NCBI RefSeq assembly: GCF_000203795.2
Contig: NW_006281115.1
Coordinates: 209,632-273,631, forward strand
Length of the DNA: 64,000 nucleotides
DNA from: Batrachochytrium dendrobatidis JAM81
Taxonomy: Eukaryota > Chytridiomycota > Chytridiomycetes > Rhizophydiales
Direction: 5' to 3'
Of the stretch, positions 1 to 64,000 are shown one piece after another. Under the pieces are notes generated by a model. It saw only the letters and a program-made list of their open reading frames with translations. It was not told the DNA's origin and searched no databases. Every line of letters starts with the position of its first letter. The first letter of the stretch is position 1. The translations under genes were made by a program, and so were the position numbers.

Positions 1-324
1 GGCGGCTTTATCTTGCTCGAACTCTTTCTTGTATTTATGATATTTATCGCATATATCTTCCCTTTTACGTTTGGCATCATCCAGTCTACTTTTGGCACTA
101 TTGCCGTCGTTTGATGGTCCTGGTTCACTTGAATCACCGTTGTTCGATGGCCCCGGTCCACTTGAATCGCCGTGGTTTGATTCACGTCCGACAGCTTTTT
201 CCCAATCTTTACCAGGACTACGTTTTGACAACTGATGCGATCGAGTTTCTGCATTGGGCGTAGTTACTAACGCACTGGCAACTGCTGATACGGACAGTAC
301 AAGTATAATGTCTGTAAATTTCAT
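1..324 (-). CDS. Small secreted protein, 3' end beyond window (paralogue of the gene at 3283-3801)
   Basis: The reading frame opens at an ATG (complement of 322-324) and runs off the left edge; 108 residues are visible. The first ~18 residues are a hydrophobic signal peptide (MKFTDIILVLSVSAVASA). A Kex2-like LSKRSP site follows at about residue 33, then a Gly/Ser/Pro-rich linker in which a unit resembling GDSSGPGPSNN occurs about twice, then a charged, probably helical region rich in Lys, Asp and Glu. The leader is essentially identical to that of the gene at 3283-3801, but this copy has about 12 extra linker residues and a diverged helical part. The protein probably enters the secretory pathway and is trimmed at the dibasic site. 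Function is unknown. The family type is typical of lineage-specific chytrid secreted proteins (inference). Confidence 0.75.
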   Translation of the reverse strand, partial: MKFTDIILVLSVSAVASALVTTPNAETRSHQLSKRSPGKDWEKAVGRESNHGDSSGPGPSNNGDSSEPGPSNDGNSAKSRLDDAKRKREDICDKYHKYKKEFEQDKAA

Positions 325-669
325 ATGATCAAACGTAGGCTTAAACTATGCTGCTGGTAAAACAATGGATGACAAACTAGTATTTGGTTGGAATGCTTTG
401 ACGATAGAAATTACCCTGCAATTTAGTCATTTTATATGACAGGATACACAAAACTCCCTGATTATACTCAAATCACTCATATTTAATCCCTGATCACTAT
501 TGTCAATGCATTTAATGCTTGTAAGTGCTTAAATACTCCCTTAAACACGTTTGTCTCAAAAACAAAGGGTGTTTGTGTAGCATACAGCAACTTTTGGACA
601 GCACGAGCTATGGTATTCAAATGATATGCGGCTGTTGATGGCAAGTAGGTGTGCTATGTTGTGTTTAGC
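1..669. repeat. Segmental duplication, copy 1
   Basis: The 5' half of the secreted-protein gene plus about 345 bp of its upstream flank matches 3514-4148 in the same orientation, about 3.48 kb away. Flank and leader differ by few bases, whereas the C-terminal coding part is clearly diverged. Similarity stops abruptly near 669, after the shared GTGCTATGTTGT stretch. The left limit lies outside the window. Confidence 0.85.
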
Positions 670-2794
670 ACATATCAATAGCATCATGTCTTGCCATGCA
701 TTGGCTTGACATTTGTATTGGACAGTATCAACAATCAAAGTGACTGCAATCATAAACTACAACTGAACGGAGTTATTACGTGCCGGACAAGGGATAGTAT
801 AGGGATAAAATGCATTTTTGAGGTGGCTAATTTTAAACCCTTACTAAAACAATACTAAAAATAAACAATAGGGATGATAAGGACATTGTATACAGATACA
901 CTAATATGATTCCGTATCATAGCCTCAAATAAAGTGGAGTTTTGACATGACTCCAGTTTATCAATCCAGTCGCATGCAGTCAGTTTGAGTGATTTATTGT
1001 TTACTGTGTTGGAAACGTGATCACTGCAAGTGGTTGGACTGGTCAATGGCATCAACAGTATCAATCAAGTGATCATCATTAGTTATACTGTAACACAACT
1101 ACACTGTAAAAGTGGTTCAGATCACCAAGTTTAACTATACCTAATATCAATCGTCAATCGCTGAAACGTGTGTATACATGTATATACAATAGCGACCAAT
1201 CAATGACTGCAACGCAATCTCACCATAACTGCGATGGACGCAACCAATTTGTTGGTCAGTCACACCACACATTTACATTGTTATTTGCAACGACACCAGA
1301 TGGAATCATTGCATCATTGCAAGGACTGTCGAGTATATAAACAATGTTCAAATTGTATCACAATCATCACGATCATCAGTGATGTACTGGATATTTGATC
1401 AACTGTATCCAGACTACACGACTGATTATGAACTGATTATGGACTGATAGTATCGTGTTCTATAGTTGCAGTTGTAATTGCAGTTATAGTAACCAACATA
1501 TCAAACACTGATATGACCAAAATCAAACCACTGTTGAATTGGACCCAGTGTATTCAATCAACACCACAATCCATGTCATGGATCGTGTCGTTCAATACAC
1601 CAAACACAATGATCCATGTGATGACTGGTGCTGTCTATATAACCACGCTTGTATATATTGGTTTGATCACATTGGTTGTATGTGTCGAGTTGCACCGACA
1701 CACTGTAACACCATATGTGGTGAATGGTGGTATCAAATCTAGTTTACAACTGTCAAGTACAGCCAAACACGCTCCGACTGTATTAAACTGTTGATGTTGG
1801 ATGTGGTCTGATTGACACCGACATGTGAATCTGGCATGCTCGGGTTGTGATTGCGGAACTTTGTGATATATTGCACATGCATTGACTTGGATAGCAACAT
1901 GCATAAAGTTTGAGTGTCAATGGTGATAACGGATCGATACATGTGCAGGCTAGTACAGTACAGTACAGTACAATGCAGTATGTACAGTATATCACAATAT
2001 ACAAATAACCACAGTGATAAATGACCATAAACATGTTGGACATTTTGTAGCCATAGATCCAAACCAGTCGACCAGTGAAGCTATACAATGAAATCTAGAT
2101 ATATTTTGATGATTGCATCACGATTACATGTATACACCAGTTATTGTACAACAGTAAAACAATCAGTAAACATCACACAACATCCGACTATTCAGCATCC
2201 CATCTGTCATTGAACCTGCTGCGTCCACGATCTATGCGCACATGTGCAAGGTCAATCACATCATTTGTGTCTACATGTGGAAACCTTAGCTTCAAAACAC
2301 TAATACAGCAGCACAGTTATTGAAATACAAACAACCTGCTGTAACCATTTCCATCAACTTATGTTGGCGACCCTTTGTTTGATATGCATAATTCAATCTT
2401 GTAAAAACACGCTTTACGATTCATGACAGTTGGAATGAAAACATAACATGAAATAAACGAGAAACTGTCGGAATTATCAACCTTGGTGTTGTTGATTTGC
2501 AAATATCGATATATTGTTTGACTGTTGGTTGGAATGGCATGTTCAGCTATTGCTTGTGTATCATGTATCACGACGACAATCTGACTTGTTGACACGACCA
2601 GTTTGTCAACGATGCGCAACTCCAGTCGATACAATACATAACAACGACACACATCTGGTATATCGATGACTGTTTGTTGAGCGTGTTGAGTCTGGTGCTG
2701 GTGTTGATGTTGATGTTGATGCGAGAGTTTCAGCGTTTCACATATACAAGGTTTACTGTGTTTTTGATGCGTGTTTTTGGATTAAAAACTAAAC
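670..2794. other. Gene-poor AT-rich intergenic block
   Basis: I see no convincing gene. Short open frames on both strands (for example 1513-1794 plus, 1739-2062 minus) have no homology-like domain and overlap one another. The DNA is dense in TGATCA, CAATCA and ACAGT-like words. It holds a five-base microsatellite (GTACA x4) at 1953-1972 and a GTTGAT triplet at 2703-2720. Confidence 0.5.
1953..1972. repeat. Microsatellite (GTACA)4
   Basis: Four perfect copies of the pentamer GTACA, followed by an imperfect fifth. Confidence 0.9.
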
Positions 2795-2945
2795 ATTTAC
2801 ATGACATTGTTGATACTTGTTGAATTTGCAACTCTGGTTTGATACAAACTGAACATTATGATATTGGTAATATGCACGAAAACAATGGTCGCATTTGTAA
2901 AACATGCAATCATTATTATATCGAATTAGAATGCAAACGTGTGAG
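2795..2945 (+). repeat. Duplicated block B, copy 1, with cysteine-containing open frame
   Basis: This ~150 bp matches 4472-4622 at about 85-90%. It contains an open frame (2839-3051, 70 codons, no ATG at its start) whose central part has the pattern C-x2-C-x8-C around RICKTCNHYYIELECKR. In copy 2 the same frame is linked to an upstream ATG; here two extra bases just before the conserved stretch break that link. It is either a decayed small gene or non-coding repeat DNA. Function unknown. Confidence 0.45.
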
Positions 2946-3282
2946 TTTGACTGACACTATCCAAACAGTAGACTCGATATCTGGATTGCAATGTATGAAT
3001 CTGATGATCGCACAATGTATGATTCCACAAACCCAAAAATGCAAGGTGTAAACATATCAGTTCAAACCCATTGTATAACATTTACTGTTGGTGTATTGAC
3101 TGGTATCAGTGGAACTGATGTAGCAATTCCACAACTTCAATGATATTGACGAGACCAATATTTAAACATCGTTATAAAAATCAAGATTTTAACACGCATT
3201 AATCTATTATCACATGGCACACTATGAATTACTTGATTTGGTTCAATTTATTTTTGAATAGTTTATTCATCAAGTCAAGCCA

Positions 3283-3801
3283 TTAATGATTGGTAAGTAT
3301 TGATTTGAATTGTTCGAGTTTGCCTTTCCATCCAGTGCCAGATTGCTTCTCGAATTCTTTTCTTGCTTCCCTTTTCACTTGTTTCGCTTCCTTGCATCTT
3401 TCTTTCAACTGTACCAACTTCTTACGCCTGAGTTTAAGTAATTCGACACTGTCTCTACCATAATAATCACTATCAAACGCCTGAAAACTCAAGCCTTGAT
3501 TTTCTAGTTTTAAGTCGGCTATATCTTGCTTGAATTCACTTTTGTATTTATGATACTTATCGCATACTTTCTTCCTTTGACGAATGGCATCATCTAGTTC
3601 ATTTTCGGCAATATTGCTGTTCGATGGCCCTGGTCCACTTGAATCGCCGTGGTTTGATTCACGTCCGACAGCTTTTTCCCAATCTTTACCAGGACTACGT
3701 TTTGACAACTGATGCGATCGAGTTTCTGCATTGGGCGTAGTTACTAACGCACTGGCAACTGCTGATACGGACAGTACAAGTATAATGTCTGTAAATTTCA
3801 T
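3283..3801 (-). CDS. Small secreted protein, 172 aa
   Basis: This is a complete single-exon gene. The ATG (complement of 3799-3801) begins a signal peptide of ~18 residues (MKFTDIILVLSVSAVASA). A Kex2-like LSKRSP motif ends at about residue 37. A short Gly/Ser/Pro linker (residues ~50-62) follows, and the rest is highly charged and Lys-rich, predicted helical or coiled-coil, with a single cysteine (C79 in VCDKY). It shares its leader and upstream DNA almost perfectly with the truncated gene at 1-324; the helical body has diverged and lacks the extra linker repeat. Secretion is inferred from the leader. No enzymatic motif is visible and I do not recognise a function. Confidence 0.8.
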   Translation of the reverse strand: MKFTDIILVLSVSAVASALVTTPNAETRSHQLSKRSPGKDWEKAVGRESNHGDSSGPGPSNSNIAENELDDAIRQRKKVCDKYHKYKSEFKQDIADLKLENQGLSFQAFDSDYYGRDSVELLKLRRKKLVQLKERCKEAKQVKREARKEFEKQSGTGWKGKLEQFKSILTNH

Positions 3802-4148
3802 ATGATCAAACGTAGGCTTAAACTATGCTGCTGGTAAAACAATGGATGGCAAACTAGTATTTGGTTGAATATGCTTTGACGATAGAAATTACCCTGCGAT
3901 TTAGTCATTTTATATGACAGGATACACAAAACTCCCTGATTATACTCAAACCACTCATATTTGACTCCAGATCACCATTATCAATGCATTTGATGCTTGA
4001 AAATGCTTAAATACTCCCTTAAACACGTTTGTCTCAAAAACAAAGGGTGTTTGTGTAGCATACAGCAACTTTTGGACAGCACAAGTTATGGTATTCAAAT
4101 GATATGCGGCTGTTGATGGCAAGTAGGTGTGCTATGTTGTATTTAGCA
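3514..4148. repeat. Segmental duplication, copy 2
   Basis: Direct-orientation partner of 1-669. The spacing between the two start codons is 3477 bp. The best conservation covers the promoter region and signal-peptide codons, ending near 4148 just after GCTATGTTGT. Confidence 0.85.
3906..3918 (-). promoter_or_regulatory. Possible TATA element of the 3283-3801 secreted gene
   Basis: On the minus strand a CATATAAAATG sequence lies about 110 nt upstream of the start codon. It is conserved in the duplicated copy (about 430-440). Position and sequence fit a TATA box; there is no direct proof. Confidence 0.35.
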
Positions 4149-4471
4149 ATATTTTTAGATAAATAATAGTGTATGTCCTTGTATATGACCTGGAGTGTTG
4201 AGATGTGGAGTCTGTTGATTTGCACTGTATATGTGTGTGGAACCTTTGTATGTATTTGAACTGTGATCACCAGTTGTGATATCACAGCCACCTCTTATGC
4301 AAAAAATATAGAAATCAGGGATCCTCAACAATGATGTTTGAAAAAGGATTCATATACCTTCCTCCCTTCCTTCTGGTATTGTTCACCGCTCTCCTACTTT
4401 ATAAATACGCGCTTCCCGTTTTTAATAAATAGCGCAATCTACTTATTGGTTCATTCCCTCATACCTTGCAA

Positions 4472-4622
4472 ATTCACATGACATTGTTGATACTTGTTGA
4501 ATTTGCAACTATTGTGATACAAACTGAATATTATGATATTGGTAGTATGCATAAAAACAATGGCCGAGTTTGTGAAACATGCGATCATTACTGTGTCGAA
4601 TTAGAATGCAAACGCGAGGGTT
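4472..4622 (+). repeat. Duplicated block B, copy 2, with small ATG-initiated open frame
   Basis: Partner of 2795-2945. The open frame here starts at an ATG near 4478 (MTLLILVEFATIV, hydrophobic) and continues into the cysteine-containing stretch VCETCDHYCVELECKR, ending at 4654. Differences from copy 1 are a mixture of silent and replacement changes, so coding constraint is not demonstrated. It could be a tiny secreted cysteine-containing peptide or a gene relic. Confidence 0.4.
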
Positions 4623-4654
4623 TTTGGAATACAACGAATGGGTTTACAACATAA

Positions 4655-5286
4655 ATATAATTCCAACTGTACATTATTTGATCATATTTCCAAAACCCAT
4701 GCCATTGTTTATTGCGTTGGGTCAGATAAATCACTATCGACCCTATGAATATTTGGATGCATTTTTGATCTATTTGTAATTTTAGTTGAACAATGGTATA
4801 AACATTTGATTGTATCAAGATAATACACCAAAAATTTGATGCGTTGGGGTCCAATATATATCATAATCAAACATTCAGAAAGGGTCGTGAATTGAAACCA
4901 AGGTGGGTTCCCAGTTATATGACTATATTTTGGAAACCATAGTTTGATAGGGTTCTATATCAGGTATCACAATGGCTTGATTTTTGTTGGTTCAAATTGA
5001 AGAATGGTTAATTCGATATCAAATTCTGATTGGTCTAAATTTATCGGATGCAATCGGTTATGCTGAAACTATTGGTATTCAATGCTATCAAACCCTGAAT
5101 TAATAGCAAGGAGGTTTTTAATACACATTTGATTATCATTGTTGCAATCAAATGTGCACCTCACTGATATTTGCGTTTATTTATAAATATTGATTGCTTA
5201 TCCCTTGAACGTTGAGCGATTTTACCGATTATAATATCTATTCAGTGCTTTATACTACTCCTTATTTCCGCTATTTAAAAACTCAA
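4655..5286. other. Intergenic region upstream of the NRPS-like gene
   Basis: No gene recognised. The open frame of the next gene extends upstream of its first ATG, without another ATG, to 5212. The true promoter and any 5' non-coding exon probably lie here. Confidence 0.5.
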
Positions 5287-8200
5287 ATGCATTACTATTT
5301 CCATACATTTCAAAAATATCATGACTATAATACCACAAATCTCTTTTTTACCGACTCCAACAATTGCATTCGTCCTAATCGCTTAGAAACTTTGTTATTT
5401 TCCACACATTTCAAATACCCACACATGCCTCAATTTTTATGTGCTTCGCCTATCTTGTCACTGGAAGAATTGAATGATGCAGACACACTGACACTAGTGG
5501 ATATACCGCTTGAAACCATCAGGTCCGAGTTACAATCTACTCAATTCAACCCAATCTCTCGGTCATTATCTCATCTCACTGATTCAACAGACCGCGACTC
5601 GGAGTGTAACTCCGCACTCGATCCTTTTGTAGCTGAAAGTACCAAACATTGCCACATTCAAAACCCGTATCAGCTCGCTATTTATCCAAATCTTTTAGAA
5701 GCTTCGGGCTTTCCTGTTGCAAACCCAAAAGACAAGTTGCCTCTACGTTTTCCAAACATTGATTGCAGCACCAAGGTATGAAAACAATTAAACCCGTTTT
5801 AAACTATATATTGTGTATAAAACGAGTTGACTTGACACGACCCAACTTTGATGTATAGACTCGGGCAGATTTATCCATTAATGATACTGCTTTTAAAGAT
5901 GCATCTAATGCAAGTCTTTTAGTTTTGAACAAAACTAGAGAGATTAGCTTGGTTGAGCGACAAAACTCCACTTCTGGTGACACCTGTTTTGATCATGATC
6001 AGCATGCCAATGTCGAGTTTGAACCATCAAAGTCCGATACTGGTAAGATACTGTCGTTTATATAAATGTATTGTATTTTTGTACAACATAATTGACAAGT
6101 TTAAATTTAATCAAGGCTCGCTGTATAAATCTGGAAATAATCATGGCATATTAGCATTGCATCGTATGGAAAGTGGTGTCGATTTGAGCGCAGACAATGA
6201 TCTTGATTTATTGCCATGTACCGATATAAAGCAGCCTTGTGGTTTGACAAATGAGCCCTGTTCTGCCATACTACTCAAGTAAATATCTTTTCAATATTTA
6301 CTAAACTATATTCAGTATTATAATTGGACATCTAACCTTGTACTCCAACTCCAATTTCAGATCATCTACAGTTGATGAAATACAATCACTATGGAGTGAT
6401 ACTTTGAAACTTGAACAGCCTATCGATGCATACCCAGCTACCCCTATGCAGCACGCAATGATCATTCCCACAATGCAAGATTCAGCCGCATACCTGTATC
6501 AATTTGTTTTTCTTGCCAACTACCAACTAGATACGGACATGCTTGAAAAGGCGTTTTGTGCTGTGATTAGGTCTCTGCCACTTTTCCATTCATCGTTTGT
6601 TACAACTACATCTGACGGAATCTGCCAAGTGGCAAGATCGTCTCAAGACAGTGTCGATTTCTCACTAGTTTCTGACAAGATTGAACTCTATATTGAAGCA
6701 GACAAGACGCGAGGATTTTCATTGACCAAACGACACTGGGTGCGAATGACTGTTGTAAATGATGGTGATCGCCAGTATATGGTTTTAACGATTCATCATG
6801 CATTGTTTGATGGTTGGTCTGTGCCTCTTTTTACCTTGGACATGCTTACTGCGTATGCAGGATATCCCATTGAACAACGGCCTTGCTTTCAGAGTGTAGC
6901 AGAGTATCTGCAGAATCACGATTCACGACCACATCGCAAGTTTTGGAGTAGCTACTTGAAAGATGCTTCCCCGTCACAACCACTCTCTTTGGGATGGGTT
7001 CATACTAATGATTCAAATGCCAATGAGATCAACTACAAATCAAGTTTTGGTATGTTGGCTGTCAAAGACTTTGCAAAACATATTGATGTAACAGCAGTGG
7101 TGATTCTCAAAGCAGCATGGGCTGCAACTCTACGCAAGTTCCATCGGTCAAACGACGTCGTGTTTGGACAAGTTTCAAATGGTCGAAAAATCCCAGTCGA
7201 TGGAGTGGACAGGCAAGCAGAGCTGAGATGCTTCAATAGTGATTGACCTTTTTCTTACCCTTTGCTGTATGTTTAGAATCATTGGACCGCTCGTTAATAC
7301 AGTGCCATTTCGAGTTGTATTTGATGATGGCTCGACTGTAATGAATCTACTTGAATCCGTTGGCAAGTGTCATGTTAAAGTACGGCCTCATTCTCATTCG
7401 TCACTGTCGGACATTTGCAAATGGGCTGGAATGAAGGGTTCGGCCAGGCTGTTTAACACACTGTTCTCATATCAAAACCTTCCACCTGATACTAGTTTTT
7501 CCAAAATATTCGAAAGGCGACACGATTTGGAACATCAGCCTTTACATGATAATATGGATCTTGAGTTGAAAATATATCCTAGCAAGGACTCGCTGCTGTT
7601 TGTTCTAAATTCGGGTTTACACATATCCTCCGTGCAGTCGCAATCTATTCTGGCCGAGTTTGATTTTACTATTGGGCAAATTCTTCAGTCATTCAATGAT
7701 CCAAATATAAAGACTGATTCATTATGGCAAATGTCAAGCGAGCAAACATGTCAGATCTCCAAATTATCCTTTGGCTCAACTGTCGATCTTCCGTATAAAC
7801 TCATCCATCATGGTTTTGAATCCCAAGCTGCTAAGCATTCTGATTGGACAGCCATCGAGTTTGAATCACAAAGTCTTACCTATGGTCAACTCGATCACTG
7901 TGGAAATGTTCTTGCTGCTCAGCTTATATCCCAAGGAATTACAATTGGAACTCGAGTTGCGGTTTTGATGCACAGATGTCTTGAGTTTACCGTTTCTATG
8001 CTTGCTATTCTCAAGGCAGGAGCCACTATCGTTGCGATTGATTCCAAACTTCCCATCAAACGTATTTTATTTACCCTTAAAGATGCCAATGTCAATACTG
8101 TACTTTCCACTTGTTCACAGGATATCCATATTGCAAATGGTGTTCAGACTATAACCATTGATTTACCATCGTTGTTGTCTGCCAAAACTCCTTTACGATC

Positions 8201-10342
8201 CACACTTTCTGTGCCGACCGTGTCAACTTCATCTCCCTATATCATTATTTACACATCAGGATCAACTGGCACGCCAAAAGGTGTTGCTATATCTCATTGT
8301 GGTGTCATCAATATTGTTGCTTTACAAGCCAGTCGCTTTGGTGCGCTTCCCAAATTCCGCGTCGCGCAGTTTATGGCGATTGGATTCGATGGCTGCCAAT
8401 GGGAAACCTGGTCTGCTTTAAACAATGGCTCTACACTAGTACTAAGAAAAAATGATGTATTTAGCACTGTATCTGATTTGGATTCACTGTTCATCACTCC
8501 TACCGGTCTGGCTCAATTGGGCAGTCCACAAGACTATCCTCGATTAAAGCATGTCAATATTGGCGGTGAAGCTTGTTCTCAAACACTCAAGGACAAGTGG
8601 GCTCCTTTTGTAAAGCTATGCAATGCATATGGTCCAACAGAAGTATCCATCATGTCACATGGGTATCAGCTTTCTATTGATGAACAGATATCGCTAGGAC
8701 CTGTAATTCAAAATACCAGCTGCTATATTTTGGATTCATGTCAACGATCTGTTCCCATTGGCGTTGTTGGCGAGATCTATGTGGGTGGCATCGGTGTGTC
8801 ATCTGGTTATATCAATTTATCTGAAATGACCGAAACCCGATTTATTCCAGATCCATTCACTCCATTTTCTGGTGATCGTATGTTCAAAACCGGTGATTTG
8901 GGTAGATTGCACACCAATGGAAACTTTGAATTTATCGGCCGAGTAGACGATCAAGTAAAACTCAAGGGATATCGAATTGAGATTGAAGAGATTGTAGCAG
9001 CAATCATGACGCATCCTTGTATTGTATCTGCAGCTGTTGTTGTCAAGGACGAGTCTCATTTGGTTGGATTTGTTACTCCATCCAACGTAAATGTCAATGA
9101 GCTACGCGAAATGATATCCACTATTCTTCCTGCCTATATGATTCCAGCAGTATTTGTGGGCTTAGTCACAATACCTACATGTGCTAATGGTAAGACTGAC
9201 AAAAAAGCGCTTAAAGCCATGAACATCAAGGCAACTGACGGTGAGCTTCAAACTGACACTGAACATAAACTGGCTAGTATTTGGTCCAAACTACTTGATG
9301 TAGACATCTCAACCATTGATCGCACTACTGCATTTTCTGCCATTGGTGGGGACTCCATATCTGTAATTTCTCTCCACAGTTGTGTAAAATCCAGTTTCAA
9401 TCTCCCAAATCTGTCACTCAAGTCGATTGTGTCCAACCCAGTTCTTTTCGCTCTGGCTACTTGTATCGATTGTCTTGTTCATCCTACTGCACCTTTACCT
9501 ATTTTAAATACTCGATCATGTCCAGCAATAGAGTCTACACCTATTCGTATTGTATGCTTTCACGGTCGCGGATCCAATGCTATTCATATGCAATTCCAAC
9601 TTTCCACCATCAAAGCCATTCTTGGCAACAATGTCGAGTTTATTTTTATTCAAGGACAACACAAAACCAACGCAGCTGGTAAGCTGTATATGTTGATATA
9701 AATTGTACTGGTTTGTATATTTATTAACGGTTATTTTTTGCAATGTATTTTATAGTGAAATGGGGAAATGATCCACTGGAATGGTTCAAATGGTTCACTT
9801 TTATTCAACCGAGTATATCTGAAAAAAAATCGCTGGCCGAATATATTTCCAAACAACTCGAGCAAATTGGACCGGTTGATGCTCTTATAGGGTTTTCAGA
9901 AGGAGCTCTTGTAGTCGAAATGTTGGATCGACTTTCAATCAAGGGAAAAATCAAACGTTCTTGGAATTTTAGTATTCTATGTTCCGGCCAACCACTCTTG
10001 TCTATGCTTTGCTCTTTTCCATTCAAGTTGGCTCATGACGATCTGGCACTTCCGTGTATTTATACTCATGGAAGTAACGAGAATAGTGTTGGTATTAGTG
10101 CCAAGTATTGTCGTGACATGAAAACAACGATAAAGCATTTCTCAAAGCATGACATTCCAAGAGATCATCAGTATGCAGGAAGGGTTGCTAATGCTATTCA
10201 GGAAATGGCTAGCAACTATTCTTTGATCAATGACCAGCAATACCCCATTATTAGACTAGAAAACAAAAAGTCGATGGTTTGTAGAATCAGACATGGAATA
10301 AGATCCATCTCTAATCACTGTAACCGAATCAGATATAAATAG
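5287..10342 (+). CDS. Single-module NRPS-like enzyme: condensation-adenylation-carrier-FSH1/thioesterase
   Basis: Proposed exons are 5287-5775, 5859-6042, 6116-6278, 6361-7212, 7277-9678 and 9756-10342 (1558 aa). Residues 1-279 are unrecognised. A condensation-type domain begins near residue 290 (PATPMQ) and carries HHALFDG at 424-430 (HHxxxDG catalytic motif). The adenylation domain shows YTSGSTGTPKG (~888), NAYGPTE, FKTGDLG, GRVDDQVKLKGYRIE and NGKTDKKAL. The carrier protein has GGDS with the phosphopantetheine serine at ~1256. The C-terminal alpha/beta hydrolase resembles fungal FSH1 serine hydrolases, with nucleophile GFSEGA (Ser ~1411) and a late HDIPRDHQYAG histidine. Such an enzyme would activate an amino acid, load it on the carrier, condense it with an acyl or amino partner and release it. 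The product is unknown. Intron 4 must use a GC donor (7213). The start codon is the first ATG in an open frame and is uncertain. Confidence 0.85.
7213..7276 (+). other. GC-AG intron inside the condensation domain
   Basis: The frame reaches a stop at 7244-7246. Removing 7213-7276 (donor AG/GCAAGC, acceptor TTTAG) joins GVDR to IIGPLVNTVPFRV, restoring the conserved late condensation-domain motif. No GT donor nearby gives an in-frame join. Confidence 0.8.
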
Positions 10343-10801
10343 ATATATAAACTGAAATCATGCAGTATTGGATTGCGAGTTGTATTCACATAAAATAAAC
10401 CACTTTTGTATTGATCTTGTAATTCATGTGTTCAACAGTTGTTTCCATGCCAGTTGCCCAATGTTTACCTGAAATGTTAGTTTTTGAGGTTGAACAGATG
10501 TCAAGGATATGGAATGTACTGAAACAGAAATGTAAACATTTGTACAAGAATAAACATCAAGATTAGTGAATCAAAGAAAGACCAGCAAGATTAGCACGAA
10601 TCAAACATGACTGTTTATCATACTCTTGTTTAGTAATTCGTTTTGCGTGAATATTGCAGTAAAAAATGAAAACAGAATTTGTCTGATAAAATAGCAGTAT
10701 GAGCATGACCAAAAGTTGATTATATCTCAAGAAAATCAGACATCAATTATCAATACTTGAAGATAATCGCACATTGAATCTACACAACTGTAACTTGCAC
10801 A
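10343..10801. other. Intergenic region
   Basis: No gene seen. It separates the NRPS-like gene from the divergent-function but co-oriented MIP1-like gene and presumably holds the latter's promoter. Confidence 0.5.
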
Positions 10802-12798
10802 ATGTCTGCTATTTTATCCATCCAGAGTATCAAGTCTGTTTTTGGGTTAAACAATTTTACTGCATTCATTACATACCATTCACGATACTTGACATATCCC
10901 AAATCCAGACTATTGTCATGCAATGCTGCTAATCAATTAGATTCAATAGATGTACCAAGTCATGTAGACTTGCAGGATGAATCCATAACCAATGTAAAAA
11001 ATATCAAAAAGCAGTCATCATTCCCTGAAAATTGGTTTTATTCTCATCAAACCGACCATCTGCAGGCGTCCAGATCTTCGCTTGCATCCGATGTCGTTGA
11101 ATCGTTTAAAGAGATACCCGCACCCACCAACACTTTGACAACTCCAAAATCCTGTAATTCCGGCAATTCAAGCTATAAAACTAACAAGTCTATTTTAACG
11201 CTACCAGTGATTACTAGAGAACTAACGCCAGCTGAAATAGCTTTGCTTGAAGCGTTTGATCAGATGGTTTCAACAAGGACTCGTCTTTATTCAAAACAGG
11301 CAGATGATCTGTTGGATGCTGTACTGCCTCCAGTTCCTACCAAATGGTCACAAAAGGCTGGTTGGACTTGTTACAATCCAGATGGCACGATGGTTCCTGT
11401 CGAGGTAAAATATAAAAATAATGGTTGAATTTGAATCATTGTATATGCCAGAATCTAAGCTTATTTGTAATGTAGCATCCACCGACTGGAGAGCCATTAG
11501 TATTTGATGTTGAAGTCATGTATCGGATCACAGACTTGCCAGCAATGGCCATTGCAGCATCACCCACGACGTGGTATTCGTGGTGCTCCAATGTACTGCA
11601 ATCATGTTCAAGTCAAGATACCTTTGATCAGCGAATTAGTTTAGGAGATCCAAGTATTCCACGACTTGTTGTGGGTCATAATATCATGTACGATCGAGCA
11701 CGTATTTCTGAAGAATATTTGCAACATCCCACTATGCTGGCATATCTATGCACCATGGGATTGAATTCATCCTTGTACCGATCCAATATTCGCGACACAA
11801 TTGCTTGGTCCAAGATGATTCAAGGACTGACAGATAAAAAGTATGATTCAGCTCCAGTTCCACAAGGATATTGGGAGTATTCTACCAATACAGGAAAGCG
11901 ATTTGTAACAGCATCCTCTTGCAACAGTCTCAAGCATTTGGTCGAACTACACTTGTCCAAAAATATGAACAAGACTCTGCGAGATCTGTTTGAGCAAACT
12001 AAAATTGAATTGGTTCGCGACTCGAGCCAGTTTCAATCTGCTATACAGTATTGTGCACAGGATGTACTGCTTACACATGAACTATACAAGAAACTCTTTG
12101 CTCAATTCAAACAAGAGTATGCCGATCCGCACTCGGTGGCTATGCAATTTAGATTGACGTATGATGCAGAGATTCAAACCCTATGCCGACAATTCAAAAG
12201 CATGCAGAGTGAATTGGAAAGTCAAATGGAACAAAAACTTGAAGCCATATTGGAGCATATTTTGCTCAAATACAATACTATGGAGAATAGATTCAACACG
12301 AGTATAAGTCAGTTGGATTGGACATTGAAATCACACAAACAGCTCGGTATCAAGCCAGCATGGTATCGTAGTTTCTGGGATTCAAGCAAGAAAAGTATGC
12401 ATTTGTCCATCAGAAAAGCAGCCACAGCACACATTCTTGAACTGCAATGGGATGGACATCCAATGCTGTATTCAAAGGAGCACGGATGGGTGTATCGGAT
12501 CCAAAGCGATGGCAATTCGAATACGACAAAGGTCAAGACAGGAAAGAAACTCAAAGCCAATACAAGAGTACAAGTGCCGGATGATCGATCGATTGTGTCT
12601 GGACAAGAGTATGCGTATTTTCGAGTTCCTCATCCAAATGGCACGAATGCACAATGTGGAACACCTTTAAGCCGAGGTTATTACCATGCGATCAACCATG
12701 ACAGATTGACATCATCGAGTGAGATGGGACAACATTACTTGGATTTATATGCACGATGTTTGTATTGGGAACGACTTGGTAACATGTCCAATGAATAA
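10802..12798 (+). CDS. MIP1: Mitochondrial DNA polymerase gamma, exonuclease half only (no polymerase domain)
   Basis: Exons are 10802-11404 and 11476-12798 (641 aa). The N-terminus is basic and Ser-rich, like a mitochondrial presequence. All three proofreading motifs of family A gamma polymerases are present: Exo I FDVEV (D212, E214), Exo II GHNIMYD (N270, D274) and Exo III YCAQD (D397). The following spacer is recognisable, with YAYFRVPHPNG and NAQCGTPLSRGYY. The protein stops at about the point (LYWERLGNMSNE) where the polymerase domain should begin; none of polymerase motifs A, B or C follows, and the next gene starts 62 nt later. Known Mip1/POLG proteins are about 1000-1250 aa. The gene may be truncated, or the polymerase half may be a separate gene elsewhere. 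Confidence 0.85.
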
Positions 12799-12859
12799 AA
12801 ACAGTATTGATGACCACAAGAGTTGAATAAACTTGACAAGTTTCTGTTTAAATCCACTC

Positions 12860-13502
12860 ATGGCCAAAACAAACGATTCAACTGCTGCTAGTACTAGCAA
12901 TGCTGGTAGATATCAAGTACATCCAGAAAGTACTGACACTACTCCACTGGTTGCACCACCTCCATACGATGCATTCCCATCATCCACACCACAGACTCAA
13001 CCACTGCAGTCGTATATAGTTCCTCCAGTAATAAATCCTATGCATATCCCAGGAGGTCATTACTATGTTCCTGCTCATAATCAACAGCCTATGCCATCCA
13101 TGCCTGGTCTAGCACCTATGTTGGTGCATACTGTGCACGTCAACGCATCCAACCTTCCCATTGGCTGTCAAGTGACTGATGGCAGACTGTTGCTTCCTAT
13201 TGCTGAACCAGTTAGGATGTATTGTCCATATGACCGTTGTGAAGTGCTGACAACTGTTGAGCGAACTCCAGGCTGTTTCGCTTACTCCATGTCTGCATTC
13301 TTATGCTGTGTCTTTTGGCCTGCCTTTTGTCTGCCCTTTTGCATGGATCGTTGTCAGGTATTTGTTCTGTTTATGAGTATGATGACTTTTGTAACTGGTT
13401 GTAACCCAACTCTTTCTGTATCATCTTGTTATCATCATATTGTAGGACAAGATTCATCGATGCACTCTATGTGGTCATACTCTAGCAATAGCTTCAGACT
13501 AA
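12860..13502 (+). CDS. LITAF-domain zinc-binding membrane-associated protein, 184 aa
   Basis: Exons are 12860-13357 and 13446-13502. After a Pro/Ser/Thr-rich N-terminal half with PPPY (a WW-domain ligand type motif), the C-terminal ~70 residues form a LITAF domain: CPYDRC, a hydrophobic hairpin with a CC pair (FLCCVFWPAFCLPFC) and, from the second exon, the closing DKIHRCTLCG. The paired CxxC-type motifs bind zinc and the hydrophobic segment inserts in endosomal or lysosomal membranes in the known family. Splicing is needed to complete the second zinc knuckle; an unspliced frame reads to an unrelated end. The start is the first ATG of the frame. Confidence 0.85.
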
Positions 13503-13671
13503 CTCTCTTCAAAACTTGACCTTTTGGATGATCCTGTACTGCTATTCAAATATATATTTGTCATCAAATAATTGTATTGTTACTGATGTGTGGTATTGTT
13601 TGCTGTGGAATCGTTACACCATTTAAAAACACATGTGTGGTTAATATATAAAAGACGATCGAGTTTAGTAT

Positions 13672-16296
13672 TCAAACTGCTGCATCGATATATGCCAATT
13701 CTGACATGACTTGCAAGGCCGATGGTCTTGCTGATGGATCACGATGTACCATTCGCATGACTAACCCAACAATCTGTGGACATACACTTTCTCCATTTAG
13801 AAATCGCCATACTCCATCACTGGGATCACCTACAACCCCACCTGTAGTGGATCCAATCGATCCTTTTCTTTGACCTAGTCCTACACTTGCTAGTTTACCT
13901 GATCCGGATTTCTGCAATCCGCTTTCAAAAAACCCACGTTGAATACCAACCATCATGTGAACAGAACTTCTCGCTAATCCAAAAGGTTCGTGTCCTGAGA
14001 TTAAAGCAAAAAGTGTCACACCCAACGAGTACACATCTACAGGAAACGAATACGCTGTAGCTGGATTGAGTAAATCAGGTGCAGAGTAAGCCAGCGTGCC
14101 TCGTCCTAGTCCATTAATAAGTGATTGCGAGTTGGGAGAAATAGGTGATCCTGGTAATACCGGAGTGGGAATACGTGCCAAGGATGGATGTATTGAACAG
14201 GTTGAAGGAATTTTAAGCTGAGGTGGTAAAGAACCTGGTCGTTTTGATCCAACAGATGGTCGCTTGGCAGTTTGTGACGCTTGAATCTTGTCAAGTTCGT
14301 CTTCTTTGGTATCGTTTTGCACAGTTTCATCAACGTGCATCTCAAAAGCAATATCCGATTCCTTGGCTAGATGGTTTGGACTGTTATGAGTGGAATCTGA
14401 AATAGGTGCACAGGGGAGATTCACACATGGTGAAAGTTCCTCGAGCGCTCTCGAGGGTCCCATCTCGGGTATAAAACAAGCATTTCCAAAATCAGCCAAT
14501 CGAACATCCAAAACATTGCCAATCAAAATATTATGCGGTTTGATATCGTGATGAACAATTCCAATAGAATGAATGGCTGCAAGCGCTCCAGCAAGTTCAC
14601 GAGCCCATTTTAACCATAAAAGCTTTCCTATACTCTCACCGTGTGCAAGAATCCAATCCCATAAATTTCCATTTGGAAGGTATTCAAGAACTAAAATAAG
14701 TTGTGGGGTCGGATCAGGTGGTAACGAATGCAATGTGCTGGTTCCTGCTCCGTAGGATGGTGACTGGAGTGCACTACAAGCTGTTGCTGAATGAGCTGAG
14801 CTTATGGACGATGCATCAAGTGTCGATACAGACAATGGCCCAACACAATTTGTTTTTGTAAAGGTTCCTAGCGATTGCACCAGTTTGGTCTTGACACAAC
14901 GAGCATTGATATCTGCTTCATCCTTGACTCCAATCAACTGAACAATATTTGGATGTAAGCCTGCAACACGACGAAGAATAAATGATTCTGCAAGTCCAAT
15001 ACTCTGAGCCTCGGACGACGTATACATTCGCTTTACTGCACATGGATAAAATGGGGTGTTGTCTGATTGGTTAGATGTTGTTGAAAACCGTCTTGTGGTA
15101 CTTGGTGTGGTATCAGAAGCCGTGTCAGTATGTATAGGAGAATCCACTTGCAATGGACTCTCCACCAGCGTATACGATCCTTTATACACTTCAGCATACC
15201 GACCTTTTCCCAAAAAGTTTCTTTTGGTGGGTAAAAACGATAAATTGATTCGACTTAACCCAGCAGGATGAGTAATGGGACTAGACACAGTACTGTCCAA
15301 TTGCCCATTGTTTCCCTTGAGTAAATTATGCGATTGTTTCAGTGACTGTCCTGACCGAATGATTTCTAATGAAGCCTCAATGCTTGGCTGAAGTGAGTTG
15401 CCATGATTGAAGCGTTGCTTGGTATCTGTTTCATAAGGTTTGGAAAGTGTGGGTAAAATTCGAGTAGATTTCAAAGCAAATTCTGCAGACGAATTGGCCA
15501 GTGATTCTACTTGCACAGGTGTCTGGGATGAGTGATGAGAATCAGCACATAGTTCGTCCAAATCCACAAACCCTCTTCTGCCACCTGCATTTATATTGCG
15601 CAAGTAAGCTGTATCGGTGTTTGTAAAATGGGTTCCCCAATACTTGGCATCCGGAATAGTTGATGCATTGACTGCAGTAGCCAATGGCCAATGTTGAGGA
15701 TGCGATGAATGAGAATCAAGTGTCAATGGTACAGTCATGGATCGCACATCCTTGCCAGGCAAATAAGGTTGTGGACTGATGGATCTTTGGGCATTTTCTA
15801 TATTTGGAAATATATTCTCGGTGGTAGGGGTATGAACGATGTTAGGTATCTGATAGACCGTGGGGCTATTGGATCCAACTGAAGATTCTGCTTGTCTAAT
15901 GTCTAGCCCCTCCCTTAGACAAGCAAGTTCCTGATACGTCATTTTGATAGCAGGCTTTGATATGGATTGAACAGTATCAAAGATGGAATTCCGTAAAATG
16001 GGAGCAGCAGCAGGTTTATGGTCAACATTGTCATGAGCATCAGTTGTTGAATGCTTTAGTGAGCAAACCGGTGCTGATGATGTATTGGGTTCAGAACTCA
16101 ATGACTCTGTATGGAATATCGAATCCTTTCCAAACTTGAATGGCTCATATCCATTGTTCTTGTAAAGTGTTTTACTATTGGTAATGGGAGAAGGCCATCG
16201 CAAAGAGTCAGTAGAGGATGGATGCTGCTTCAATATGGATGCTGCTGAATTGGTTGCAATGGCAGATGGTGAATGGTAGGAAAACGGTTCAGACAT
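13672..16296 (-). CDS. Serine/threonine protein kinase with long insertions, 874 aa
   Basis: This is one exon; the first ATG is at 16296 (the frame extends 13 codons upstream without an ATG). Residues 1-350 are disordered and Ser/Pro-rich. The kinase domain starts near 360 with the glycine loop FLGKGRYAEVYKG, then CAVKRMY, HPNIVQLIGV, the hinge LVLEYLPNG, the catalytic loop HHDIKPHN (~584; HRD is HHD) and ADFGNA. Two inserts stand out: ~60 residues before the hinge, and ~120 residues between DFG and the APE-equivalent (YSAPDLL). The C-lobe motif DVYSLGVTLFALISG and a final Arg (PSARPSALQVM) are present, so it is probably active. Family not assigned. Confidence 0.85.
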   Translation of the reverse strand: MSEPFSYHSPSAIATNSAASILKQHPSSTDSLRWPSPITNSKTLYKNNGYEPFKFGKDSIFHTESLSSEPNTSSAPVCSLKHSTTDAHDNVDHKPAAAPILRNSIFDTVQSISKPAIKMTYQELACLREGLDIRQAESSVGSNSPTVYQIPNIVHTPTTENIFPNIENAQRSISPQPYLPGKDVRSMTVPLTLDSHSSHPQHWPLATAVNASTIPDAKYWGTHFTNTDTAYLRNINAGGRRGFVDLDELCADSHHSSQTPVQVESLANSSAEFALKSTRILPTLSKPYETDTKQRFNHGNSLQPSIEASLEIIRSGQSLKQSHNLLKGNNGQLDSTVSSPITHPAGLSRINLSFLPTKRNFLGKGRYAEVYKGSYTLVESPLQVDSPIHTDTASDTTPSTTRRFSTTSNQSDNTPFYPCAVKRMYTSSEAQSIGLAESFILRRVAGLHPNIVQLIGVKDEADINARCVKTKLVQSLGTFTKTNCVGPLSVSTLDASSISSAHSATACSALQSPSYGAGTSTLHSLPPDPTPQLILVLEYLPNGNLWDWILAHGESIGKLLWLKWARELAGALAAIHSIGIVHHDIKPHNILIGNVLDVRLADFGNACFIPEMGPSRALEELSPCVNLPCAPISDSTHNSPNHLAKESDIAFEMHVDETVQNDTKEDELDKIQASQTAKRPSVGSKRPGSLPPQLKIPSTCSIHPSLARIPTPVLPGSPISPNSQSLINGLGRGTLAYSAPDLLNPATAYSFPVDVYSLGVTLFALISGHEPFGLARSSVHMMVGIQRGFFESGLQKSGSGKLASVGLGQRKGSIGSTTGGVVGDPSDGVWRFLNGESVCPQIVGLVMRMVHRDPSARPSALQVMSELAYIDAAV

Positions 16297-16473
16297 GGAC
16301 TGCTTTAAAGTGTAATAAAAGCAACCTTTGGTCAATGATGGTTAAAGTTTGACACGACAAATCTGTTCAACTCCGCGCTTGAAATAACTCAAGTTGATGA
16401 GCTTATTCGGCAAAACTATTCAATTCCAACACTTTTGTTTCGCTGATTTCAATTCAACTTCATTTATTTTAAA

Positions 16474-19400
16474 CTACGTTTTGGTGAAATCCAAATTGGT
16501 TTCATTGACTGCAATCAATTCCTCTTTACTTGCTTCCTTGTCTGTTACGATGCTAGTCAACAATGAATCCATCGATTGGTCACCATTGGGCATCAATTTA
16601 ACCTCCATGTTGCTCATGTCCTGTTTGGGACTGGATATAGATTGACGGTTAGATTCTGTAACCAATGTAGTATGGGATGGCGAGTGGTGATCAAGTGCTG
16701 ATCCAATCCATCCATCCACTCCCAACTTTTCCAAATCCATTGAAAAGTGACTCGATTCAATCAATGGAAGTGCTATTTTTTTCAAAACTTTTTGCTTATT
16801 CTCTTGATGCACATTGTCATCGTTCTCTGGAATAGACTTTCCTCTAATATCACAAGATGTGTTGCTCGGTAAATCGTCTCGTACATCATGTTCAGATTCG
16901 ATTGGAGTGGGTGAAAGATTTCCAAATGTCCACATTGACTGATTTCTTGTAGGTGTTGCTGGAGATTGTGTTTCTCCTGTCATGGCTTTTCGTCCAAATC
17001 CAAATATTCCAAACCGTTTCTTGGTAGTGATGGATTTGATAGATGATCCAGATGATGCACTCACGCCTCCAGCAGACAACGGTCCAGGTGAAATGCTTGG
17101 CTCACAACTACTGCGTTTAGGATTGGTGCTGGCAGAATTGTAAAAAGTATCTTTTCCCGCATAATGATGTGTAATAGGCGACGAGCCTTTGAGTTGGTGG
17201 AAATCAAATACTGATCGAGATCCTTTAATACCTTCGCTGTTTCGCTCACCGCGAGCAAGCCCTTTGGCTAATTTACGTTGAATCTTGCCAAAAAATCCAC
17301 CTAGTTTAGTTTCTGATGGCGTTGTTGCTGAAGTACTCTGTTTCGGTGTATTCGGTGATTGAGTGATTGCAATAGTAGGTGTAGGTGTGGATACTGTAGC
17401 CGAGGTGGGGAGCGTCGAAAAAGTCGCAGCTGCATGCATTTCATTCACATCTTTTGATGCGTCAGTTGTAGCATGTCGAGTATTGGTTGGCAGTATGTTT
17501 GAATCACCACCACTTATGGGTTGATAAGAATGCAACTCTTGTGTGATAATACTCAAACTGGGTGTCGTTTTCAATGCAAGACGAGTCGATAAACCAGTTT
17601 CTTTAGTCGGAGATGTGCTGCCATCGTTGTCATGCAAAGTAATAATGGGTAAACTCGAGCGATTAAAATAAGTCGTCTTTTTGAACGAGATTCCAGATTT
17701 GGTGTCTTCCAGAAACAAAGGTGCCGAAGATGGGTGGAGTTTGTCGTTTGTTTCTATAGCAATTTCATCGGTTTCTACAACTATTTTGACACTTTTCCTT
17801 GATTTTAAAGACTCGGCAACATTGGACTCTACAGTAGCGTTAGTACTGCCCATTGAGTTTTGTCGAACAAATGGAATTTTGATTAAATTGTCTTGCTTTA
17901 ATCCTTCTATAGAGCCAGCACCATTAGAAGGTTCGCATTCAAGATTAGCAAAATTAGAAACACTCTCCATATTTGGCACAACTCCAGTAGTATTATTAGA
18001 CACATGTGTTGAATCCTGATGCGCAGCACCACCAATACTCTTGTTTGCCTCCATTTCAGAATGCAATAGCTGCTCCTTGTGCTTACGCTTTTTGCTTAAT
18101 TTTCTCGATAATCGTCGAATGAGAGAAATAGTCTGTTCAGACATACTTGCATTCGAATGATGCGTAAGCTGTGGAGGTGTGACTACATCCAACGCAGGAG
18201 ATACATTGACGATTGACGGCGAAACTACAACCGATTCATCTATAACCTGCTGCACAATGGCCTTTTCTTTGTTACGGTTGTCATGCTTATTAAAGAATCG
18301 CACTCTCAAACGCTCAAAAAACTTGACCGCATCATTACTATTCTTACCGCGTGTATGTTTTTGTTCAGACAGGACACATTCCACACTATGGCCGGCTTTA
18401 TCAGTAGAATAGATTTCTGCATCCATGATATCCAAAGCAGAGACAGATCGAAAGGAGTTGGCTTTAAAAGACATAGGATTCATACTCGGTTCGACTTGAA
18501 CCAGTGAAACACATTCTTGACTTTGACGTGACATATCATGAATGTCAGACGTGTCGAGTGGAGGTGGATCAAGTAACTGTTTCTGTGTATTTTCGTATGT
18601 AAACTGCTGATGCATTTCAGATTGCTGTTGTTTGAGTTTATATACAACTGCATCGGAATTCGACCGACCAAGTTGAATCATAGGAATGGATTGGGATACT
18701 GAAGATGTCTGCGAAAAAGTCTCGATTGGTTTGTGTGAAATAAGACTTGTTTCGTCATGGATGTTTTGAACTTGATCACAGTCAAGTGGAAGGTCGGGTT
18801 TGAAATCTTGTTGACGTTGATGAATGCGACGCAAAATATTTACACCGGGTTTACGTCCAAGACTGGATGAATGTATAGATGAGCTTCGAGTAGGTGGAAT
18901 TGGATCGGTATCCACATCTGTAAAATTCAATTGGGCAAATTGTGTTGCCTTGGATACAGACAATGGTGATCCAATATAGTCTATAGAATGATCATCCAAC
19001 ATACTCTGTGTGTCATGGTCCAAATCAGTAGAATATTCAGCACCAGTATGTGGAATATCCATGTATGATGGTCTCACAACATCATCTGGAGTCTGTATAG
19101 TATCAAATGGAGAAATGTGCTGGTCAAACGGATCATTGGAACGTGTCAGAGTAGCATAAGACTTTGGCAAAACAGTATCCGTTGGAGGAATAGATGTGAA
19201 CTCGTCAAAGACTCTGTCATGAGTATCAGATACAATCACTGAAGAATGATCACAATCAGCTGCAAATTCATCATCCACAGATGGTGAAATTAGAACATGC
19301 ATATTATCTGTGGAAGCAGTATTGATGTTTGATGTAACAACCGGGGTCAAAACCAAGGGCGTTATCGATGCAACTGCTGATGTCGATGCACTCAATGCTT

Positions 19401-22223
19401 CATGTGATGCATTACCCATATCAGTTAAAGTAACTGATGATGTGACTGGCTCAATTATACCCACATGTTCAGACGCGGTAGCAGCCTTGGAAACAACACT
19501 TGGATTCGGGCCAGCATTCACATGTTCCAAAACTCGCTGCCTCAGTCGTGTTTGCAACCTCAATGCATCCAAATCTGATTCGGGAGCTGAAGACACTAGA
19601 CTTTTGTCGTTATTCTGACCACTACTATTCACAAATTTACTTCCAGCAGTCACCGAAAACCAAGTGGGTCGAAGTCGCGTGGTAGGAAATGACAAGGTAG
19701 GTGTCTGAACAACCGGGGCGGTAGTCTGTTGAAGAACTTGCTCGTCCGTATCATGTTTTTCTTCAAACAGCTCTATAGATGCTGCTGAAGTATTTGTATC
19801 CAGTCCATCATGATCCAGTGGAGATGACAAGATAGACAAGTTTGATGATCCTTGGCGAGATGCTGAAAATGGACCAACAAGACTCGGTCCTCTTTTTGGG
19901 GACATGTGCACCATTTCTGGTTTATCACCAAGAGTGAAAAGTGATGTTTGAGAATACCGACGACGCATTTGAACTACCAAAGGCGTGGTGCTTGATGGCT
20001 CTTCATTAGAATATGTAGGCGAGTTGACATCGTGCTGATCATATGGCTCCGCAATCTTATTCAAAGCATTGTTTTGAATAGGCGCGACAACAACAGTCGA
20101 GGTAGAGGTTATAGCACCAATATCAATGGTTTCTTTAGAATGGGGAAAAGTATCATCCAAAGCATGTATTTTTTCCTTGTATGCAAGTTCAATATTTGAC
20201 ATGACGGTCGAGGTAGCTGGCGATTCGGTAGAGGCAGACTCAAAATGTGATATATTGGAAACCTCGTCACCAGTGTAGACGGCTTTACTTGTGTTGGGTC
20301 GAAAGGCATGTTTTGATGATGGTGAATCTGCATGTTTTGAAACTAATGGTTCAGGAAACTTGCCCAAAATAAGATCAGTGTTTGATTTTGCTCCAAAACT
20401 CGGTGTTGGTGTAACCAAAGTATGAGATAAAGTTTGCAAAGAGGGAGATGTAGCCATTGTTTCTGGCACAACTTTAGATACAAAATCAGACGCTTTGTCT
20501 GTTGAATGATTGCTTGGTAGATTATGCATTTTTGGTTCTGACACACCAGTTTGCGGTACAGCAGACAACTGCCGTGCTTGAATACGTGACAGAGTAACAT
20601 GATCAGATAAAATATGAAATGTTGGATCCAATTCTTGTACAAACGCCTCGACATCATCCATTACATTATTAATCTCTTCTAATGCACGTGATGGACCAGC
20701 AGATTTGTTGGTACTTCTCGAGTCTGGTCGTGCAAATTTCTCAGCTTCAATTATACCGAGAAAAGGCAAATCGTAGTTGCTTTGCCTCGATCGTTGTATT
20801 CCACGACCTCCTGAATCATTGCCGACTCTTCCGGTATAAGTGGGATGTCCTTGCTTATAATGCATTGGTGTTGAATCATTTTGACTATCTTGTGGTGGTT
20901 CAGACAAAGGGTTACGATGTAGTGTGTTGTGTAGCTCGTTGTCGATTACAGTTTCGCTATCATCTGGAAAATCAGCATCACTGTCAGGATCGTGCTCTGC
21001 CTGCAATAAATCAAGAATACGTTGCTGAAGAGGTCTAAATGGTTTTTCCTCTTGCAAATCCAGTGAAGGATCATCTAGACAAACCAAAGAAATGGCAGCA
21101 CTTGATGCAAGAGAGCTGTCAGATACATGGCGACGAAGTTTATGAGATGACGTAAGTCGCCTATCGACAGAATCAGATGCACGCTGTGTGTTGGACACAT
21201 CCTGCTATTCAAAATGGTAAAAGGTTAGAATGCAACACAATGTATTTCAACAAAAAAAGCGAAGTTAAAAAAACTCACATGATTAGATTCAGTATCGTCA
21301 TGATGCAGAGGTACTTTTTGCAAAAGAAGGTGTTGTTGCATTTGAGTAGCAGAATTAAGCGCAGCCAACTCTTTCAAAGACTTGGAAGCTTTGCTAGATT
21401 TTCCAAATCCTAGATTGAGTTTAAATTTGTTGGCGGCACGAATGGTGGAAGAAGAATGGGATGCAGAACGAGTCAAGGATGTATTGTATAGATTTAATTT
21501 TGATGGTGAAGCAGAACTAGATATAGGATCGAGTCGAGTGGATGGAGTATGTGATTTTACAGATGCAACAGTAGACGATGGATCTGAACCCAACGAAGTT
21601 TCCCGTCGTGTAGATTCAGTATCATCAGAATGTTTAGATGCAGTGTTAGTATGGATTGAAGATACGGCAGGTTCTGTTATCAAGCGAGTATGCGATGAGT
21701 TTTTTGAATAAGATGTGATGGCAGTATTATCTTGATGTGCATCTAAAGCTAGACGAGAAGTCGAGTTGAATCCACGAAAAAAGGTCGAGACTCGTTTCTT
21801 GAAGGTCTTTGGCTTGTTACGTTTCTTTCGTTCAAGAGTAGTCATTCTGTTTAAAGACTTGCTTTGCTGCACATCAAACTGATAATCACTTGCAGATGGT
21901 TTAATGGCCGCATTGTTAGTGAAATGATCCGTTTGATTAGGATGAAGACTGTCATGATGAGAATTGCCGACTTCCATTGACTGTCTGTGTGTCCATTCAC
22001 CATACTCTACAGCGTCGTCTTCAGCACCATTACTGTCGGAACCAGAGTCGATAAACAGGTCAGTATGGCTTCTAGAGTCAGCAAACAAGTCAGCATGACT
22101 CTCAGAGTGCACTAAGTTTGAATGCGATAGTGCAGATAGACGAGAATATATGTCTGGAGGGAAATCGCTATATACAACATGACCATATCCAGTAGTAGTC
22201 TTTGAATCCCCATTCATACTCAT
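16474..22223 (-). CDS. Large intrinsically disordered protein with repeated basic-aromatic patches, 1891 aa
   Basis: Two exons: 21279-22223 and 16474-21204, joined in phase 0 across a GTGAGT...TAG intron. I recognise no folded domain. Composition is dominated by Ser, Thr, Asp, Pro and His. At least four short patches mix basic and aromatic residues: KKRVSTFFRGF (early), FERLRVRFFNKHDN, FFGKIQRKLAKGLARG and KKRFGIFGFGRKAM. A strongly basic stretch, RRLSRKLSKKRKHK, also occurs. Such patches could bind membranes or act as docking sites (inference). The start ATG (complement of 22221-22223) is in good context at the beginning of the frame. The gene ends 178 nt from the kinase gene and is transcribed the same way. 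Confidence 0.8.
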
Positions 22224-22794
22224 GTTCAGTAACAGAATTTTATGCTAGAATACCGAACAATCTAAAGTGATTGCAATGGGAATGAAGATTCCGATATTTA
22301 AATTGCTTATAACAATCGATTGATAAAGTCTGGAATGGCAAGTGAATACAAGGATAATAACAGAAATAAATTGTAGTTTATGCAATTTCTATACCATTCC
22401 CGACTATAGAGATGGTTTCAAAATGCAAGACTTTATACGCATAAAGTTGAATGTCGAAACGCCCAACAATCTTGACGGGTCGCAAACTATCCTGAAAATA
22501 ATAGTTTACAATATTCTTGAATTACAAGACTGAAGCTAGTCTTGACTTGTCAGAATCATTATCGGAATTGTTGTTTCTGATTAATCCATTCTATCAATCA
22601 TTTTTGTATTAATGTGTGCATGTTTTACACTCACTCGAGCTGTAATCACTCAAACATTACAAGAGAAACACAGCTTTATGCAACAAGAATATAAATAGTT
22701 GAAATATACTGCTTATTGTTTTGAATTGACTGCTCAAGCACTTGTGAAATATACTTTTGAATACTTGATGCAACCAATACATTCTAAATCGCTG
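22224..22794. other. Intergenic region
   Basis: No gene seen between RNase H1 and the disordered-protein gene. Small frames here have no supporting features. Confidence 0.5.
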
Positions 22795-24027
22795 TCAGTG
22801 TTGATCGAGGGCTTGAGAAGCTAGTGTGTTGGCTCCTTCATTGCCCAAGATTCCTACATGAGCCTTGACCCACAACTAAAAATCAATTAATATTAAATCG
22901 TATACAAAACTACAATCTAAACACTTACTATTTTAACAGTGCCAGACCGGTCATTCATGCATTGATCCAACTCTTGCCATAAATCTTGATTCTGTACTGG
23001 TTTATTTCTTGGTCCTTTCCATCCATTCTGTTTCCATACAGGCATCCATGCATTCAGTCCTCGTTCTACATAGGCGCTATCTGAATAGATATTGACATGA
23101 TGGTAAGATGTAGTAGCTTGAAGTGCTCGAATCACTGCAGTCATTTCAGCACGGTTATTGGTTTGGATTGGACTGATAAGACGTTCAGATATATTACGAG
23201 AATCTGCATGTCCAAACCATATTCCTATACTTGCTTGAGCTCCCTTTGTACCGTTGGCTCTACAACCACCATCGGTGTATACATCAATGGGTAGATCAAA
23301 CGATTGTACATATTCTTCAAGGTTTTCAATAAAATAAATTAAACAGTAAGCATCGATACTCGATCCAATACCATCTAGATATGCTAAACTTACCATCGCA
23401 GTGGTTGATTTGTTCCAAATCAGATACTACTTCATCCAGAGTCTGAGCAGGTGCAGGTTGATCCGATACAGACAACTCAGGTTTTTTGGATAAAATGTTG
23501 AGAATATCTAAAGTGTGAATAAAATGTGCTTGAGATGTGATGGTCATGTTGGAAGAATCATGCTCATCACTCAAGACATGTTCCATTCCATACGGATTGT
23601 TCAAAGAATATCCATTCCTGTCTGTATCAACAGAATCCAATGAATGAATAGTAAATGCCGACTTTTTTTGAACTGCTGACAAGTTATGCAATGCATCCAG
23701 ACTAGAATCTACAGCTGGTGAATCAATTCGAGATGAAAGTGTATTCAAGACAGCAGATGTTGAGGAATGGTTGGTATCATAAGAATCATTGAATGTGTTG
23801 TTGTTGATGCAAGAGTAAGATGAATGAGTTGCAGTATTACTATTATAACCAATTCTAAGAAATGCAGTTGCTTCTGATTCTGTTTTGAAGGATTTGAAAA
23901 CACAACCAGGAAAGCCTGCTACTTGAGCCTGACATTCATCCCATGTAGAATAAATTCCTGTTTTCCGACCTCGTTGTACAGCATAGTATTTGACCATTGA
24001 TCCAATAGTTTGAATTGTGTTGATCAT
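22795..24027 (-). CDS. RNH1: Ribonuclease H1, 366 aa
   Basis: Exons are 23394-24027, 22929-23314 and 22795-22875. The N-terminus is the RNA:DNA hybrid-binding domain ([16 protein letters not shown] ... CVFKSF). A ~150-residue Ser/Asp-rich linker follows, then the RNase H fold: VYTDGGC (first Asp), NNRAEMTAV (Glu), [10 protein letters not shown] (second Asp), and from exon 3 [17 protein letters not shown] (conserved His and last motif). The enzyme degrades RNA in RNA:DNA hybrids in nucleus and/or mitochondria. In the final motif the usual Asp (GNxxAD) is Asn. Two in-frame ATGs ten codons apart (24027 and 23997) could both start translation; the second sits right at the conserved domain. Confidence 0.9.
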
Positions 24028-24225
24028 TGTAAAATATAAAATGGATTTGACAATCAAGTCAAAAAGTATTGGATTTCTATTGTCAAATTACAGGGCGAGT
24101 CCAATTCAAGTTTTTGGAATATCAGATTCTATAATACATTCAAGTATGCATATCACTATTATTATTACTATTTATATTATTACACGTTCAATTCCAGTAA
24201 CACATTCCATCCGATTATACTGCAA

Positions 24226-27200
24226 TCAAGCATTAGGAAGCCCTTTAGAATCATCTTCAAAATCAAAATCGAATGCGTCAAAATCAATTGGTTTGGACAC
24301 TGTTAAACCATCTTTCGACGCATTCGATGAATCAAAAAAAGATTCATCTTTTTGATCATCAAGTGGCTTGACAGATTTGCTTGCAGCGGGTATACTTGCA
24401 ATCCCTGTGTCAGACAAAACAATCCCTGCTCTCAGTAACCAAGTATATGTAAAAATATCCGGTTTCACTCCTCTTTGCAGCATATCATTAGCGACTTGAA
24501 TTGCATTCGTTGCGTGTCCAGAATCAATACAGAAATGTATAACTCTGTTAAAAAATCGTGTCTTTAACTCGCATCCACTGTCTAGTGCCTCACGATACCA
24601 CACCAGAGCATCATCCAGTCCTCCTCGTCGATAGTATCCCATGACAATCGATTCATGTAAAAGTGACGTAAAAGCAATCCCTTCTTTTTTGACAAGTTCA
24701 ATTTGTCCTTCAAATGCTTCCCAGTTATTGATCAACGAGTATTGATTAAGAAATGCGGACCGTGCAATCAATGGTACATCAGATCCTTGTTCGTTGTAGA
24801 TGGGCAGGTCTTTTAATACTTGATGCACCCGTAAAGCCTCGTCCATATGTCCCGTACTGGTATACAATTGGATCAACGTGATATAGGTATGACTGGTCGG
24901 ATCAACACCCGATTTTTGCATATCGCGCAAAACAACATTGGTGTGAGCTACTTTGAGTTGTATGAGATGCGATTTAAGTAGAATGTTGAAAGAGTATATG
25001 TCCGGCTGAATGTCAGAATTAATCATGCGCTCATAAATCTTTTCTGCCTCGTTGTATTCACGATTATTAATGTGTGCATTCATAAGAGTATTGTATGAGG
25101 CTTCCGTCATGACAACATTGGCAGACATCATGCTATTAAACACTGCATTGGCTTGGTAAAGATCACCACAGAGACCGTATCCATGTATCATGATTGAATA
25201 GGACATCTCAGTGTAAGGTATTGCATGTTGCTCCATTTCTGACCATATTCGCTCTGCAGACTGCATGTCCAATCGAGTTCCATAGATAGATAGAGCAATG
25301 TGGTAAATGTTCTGATTGGGAGTACATGATGTACCGAGAAACTCTCGGTAATATTCAAGAGACTTGTTTGTGTCGCCAATGATATGGTATCCATCCATCA
25401 GTGTTCCATAAAACACAACATCTCGGTCAAATCCACACTGGTCGTATAGAGAAATAATTTCAGTTGCTCGATCCGTGTTCTTGCAAGAAAAGAATACTTT
25501 GAGCATTACCGTCAATGAAATGATATCCCACTTCATATCTTGTCGTGTCATGGCATCATACAGATCAATGACCTGATTATACTTGCCATAAATCATGAAA
25601 TGGGTCAAGTAAAGTCCAACTGTCAATACAGAAGGTATGTATCCGGCTTTGCTAAGATCCACCATAATCCTATTAGCAATATCAATGGTGGTATTGGGAT
25701 CAAACTTGGGAACCAAATGACGCTCATCTAATGGAATATCAATACGCGAGTATCGCTTGCCATGGAATGCAGCACGAAATTGAACAACAAGAATACCCCA
25801 AATCATGTTTTCAAATAGTTTTATAGACGGTTGATGATCCGAGTACCTGTATTGCTGATACAAGGTAAATGCTTCGTCAACCTTTTCAATGCGACACAAT
25901 GCTCTGATACTATGTTCAACACATGAAATGTAAGGGTAACCGCCTTGTGCCATGTCAGAAATCAGCACTGATGCTCGTTCAACATCTCCTTGCCTTGCAT
26001 ATCCCAATGCCAAGCAATGATATAGGCTTTTGTTCCATTTCAGCGGTTTCTTTGGTATAATCGAACTGTCAAGCTTTTCTAATGTATTTTGATCCGAGAT
26101 ACTCATAAGTTGGCGAATCCAATCCTCAGCAAACGACGGACCATCGCAAAAAACATGGATTTTTAGCAGATGCCAGTAAATATCATCTTTCCATATGCCA
26201 TTCGCATCATCTACGTGCAACCGTTTAATCAATAGTTTGTATAAAAAGACGCCTGAAGGATGATCGTGCAATGCTCTGAGTGAAAAATTGAATCTATCGA
26301 GTGTAAACACGACATTCGAGTGAATTAGATCCTGCACAAGAACTCGAGTTAGATTATGATGATTGAGTCGAGGTGAGCGAGCCAATGGAACGATCTGTAA
26401 CAAACATTTGTATTCTTTCCAGTCGAGGTTGAGTGACTTGTCGTTACTGGTTATGTAGGCTTTGTCGTAGGCACTAGCGACTTGAAGCGCAGCAGATTGT
26501 CGTTTTTTTGCTGAAAGTGTGGTATAAATGTGCTCATACGTGGAAATAATATGTTGTAGATTTTTTAGTTCATGAGATTCAGAAACATTTAAATCTGCAG
26601 ATGAATCCGGTCCAAACTCTTTGCTAAAATCATCTGGTGGAATATAATCTATTTTCAGGGTTAGAATGGTGAACAAAGTATAAACACTACACTATTGTTT
26701 TAAAACCATAGTATTTACTATTGTGAATTGATTGACTTACATGAACGCCTTGACATGGAAACAGAAGGCGATGATTTATTCTTAAATATGTCTGGTTTTA
26801 ATCGAGATGCATCGTGCCATTCGAGTCTGTTGCCACAACTCTTGGAATGACAGTGAATCCGACTGAATTTTACATGATTGAAGCAACACAACTCGAGATT
26901 GCCTTTAAATGTATGACAACTGGCTGTATGTCTTGACCAAAAGAAACCTTTCATAGTCAGACGGGACACAACGAGTCCCAAGTGTTTGCTGGGTTTAATT
27001 AATGCACTGAATTCAGATTGTCGAGTTAATCCAATTGATGCAATCGATCCAGAACAAGACACTTTATCCATCACTGTATTGTATAGAAACACAGGACCAT
27101 CTAGATCATATCTGGGTTGTAAAACATGATTAGAGCAAGACAAGAGACTGCTGGGTTGAACAGAAAAGTGATGGTTTAAAATGAGAGTTTGTTTTATAAT

Positions 27201-27311
27201 AGTTTTCTGTGGACATCTATGTGGAACAGTTATATGAACCAGTTTTTTGGTTGTAATTGCTGTTCCAATTGCCATGTTTTTCAATGTGTTGTTGCGTTTC
27301 AACTGGTGCAT
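24226..27311 (-). CDS. Pentatricopeptide repeat protein, probably mitochondrial, 997 aa
   Basis: Exons are 26741-27311 and 24226-26648, joined in phase 1. Degenerate 35-residue PPR motifs run through most of exon 2; the clearest are around TEASYNTLMNAHINNREYNE, PDIYSFNILLKSH and PTSHTYITLIQLYTSTG. PPR proteins bind organellar RNA, one repeat per base, and act in processing, stability or translation of mitochondrial transcripts. The first exon is basic, Ser/His-rich and lacks acidic residues at its start, compatible with a mitochondrial presequence. The C-terminus is acidic (DFDFEDDSKG). It lies 198 nt upstream of the RNase H1 gene on the same strand. Confidence 0.85.
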
Positions 27312-27719
27312 TTTTCATTCATTTCAAATCGCGTCCTCAGGCTTTGCCTCGGATTTCTATCGACATTCAATCTCATCTCAGATTATAAAAAGACATTTTT
27401 AGATTTATAAAAAAACTGTTATTAAAAACAAAACAAATTCTTAAGGAAAACATAATGAAAGCTTGCATGAATGCATAAACTTAAAGTGAGGACAAACAAT
27501 AGTTGTGGCTAGATGTGAATTGGGAACAGACAAAATTCCAAAAAACTTATTCTAGATGGGTCAAACTAAAAAGATTAAAAAGTTGGGAAAAGGTAAAAAG
27601 GATTATAAAGGCTTGAATAACCGTGGATCCTATTCAGGTCTGTATTATGGATATAAAAACTGTCTAAAACAAAAGAGGTCCGTCTCTTTAAAAGGAATTC
27701 AATACATACACCAAGACGA
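27312..27719. other. Intergenic region between PPR gene start and coactivator gene end
   Basis: Contains the PPR promoter. A plus-strand open frame begins at 27556 with a Lys-rich start but runs antisense into the next gene; I do not treat it as real. Confidence 0.4.
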
Positions 27720-30700
27720 CTACCCAGATCGTGACATTTCACCAACAATCATTGGTAATACTTGCGAAATCAATGAAAACCTTGATTGCGCATATACAGA
27801 TTTTAGTCTGGCAACCAAATCCATGTGCTGCGGATCTTCACTAACGGGCTCAAACTCTAGGCATTGCGGTACTTGTGTTTCTGACGAATCAACGTCATTC
27901 ACTTGAGCATCTTTTGAAACCATTGCATCTCCATCTGAATCTAATGTATCAAGATCAAAAAGCTCTTCGAGAGTAATTTCAGTGGATTTCTTGGTCTCCA
28001 TTTTACCATAAGCCCTTGCTGTATTTGCTCCCGATTTACCTGCTGGTGCCAACAGACATGCTTGATATGCTTCCATAGTTTTGATCCGAAACACAAAACA
28101 AAGCGTAGGAAATTGTGACAAAAATTGACAAACAACCATAATACGTGGTCCAGATCCCTCAGGAAGTGGAACAACTCGAGTACCAAGAGCATATAGCTTT
28201 TGTAAATAAGACAATTCGGCCTGTAGAGTAGAAAATGTTTGAACCGGCATGTTGACTCCAGTCGTGTTGAAAACAGGAGTCACATCTACAGGATCATCTG
28301 TACCAAAAATAGCCAAACTAGGATCAACTGTATCCTCTGGTAGTATCTGCTGATGCTGCATCATATTCGAGGTAAAATTGCCTGTAGTAGAAAGAAGATC
28401 GTTTAGTGCATAAGCTACATTGTCACCAAGTGCTTCTACATTGGCGCCTGAACCCATCACATTCTCAGACTGTGCATGAGAGACTGGATCAGTATCTTCA
28501 TCTTCGGGAATAGCAAGAAAATCCAAGACATCTAAATTGGCTTGCTCAGACTGAACAGTTTCAGCAGCCCCGCTATCCGCAGTAAATGAAGCCATTCCAG
28601 ACATATTGTTCCCACTGGAAGATCCAAATCCACCATAGAAATGAGAACCATCCATAGGCTGTTGAGGTCGACACGCTTTTACGCGCCGACCATCACCATC
28701 GCCCAACGCATCCTTTGTATCCACTCCCTTTGCATTTTCTGAATCCAACTCTTCGCGACTCCGCTTTACTATGGTTTGAGATGGTAAAAAGGCTGACAGA
28801 GCATCTGTGCCAGATGTCATAGCAGTATCTGACAAAAGGGCTGCAGCTACATCAGAAGCATCTTTGGCATTTGCAATGGCTGCAGATCCGTGTGCTGGAG
28901 GCGACTCGTAATCCAAATTGAAAAACTCATCAAGTGATGCTTCATCATAATGTGTCATCTCGGAAGTAGCAGGCTTAGTAGATTGTCCAGCAACGCTACC
29001 CAAAGCAGTACCAGAAGACTGACCATTCGTATTCAACACAGAGCTACCATTGGAAAAATGATCTTTTGTAGTTCCATTAAGTGAAAATGAATCCGTCATG
29101 CCATCTATACCCCATGAAGCAGCCGTATTTTGCACAAATCCGTTCATATCAGAAACAGAAGACACATCAAACCCAGAACCATCTATGGCACGATTTGAAT
29201 TGGCAAACGCTGGATTAGCAGAAGAAAGTCCCATGCTAGTCATACCAGGAATAGAAGCTGTGTTTTCAGACACCATGGAATGAGGTTGGTGCAGTGAAAT
29301 CGATGCAGAGGTGGGAACCGAAGACACCATCCCCATAGAAGTACCAAAAGCATTCGTTGTCATGCCAGAACTCACACCAGATATTCCCAATAAATGTCTT
29401 TGAATGGCTTGTTGATCAAGAGCCTGAGTGGACGCAGCCATAGTCTTTTCTGCTCCTGCAGTCAATCCCATTTCGTGAGTCATGACTTGGCCTTGTGAAA
29501 GCAGTGCCAGCGTAGTGGAAGGAGACGTGGTTGCAAGCCCATTAGGAAGTGGACTGGCTGTAGTTACTGTAGCTGTAGTGTTCAAAGTACGCGTTGAAGC
29601 AGCCGCCAATGTGGTTCCAGTATTCAAGCCAGGTGTTGCCGCAGGAGTAGATGCAGTAGAAGATAGGTATGTAGAGCTAGAAAGTGTTCCAGACGTGGCT
29701 GTCGCGTTACCATGCCCACTAGATATAGCAGTTGACGCAAACGGAGTGGACGGAGCAGAAATGTTTGCACCAGATTTTGCTGCAGCTGCTTGTTCTTTCT
29801 TGGCTTGATCCTTTTTACTTCTGTTGCGAGGCTTTGGAGGAGGTTTAGTAGTTGTGGAAGTCGAAGCAACAGACTCAACAGCAGTAGTTGGTGTACTCTG
29901 TGCAACTTGAGGAGAAGAAGCACTAAAGACACGAGAAGTTGGACTATCATGGCCACCAAGAATTGGGTTAGGTGACATTTGCTGTTGCTGTTGCTGTTGA
30001 AGCATAAGCTGTTGCTGCATCTGCCATTGTTGCTTAAAAAGCTGCTGCTGATGCAGTTGTTGCTGTTGCTGTTGCTGAGCATTCCGTGAAGCATTGGCAA
30101 GCTGTGGTTGTTGCTGCTGTTTTTGTTGTTGTATCTGTTGCTGTTGAGCTTGAATCTGTTGCTGAAGCGCCAGTGTATTTCCACTTTGGGTTCGCATCAT
30201 TTGCTGTATACCAGTAGGCTCTTGTGCTCGAGCAACAGGCGATTGATTAGCGGCATGGCGAAGCGCATCTTCATGCTGAGCTTGTAAAACTTTCATTTGT
30301 TGCAGAATCTGAGCTTGTTGACTAAGAACCACTTGTTTTCTGTTCTGAAGTAACATGAGCTGATCTGGGGCAATACCTCGTTGTTGATACGATCCTATAA
30401 TATCCTCGCAGTGAATCAGTTGAGCCTGTAAATTATGGTACATTTGCTGAAGCTGACCTGCATGTATTTGCTGGGCAGTGGGTCCGTTGACCATACCAGT
30501 GGTGCCCGATGCTAGCGTGTTGGAATTACTCGGAGTAGCACTCATATTTATATTGGACTGACTCAAACGATTCTGTGCACCTCCAGCAGCAACTTGCGAA
30601 GCCATCATGGAGAGTCCATTCGTGGTAATACCGGTAGTACTTGGAGAGCTAGGCACAATATTGGGTGATACATGAGGTGACATTGACGTCAAGGAAGAGT

Positions 30701-33700
30701 TGTTGGATTGTCCTGTTTGTATACCAGAAGCAGCCTTGAGGTTTGTTGGTACAGCCGACATGGCAGTAGCAGAACCCATAGTGCCATTAGCATGTGTTCC
30801 TACAGCATTTTGCATGGAAGAGTTAAAATTCATCATATCTTGAGATAGTTGTTGAGCCTGTACATCTCCAAGTTTGTTTTCCTGTTGTTGAAGCTGTTGT
30901 TGCTGAAGTTGTTGTTGAAACTGTTGCTGCTGCATTATTTTTAAGTTTGCATTGGGTTGGGAAATGAGCATCTGCTGCTGTGACATGTTCCGAGCCTTTA
31001 GGGACTCGGTGTAGTGCAGAAAACGAAGCATATTTTGGTATAAATGAGAAAGGACTTCTACTCTGACAAAAAAGATTCCTTTATCCAAAACCTCGAGTTG
31101 CGCGCTGAGCATTTGTTTCTAAATGGATTAAAGCATTAAATAATGGCTAGACCAGTTATCTGTCATGTCAAACAAGAGACTATTAAAAAAACTCACCATT
31201 ACAGAAAGTCGCTTGATTTTATCATGCTCATTTTCACCACCAAATGTAGCCAAATCATTAGCAATACTGTTAATCTTGAGATACATGGGAGTGATGTGCT
31301 GCATTGTTTCCATAATAATTTCCTTTTCTTGATCGCTGAGTTCACAAGGAGTATACTTTGCTCCCGATCCGTTGATGTAGCAGCCGTCTTGGTCCTGTTG
31401 AAGCGTATTACCTCGATTTGTAGCAGCATCATTGTTCATGCTAGCTAGAATCAACTGCAGTTGAGGACTGATTGGGATGTGTTGAGCAGACGACTTGGCA
31501 GACTGTGACATGTCAGCCCCTTGTATAAACGACTTGTCATCCAAAGACAAATCAGTCGTTGCGAAATTAGCCTCGACAGATTGTTGAGTGTCATGCTCTA
31601 GCTTGATAGGAGATTCGGCCATGGATCCGCTACGGAAAGGATGAGCCTCTGTAGTAGTCTGCGGCGTGTGCGGATGCATTCGAGGAGAAAAGGCAGAAGC
31701 AGGCAAGGAAGCAGACTGGGAAGTTGTAGATAGTGACATGGTAACGGGCATATTTTTTGCAGCGTTTGCACCCTTTGCGGCTGAAGCACCCATTTTAGTA
31801 TTTTGAGCATTTCCACTTGAATTGGGATGGTTTGAATTCAGGGTAGTTGGGGACATTGAACCACCACCGACCGTAGCAGGACGTGGAGATCCAGCAGAAG
31901 CAGTACTATTTGGATGGGTAAATGAACCAGATGTGGAAGGTCCGCCAGGTTTTACGACGGGACTAGCAGATCTATTGGGTTGTATGGGTCTTGGAGACGA
32001 AGTTGTGATGGCAGATGGGGTGGTGACACCGCCCGAGTAGGAAGGAGAGCCAGGATTTGTAGAATTCTGAACTGCAGGCACAGTTCCTATAATATTGATA
32101 AAATAATTCAACAAGAATGAGTAAAGATCCATACAAACGCGACGCGTTTGTTCAAGCCAACATCAACTTGGTTGACATGACTTGAACATGACATTAAACT
32201 ATACAATTCTTACCCTTGTTCTGTAACTGAGACATCCGCATACTAATTAATGACAAGTACTCATTTTTTGATGTTGCCTTGCTATACACATACCGCTCAA
32301 TTTCCATTGTAATGGTATTGATACGCTCTCGAGTGCGTTGTTCGACAGGTAAAACTGCATGAACTGCAGTAGCTCTAGATGGGATGCATGTTGTGTAAGA
32401 ATACAAAGTAATTGAATGAGTGATTCAAGGTACATATTAGAGAGGGATATTTTATGAGTTGATACAAGATGTACTAGTTAGCAAGAGTAACTTACATTTT
32501 TCTCAACGACTCAGATCGTTCTTCAGCAGTTAGATCACTTGGCCATTCAGCAGTGGAACCATTTTGGATCATTTGCAACTGTTGCAATTGCTGCAACTGC
32601 ATCATTTGCTGATGTTGTAGTTTTTGTTGTTGTTGAGCCATTGCAGTATTGATTTTATTGTTTGCAGCGAGTTGCATGGCTTGTTGTTGCAGTTGCAGCA
32701 ACTGCTGATGCTGCTGACCTGTCAAGGGATTTCCTTGTTGCTGTTTCATTTGCAAATGCATCAAGAGTTGTTGCTGTACCTGTTGAGGCGTAGGTTGATT
32801 CTGAGAAGGATGATTCAACGAGGTAGCGGGTGTCAAGGATTGATTTTGAAGTAACAACTGTTGTTGTTGCTGAGCCAATAACTGTTGTTGAGTCTGTTGC
32901 ATTTGCTGATGTTGTTGAACAGTCAGTAATGGATTAGCAGCCTGAACTTGAGGAGTTGGTAGTTGAGGAGTCTGAGGAGGATTCAGAGCAGCAGCATGAG
33001 CAGATGGACTTGCAGCGCCAGAAACGGCACCGCCGTTAGCAATCGATGCTGTTGCGACAGTAGAAGTGCCAGGAATAGCAACATTATTAGCAGTAGATTG
33101 ACTCATCTGAGTCAACTGCTGTAGTAAAGCATGCCTTTGTCGTTGTTGTTGTTGAATCAATTGCTGATTATGTTGTTGCTGTTGAGCAATCAACTGTTGT
33201 AAGAGAGCGGGATTACTAGCCAACTGTAACTGTTGTTGTTTCTGTTGATGCAAGACCATAGACTGTTGACGATTCTGTAACTGCAGTTGTTCCATATAAT
33301 AAGCACTCTGTTGAGAAGTCAGACCGAGATTAGCCAGTTGTTGCTGTTGATGCTGCAACTGAAGTTGTTGCATTTGTTGTTGTTGCTGAGTGAGCATTGT
33401 AGTAGCGCCCGTCATGGCAGCAGAAGCAGAAGCAGCAGCAGCAGTACCAGCAGTCATAGCAGCAGCAGTACTAGCATTACCAGCAGTACTAACAGCACTA
33501 GGACCATCACTGGTTCTAGTGGTGGCAACAGCAGACAAAGTTCCCTCCACACCAACAGTAGTTGTACTGGACAAGACTCCACTTGCCCCTGGTGCGGTGG
33601 TTGCACCAGCAGCAGCAGCACCAGGAGTAGTGATGGTAGCAGCAACACCTTGCTGTAACTGAAGTTGTTGCATTTGCTGTTGTTGCAGTTGCTGTAGTTG

Positions 33701-34042
33701 CTGTTGCTGAAGCTGACCATTAACCAATCCTTGAACATTGCCCATATTCATGGACTGATGATGCTGTTGTAACATTTGCAATTGTTGTAACTGGTGTTGT
33801 TGCAACTGCTGTTGTTGCTGTTGCTGAAGGAACATCTGATACTGTTGTTGCTGATGTAAACTAGACTGTTTCTGTATTGGATTGTTACTAGCAGTAGTTG
33901 GTGTTGGATTGACTTGTTGTTGTTGTTGTTGTTGTTGCAGTTGCTGCAGTTGTAGTTGTTGTAGTTGTTGCTGTTGTAGAGGTTGTTGTACAAACCCCAT
34001 TGTCGCATTACCCACTGTATTCATAGCATATGGGTTATTCAT
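27720..34042 (-). CDS. Glutamine-rich transcription coactivator-like protein, 1998 aa (possible Mediator tail subunit, Med15/Gal11-like)
   Basis: Four exons: 32496-34042, 32214-32374, 31197-32086 and 27720-31118. Phases match at all three junctions. Exon 1 encodes ~515 residues dominated by Gln tracts and Ala/Thr/Gly stretches and ends in a helical block (LTAEERSESLRKI). Exon 2 continues that helix (VEQRTRERINTITMEIERYV). The exon 3/4 junction encodes another charged helical block (EKEIIMETMQHITPMYLK ... SVMKQMLSAQLEVLDKG), followed by more Gln tracts. The C-terminal third has acidic-hydrophobic motifs typical of activation regions (LDEFFNLDY, LDVLDFLAIPEDEDTD, LEELFDLDTLDSDGD). Composition and helical blocks resemble Mediator tail subunits, but I cannot assign a family firmly; other Gln-rich chromatin regulators remain possible. 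Confidence 0.7.
29970..30180. repeat. CAG/CAA trinucleotide-rich tract in exon 4 of the coactivator-like gene
   Basis: Dense TGT/TTG/TGC triplets on the plus strand encode Gln runs on the minus strand, interrupted by Leu, Met and His codons. Confidence 0.75.
32560..33990. repeat. Extended CAG/CAA tracts in exon 1 of the coactivator-like gene
   Basis: Multiple interrupted Gln-coding tracts. The longest nearly pure TGT/TTG run is near 33914-33945. CAA and CAG codons are mixed, which usually limits slippage. Confidence 0.8.
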
Positions 34043-34190
34043 TGTATATGGCTTGAACCAAGTCGAAGGAATTCGATGGTCAATACTAATGATCAAGTAG
34101 TGAAATTGCCAATGCTTTAACTATTCAAATCTACTCGAATGATTTTTGTAGATTTAATAAAAACTTGAAACTCTTTAATAATAAAAACTG

Positions 34191-35920
34191 TTAAAACTCT
34201 TTTAAAAATTCCATCTTCAACAACTCATGTGCTAACGCTCTATCGTACGGATTCCATTCCAAACAACTTTCAAGAAAAGTTATGCCATTCTCATCCAACA
34301 AGTTACGCTTCTTTACACGTTCAACCAACGGGTGTCCATCATACTCGGAATACGTTTGTTCCGTACTTTGTGTACTGGTCAAACTCTCATCACTGTTATT
34401 CTCTCGTTTGCTTGAATGGGTCTCAAATCGTACTTGATTCAAATTCCGCTTCTCCATATACGTCTTGAAATACATACCAATCGTAAAATAAATCGAAAAT
34501 ACTCCTTCGCTCTCATTCCATGGTTGCTCCCCCATAATCATCTCATATAGGCAACATCCAACTCCCCACACATCTTCGGCTCCCGTCTCGTATGCAATAT
34601 GTCCTAAAACTGCTTCAGGTGATGTATAGGCTGGAGTACCTGATATCTTCTTTTGATGTGAATCTGGACAACAGTGCTGGTGCAGTCTTGATGATCCCAA
34701 ATCTGACACTCGACAATCTCCATCGTGCAAGAGCAGATTCTCGGGTTTAATATCGCTACAATATCACATTTTAGTCTGCAAATAAAACTAATGTTTAAAC
34801 ATGCAATCTATCAAATCAATCTTACCGATGAACTATTCCGTGATCATGAAGATACACTAATGCAGATACCAGTTGCTTGATCCACTTCTTCACTACCTTC
34901 ATGTCCTTGATACCTGGCCGTGTCTCGTCTTTATAAATCTCCTTTCGCATATTTCCTCCATTGCAATAAAATGTATACACCTGCCCTTCGTTTTGAATCA
35001 CCGTCCATCCAAGATATGGATTGATGTAGGGATGATCTAGTAATTTTAATACCTTTTGATAGAGTAAAAAGGTACGACGAATAGGAAGACCAATACCAAC
35101 TGAATTAGGCAAATGAACTGCCTTGATTGCAAAGATGGGCTCTCCTTGATTGTTTTCTCCCAAAAATACTGAGCCTGATTGTCCTCGTCCAAGAAACTGT
35201 GCAAGTTGATATGAAGAATATTTACGAATAAAAGCCTCATCCTTTTCCTCCACTGGAATATCGATTTCTACTGGGTGAGTTGGCAGTGATGAACTATGCC
35301 TTGTAACAGGTCTCGTTGGTTTACTACAGGTTGTCAAGACAATCTGTGGTGTAGAATCCATTGATAATGTTGAAGACTCGGGCAATACAGGTGATGCCAG
35401 GTGCTGTTCTGGATCAACATTGTCAATCTGTTGTTGAACTGATAGAGGCAACTTGACTGCTGCCAAAGACTTGGAGTTGGATTCGAGTGAATCCTCAGTC
35501 ATCTCCGAAGCAGCAGTCGACACTCGAGGTGCATCCTTGAGTGTCAGAATACGATGTGCTGCATCACAAAAGTTGATCAATGCCTCGTCAAGAGCATCAC
35601 ACTGTCTGTCCAAACTATCCACAGTAACCAATCCTGCTGACTGAAGTCGTTGACATCGATAGTCGTGTGCCTGTTCAAACAGGCTCTTGGCTTGCATGTC
35701 TTTGAACAACAGTACTCGAGCAGAATCTAACAATCCAAAACTCAACCTGATAATAATAATCGTCAAGTTTAAAGTGAACAAGACTTTAAATCAAGACATT
35801 CCAACTTGATCGAAAAGAATGTTTGATTTGCATGAACAACACTAATGTTCAAGTTGATTCATCTCAATCCATTAAATAAACTACATTTTACTCTAATATA
35901 CTCAATTCAACTCTACTCAT
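34191..35920 (-). CDS. Serine/threonine protein kinase (STE-like), 504 aa
   Basis: Proposed exons are 35892-35920 (29 nt), 34826-35746 and 34191-34755. The first is inferred: the long frame has no ATG before residue 27, while an ATG at 35920 with a GTAAAA donor joins in the right phase to the acceptor at 35747. The N-terminal ~70 residues are helical and could be MIT/TPR-like (SARVLLFKDMQAKSLFEQA). The kinase domain runs from about residue 188: FLGRGQSGSVFLG, FAIKAV, HGIVHRDIKPENLLL, VSDLGSS (DFG is DLG), GTPAYTSPEA and EDVWGVGCCLYEMIMG. The second intron falls inside the HRD Arg codon. Overall it resembles MEKK/STE11-type kinases, but that subgroup is a guess. Confidence 0.75.
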
Positions 35921-36067
35921 GTGTACACTATTATATAAATAGTTGAAAATGCATGACTGAAATATTGGAATATTTGAATCGCGCAAGAATAATCCATTAA
36001 ACTGGTTCATATTTTATTACATTAAAGGTTTTGACAGTATATTTGATATTAAATCAAACAGCAAGTT

Positions 36068-36914
36068 CATCACCAACAGTGCGCAGTATGGCTGGTATGG
36101 CAGTCACGACTAACGAATCTGTACTGCTGTTTTCAGGACGTGGTAATAATGGAAGTACTTTGGTTGCAGACTCATGGCTGGTCCATGTAGACTCATCAAA
36201 AAAAACCATTTCATATGTATCGATTCCATTCGACTCTGCCAACCCACCATCACTATCCGATACTAAATCCAATTTACCAACTTTAAGAGATTCTCCTAGT
36301 GTCGTGTCTGATTCCAGTGGAAACATTGTCATGTTTGGTGGCAGATCTGGACTAGCAACATCACCCATCGATTCAAATATACATGTATTTTCTGGTAACT
36401 CGTGGATTGACTCGAAACAGTTTGTTCCTGGTCAGCCTGCCACAAGTATCAGTAATCCTGCTACTGGAACCACACCCGATGGATCTGATAGATCAAATAC
36501 ATCTGCCAACGGTACTGACCCTTCAAGTAATGGAACCAATACGAATGCTAATTCAGAACAGCCATCTTGGATCACAACCAACACCATCACCATTCTTGTA
36601 GTGTTGGCATGTTGTGCCGTGGCAGTAGCAGCTATATTTGGTGCAGTCTATGTATACCGCGCTCGTAAGCGTAATCAGCGAGCTTTGATTCCAATTCACC
36701 CGATAGTTGCTTTGGCTTCATCGCCTACGGATCCACCAAATGCGTATTCTTTTGAAAATCGACAATCTGAAACCTCATTGTCAAATATACACCATTCAGG
36801 ACTAGAACAAAACACAACTGACGCTGGGTATACGCCATTAAAACGTCCTGATGTATATACGATTCCGACGCAATCTTTAATGGTGCCATTTGCCACTGCC
36901 ATGCAAACTACTCG
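36068..36914 (+). pseudogene. Truncated copy of the downstream kelch membrane-protein gene
   Basis: 847 bp match 38829-39675 at a constant offset of 2761 bp with no indels and about six substitutions (~99% identity). The copy covers part of exon 2 only: the late kelch region, the Ser/Thr-rich stalk, the membrane segment and the start of the tail. Signal peptide, first ~300 residues and most of the cytoplasmic tail are missing. The frame stays open (36031-37095), but both ends run into unrelated DNA. It is probably a non-functional recent partial duplication, unless a new promoter drives it. Confidence 0.85.
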
Positions 36915-37837
36915 GCATAATGTCTATACACTTCCATATTTGATCACCCTTGATATGGTCTTTAATTTGAAAAGTTCTTTGTTAATTAATAAAGGTTTCA
37001 ATTGTTTTAATGGGATTCTGTTTGTCAACTTTAAACGATTCCATAAATGCAATGTTTTAAATTCAGCTGATTCATATACACGAAAATTGGATTAGAAGCT
37101 GATCGGCTATCTGAATGCATCACGTTCACTAGGAATAGGCAGAAAAAGCAGTAGCCAATAGTTTCTGAATGCACATCATACTTTGATCTACTTTGGCAGT
37201 AATAAGCAACGACACAAGCCTAGTTTGAAATAACAACTGGCCACCGAGTCTCCATTGTTATCTCCAAACTACTGCTGAACAAGTAAATACGGATTTCATT
37301 CTGCATTGTTCACCAACTACAATGAGCATCAAGTGTAGATTTTGTTGATGTCAATACTCGAATGCAAAGGGCAATGACGGTGTTTTTGTTTAATAACGGT
37401 CAAATTGTTCATGGCGCAGTAGTTTGTTGACTAGTGCATGTTTCAGATTGAACGAATAAGGCGAAGTATGCACATCATGACATGTTTTGAAACCATAAAA
37501 TACACTCAACAATGAGCATGTTTGAAATTCATTATTCTCGATAAACAATCAATTGTTGTTTCACTATTCATTTGATTGTTGGGAAACCCTGTAATTTTCA
37601 TCTTCAAAACAATTGTACACTTTAATGCCATTTTACCTCTATTTCACTCAACTCAAATACACTATATTACTGCAGGATAAATTGTGGGCTCACAAATACT
37701 GCTGATACAATTATATATATATTATCATATACTTGACACTATTACTGGCATAATAGTTTTGTCGCTTTTACATTAAACACGGCGCAAATCACTCAATCTA
37801 TACATCACAGCATACTGCGTTCAAACCTTAAATCCAA
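36915..37837. other. Intergenic region between kelch fragment and kelch gene
   Basis: No gene seen. It contains the presumed promoter of the kelch gene at 37838; a TATATATATTAT stretch near 37713 could serve as an AT-rich core element. Confidence 0.4.
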
Positions 37838-40228
37838 ATGAAAACTAGCACCATCAGACAGCATTCGTTTATTGCGTCCAATTGGTTTTCAAATGTCTGG
37901 CAGGCCAGCACTGGATCGTTGTTTGACGCCCTGTTCATGCAAACCACCAAAAAAACTTCATGTGCCCGTTTATGCAATCACCAAGCTATTCTCCGCTTTA
38001 TATGCTTTGCCATTTTCTTGACTTGTACAACTGTTTGTGCACAAGAAACTCTGCCCAGTATTCCTGCACCTACAAGATATGATGCCAGCTCGTTCATTTG
38101 GAAAGACTCGCTCGTTGTTTATGGTGGCATCGAGTCTTATGCACCGGGTAAAAACCCAACCTCTTCTATTATGATCTACAATTTTACTACTCATATCTGG
38201 AGTCAAGCTATTTCAAAAAAAACACCTTCAACCCCTGAATCACTGAGCTACAGCCCAGTTCTCGCCTCTCATACAAGTCACGTCATAACCAATGCAACTG
38301 CTTTGAATCTGTTTGGTGCACTGAATATTCCTACTGATACTTCTAGTACATGGCAGCCTGCATTGTCTGGTCTATCTGCTTTCGTATATAGGTTGGATCT
38401 GAACTCGATGGTTTTTGAGTTGTTTAAAACTGTGCCTGATATTGGTCAAACAGGTGCTCCGCAACCTAGGGCCAAACATGCCAGTGTGTGGGATGCTGCT
38501 AATGGTATTGTATGGGTCTTTGGAGGCTATTCGTCGTTTGGACCACTAAAAGACATGTGGGCACTTAAAGTCTCGACTGGTGTATGGACGCAAATGCCAG
38601 ATTCACCCAAAATCGGGACAGTTGGTTCCTCCATGGTTTTAATCGGATCCAACATTCTTCTTGGTTGTGGAAGTCAAGGGCCTGATGACACTGCCACAAA
38701 CTCGTTTTTTTTATTCGACACCATTGCACATGTGGTAAGTGCTATCTGTATATATTGTTATATTACTATTGATCTACACACCAACAATTTTGTTTCAATC
38801 TAGTGGACCAATCTTGTCAGCACAGGTCCATCACCAACAGTGCGCAGTATGGCTGGTATGGCAGTCACGACTAACGAATCTGTACTACTGTTTTCAGGAC
38901 GTGGTAATAATGGAAGTACTTTGGTTGCAGACTCATGGCTGGTCCATGTAGACTCATCAAAAAAAACCATTTCATATGTATCGATTCCATTCGACTCTGC
39001 CAACCCACCATCACTATCCGATACTAAATCCAATTTACCAACTTTAAGAGATTCTCCTAGTGTCGTGTCTGATTCCAGTGGAAACATTGTCATGTTTGGT
39101 GGCAGATCTGGACTAGCAACATCACCCATCGATTCAAATATACATGTATTTTCTGGTAATTCGTGGATTGACTCGAAACAGTTTGTTCCTGGTCAGCCTG
39201 CCACAAGTATCAGTAATCCTGCTACTGGAACCACACCCGATGGATCTGATAGATCAAATACATCTGCCAACGGTACTGACCCTTCAAGTAATGGAACCAA
39301 TACGAATGCTAATTCAGAACAGCCATCTTGGATCACAACCAACACCATCACCATTCTTGTAGTGTTGGCCTGTTGTGCCGTGGCAGTAGCAGCTATATTT
39401 GGTGCAGTCTATGTATACCGCGCTCGTAAGCGTAATCAGCGAGCTTTGATTCCAATTCACCCGATAGTTGCTTTGGCACCATCGCCTACGGATCCACCAA
39501 ATGCGTATTCTTTTGAAAATCGACAATCTGAAACCTCATTGTCGAATATACACCATTCAGGACTAGAACAAAACACAACTGACGCTGGGTATACGCCATT
39601 AAAACGTCCTGATGTATATACGATTCCGACGCAATCTTTAATGGTGCCATTTGCCACTGCCATGCAAACTACTCGACAGAATAGTGATCGCACTTTGCTT
39701 GACCCAAACATTCAAAGTATAGTGCCTGTATCACCCATTGCACCAGCTGAATATGGTAACATGCCGCGACCCCAACATCCATCTGTAGCTGCACTCAGTA
39801 ATCGTCCAGATATACGCAATAGCGGTGCATGGAGTATTCCAGTTGTTTCTGGAAACGATCAAGTAGGCAATATGAGATCTTTCCCATCAGTACCCAAAAC
39901 CGAAACACTCGACTCTACGATGGATTCATCAAACCAGTTTGGATCCAACTACATGTCTCAACTCTATGCTCAGCAACCTGAGCCGTATGTGCCATCCACA
40001 TTTTCAACAACACCATCCAACTCTTCGTCATCTTTGGTCAACTCAGCATTTGGACGCCAGCTTAGTGTATCCAACCCATCTATATCAGCTAAACATGACT
40101 TGCTACAGCCAGTCAGTAGCAGCCAATCTTCATTTGCTCTTGATGCAGATCAGCAACTGCAATACCAATATTCAAGCGACGAGGATGAATCTGAGGAACC
40201 CCCCAAATCGCTTCGCTCACACCAATAG
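37838..40228 (+). CDS. Kelch-repeat single-pass membrane protein, 773 aa
   Basis: Exons are 37838-38734 and 38804-40228. The N-terminal ~60 residues precede a hydrophobic signal segment (FICFAIFLTCTTVCA). A later ATG (MQTTKK, residue 34) would give a more usual leader. The extracellular part contains kelch-like blades (SLVVYGG, IVWVFGGYSSFGPLKDMWAL, VLLFSGRG, NIVMFGGRSG). A Thr/Asn/Ser-rich stalk follows, with several N-x-S/T sites, then one membrane segment (about residues 480-505, ITILVVLACCAVAVAAIFG), a basic stop-transfer RARKRNQR, and a ~260-residue Ser/Pro-rich cytoplasmic tail. It could be a surface receptor or adhesion protein (inference). Its paralogue lies downstream at 41333, and a fragment of this gene lies upstream. 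Confidence 0.85.
38829..39675. repeat. Source segment of the kelch partial duplication
   Basis: Direct-repeat partner of 36068-36914, same strand, offset 2761 bp, ~99% identity. Confidence 0.9.
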
Positions 40229-41332
40229 TAATGTGTTGTATCAATCATTGATGGTTTAGGTATAATTTTTATTTTTTAAAGCCGTATCCATGTCAAATGG
40301 AATACTTTTCTGTAGTTATTACCTAGTTTGCTTTGGAATAGAAAATGACTGGCATTTGTCTTGCTGCTACAAATTGTCTTTAATTGTCATTCCCGATTCT
40401 TTAGCAATGTCTATTATATGATGCTCAACATCAAACAATAGTTTTGAACTGGCTGTATACTGTAGGATCTTCAGATCCATCCATTTCAAATCAGATATTG
40501 AACTCGACTGTTTTGGTGTTGTCAATAAAATCCTGTACAAACTCATTTCTATTGAAAACTGTACGTTCTAGTTCAACCTATCTCAGGAATGTAACTATAC
40601 ATGCTAATCATCCAATGTTTGATTTGGATAAAAGGAGAATGAGATTCACTGGAACTGTAATGCGAGCACAACTTTCTATATAAAAATGAGTTGGCCAGTG
40701 CACTTTGTCAGCACAATATTCAGTAAATCTGATGAGAATCATCGTTTTGAGATGGTTATGCACTTGGTATTCTTAGTGTTTCATTTTATATGAGTACAGC
40801 TGTAATACATTGTAGATAGGCAACTACAAGCATGATGCCGAATCCAGATTCAACAACTCATATCGCTTGTTCAGCGAGATAATGCATAGTTATTCAAAGG
40901 ATTTGCTCATTAGAATAGCTGTACATATGGCCAATGACAGTTGCTATCTTGTGTTGGCATTGGATTGCTACAGTCTTCAAGTGGTGATCAACTGTCTTGG
41001 TATTGAATGGTAGTACAAAAGTGTCCCTCCCTCCACCATCAACACAGACTACTACACAGCTTCTATTCAACCCAAAAATATTTGGATGCTGAAAAATTGT
41101 AGACTTACTACTATGGCAGCAACAACCGCCCTCACACCAACACACTGTCGCTGCTCATAAAGAATCTCCCTTCTAAAGCATATCATCACAAGGGATGATT
41201 GCCTTGTACATCTCAAGAACTCTGCTACATGTAGTAGGCTAAAGGTCATATATTCTTATCTTTCCTAGCCGATTTAAAAAGTTTATCGAAACCATACAGC
41301 AAGACAACCCAAATCTACTTCAAGCTGGCAAA
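40229..41332. other. Intergenic region with a diverged dispersed repeat
   Basis: No gene recognised. About 40640-40830 resembles 45420-45595, with shared GAACTGTAATG and a TACRGCTGTAAT word. The rest shows nothing I can name. Confidence 0.4.
40640..40830. repeat. Diverged dispersed repeat, copy 1
   Basis: Shares ordered short matches with 45420-45595: CTGGAACTGTAATGCGAGCA against CTTGAACTGTAATGTGAGCA, then a segment ending in TATGAGTACAGCTGTAATAC against CATGAATACGGCTGTAATGC. No coding capacity or terminal repeats seen. Confidence 0.4.
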
Positions 41333-43901
41333 ATGACATTGCAAACAGCTACCAAATCCACTGATTATTATCCGTGCCCGTTCAGCATCTATAGATCTCA
41401 AAATCAATTGTGCTCATATTGGCGATTTAATAGCATTCGTACAGTGTGTATGTTTTACTCATTCTTGTTTTTAATCCTCATCGCACCTGTTCAATCCATC
41501 TCCAGCGATAGCACAAGTCAAACACCAGTACGATACGAAGCCAGCACATTTTTATACAATAATACTTTAATGGTATATGGTGGAGCTGACAAGATAGCCA
41601 AAAAAATGAAGCTCATATCCTCAATTCTGAGCTACAATTTCAATACAAAAACTTGGTCCACTATCAAGCTGGACACTGTAAAAAGATCATCGTCGCCTAT
41701 AGCATCTCATACTACACATGTCATTTCACCTACTACGGCTTTAAGCTTGTTTGGTATGACGGGCGGTCTTCCCGACACAGATGGGAAATGGGCTCCGTGG
41801 AAAACGCGATATTCTCGACATGTCTACACAATGGATTTGACTGGCATGAACTCAAAGGTATTTAATACCATTCCAAAAATAGGCCAACGTGGTGCACCTT
41901 CAACTAGAGCCAGGCATGCAAGCGTATGGGATGCTTCTACTAAAACCGTTTGGGTGTTTGGCGGATATACTAAGAAAGGACCAGTAACAGATCTATGGGC
42001 CCTAGATGTCGAATCTAAAAGATGGACTCGTATGCAGGACCCTCCCAATATATTTGGTACACAGAATAAGATTGGTTCAGTCGGATCGTCCATGGTATTT
42101 TTGGGAAAAGACTTGATTATAAGTGGTGGCAGTCATGGATCTCCAAAATCTGCTACAAACAACTTTCATGTGTTTGATACGGTCGCTCGTACTGTAAGTT
42201 TAGTTTGGCTTGCTTCTACTTGAAATATCAACATTCTAACTTTTTGCATATCTTTTATTTGCTGTATATGAATCAGTGGTCTACACCCACCATCATTGGA
42301 CCATCTCCATCTCCACGAAGTCTAGGCGGAATAGCTGCTACATCCAACAAGACATTCATCTTGTTTTCTGGACAAGGCGGCTACGACATTCCTGCCACGG
42401 ATTCATACACGGGTGAATACGATGCCAGCCAAAAATCGTTGCGTTTCAATTTACTACAACCTCAACCAAATGATGCCGAGTCATCATCAAATGAACCCAT
42501 TTATCCAGCACCACGAGATTCGTTTGGAATGACTGCAGACTCGAGCGGAAACGTAATCATGTTTGGTGGGCGTGCCAACAATCGTCTGTTTATAGATATC
42601 CCAACAGTGTCAATATTTTCTGGTACGCGATGGATACCTGTGTCAACCTTTACACCAGGACAGCCAGCCTTGCCTACTCATCCTACAGATACTTTGACTG
42701 TAGAACCACCTTCCAATTTCACCGTCATATTGACTTCACCAAACAACAATCAAACTAATACAAAAACACCAAACACCCAGCCACCACAGCAGTCAAAAGG
42801 CAGTTTGGCACCTGACATGGTTGCTATTATTATTGCCATCTGTGCATGCATCATAGCTATTGTCAGCGTTTTTATATCTTTGTATACCGTGTTGGTTCTC
42901 GAGCCGGTACGACCAAGATTGGCAAAACCGCAATTGGCAACAGCTTATTGCCAAACCAATCATGTTGAAAATGAGATATGCACAGTGACTACACAATCGC
43001 CTTCACCGCCACCACCAGCCAATCTTTCTCATGGCATGATGGCTGCACCACTATCAATGATTTCTCCTCAAGGGCCAGTTGCACCTACTAGGATAGCTCC
43101 TCCCACTTTATTCAAAAACAATGAATCCGCGTTTCCAGCTCCAGCTCCAGCTCGTGCTTTGAACTCGGAATACAATCCCGACAGGTATCAAAGTATTACA
43201 AGCCATCTCGACCGTGAACAGATTATCCAAAAAAACATTTACAGTCTAAGACATTTTATTAGCAGTGCAGAAGCAGCTGCGCACACTGCTGGAATCATTG
43301 GAGAGTTGAGTGATGATGAATGCTCATATACAGCAGCCTTGGATACATGCGATCGGCCAAATAAGACCGAATTAGGTAAGAAATATGTTGAACTTGATAC
43401 ACGGTTGAAGCGTTCATCTGCGGTTACATTTGGTGCATACCATCCAACAGAAGCATCTTTTTCTGAAGCGAGTCCATCCATTCAAGAAAGCAATTTGGTT
43501 AGTATTTAAACTACTGGGTGGATAGAGATGGGTCTAATGTGCTGATTTACTAATCTTCATATGTGACATGGTTTTGCCTTGAATCTTAGGCATCTGAGCG
43601 ATTGTCTTCTATTGGGATTCAACCACCAAATAAGCTAGCCATTCAAATACCTCAAGAGCATGTGCATCGTACACAACTTACAAGCAAATCATCGATTGTT
43701 TCTGTTGTTCCTACTATAACATGGACTGTTTCACCCACTACTACAATCCAGACCGAGGCAGCCAAGTCGGCTGCAAACCTGGCTCTGAAGGACACAACTC
43801 ATGCACGCCAACCCGAAGATCCTGTTAGAACTGTTTTGACTGATACTGATACTGCTGATACCAAGCCAACACCCAATCAGCAGACTACCGAGCATGCATA
43901 A
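41333..43901 (+). CDS. Kelch-repeat single-pass membrane protein, paralogue, 797 aa
   Basis: Exons are 41333-42193, 42277-43497 (GTTAGT donor) and 43590-43901. The architecture matches the gene at 37838 and the first intron is in the same place (after DTVAR, before WSTP). A strong signal peptide starts at residue 40 (MFYSFLFLILIAPVQS), so translation may begin at 41450. Kelch blades are visible (TLMVYGG, TVWVFGGYTKKGPVTDLWAL, FILFSGQGG, NVIMFGGR). The stalk is Thr/Asn/Pro-rich; the membrane segment is at about residues 468-495 (AIIIAICACIIAIVSVF). The tail is Pro/Ser-rich. Sequence similarity to the first paralogue is moderate, so the duplication is old, unlike the 99% fragment upstream. Function unknown; possibly surface recognition. 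Confidence 0.8.
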
Positions 43902-45037
43902 GTGTATATACATATTCTATTTAAACTATGTTGAGGTATTTTCGATGCCCATCAACACCAATAGCTGCTTCAGTCCATTCAAATAAATGTGTTATAAAGT
44001 GTTGCTCAACAAGCACATGATCCTCTAGATATGTATTGTACGGAGTGGATGGAGTGGATGGATTCATTTGCCAAGCATGGTCCAATGCCACAACTCTTGC
44101 AGTTTGAATAGATATTGCCAACTGTGCAGAACAATGGTTTCAAAATGCAGGCTAAATCACTACCAAAAGCTCAATAATATATTTGAATCAGCCTCGTTGA
44201 TTACAGCTGTATTCATATAAAATACAAACCAAGAATCAACGTACAATAACAGTCTTGTGAATCATGATTTCCACAGATGTACTGAATAATATGCTTTCTG
44301 GACTCTACTCCACTCGTATGCTTATGTTTGGATAGTATACAACACATGTGTCAAGTAAACAGGGTTAGTTCAAAGCTATAGTTTAATCGTGTGCATTGTA
44401 TGATGGATATTGTGTTGATCAAAGAATTGAGAGTACCAATTGGATAAACAATACAATTGATTCGTGGTAGGAATGCGCAACGGGTATTTCATCATTGTTT
44501 ATTCCGAAGCATAATAGAGATGGTCTGCAAGATACATGTTTTATGTCACGTAAATACGGCTGTAATTCCAGCCGAATTTCATCTGCATAATGCATAAGTG
44601 GTTTGTCAGGACAGGTCTCTAGAGTATACTCGGATCCGCCAATTATTTTTTAAACATTACACCTGTAAAAGCATATTCAGCATAAACTGATACAGGATAG
44701 GCTTCACCCTTCAATGTAGTTATCGATCAGCTGGTGATAAGCCGCAAGTTGCTTATTGCTGTGCTATTGATGCAGTCGCTCACAAAGAGCCGCGGGCTTG
44801 AGTTGCTTATACGTATTGCCGTTTGAACATATATTCGAGGAGTCGACCCATTATTTGCCATTTCACATCAACTTGACTAATTATTCAACTTGCACACATT
44901 CAACCATATATTTCAAAATCAAAGTCGAGATCCCGTATCTTTGGCATTCTTATTGAATCGCTACTGCAATTTAACTTTGCAACAATTATTTAAAAGTTTG
45001 GCAACTACGAGTTTTGGAGCAATCTTTGGTCAGCTCA
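43902..45037. other. Intergenic region with a possible minus-strand exon
   Basis: A minus-strand frame at 43921-44130 ends just past the kelch paralogue in convergent orientation. It is preceded by a plausible acceptor (TGCACAG) and reads protein-like (ALDHAWQMN ... GVDGHRKYLNIV), but I found no convincing upstream exon. The remainder shows nothing recognisable except a short dispersed-repeat word near 44557 (AATACGGCTGTAAT). Confidence 0.3.
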
Positions 45038-47204
45038 ATGGAGTCCAATAGTCAAAACTGGGCAGCCAAAACATGGAATACGTTGACAATCCGATTGAAG
45101 CATTGCAAAATCAAGCCTGTCAAACTAGGTCGTCCCCTATCTGAGCTATCCGACTTCAAGCCACTTGGACGTCCATCATCCAAGGCCTCTTCCCGTCCCA
45201 ATAGGTATGATATGGTTTTTTTTCATTCATCCCCTTCAGCCCTGCATTACTGTTTAGCTATCAGTGGTCTGTTGTGATTTTGGAAAACTTTTGCACTTGT
45301 ATGGCATTCAACACCTGTCAATTTTTTTGAACAGTGTGATATTCCAAAACAGTAGTGCATTGGAAACCTGACTCATCCATTACAATTCAGATATTGGGTT
45401 GGACTGTTCTGTATGGGATTTACTTGAACTGTAATGTGAGCATTCGCTCGTACAGAATGAGCAAATACCAGTCAATTAGAGCTTCAAGGGCATACTGACG
45501 AGTGAATTGGATGTGAATTATCACGAGATTGGCTGTATTGCACTCTTATTTTACATGAATACGGCTGTAATGCTGTCCTACAAGTACAGTTGTAAATTAA
45601 TCCAGCCACTACTGCACATCTCCCTTTCAACCCGCACTTTACATGTGATTTGCACGCCAATTCCATAAATCACATGTAATTATTCCAATTCAGTGCCAGA
45701 TTCCTGTGGTCTCGTTTATCAGGGAATCAATTGTTGTACCCCGGGTCGTTTATAATGGCATGGGTCGATTCCATTATTAACCACAAGACTAATTGCTATT
45801 TGCTTTGAATATATTCAATATACAAGTCGCGCGGAACCTAAATTATATGAGCTGGCGGGATCCAACGACTCTGGAGCCATGATCAACATCATTTCAAATG
45901 ATAGTATCAAAGTAAAACGTACATCTGATACAAAAGCATCAAAGTCGCAACAGGCCGAATTGTCTGCTTCTTCTACCTCGGCGTGTCTTGTTTTACCCGT
46001 GAGTCTACCTCCATCTGTTGTTGTAACTTCTCCGTCTTCAGTCATGTTGCACACAAAACCCTCCATGAATACGTCGCATCAGAATCCACAAGTAACAACA
46101 GCGTTGTGGAAGAATCAGCCTATTCAGCAGCAGTCTCATCTCTTACAGCCGCCTAAAAAAAGGCGATCACGACGGGAAAAGAACAAGCGTCAATCTCGAA
46201 AGATACAGGCTATAGAACAACAGGTTGCTTCCAATACCGAGACCCAACAGCAATCTGCTTCATTGAAAATGTCAACTAAAAAGGCGAATTTAAGAATGGA
46301 AAGAATGCCTGTTATGCTGTTGGATACTGGGAAACCTATGCCGCCTATGCATGTTATCTCGGTAGAGGATAGTCTTATTCGTAAGGTGTCGATAAGATTG
46401 GCATCAGTGGAGAGCTTAAAGCCTGTCCAAGCATCCACTTTTTTCAAAAGTGCTTATTGTTGTGTGGATACCAATGTACGTCATGATCAGACTGGATCAG
46501 TCACACCACTGAATACTAGTACAAGTGTTCCAGAAAAGAATACCTTGGCTTCCAATGCTTTATCAACTATGGATTCATCAGAGCCATCTACTCCACCAGT
46601 TGTATCGGACACTCAAAAGGTTGACTCAACATCTGTTGTTCCTAAACGCAAATGGGAACTCAAAATGGGTCGTCCAATTGTGTCTTCCAATGCTGATGGG
46701 TTTAGCTGGGCTGCTGTTCAGGTTAAACAGGTTTGTCACCAAGATTCAACATCACAAAGCATTCGACATACCAGTCAACAGAATCAAGCTGCTTTACATC
46801 GTCCCTTGCCACCCCTTCCCATAAACTTGACAGATAATTTAAATTCGACCGAACCCATTACACAGACCTCTGACATGGTGACCAGCACCACTACGAAGCT
46901 GACAGAATCGCGTAATAGAGCTAGTTTGGAAGGGTTTTATGAGGATGTGATGAAAGGTGAAATGTCTTTTCGTTCTATTGCTTACAAATGGATCAACAGC
47001 AGCCAAAACAGTCTTGTGGATTCTTCTGCAACTACGGAAACAACGTCCACTCAAGTTCTCATAGACCACGCAGCGAATACTAAAACCCGTACGAGTATAA
47101 GCAGCGATTGTGGAAAATGGAGCTTTCAGCGATCTGATGAAGTTGACGAAGATCAGGTAGATAGGCTATCACAGTTTAGTTTCGAACAGAGCGTGACATG
47201 TTGA
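45038..47204 (+). CDS. Unknown basic nuclear-type protein with a 622-nt intron
   Basis: Proposed exons are 45038-45204 and 45827-47204 (514 aa). The first exon (MESNSQNWAAKTWNTLTI...) ends AG/GTATGA in phase 2. The frame of the second exon opens just after ATACAAG at 45826, so joining gives NSRAEPKLYELAG without a stop. If exon 1 is rejected, the protein would start at the ATG at 45879 (441 aa). The body is Ser/Thr/Gln-rich with a strong nuclear-localisation-like cluster (PPKKRRSRREKNKRQSRK) and a short ordered-looking block near the end (EGFYEDVMKGEMSFRSIAYK). No family recognised. The intron is far longer than others here and contains the dispersed repeat at 45420-45595. Confidence 0.55.
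45420..45595. repeat. Diverged dispersed repeat, copy 2 (inside proposed intron)
   Basis: Partner of 40640-40830. A related TACGGCTGTAAT word is also seen near 44557, and its reverse near 47405. Probably an old mobile-element remnant; no element type can be named. Confidence 0.4.
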
Positions 47205-47872
47205 TCATCCAAGCTATTTTTACCACCAATCTACTATACACGCTCTGATTTTTCAAAACCGAGCTTAATAGTTTGATTTCTATTGTATATATTCGTAATT
47301 GCTTTTTTAAGTTATTGGAATATCTTGGATATTTTTTAGATTTTTTCATACTTTTATTTTATATCAAGTCGGGTTTTTAGTTTCAATCTTTGAATGACGA
47401 CTCACGGCCGTATTCACAAAATGGAACACTTTTGTATTTATTTTGCAACGACTATCCTTTTTGCTTCATAATAAACAATAGTTAAATATTCATTGCGCTT
47501 TTTTGATGGATTGGCTCGAACATTCGATTCTTTCAGACGCAACGTCCATCATAGGCTGAGTGCGACTATACATGCCGATCACTGAAAGAACAATCGATTA
47601 AAGAATTTAAAAACACAATGTCCAGTGGATTTGATATAAACTGTTCCGTAGAATTGACTGTTTATTCTACTTTGACCCTTGTTAATTTACCAACTCAGAT
47701 AGCAAATTGGTATTAAACTGCATCGTATTAGCAGTAAACTCGAGTTATCCATGCTAGCCTCGAATACTCGGAGAATCTCCACCCTGCAGTAACACTGCGT
47801 TTTTTTAATTTCATCATTTCAAATAAAACCATCGAGTTGATTTCAGAATTGTTTCAATTTACTAATATCTGA
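47205..47872. other. Intergenic region
   Basis: AT-rich, no gene seen. A reverse-orientation dispersed-repeat word (ACGGCCGTATTCA) lies near 47405. Confidence 0.45.
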
Positions 47873-49321
47873 ATGACATATATTAAAATTGTGCTGCATG
47901 GTCAAGTTTACGGCCCAATACGCTCCCCTGCAACATTAAAAAGTATATGCTTGATTCTTAAAGTTTCTCCTAGAGCGTCCCCCATATTACAGTCCATGGA
48001 TCGTCCAGTAAAGATTGCTATTGCTGACCTTGATGCTTCAATTGATTGCGGATTTTATGAACTACTTGTGCATCCAGATGTGAAATACAACGAATCAATC
48101 GATGGTTCGCTGCTTGCTATTCATCATCCTGTACATCGNNNNNNNNNNNNNNNNNNNNNNNNNNNNNNNNNNNNNNNNNNNNNNNNNNNNNNNNNNNNNN
48201 NNNNNNNNNNNNNNNNNNNNNNNNNNNNNNNNNNNNNNTGCACGCTAAATTCAATACCATCTGTAGAAACACTGCCATTGAGTCAGATTGAAATGGATAC
48301 GTGCATTAAAGCCATGCTGCATCTCATCTCATCCATTCCGCCACGATACATCAAGTACAACAAAGTGTTGTCTGCTCAGATTGATACAGCTATGAAGCAA
48401 GTCCATCATCTTCAAGTATCGCTGACTCATCTTCAATCCAACATCTCATCTACCCATAGCTCTGTCCATCACAAACCCTTACCAGTCACTTTGGATATTC
48501 AAACCACGTTTACGCAGTATCGCATTATGCAGGTGTTGTTCGAAGTATGGAAATCAGTTGGAAGACGATATGCTCCACATGTACGCACATTCAACGTATC
48601 CAATGTCGTAACACTACACAACGTAGATACGGCAGAACATTATCTCAACCGTCTCTGTTCATGGCGACGAATGATCGATACACATACTTGGAAAACCTTG
48701 ACATTGGGTATGACACAACAAGAGCAGCAACTTTATTTCAAATCACCAGTTGCTGAATTACCATTCTCACAGCGATCTAAACTGCGTATATTGGGTCCAC
48801 CAGCACTACCAAGTGGATTGTATCCACAAGCATGGGAATATTTAGTCAAACCACCATCAACACATATCATCAACGCTATATCATCCAATATTCATCATAC
48901 TAAACCCAGTGATCTAACCACCAAATCTGTTTTACGTGAATTCCGACAATTATTCATGAATGCATTGTTAAAACACGAGCTATATACCGACTATGAGTTG
49001 AATATACTGCTGGACCAGTTATTGTGTTTACATGGATCCATGTATACACACCACGATGGCGAATCAACTCAGCCTGCCAATCGGTTCGATAAAGATCAGT
49101 TTGATGCTGTAGAATACCCATATGCATTGATTCGTGATTCGATTTGTAAAGAGTTTAATATGGGTTGGACAACAGCCAAGGATGGGCTCAATCCACTCAA
49201 AACAGACTTACCAAGTTTACCGAATGCTGCCAATAAACAACTGAGCCAGAATGATCGAGATATGGACAAGACAATCCAACAGGTCGATGGAACGCGTTGG
49301 CAGAGTCGAGTATTACACTGA
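47873..49321 (+). CDS. Unknown protein, interrupted by assembly gap
   Basis: The open frame begins at an ATG at 47873 (a second ATG at 47996, MDRPVKIAIADLD, is also plausible), enters 100 Ns at 48139-48238, and continues in the same nominal frame to 49321. The gap length is a placeholder, so continuity is not assured. The C-terminal ~360 residues look folded and mostly helical (EMDTCIKAMLHLISSIPPRYIKYN, then FRQLFMNALLKHELYTDYELN in parts), with no motif I can name. The gene ends 322 nt before the epsilon-tubulin gene on the same strand. Confidence 0.6.
   Translation: MTYIKIVLHGQVYGPIRSPATLKSICLILKVSPRASPILQSMDRPVKIAIADLDASIDCGFYELLVHPDVKYNESIDGSLLAIHHPVHXXXXXXXXXXXXXXXXXXXXXXXXXXXXXXXXXXCTLNSIPSVETLPLSQIEMDTCIKAMLHLISSIPPRYIKYNKVLSAQIDTAMKQVHHLQVSLTHLQSNISSTHSSVHHKPLPVTLDIQTTFTQYRIMQVLFEVWKSVGRRYAPHVRTFNVSNVVTLHNVDTAEHYLNRLCSWRRMIDTHTWKTLTLGMTQQEQQLYFKSPVAELPFSQRSKLRILGPPALPSGLYPQAWEYLVKPPSTHIINAISSNIHHTKPSDLTTKSVLREFRQLFMNALLKHELYTDYELNILLDQLLCLHGSMYTHHDGESTQPANRFDKDQFDAVEYPYALIRDSICKEFNMGWTTAKDGLNPLKTDLPSLPNAANKQLSQNDRDMDKTIQQVDGTRWQSRVLH
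48139..48238. other. Assembly gap of 100 N
   Basis: Exactly 100 undetermined bases, the usual placeholder for a gap of unknown size. Confidence 0.98.
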
Positions 49322-49643
49322 GCAATGCAGTTAAATGGTGTCGGGTTGGTCAAGACTACTATTGGTAACTAGCTGCATACATCTACACCCATTATCAACT
49401 ACCCAACATCACAGTGTGTACTTTCATGTTAACCTACTGTCATCAGCAGAATTAGACAGCAATCGAATAGTACACACTGCATCGTGAATAAAATGGATAA
49501 CTGAACTAGTAGATTCAACATACGCTATTACAGAACAGATAGATGTGCAAAGTTTAAAACTGGTTATCCTCATTGCACAATCGACGAATGAGGTTTCCGA
49601 CTGCTGGACTTTATCATAAACTGATATTTAGGTGTTGAGCAGT

Positions 49644-51890
49644 ATGAGCCAGTCTGTTGTCATACAAGGTATTGACACATCAAATCAATGATTTCCATAA
49701 CAGTATCTAATCGTATACCAACTTTGTATTGTCTACAGTTGGCCAGTGTGGAAATCAGGTACAACTGCAATACTAATGTAAAAGAATAAACATCAATCCT
49801 GACAGCCATTCGATTCATGATTAGATTGGAGGAAGATTCTGGGATCTGGCACTTCAAGAGCATGCCAAATACAATACTCAAGGAGTCTATGACGACTGTA
49901 TGTCGTCCTTTTTTCGAAACGTAGATGAAAAGTATGGTTGTAGATGTACTTGGATTCCATGGTATGATCAGTGTTGAATTCAACTGTTTTTACAATAGAA
50001 AGGGACTTGAATGCATTTCTGTTGGCAAGGGAAATGGTTCTATTAGAGGACTCAAGGCGAGAGTGAGTTGGATTCAAGCCAATACAGCTTGCAGTACAAA
50101 TGCTCGCATCTAATCGTTTTGTTATTACAGGGAATCATGATTGATATGGAAGAAGGAGTCATCAACCATATCTTAAGAGGACCACTGCAAGAAATCTTTG
50201 ATCCATGGCAACACATTACAAGTGTTTCTGGAAGTGGTAACAACTGGGCAATGGGTCATCATGTATATGGTCCACAGTATAGAGATCAGATTCTTGAAGT
50301 TGTACGCAAACAGGCTGAATACTGTAACTCGCTGCAATCGTTTTTTATTATTGGATCCATGGGTGGAGGTACTGGATCAGGATTGGGATCATATCTATTT
50401 GGGTTATTGGAAGATGCATTTCCAAGCGTGTATCGGTTTGCATCGACAGTGATTCCTTCTCCAAATGATGATGTTGTCACATCTCCTTATAACAGGTAAT
50501 ATGAATGCATTTCAATAGTGAATTGGTTCGTGTTGTTCACTTTGAATCGTGTTCAAATATTGCTCGACATTCTAGTGTATTGTCGTTGCATAAAATGGCT
50601 CAGAGTGTCGATTGTGTGTTGCCAGTTGACAATCAATCACTATTGGCCATATACGAACGTATACAAGCACAATCGGAAATTGGACCACAAGGTAGACGTA
50701 AAGGTAGTGCCATTACCGATAGCGATGCACTAGCTCATACTGGTTTAATCAAAACCCCAATAAGTAAAAAAGCAGATGCATTTGACACAATGAACAACTT
50801 GGTTGCAAACCTATTACTTAACATGACAAGGTAATTTTGTACGAGTTTGCAAGGAATATCCAATACTTGAAATAGCTAACCGATTGCTTCAATCCAACAA
50901 AATCTAGTTCGATGCGATTTGAAGGCATGCTGAATGTGGATATCAATGATATTGTAACAAATCTGATTCCATTTCCAAAACTCAAATATCTCTTTTCCAC
51001 CATGACACCACTGTATGCGTTAACTGATGTACAGATCCAACCTCGCAGGTATTGTAGATATACCTTGCTTTAAATGTGTTTTGATTGATATAAACCATTT
51101 GATTGCGTTGAATGAGTGACCAGGTTGGACCAGATGTTTACGGATGCATTTTCTCAAAACTGTCAGTTGATTTCTGCAGATCCTAGATCTAGCGTGTAAG
51201 TGGTTGGTGATGATTTATGCATATCATTTTACTGATTCATGTTGTCATTTGATAGTTACCTAGCAAGTGCGTTGATTGTTCGCGGTGCTGTCGAGATTTC
51301 AGATTTACGACGAAACATTGACAGGTATACTTGATGCACCTAAACCATTTTTCTCAAGAGTGTTCTACTGAGTGCCTTGCTACTATTCCTATTTCCAGGA
51401 TGCAGAAAATACTCAAGTTTGTGCCATGGAATACCGATGGATGGAAGACTGGAATGTGCAGCGTGCCTCCACTTGGACAGGCAAGTCAGACGTGTCTGCA
51501 GCCTGATTTACACTCCATGACTACAAATATGTAAATCTAGTAGTTGATATCATTCAAAACTAAACTGACTTGACAACCTCGATATGATTTAGCCACACGC
51601 ACTATTATCGCTTTCCAACAACTGTTGCATGCACCAAGTTTTTGGCAGAATGGATCAAAGGTTTACCAAACTGTATCGACGCAAGGTATGCAGCCAAAAT
51701 TGGCTTTTGATTGCAATGATACATGTTTTAAATAGGTTGTTTTATACTGACAAACTGTTAGGCCAATCTACATCACTATTTGGATTATATGGAACAGCAG
51801 GAATTTATCGAGGCACGAGAATCGCTACAAAGTACAATCAAGGAGTACCAGCAATTGGAAACATCTGCTCGTCCCATTTCTAAAAAGTAA
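49644..51890 (+). CDS. TUBE1: Epsilon-tubulin, 473 aa, 12 exons
   Basis: Exons: 49644-49668, 49739-49758, 49825-49931, 49999-50062, 50131-50495, 50576-50830, 50908-51048, 51124-51195, 51256-51324, 51399-51480, 51593-51685, 51762-51890. Phases agree at every junction and total length equals the family norm (~475 aa). The protein starts MSQSVVIQVGQCGNQ, then FWDLALQEHA, DMEEGV, the nucleotide-binding GGGTGSGLG and the epsilon-type SPYNSVLSLHKM. It ends with NLHHYLDYMEQQEFIEARES. Epsilon-tubulin is needed for stable triplet microtubules in centrioles and basal bodies, here presumably for the zoospore flagellum. Exons 1 and 2 are tiny (25 and 20 nt). The intron after 51480 must use a GC donor (CAG/GCAAGT). 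This gene is the strongest evidence for a flagellated organism. Confidence 0.93.
51481..51592 (+). other. GC-AG intron in epsilon-tubulin
   Basis: CVPP-equivalent SVPPLGQ is followed by GCAAGT. Splicing to the acceptor at 51591-51592 gives PHALLSLSNNC, matching the conserved epsilon-tubulin order. Reading on instead leads out of the conserved sequence and to a stop. Confidence 0.85.
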
Positions 51891-52299
51891 TGAGTGTCCA
51901 ATTGTAATGTATTGGACTGTGAATCAATAGACTGACACTTGAACTGAGTGAGTTCTAGTGTTGCAATTCAACTCTTTATACTATTGTTTTTAAATGTAGT
52001 TGATTTTAATAGTGTTGGATTGAGAATCAGTTGAGCTTGTGGATGGCTGAATTCATGAGATTTGAAAATATATTCCAGTTACAGCAAACCAATGTTCATA
52101 TCTAGCCAAGACACCTGCTGAAACCTATTGATTTTTGAGTATTTCCATATATTGCTAGTTGGTGATGCTTGACATGTATTCAGTCATTAGTTTAAATGTT
52201 TACCAATAGCGAAACCAAGAGGTCAACCGCAAAGCCATCCATGTTTCAGTCTTTGAATATATTAAAAATTGAATCCAAGCCTTGATCAAGTTTACTATA
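51891..52299. other. Intergenic region
   Basis: Nothing recognised. Presumed promoter of the transporter gene. Confidence 0.5.
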
Positions 52300-55200
52300 A
52301 TGGATCCAGAACCATCACAGCACAAGTCTGTGACTATCGAGTCTGCATCCACTCCTTATACGGATTCATCCACTCCGCCTTCTGCCAACTCGTTTAGATT
52401 TCCTTTATTGTCCCCACACCGACTGTCTTCGTCATCGCATGTACCAGAATCACCAGCACATCCGACTACATCCGCAACATCATCCAGCTCGGTGTTTTCT
52501 ACGACGTCAGGGTTTCAACGAAAGCGTAGTTCATTGGTACCAGCGAGGTCTCATTATACTAGTCGATCAAATCAGGATTTAATACCAAGTGAGTTTGCAT
52601 AATGACCAACAGATGTTTTAGAAACCAACTTGTACAAGAGCAAATGGAGTCCATTGTCAATGAGTTGAACAAGAGTTAACCTTTGGGTTGGTATTGACGG
52701 ATAACTAGATTCGGCTATACAGGGTAGCATTTCTAGTTCAGTACACGATGTGGGAGTATCGCTTACCAGCAAGGAGATTCGTCAAGTATGATGTTGATCA
52801 ATGCAGCCCTATATAGTTGTAATAGATGAATGCTGTGGAATATAGATGCACACACTAGATAACTTTGCATCCCTTAGGATTTATGCTTAGTTTCTAATAT
52901 TGTTGGGTACTGAGCTGCTTTGGTCATTGGCTAACTTTTACCATTGCATTTCATAGCAAACTCACTCCTGGACAAAGAGAGAGTTGGATATGACGCTAGG
53001 GAGAGACTATTCCTACGACACAGTTTCAGAACACTCACTATTGGTTGGTGTGGGAAGTGAGATGGATGTAGATCATACCCCAGTATCAATGCATTCAGAC
53101 AAACCCACTGCAGGCAATTCATATTCTGACTCGATTGTATTGGAGAAGTCAAGCCGATCTCCAAGTGTCAGTGTGTCACTGTTGAGCCAGCAAGTCATTA
53201 CTCATCATAATAAGATTCTTGCTGATAGTGGGAAAAGTCTATTGCGTTCTCAGACTCCTACTCGTCTGATGATTCCTCCATTACATGTGACTTTGATTCC
53301 AGATTCTTCTGCAGTTGGTTGCAGTGAGAATGCATGCAGCAATGACGAGTCCAATGACGAGTCCAATGAAACCTCATTCTTACTGCCAACTCATCGTCAA
53401 TCTGCTTCTCTCCAGTGTCCTGACTGCACTCATTCTCAATATGGTACATCTGCATCACAACGCTGCACATCCCATGAACATTCTCATGAACATCGCTTTT
53501 ACCCCTCGTATTGGCTTCACCTACGTTCCCAATGCACACTCAAGACTGTAGGATCTGTTGCACAAACTGGTATTAAAGCTATTCCTGCCGTCTGCTTGGC
53601 TGTCATGCTAAATTTATTGGATGCCATGTCCTACGGAATCATCGTTTTCCCTGCTTCTAGCACTTATGTTCCTGATTCGGCTGTTCAGAGCGGCATCTCC
53701 ATGTTTTTTGCAAGGTAAGTCTGTCTGCATTGTATCGTGTCAAATCTTCAACCCGTCTAATTCAACAATCGTAGCACAATTATTTCTCAGCTGATCTTCA
53801 CTTGTGGTGGCTCGGCATTCAAGGGTGCTGTGGGCAGCATGATGATTGAAGTCATGCCTTTTTTGCATATCATGTGTGAAACAATTGTCAAGGAAATGTC
53901 TGGATCGTCTACACACGATATTACAGCAACCATTATGACCTCATATGCCATGAGCACACTTCTCACTGGTATCGTTTTCCTCATTCTTGGTATATTCAAG
54001 CTAGGCAGTCTGATCCAATTCTTTCCTCGTCATATCCTTATTGGGTGTATTGGAGGTATTGGTCTTTTTCTTATTTTCACTGGGATAGAAGTCACTTCAG
54101 ATATCAAGCAAGAATTCACGCTTTCTTATCTATATCGTATATTTGAATTATCTGCATTCAAGTTATGGGGAACTAGTCTAGCTATTGCATTGCTATTGAA
54201 AACCATTCAGCAACATGTAAATTATAATCTCTTGATTCCTATATTCTACACGTGTGTTCCAATCGTGTTTTATACGATAACGTTTGCAATGGGATTATCC
54301 ATCGAAACTTTACGTGCCGAACATTGGCTATTCGATTTACCAAACTCGTCTGAAATGCCCTACTGGACTTATTTTACCTATTTTGACTTTGGTGTTGTGA
54401 ATTGGCGCGCTGTTGCTTGTAAGTCTATTTCTTGTGATTTTTGATAGATTGTGCACTGACATGGGTTTTCTATAGTAACTATACCGACACAACTTGCATT
54501 GATTTTCTTTGGTATTCTGCATGTGCCAATTAATGGTATTTATTATTTTTTGTAATGTATCGCTTGTATCATATGAATCTGTCATCCCACCTCGACACTA
54601 AACCAAAATTCATACAACTAGTGCCTGCACTGGCTATATCCACTAAGCAAGATGTGGACTTGTCATGGGAAATTATTGGTCATGGGTTGACAAACATTGG
54701 CGCTGGATTGCTAGGTGCACCACAAAATTATCTAGTCTACTCCAACTCGTTGCTGTATATTCGATCTGGAGGTGGATCTCGTATTGGTGGATTTATGCTG
54801 TTTTTTGCCACTGCATGGCTGTGGATAAAAGGCAGCATGGTGTTTTCTCTCGTTCCTTGCATCTTGGTTGGATCGTAAGTGTCTTTGTAAACATTTGCAC
54901 AAGGATAAGAGTTGAATTTACAAGTCATGTATGCTAATTACCAAGCTTGATTTTAGACTGGTTTTTCATCTGGGCATCGATTTGCTACTTGAAAGTGTAG
55001 TTCATACGTGGTTTATTGGGATCAATCGACTTGAATATGCAACTATTTTGCTCATTATCGGTGTCATGGGTGGTATTGGGTTTACTGAGGGTATTGTTGT
55101 TGGAATTATTTTTGCGTGCGTCTTTTTCGGTAGGTTTATATTTGATTTTCCTGTTCATCCGAGTCTTTACCCAACACGTTTGAACTGACATATTTGCAAT

Positions 55201-56410
55201 TCTATGACTTTTCAACCAGTGGTAATGTGTTCACAGCGATCCATCATTAGAGCAAGTTTTACTGGTTCTCAGCTTCGTTCAACGGTGCATCGTCTCTATC
55301 GTCAACAGATATTTCTTGATAACTGCGGAGATCAAATTCATGCAATTAGGCTTCAAGGATTTATATTTTTTGGAACACTGAATCAGCTTGAAGTGCATAT
55401 TCGATCCGTGTTTATCGATACACCCGAGACTAAATTTGTCGTGGTTGATTTTGGGCTAATACATGGAATCGATTACTCGGCCTTGGAATCTTTTCAAAGG
55501 ATCCGGCGAGTAATTAACCAAAGAAAAGCTCATTTAGTGTTTTGTGGGCTAGGCATGCTATATAGAGATGTGATCAAGTCTGGCGTGTTTGACGGAGTTG
55601 AAGATGACGATGCAGTTGAACCATATGTTGATGTGCATAATTTCAATACTTTAAACGAGGCATTGGAGTGGTGTGAAAACGTTCTACTAGAAGCATACTA
55701 TAAAAAAAGTAACCGTTCCATTATGTTGGGTAAGATCAAACCGTTGTTGAACCGACTACCTGTTGAATCATTTTAAACTAACGGGTTGTAATTGAATTGT
55801 GGTTTTAGAAGGTAAATCTGTGGCTATACCAACAAATTACCACTCGAATGTTACAGATACGCATTTTGTTACCCCACGCGCACAACAGGCATGTGCAGCA
55901 GCATCTCTTGTGATCAGCAAGCATCCACACCCAAAACAGCAATCTCATAATACAGTAGCTCGACCTGTTTCTATTCTTCTTCAGGCATTTTCTGAAGGTT
56001 CTCCATTTGAACCACTTTTAGCAGAACTCTGTGGTTCGAATTTTGAGCTCATTGAAGTTGCTGCAGGAGAAACGCTATATACTCTTGGAGACGACGCAAC
56101 AGAGTTGTACGTGATTGAGGAGGGTGAATTGGTTCTTATGATTCCAGAAAAACATGGAGCTGGGCAAGTGGTTGAGACGATGCTACCAGGTACAATGGTA
56201 GGAGAAATCGAAATGTTTACAGATCGACCAAGGATGTGTTTACTGAAAGCAACGCAAGATGCTCTATTGTGGCGACTAAGTCGAGATGCATTTGAACGAC
56301 TTTGCAAAGATAATCCAGCGTTGATGCTGACATTTGTTACCAAAATAGCATTGGCATATGATGCAGTTCGATACTTTAATACGCTAAAACATTGGACGCA
56401 AGTGGGTTGA
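52300..56410 (+). CDS. SulP family transporter with STAS and cyclic-nucleotide-binding-like domains (Vsb1/YGR125W type), 1121 aa
   Basis: Exons: 52300-52588, 52709-52785, 52957-53714, 53775-54418, 54476-54535, 54622-54874, 54957-55129, 55220-55729, 55809-56410; phases are consistent. Residues 1-~310 are a Ser-rich cytosolic region. The SulP membrane domain begins with VCLAVMLNLLDAMSYG and includes FFPRHILIGCIGGIGLFLIF, LGAPQNYLVYSNSLLY and IGVMGGIGFTEGIVVG. A STAS domain follows (LQGFIFFGTLNQLE, VVVDFGLIHGIDYSA), and a C-terminal cNMP-binding-like beta roll (GETLYTLGDDATELYVIEEGE, GTMVGEIEMFTDRPR). The same domain order is known in yeast Vsb1, linked to vacuolar basic-amino-acid storage. Substrate here is inferred, not seen. 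The second exon is the least certain. Confidence 0.88.
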
Positions 56411-57716
56411 TCAGTTTAATAGTTTTAAATAAACAAACGTATTCCTCAATTCGTTTTACAACTGTATTTGCTTGAAATAGAAATACTTGTATTATCTTGC
56501 AAGGATTGTCTTTTGTTTCATAATCAACACTAGTCGAATATTCACATTTAATGGAAATTGATTCAACATTCTCAATTCATTGACACGACGTCCGTTATAC
56601 ATGTTTTTAAATGAGTTTTGTTTAAACTCGAATACTGGAATACGAGATGATTTCATGCAGACATACCATGATCGTACGAGCATATACTGACGGTGCTACG
56701 AGTTTGTTGGTCAACTCATGTATGACTGCTCCAGTGATGGTGTCAGAGTTGTGTTTGTTATCACTGGTACGCTATCATCAAAAACTCGATTAATCAAATA
56801 CTCGGCATTCTGTGATCAGTCACTCCAACTCAAATACCAGCACCACATGATTGTCAACTGATTGCTTGTCAGTCAGTAGTTTGATCAATACACCACCACA
56901 TATCCATGTATATCCATGTATACACATTGTTGTCAGTTACATCGAGTGTTTGTTCAAGTAGGTCGATTCAGATGAGTTGCATATAACTGACTAATCCAGC
57001 ATCCATCCATTGTCAAACAACCATAATGCATAATACCACCAAGTGTGCGATTACACACGCACTGATCAGTCGTTGCACAGTATGTACCGGCCAATGTCCA
57101 GCATATGTGTGTTTTCAACTAAATTGTAGCGTATAGCATCAGTTGCAGTCCATGACATATCCACACGATCCAACATGACAAATCATGTATTGTAAGTCCA
57201 AGATTGATCAAAAGCTTGATCACAGTAAACACAGCATAGTGTTGCATATCAGACTCGATATATCGAGTGACAATTGCACATTTGTTGATGGTTGTAATAG
57301 TCCATTCGTATCACCTGAATAAAATAGTATAGTGATACCAATGAGTTGGTGTCAAATGGAGTGGGTTGATTGGTAACCCAAAATGACAAATATACACAAT
57401 CGCGTGGATTCATAAATGACATTGCAATGGTTAATACAATACAATACAATGCATAGTAGTTGATTGGTGTAGTATAATCAAACCATCAGTATAATACACT
57501 ATGGTTTGGCAATACATGATGTTTATTGAATAAGCGACATTGAATGCAACACAAATAACAATTAAACCAACACGCAATACACGCTGCGTTACAACATATA
57601 CTGGATGATGCTGTCGATAGTTTACTGAGCTGCAACAATGTGACGAGTCTATGGTTGAAGGGTTTATTACCAAACACCAAAATCTGGAGAACGACACCAT
57701 ACTCGGATCGTGGCAA
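56411..57716. other. Gene-poor AT-rich block
   Basis: No gene seen. The DNA shows the same TGATCA/CAATCA-rich texture as 0.7-2.8 kb, with small repeats such as ATCCATGTAT x2 near 56903 and an AATAC x3 run near 57433. Confidence 0.5.
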
Positions 57717-58346
57717 TCATTGTGGTAAACGATAGTAGAAATGATCAAAACATTTCTTGAATCCAGGATATGATTTAGCGTTTATCGTACCGTCAGAGTT
57801 CGTTGATCCAATCGGATGGTGTTTCGTAAAGTAATCTCCAAGCATCGTTCGTGTTTTAGCATTTTGCTGATTCGTATGCGAATACTCCTTGATGAGCTCC
57901 TTCATCTGTCTTTTGAGGCTTTTAAAAATCCCAATGGATCCAACAAGCGTAGATTTGAGTTTGATTATCTCTGATTTACTGCTTGAAGGGTCACTCTTTA
58001 AATGGTCAAATTTTTCCTTGAGCTTACTAACCACTTCCACTTGATCTTTAATCTCGGTTTTTTTCTCGCTAGTATCTTGTAGCAGTCTTTCAAGTCTACG
58101 TACACCGTTTGCAAGTGATTCAATCAGTGTGATTCCATCAAAATCAATTGGGTAGCAATCAGACATATATACACTATATGGATCGAATAGTTTCGTCAAG
58201 TCAGGTCCGCTAGTTTCAGTCGCACTAGGAGATGTCGATGAAGTGCTGGTTGCAGTACTTGTAGTCGAACTGGCAAGAACTGGGTCGGCAACAGTGACCG
58301 AGCAGGCAAGCAGGATCGATGACAATATGGCGATTGAAAGTTTCAT
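57717..58346 (-). CDS. Small secreted protein with Ser/Thr linker and coiled coil, 209 aa
   Basis: Single exon. Signal peptide MKLSIAILSSILLACSVTVA, then an ~25-residue Ser/Thr linker (SSTTSTATSTSSTSPSATE) likely to be O-glycosylated. A region with two cysteines and acidic residues follows, then a long Lys/Glu-rich coiled coil (about residues 75-150) and a C-terminal segment with one more Cys. Leader, linker and upstream DNA are clearly related to the gene at 63098-63679; the bodies are very different. Presumably exported from the cell. Function unknown. Not similar beyond general design to the secreted pair at the left end of the window. Confidence 0.8.
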   Translation of the reverse strand: MKLSIAILSSILLACSVTVADPVLASSTTSTATSTSSTSPSATETSGPDLTKLFDPYSVYMSDCYPIDFDGITLIESLANGVRRLERLLQDTSEKKTEIKDQVEVVSKLKEKFDHLKSDPSSSKSEIIKLKSTLVGSIGIFKSLKRQMKELIKEYSHTNQQNAKTRTMLGDYFTKHHPIGSTNSDGTINAKSYPGFKKCFDHFYYRLPQ

Positions 58347-58404
58347 TTTTACTGGTTTGGTCGAGCAAGTTGTAGATTATCATTTGGCAAGTTGATGTTT
58401 AGTT

Positions 58405-58418
58405 GTATTTATATATTA
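58405..58418 (-). promoter_or_regulatory. TATA-like element of the 57717-58346 gene
   Basis: TATATAAATAC on the minus strand ~60-70 nt upstream of the ATG. The same element at similar spacing precedes the related gene at 63098-63679, and the sequence between it and the ATG is also similar. Confidence 0.5.
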
Positions 58419-60620
58419 GTGTATAGTATTGCAAGCATGCTTTTTAAACTACCGTCCTAAGGGATTTGTGTTATTATCAAGGTTAGTGTTGACCCAGTGT
58501 TACTGTAAGGGTAGTTTAAGGGAGTTGTGTTTACATGATGATTCGTTGTTGAAGCTGGAAGTTTAATATTAGGGTTGAATTTCATGTAGAAGTGCTTTGT
58601 GGCATCGTAATGCGGCAAGTATACTGTGTTATCACATGATGAACACAAGCATTATTCATACACACCGTTGTCATACAATCACATTTATAGCAATACAATA
58701 ATATGTTTGACACGATCATATTACACCGATCGAGTACCGCGTACACCAAACCGACCCAGTGGTATGTGAATGTTGCGGTTTGACCAAATCACAATCACCC
58801 ATATTATCGACTGTTCAACTCGTTGACATTCAAACCGTGCAATCACTAGTCACAATATAATGGTTGACTGACTTGTTTGATTGACCTGACATATTGACAC
58901 TTTGCAAACCTTGACTTGATTCATCAACTTGGATATTCATATAATATCGGGTTTGTATCATCACGTTGGACTCGTTATCAAACACCTTGATGTGTCCATG
59001 CAACACAAACTTGATATACACACATTAGTTACTGTTTGACATGAATGGGTCGATCATACATACCAGACAGTGCAACTGTATTAGTTGTATGATACAATCA
59101 ATCATGGTTGATTCATCACCATTAAATATCAAATGTTGATCACGTATACATTGATTTGTAATTGCATGGTCCGTTGGCAATACACACTATGATATGATTG
59201 ACAAGTTGTTGATTTGCAGTAATCAGATGTGCATCACCTGTAACATTGGATGCAATTGACGAGTTGTAACCACCAGTCAACAATCATCGATATGTTGGTG
59301 ATTGTATTGACTACATGATTGGTATTGATTAGCTGTCATGATTGATTGGTGGACAATACAATCCACACTGATTATGACGTGTTGCAACTGGTTGGTATAT
59401 GCAGACTCGACTGATAATCGAGTATATGTTGATGTGTAACTCTGTCACTGTTGGTTTGGATTGGTCATTGCTACTGCTTGTATATGCAGTGTATACATGT
59501 GTGATGTATTGGATATCGGTGTTGTGTATGTTGTTGAACCTGTTGGACAATATATTGTCATGTCGTATCAATCGCACCACATTTAGACTACAGTCATTGA
59601 TTGGTTGGTTTAATGATCGACTCGACTCACATTTACACAACTTGTGGCAACATTCAACTGTAGTGGTCACAAATATGCATTGTTGATCGACACGCATATA
59701 TCTACATGTATCAGACTCGGACATGGTATATATCAGTTGCATATACCAGTCACTGATGCAATTGATGATGATCGATTAATCAATCAATTGGATATCAACA
59801 CCAATGTCAGCTCATTACCACATGGATACTTGCAGTTGTGACCTGTATTCAGTCAGTAATACTGTATGTCGTGACTCGATACAACACATCATGATATATT
59901 GGACAATTGTATTGCAATACGGTCAATGGCATGCTAGTGATTTGTTGTGCTGTCTGACTGCGTTTATGGGTCGATCAGTGTCAATCAGTAATGCATTTGT
60001 ATTGGTCATGACTTGTGTGCAGTAATCTGGCAGTATTGTGATGTATGATGTCATGATCAATGCAAAATATCACTTGATCAAGCATGGCAATTGTGACTGA
60101 TTACAATCTATAATTGGATGTGGAATACAATCACAACCAGAATCGGCAGGATATTGGGTGACTTTGTGTGCAATAACCATTATTGGTAGTTCAATCAGAA
60201 TATATACCAACAATAACCAATCGTTGCATAGTTGTCAATATCTATATAACATTGTATTTAAATCTGCATGATAGCAAGTCATTGAACAACCCGACCTGTA
60301 TACAAAATGGATACTGGCCAAAAAACATGACTAATCGAATAATCAGTCAAGTATTTGATATACAGTGACAGTATATGTTGTAGTAATGGATTGTATATGT
60401 GATGATAATTATCCATAAGCAGGGTGATACTACCTGATTATTAAATACATCACCGCAATTGGAAATATCAACACAGCATACTAGTGAAGTTGATTTTCCA
60501 CCAACAACGATGCTTGTATATTGATTCGCCCTACAGGGTGTTTCTGGGTTTGTCAACCCTATATGGTGTTTTTGGTATTTTCTGTGATTATTTATTTGGA
60601 AAATGTTGATTGTCGCCCTT
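58419..60620. other. Gene-poor AT-rich block
   Basis: About 2.2 kb without a credible gene. Several long frames exist on both strands (for example 59329-59742 minus, 59399-59686 plus) but overlap each other and reflect low-complexity DNA rich in TTGATCA-, CAATC- and ATATG-like words. 58440-58500 is the conserved distal flank shared with the region after 63770. Confidence 0.5.
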
Positions 60621-60624
60621 GAAG

Positions 60625-60647
60625 CTGCCGTCATTATAAAACGGCAG
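60625..60647 (+). promoter_or_regulatory. Hairpin with TATA box upstream of the aspartyl-protease-like gene
   Basis: A perfect 7-bp inverted repeat (CTGCCGT / ACGGCAG) flanks a 9-base loop ending in TATAAA (60635-60640). It sits ~52 nt before the ATG at 60692. If TATAAA is the core promoter, transcription would start downstream of the other in-frame ATG at 60650, supporting 60692 as the start. Confidence 0.45.
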
Positions 60648-60691
60648 TCATGTACCAGATTCACGACACTCTCATCACACTACTTGATACA

Positions 60692-62338
60692 ATGCTGATT
60701 ACTATAGAATGCGTTCTACTTGCGTTACAAGCGGTTGCTGCAGTTCGACTTGCATTACATTCACCTTTTGAAATTACCAGTCAATCAAACAATAGGCTAT
60801 CAAAACGATCACCCGTTCAATTGGGTGGTGGTATTGGTCGATGTTTCAAGATAAAAGTCAATGTTAATGGAGTCAGTGTATGTATCATGTCATGAATTGT
60901 AGTTTGATATCAATAATACCACGTTTAATCAATCTAACACTTGTTTAAAATAGTTGAATTTACAAGTCGATTCAGCAGCTTCTGATATAGTGGTACCAAT
61001 TTCTAGTTCAAGAAGCAGTGTAGGTTTGACTTCAAAAAGTACTCTAAATGAGGAAGGTATTATGATAGAGTACAAAGGCGAAGAGTATAAAGGAGTTACT
61101 TCCACAGCCGCTGTGACGATTCCGGGTACCAAGATAATTGGCATGGATTTACCAGTAATAGCAATTCAAAAACAATCGCCAGATCTAATTGGCATTGGTG
61201 GAAGAATCGATCAAGGAATATTTGGCTTCGCCTATTCTTCGTTGTCAGATCAACATCCACAATCCACTGCGATGGATGTTTTGTACAATAGTGGTATCAT
61301 TCCTAAAAATGAGATTGGTCTTCAAATATGTCCGTATGGAATGCTTTCAGAAAGCTTCATCAATATAGGAAACACGGGTGTAACTCCAAAATGTGGAACG
61401 GATGGAACAAGTGTTGCATGGGTACAATCACCATCAGCCGATCATCATACTGTCAACATCAAGAGTATACTAATCAATGGCAAACCAGTGGAGCTGCCTG
61501 CTGGATTTCAAAAAAAAGTGGAAAACGGACGTACTTTGTACTCGTATCTACAAACATGCTTTTTATATATGCGTTTTCCCAAAGTAGTCGTGGATGTGCT
61601 GATCAATACTATTCTTGATAGTGATGCGATCACTGTCAAAACTATGTTTAGAAACGATCACCTCGGCAAAAGAAAAATCCAAAGGAAATTGCGGAAAAAT
61701 CATTTAATGTCCGAATCCAAATACAATATCAATTGGGACATGATGCCAACGATTTCAATCGTAATGTATTCTGAAACCCCTGTAACTGATGACAATCGCA
61801 ACTCCGTTGTAACGATCACACTGAGTCCTAGAGACTATATGTGGAGATATGATTCTAAACATGGTAAATATTTGATAATTGTATGTAATGTGTGTTGTTT
61901 GATTAACCTGACTAATATAATGTTGGATTATAGTTAGATTTGCTGTAGCAGTTGGTTCAAATGATTATGCAACTCTTGGTACATCATTTATGGTTCGACT
62001 TGGATTGACATTTGATTTACAAAATACACGCATTGGGTTTGGTCCTGGATGTGGATGCGAAGTCTCGACTGATGGATATCCTATTATTTCAAACAGTGAT
62101 CGAGTGCTCTGGTCACCATCACAGTAAGTTGTTTGATATTGATGTGTGGGTGTGTGAATTGATATTGATCATAAATTTGATGTATACTGTTAGATTGCCT
62201 GAACGACCAAGTACTTCAAGTTCAGATGTCACATCTACTCCTGGGAGATCATTTTCGCGACTTGGTAGTACTCTCCGTGGTAGCACTCGTCGTGGTAATA
62301 AGCATTCAAAAGTTAGATACGAGAAACTTGAGGGATAA
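60692..62338 (+). CDS. Secreted pepsin-family (A1) aspartyl-protease-like protein, probable pseudo-enzyme, 476 aa
   Basis: Exons: 60692-60877, 60954-61863, 61934-62123, 62194-62338. A signal peptide (MLITIECVLLALQAVAAV) is followed by a short propeptide ending in LSKRS, a Kex2-like site. The A1 fold is clear: the first active-site loop LQVDSAASDIVVP has the catalytic Asp (D68), but the invariant Gly is Ala; LIGIGGRIDQGIFGFAYSSL follows. The second active-site loop aligns as SYLQTCFLYMRFPK, where the catalytic Asp is Gln (Q262). The C-terminal lobe (DYATLGTSFMVR, NTRIGFGPGC) is intact. The tail is Ser/Arg-rich and basic, without an obvious GPI signal. With one catalytic Asp missing, proteolysis is unlikely; a binding or regulatory role is possible. 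The family is expanded in amphibian-associated chytrids. Confidence 0.82.
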
Positions 62339-63097
62339 ACAGATATAGCAATAAAACTGGTTATTGTTGCATAGTACCATGACTATCACACTCCATTAGC
62401 ATGTGTGATCATATTGCACCAATTGACCAGTATACGATCACTGCATACATCAACATATGGTACTTGACACACTACAAAGTTGATACTACAACTGATGTGT
62501 GTGATCAGTCAGGCTATTGATGCAACCATTTTGACACCACAATCAACGAGTCAAACCAGTCAAATTGGTCGGATCTGATATCAACACGCATGACTATTGT
62601 TGGTATTGATATTACATGTGTCAATACGACATGACAAGCAATATCATATCGACACAATACACAATGCATGTCAGCATCATCAATGTGTACAACTATGCAA
62701 TATACAATCAACTGTATTGTATTGGAAATACAAGTGTCAATGTGCAATATGATATGATACCAACCAAGACTGTAGAATAATCACATACAATATCAAATAT
62801 TCAATATCAAATGGTAATTATATTTCATTCAAGCAAAAATACAATGGACTCGGGTCAAAACCAGTCCGGATTAGCAATCAAATCAATTGGATGAATCGTC
62901 ACGGTTGGATTAACAAAATAATTTAACTTTATCTTCAAGTTTGGACAAAGTTTTTTGTGTGTTGGATCAAGCTGCTTGTATACTACATGATGTTTGAATG
63001 GGTTAAACTGTAGGCGTTTCATTCGATAACAAGGACGAGGCGAATTTTCATGATGTTGTGGTGAACTTTGGATCCCACTAGTAGAAGTTTGCTGAGA
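62339..63097. other. Gene-poor AT-rich intergenic region
   Basis: No gene recognised. Same composition as the blocks at 56.4 and 58.4 kb. Confidence 0.5.
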
Positions 63098-63679
63098 TTA
63101 TGACTGTTGATTTGGTACAGAACTAGGAGATGCGTCGACGGATTGTGTATGAGCATCGGCTGTTTCCAAGCCCGAATTTTCTTTGAGCAAGCTATCTTCA
63201 AGTAGTACTTTGATTGCGCGCAATTTTGAATAAAGTTGAGAGTTACTGCAACATAAATACATGCAACTTTCTTCAAGATCACAAAGAATCTGATATTGGG
63301 CTTTAATTTCAAGCTCAAGCTTTTTAAGCACTTTCCTGTGCCTTGGACCATGTAGGTGCTTCCAAAATTTGCGTTTCAAATCCTGGTATTCCCTCTCTAG
63401 CCATGTTACCAAATTTTCTTGACACATTTCTTCAAATTCTACCAGTTTTTGCGTTTTCGTTACTTGCTCGCAATTTTCTTCTGTTTCTACATATTCTTTG
63501 ATTAAATCCATAGTGCCCTTTGATGACAGACCAAGATCAACTGAAGGTGTAGCTTGTGCACTGGTAATGACGGTTGAAGTGCTAGATTCGGTACTTGTAG
63601 TCGAGCTGGAGAAAATTGGAGTAGCTGTGGTAACTGAGCAAACAGCCAGGATCGATGACAAAGCAATTGTGAATTTCAT
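63098..63679 (-). CDS. Small secreted protein with Ser/Thr linker and coiled coil, 193 aa
   Basis: Single exon. I chose the ATG at 63679 (MKFTIALSSILAVCSVTTA) over one seven codons upstream because it begins a standard signal peptide and aligns with the start of the relative at 57717-58346. A Ser/Thr linker (SSSTTSTESSTSTVITSAQ) follows, then a Glu/Lys/Leu-rich helical region with six cysteines (for example ENCEQ, EEMCQEN, CDLEESCMYLCC), which may form disulphides or a helical bundle. The C-terminus is Ser/Asp/Gln-rich. Function unknown; secretion inferred. Confidence 0.8.
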   Translation of the reverse strand: MKFTIALSSILAVCSVTTATPIFSSSTTSTESSTSTVITSAQATPSVDLGLSSKGTMDLIKEYVETEENCEQVTKTQKLVEFEEMCQENLVTWLEREYQDLKRKFWKHLHGPRHRKVLKKLELEIKAQYQILCDLEESCMYLCCSNSQLYSKLRAIKVLLEDSLLKENSGLETADAHTQSVDASPSSVPNQQS

Positions 63680-63734
63680 TGTGTTGATTTGGTTGAGCAA
63701 GTTGTAATGTCATCCACCAGGTCGGTTTGGTGTC

Positions 63735-63746
63735 GTATTTATATCC
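63735..63746 (-). promoter_or_regulatory. TATA-like element of the 63098-63679 gene
   Basis: GATATAAATACG on the minus strand ~60 nt upstream of the ATG, matching the element and spacing at 58405-58418. A further shared block, around CCTAAGG, lies ~45 nt beyond. Confidence 0.5.
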
Positions 63747-64000
63747 ATTGTTGAGTGAATGGTATTAAAAGCATATTCCCTGAATGAGCACCCTAAGGAA
63801 CTAGTGCTGCTGTCAGGGTTGGTACTGATTTATTGTTGTCAATGTCAAAACTTGAAGGGATATCCCTTCGTATGGTGATCCTCAATCCTGGTTAACTGTT
63901 GTTTGATTATGCATTCGAGTGTCGTATGGTTGATTGATTGTAGTTTCCACCCTTTTATATCTTAAAAAGGGCTAGTAAGCTACAGCCTGGGAAATCAATG
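63747..64000. other. Window end, non-coding
   Basis: Upstream flank of the secreted-protein gene, partly similar to 58420-58500. No gene seen. Confidence 0.5.

What the first reader, a model, noticed from the sequence alone, without database searches (positions are those of the whole stretch)
5287..10342. Stand-alone single-module NRPS ending in an FSH1-type hydrolase
The order condensation-adenylation-carrier-alpha/beta hydrolase is readable from motifs. The release domain resembles fungal FSH1 serine hydrolases rather than a classic NRPS thioesterase, and ~280 unrecognised residues precede the condensation domain. No tailoring, transport or regulator genes flank it (neighbours are polymerase gamma and secreted proteins), so it may make a small aminoacyl or dipeptide product alone. 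By manual alignment to GrsA the adenylation pocket appears to keep the Asp that binds the substrate amine (FDGCQW) and reads roughly D-G-W-F-N-G-A-I-M-K; the alignment is from memory.
Basis: partly seen in the sequence, partly recalled or inferred. Interest (0 to 1): 0.75.

Follow-up and report, generated by a model that had tools for sequence, protein, structure and literature searches.

The report
Chytrid peptide synthetase ending in hydrolase
A frog-killing chytrid fungus carries a one-module enzyme for building small peptides that ends in an unusual release domain; the gene appears to have been noted before with the wrong parts, because neighbouring genes had been fused into it.

Summary
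Window 5287-10342 (+) reads as one six-exon gene (1558 aa) with the order C-A-T-FSH1. The organism is Batrachochytrium dendrobatidis (Bd). It is not alpha-aminoadipate reductase, which lies on C1.

The locus is not new. Bushley and Turgeon 2010 listed two Bd NRPSs: BDEG_03514 (T-C-T-A-T-FSH1), matching the C12 paralogue, and BDEG_08447, "A-T + RNase H fold + LITAF". The only LITAF match in this genome lies just downstream of our gene, behind an exonuclease gene on the same strand. So BDEG_08447 is almost certainly this locus with two neighbours fused in and its C and FSH1 domains missed.

Six FSH1-ended NRPSs were found, in three species of Rhizophydiales. Five have a carrier before C; this gene has none detectable, so a dipeptide made alone is not supported. 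Pocket code DGWFNGAIMK is reproduced. The gene is a mosaic: its A core groups with the Bd paralogue, while its FSH1 rejects that grouping. Product, transcription and donor are unknown.

The parts
5287..6424 (+). N-terminal extension, about 300 aa in exons 1-3 and the start of exon 4; no known domain, no carrier motif; from about residue 255 it aligns with the carrier-to-C linker of the C12 paralogue
6425..7604 (+). Condensation domain (HHALFDG motif kept), split by the intron at 7213-7276
7213..7276 (+). GC-AG intron, phase 2, same place and phase as in the C12 paralogue; deposited gene model P0001 begins downstream of it
7815..9194 (+). Adenylation domain with C-terminal subdomain; pocket code DGWFNGAIMK
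9267..9404 (+). Carrier (thiolation) domain, GGDS serine kept
9537..10177 (+). FSH1-type serine hydrolase domain (GFSEGA nucleophile; HDIPRD histidine; acid column Glu), split by the intron at 9679-9755
10802..12798 (+). Separate downstream gene: mitochondrial-polymerase-type exonuclease (RNase H fold) without a polymerase domain; inferred to be fused into published model BDEG_08447
12860..13519 (+). Separate downstream gene: LITAF-like zinc domain protein, the only LITAF match in the genome; inferred to be fused into published model BDEG_08447

Best explanation
The gene encodes a terminal NRPS module of Batrachochytrium dendrobatidis with the order C-A-T-FSH1. It belongs to a set of Rhizophydiales NRPSs in which an FSH1-type alpha/beta hydrolase, fused in cis, stands where the classic thioesterase would be. 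Inferred working: A activates one probably hydrophobic amino acid and loads it on the single carrier; C joins it to a donor held on a carrier of another protein, most likely the C12 paralogue, because this gene has no detectable carrier of its own before C; FSH1 then attacks the thioester through its serine and releases the product by hydrolysis, much as LovG does in trans for a polyketide. Shown here: gene structure, domain order, kept catalytic motifs, family, mosaic history. Inferred: substrate class, donor in trans, release chemistry.
Against: No transcript, product or enzyme data. Exon 1 is weakly supported. The absence of an upstream carrier could also mean the C domain is idle, or that a 5' exon was missed. 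A carrier split by introns could escape, and fungal fatty-acid-synthase carriers were not sought. Interaction with the paralogue rests on elimination only. The substrate reading of the code relies on recalled tables.
Confidence: 0.55

Rival explanations
1. The C domain is vestigial and the enzyme acts as A-T-FSH1, releasing or transferring a single amino acid.
For: No carrier detectable before C; one A domain; the first module of the paralogue is itself degenerate (AMP-binding match only at E 0.02).
Against: The C active-site motif HHALFDG is kept and C is 36-44% identical to the five FSH1-bearing relatives over its whole length, unlike a decaying domain.
Confidence: 0.2
2. Like AneB and ThmA, single-module fungal NRPSs, the C domain joins the carrier-bound amino acid to a small alcohol or amine from solution.
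For: A known fungal precedent for single-module NRPSs (PMC10720950; abstract and section headings seen).
Against: That paper's headings name a T-C construct of AneB, so its C appears to follow the carrier, whereas here C precedes A and the terminal position is taken by a hydrolase.
Confidence: 0.1
3. It is the synthetase for cyclo(Phe-Pro), reported from Bd cultures.
For: PMC9730576 (passages seen) reports the cyclic dipeptide and Bd proteins similar to tyrocidine synthetases; structural matches here include GrsA and TycA.
Against: A single A domain is not expected to select two amino acids; its code differs from that of GrsA at 5 of 10 positions (GrsA code recalled); the passages seen of that paper rest on BLAST and name no Bd gene.
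Confidence: 0.05
4. The published architecture is real: an NRPS fused to RNase H and LITAF domains.
For: Bushley and Turgeon 2010 report it for BDEG_08447 (section read).
Against: Stop codon at 10340-10342, 459 bases to the next gene's ATG at 10802, then genes of other families in the same order and strand; deposited P0001 ends with FSH1 and the same C-terminal residues.
Confidence: 0.03
5. The gene is decaying: the N-terminus is the remnant of a lost A-T first module and the enzyme is inactive.
For: Missing upstream carrier, unrecognisable N-terminus.
Against: The spliced frame is open over 1558 codons; core motifs kept; only 6 of 974 residues differ in the deposited Bd protein P0001.
Confidence: 0.1

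Closest known systems
Bd NRPS BDEG_03514.1 (Bushley and Turgeon 2010, PMC2823734); by architecture the C12 paralogue, protein P0011
   Same: C-A-T-FSH1 core, 45% identity over 1279 columns, shared intron places and phases
   Different: P0011 has a carrier and a degenerate A-like piece before C; its FSH1 history differs from this gene
BDEG_08447.1 (same paper)
   Same: Almost certainly this very locus: A-T followed by RNase H fold and LITAF, the latter with a single match in the genome
   Different: Published model lacks C and FSH1 and includes two neighbouring genes; its sequence was not seen here
Polyrhizophydium stewartii NRPSs P0006, P0012, P0016
   Same: C-A-T-FSH1, 44-46% identity; an A domain of another P. 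stewartii protein, P0005, shares 9 of 10 code positions
   Different: All three have a carrier before C; their pocket codes differ from this one
LovG and Bref-TH (stand-alone thioesterases; PMC4147253 and PMC10512364, passages seen)
   Same: Release a chain from a fungal megasynthase; PMC10512364 says LovG shares the alpha/beta-hydrolase domain structure of an FSH1-domain protein
   Different: Act in trans on polyketide synthases; here the domain is fused to an NRPS
Yeast FSH1 (PDB 1ycd)
   Different: 16% identity; free-standing protein

Membership tests
NRPS elongation/termination module | C domain with HHxxxDG | tested here: met
   2e-44; HHALFDG
NRPS elongation/termination module | Amino-acid adenylation domain with core motifs and binding Asp/Lys | tested here: met
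   TIGR01733 334 bits on P0001, cut-off 317.4
NRPS elongation/termination module | Carrier with GGxS serine | tested here: met
NRPS elongation/termination module | Donor carrier upstream of C in the same protein | tested here: not met
   no GGxS in residues 1-300; carrier profile gives 0.1 bits, from residues 279-296 only; 2 of 200 shuffles score higher
FSH1 serine hydrolase family (PF03959) | Family profile and fold | tested here: met
   67.4 bits, cut-off 21; 1ycd
FSH1 serine hydrolase family (PF03959) | Ser-acid-His catalytic residues | tested here: met
   GFSEGA Ser, HDIPRD His; the acid column is Glu in 5 of 6 NRPS domains and Asp in 1; assignment by alignment and by eye only
LovG-type release thioesterase | Release of a carrier-bound product | not testable with these tools
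   needs an enzyme assay
Alpha-aminoadipate reductase (LYS2) | C-terminal reductase domain; best family match | tested here: not met
   no reductase family; an A, carrier and NAD_binding_4 gene of that kind is on C1; TIGR03443 on P0001 158 bits, cut-off 1030
ChNPS12/ETP module 2 subfamily | A domain inside that clade | not tested
   published placement of BDEG_08447; no row of my tree was taken as a ChNPS12 or ETP reference
Cyclo(Phe-Pro) synthetase | Activation of both Phe and Pro | tested here: inconclusive
   one A domain only; specificity not assayed

The most novel reading that the evidence does not exclude
The two Bd synthetases form one split assembly line: the C12 protein supplies an aminoacyl donor on its orphan first carrier, this protein accepts it through its C domain and releases the product through a cis-fused FSH1 domain, and their A cores have been exchanged between the two genes since the split from B. 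salamandrivorans, so that the partners keep matched or re-tuned specificity.
Probability: 0.12. Interest if true: 0.65.

Novelty: new member of a known kind. Interest (0 to 1): 0.4.

Why it matters
It corrects what looks like a published gene-model error that had been used to speculate about zinc- and nucleic-acid-binding NRPSs in relation to gliotoxin-like toxins. It shows that Bd has two NRPSs with FSH1 release domains, of a kind shared with B. salamandrivorans and Polyrhizophydium. Besides the C1 reductase, they are the only genes in this genome where condensation and carrier matches came together (a condensation-like frame on C5 has no carrier match), so a non-ribosomal peptide of this fungus would most likely come from them.

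Tried and rejected
Decayed first module: I suspected by eye that residues about 165-260 were a dead carrier. A profile of 11 carrier domains gave only 0.1 bits on the N-terminus, and that from residues 279-296, not from the suspected stretch; 2 of 200 shuffles scored higher (1.8 and 0.5 bits), so by rank it stands above most shuffles, but the score is negligible. tblastn found no A-domain remnant in window 1-6500 (best E 2.1). Only the linker homology from residue 255 stands.

FSH1-NRPSs elsewhere: a search with the FSH1 region alone returned only P0001 among 289 candidates, although the broader search lists six proteins with FSH1 among its 120 best, so it says nothing about rarity. No PDB sequence match for FSH1 at E 0.1; the fold comparison did list 1ycd.

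B. salamandrivorans orthologue: besides P0015 none of 857 aa or more was listed (120 best of 5400), nor a shorter N-terminal piece; a fragment or unannotated gene is not excluded.

Whole-model structure is poor (mean pLDDT 52.3, 15 sequences); only the FSH1 region is used (residues 731-930: 18 of 20 ten-residue blocks at 63 or more, two at 53 and 37). The Foldseek list is dominated by NRPS modules.

C-domain placement of this gene in the large tree is unresolved (support 0.214, 0.588). One A domain of the same gene (P0001) was dropped before the A tree (233 to 232), and domains covering under 80% of the model were dropped before that (number not recorded). Rows labelled 'bact' in that tree are all rows without a eukaryote name in the listing; many come from unnamed sources and were not checked.

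Full report
OBSERVATION. Window 5287-10342 (+) contains six exons that join into one 1558-residue frame; four introns are GT-AG and the fourth of the five (7213-7276) is GC-AG. Pfam gives Condensation, AMP-binding, AMP-binding_C, PP-binding and FSH1 in that order along the protein, all above curated cut-offs. Residues 1-299 match no Pfam family with the limit at E 10. The intron inside C is phase 2 and the intron inside FSH1 is phase 1 in both this gene and the C12 paralogue, at aligned places, which supports the splicing. The N-terminal exons are less sure: a frame as long as that of exon 1 arose in 1 of 2000 simulated stretches, but its codon bias is within the shuffle range; exon 3 alone is not the best of its six frames; exons 2+3 joined come close to the maximum of 1000 shuffles.

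ORGANISM AND PRIOR WORK. P0001, Batrachochytrium dendrobatidis MT418_007283, differs at 6 of 974 residues but begins in mid-C. Bushley and Turgeon 2010 (PMC2823734; passages, one section in full) counted three NRPS-type genes in Bd: one reductase and two others, BDEG_03514.1 (T-C-T-A-T-FSH1) and BDEG_08447.1 (A-T followed by an RNase H fold and LITAF). A search for these two gene names found only that paper in the library. In this genome, downstream of our stop on the same strand come a mitochondrial-polymerase exonuclease domain (an RNase H fold, from established knowledge) and a LITAF-like protein. The LITAF match is the only one in the genome and the exonuclease family has two loci. Therefore BDEG_08447 is, almost certainly, this locus with two neighbours fused in. 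I did not see the BDEG_08447 sequence itself.

RELATIVES. A second gene on C12 has C, A, carrier and FSH1 plus a carrier before C. Six of the 120 best-listed proteins carry FSH1: P0001 and P0011 (Bd), P0015 (B. salamandrivorans), and P0006, P0012 and P0016 (3 of 13 listed for Polyrhizophydium, some of them partial). Counting this gene for P0001, six distinct FSH1-NRPSs come from three species, all of the order Rhizophydiales. Five of the six have GGxS before C; this gene does not. In an A-domain tree of 232 domains (31 of them from named eukaryotes) this gene pairs with P0011 (0.985), then B. salamandrivorans (0.941), within a clade of chytrid and Aphanomyces domains (0.998). All rows came from best matches to this query, so the tree says little about other fungi.

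MOSAIC HISTORY. On six FSH1-NRPSs, three fixed topologies compared, the tests disagree between domains. For the A core, this gene pairs with the Bd paralogue and the pairing of paralogue with B. salamandrivorans is rejected (AU 0.0046). For FSH1, the paralogue pairs with B. salamandrivorans and its pairing with this gene is rejected (AU 0.0024). C favours the FSH1 pattern without rejecting the other (AU 0.097). The C-terminal part of A is uninformative. The simplest reading is an old duplication before the split of the two species, followed by exchange of an A core, in Bd or in the compared lineage.

HOW IT MAY WORK. One A domain, one carrier and a hydrolase suffice for loading and release. 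The C domain needs a donor. The genome shows five PP-binding matches at E 0.001: this gene, the C1 reductase, two in the paralogue and one on C10 in a 56-residue frame, perhaps the mitochondrial carrier (inference). Carriers broken by introns or of other families would be missed. The paralogue is thus the likeliest donor, by elimination. None of this has been tested biochemically.

SURROUNDINGS. All 25 other frames of 200 aa or more in the window were scanned (3, 9, 10, 3; list), plus 7 smaller or upstream frames (2 in the window, 5 of the 8 listed). Matches: exonuclease, LITAF, two protein kinase frames, PPR, RNase H1 N-terminal domain, several Kelch-repeat frames, a sulfate permease frame (53761-54444), a cyclic-nucleotide-binding frame, an aspartyl protease frame; the rest gave nothing or a weak match below cut-off. 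No tailoring enzyme of a known kind lies near the gene. Upstream is a repeat-rich stretch with small secreted-type proteins.

VERDICT. New here: the corrected gene, the fusion error, the missing donor carrier, the species spread, and the conflicting histories of its domains.

Noticed in passing
window 10802-12798 (+): Exonuclease-only relative of the mitochondrial DNA polymerase, without a polymerase match nearby; exonuclease and polymerase matches lie together on C11, 33% identical over the main exon, so an old paralogue.
   Followed up: partly
window 1-4614 and L021 1-9898: Segmental repeats, 81-96% identical, carrying small secreted-type protein frames with a shared N-terminus that looks like a signal peptide (window 3283-3822; L021 2036-2638), just upstream of the NRPS.
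   Followed up: partly
proteins P0002, P0008, P0009, P0017, P0018, P0076, P0114: NRPS domains of the oomycete Aphanomyces group with chytrid ones (A tree 0.998), at 36-40% identity to this gene against 26-33% for the remaining rows named as bacteria or unnamed; possible transfer, direction unresolved. PMC2248709 (passages) reports A. euteiches NRPS transcripts unrelated to those of Phytophthora.
   Followed up: partly
L013 4358-7921 (C5): 1187-residue frame with a condensation match and what looks by eye like an embedded SAM-type and coiled-coil segment; no A or carrier match reported there.
   Followed up: no
L012 6744-4517 (C12): The paralogue's N-terminus is a truncated A-like piece (AMP-binding E 0.02) followed by an intact carrier that has no A domain of its own.
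   Followed up: partly
P0003, P0004, P0005, P0007, P0020, P0038 and others: Polyrhizophydium stewartii has 13 NRPS entries and 4 more, some partial, with varied pocket codes and one with a reductase-type ending.
   Followed up: no
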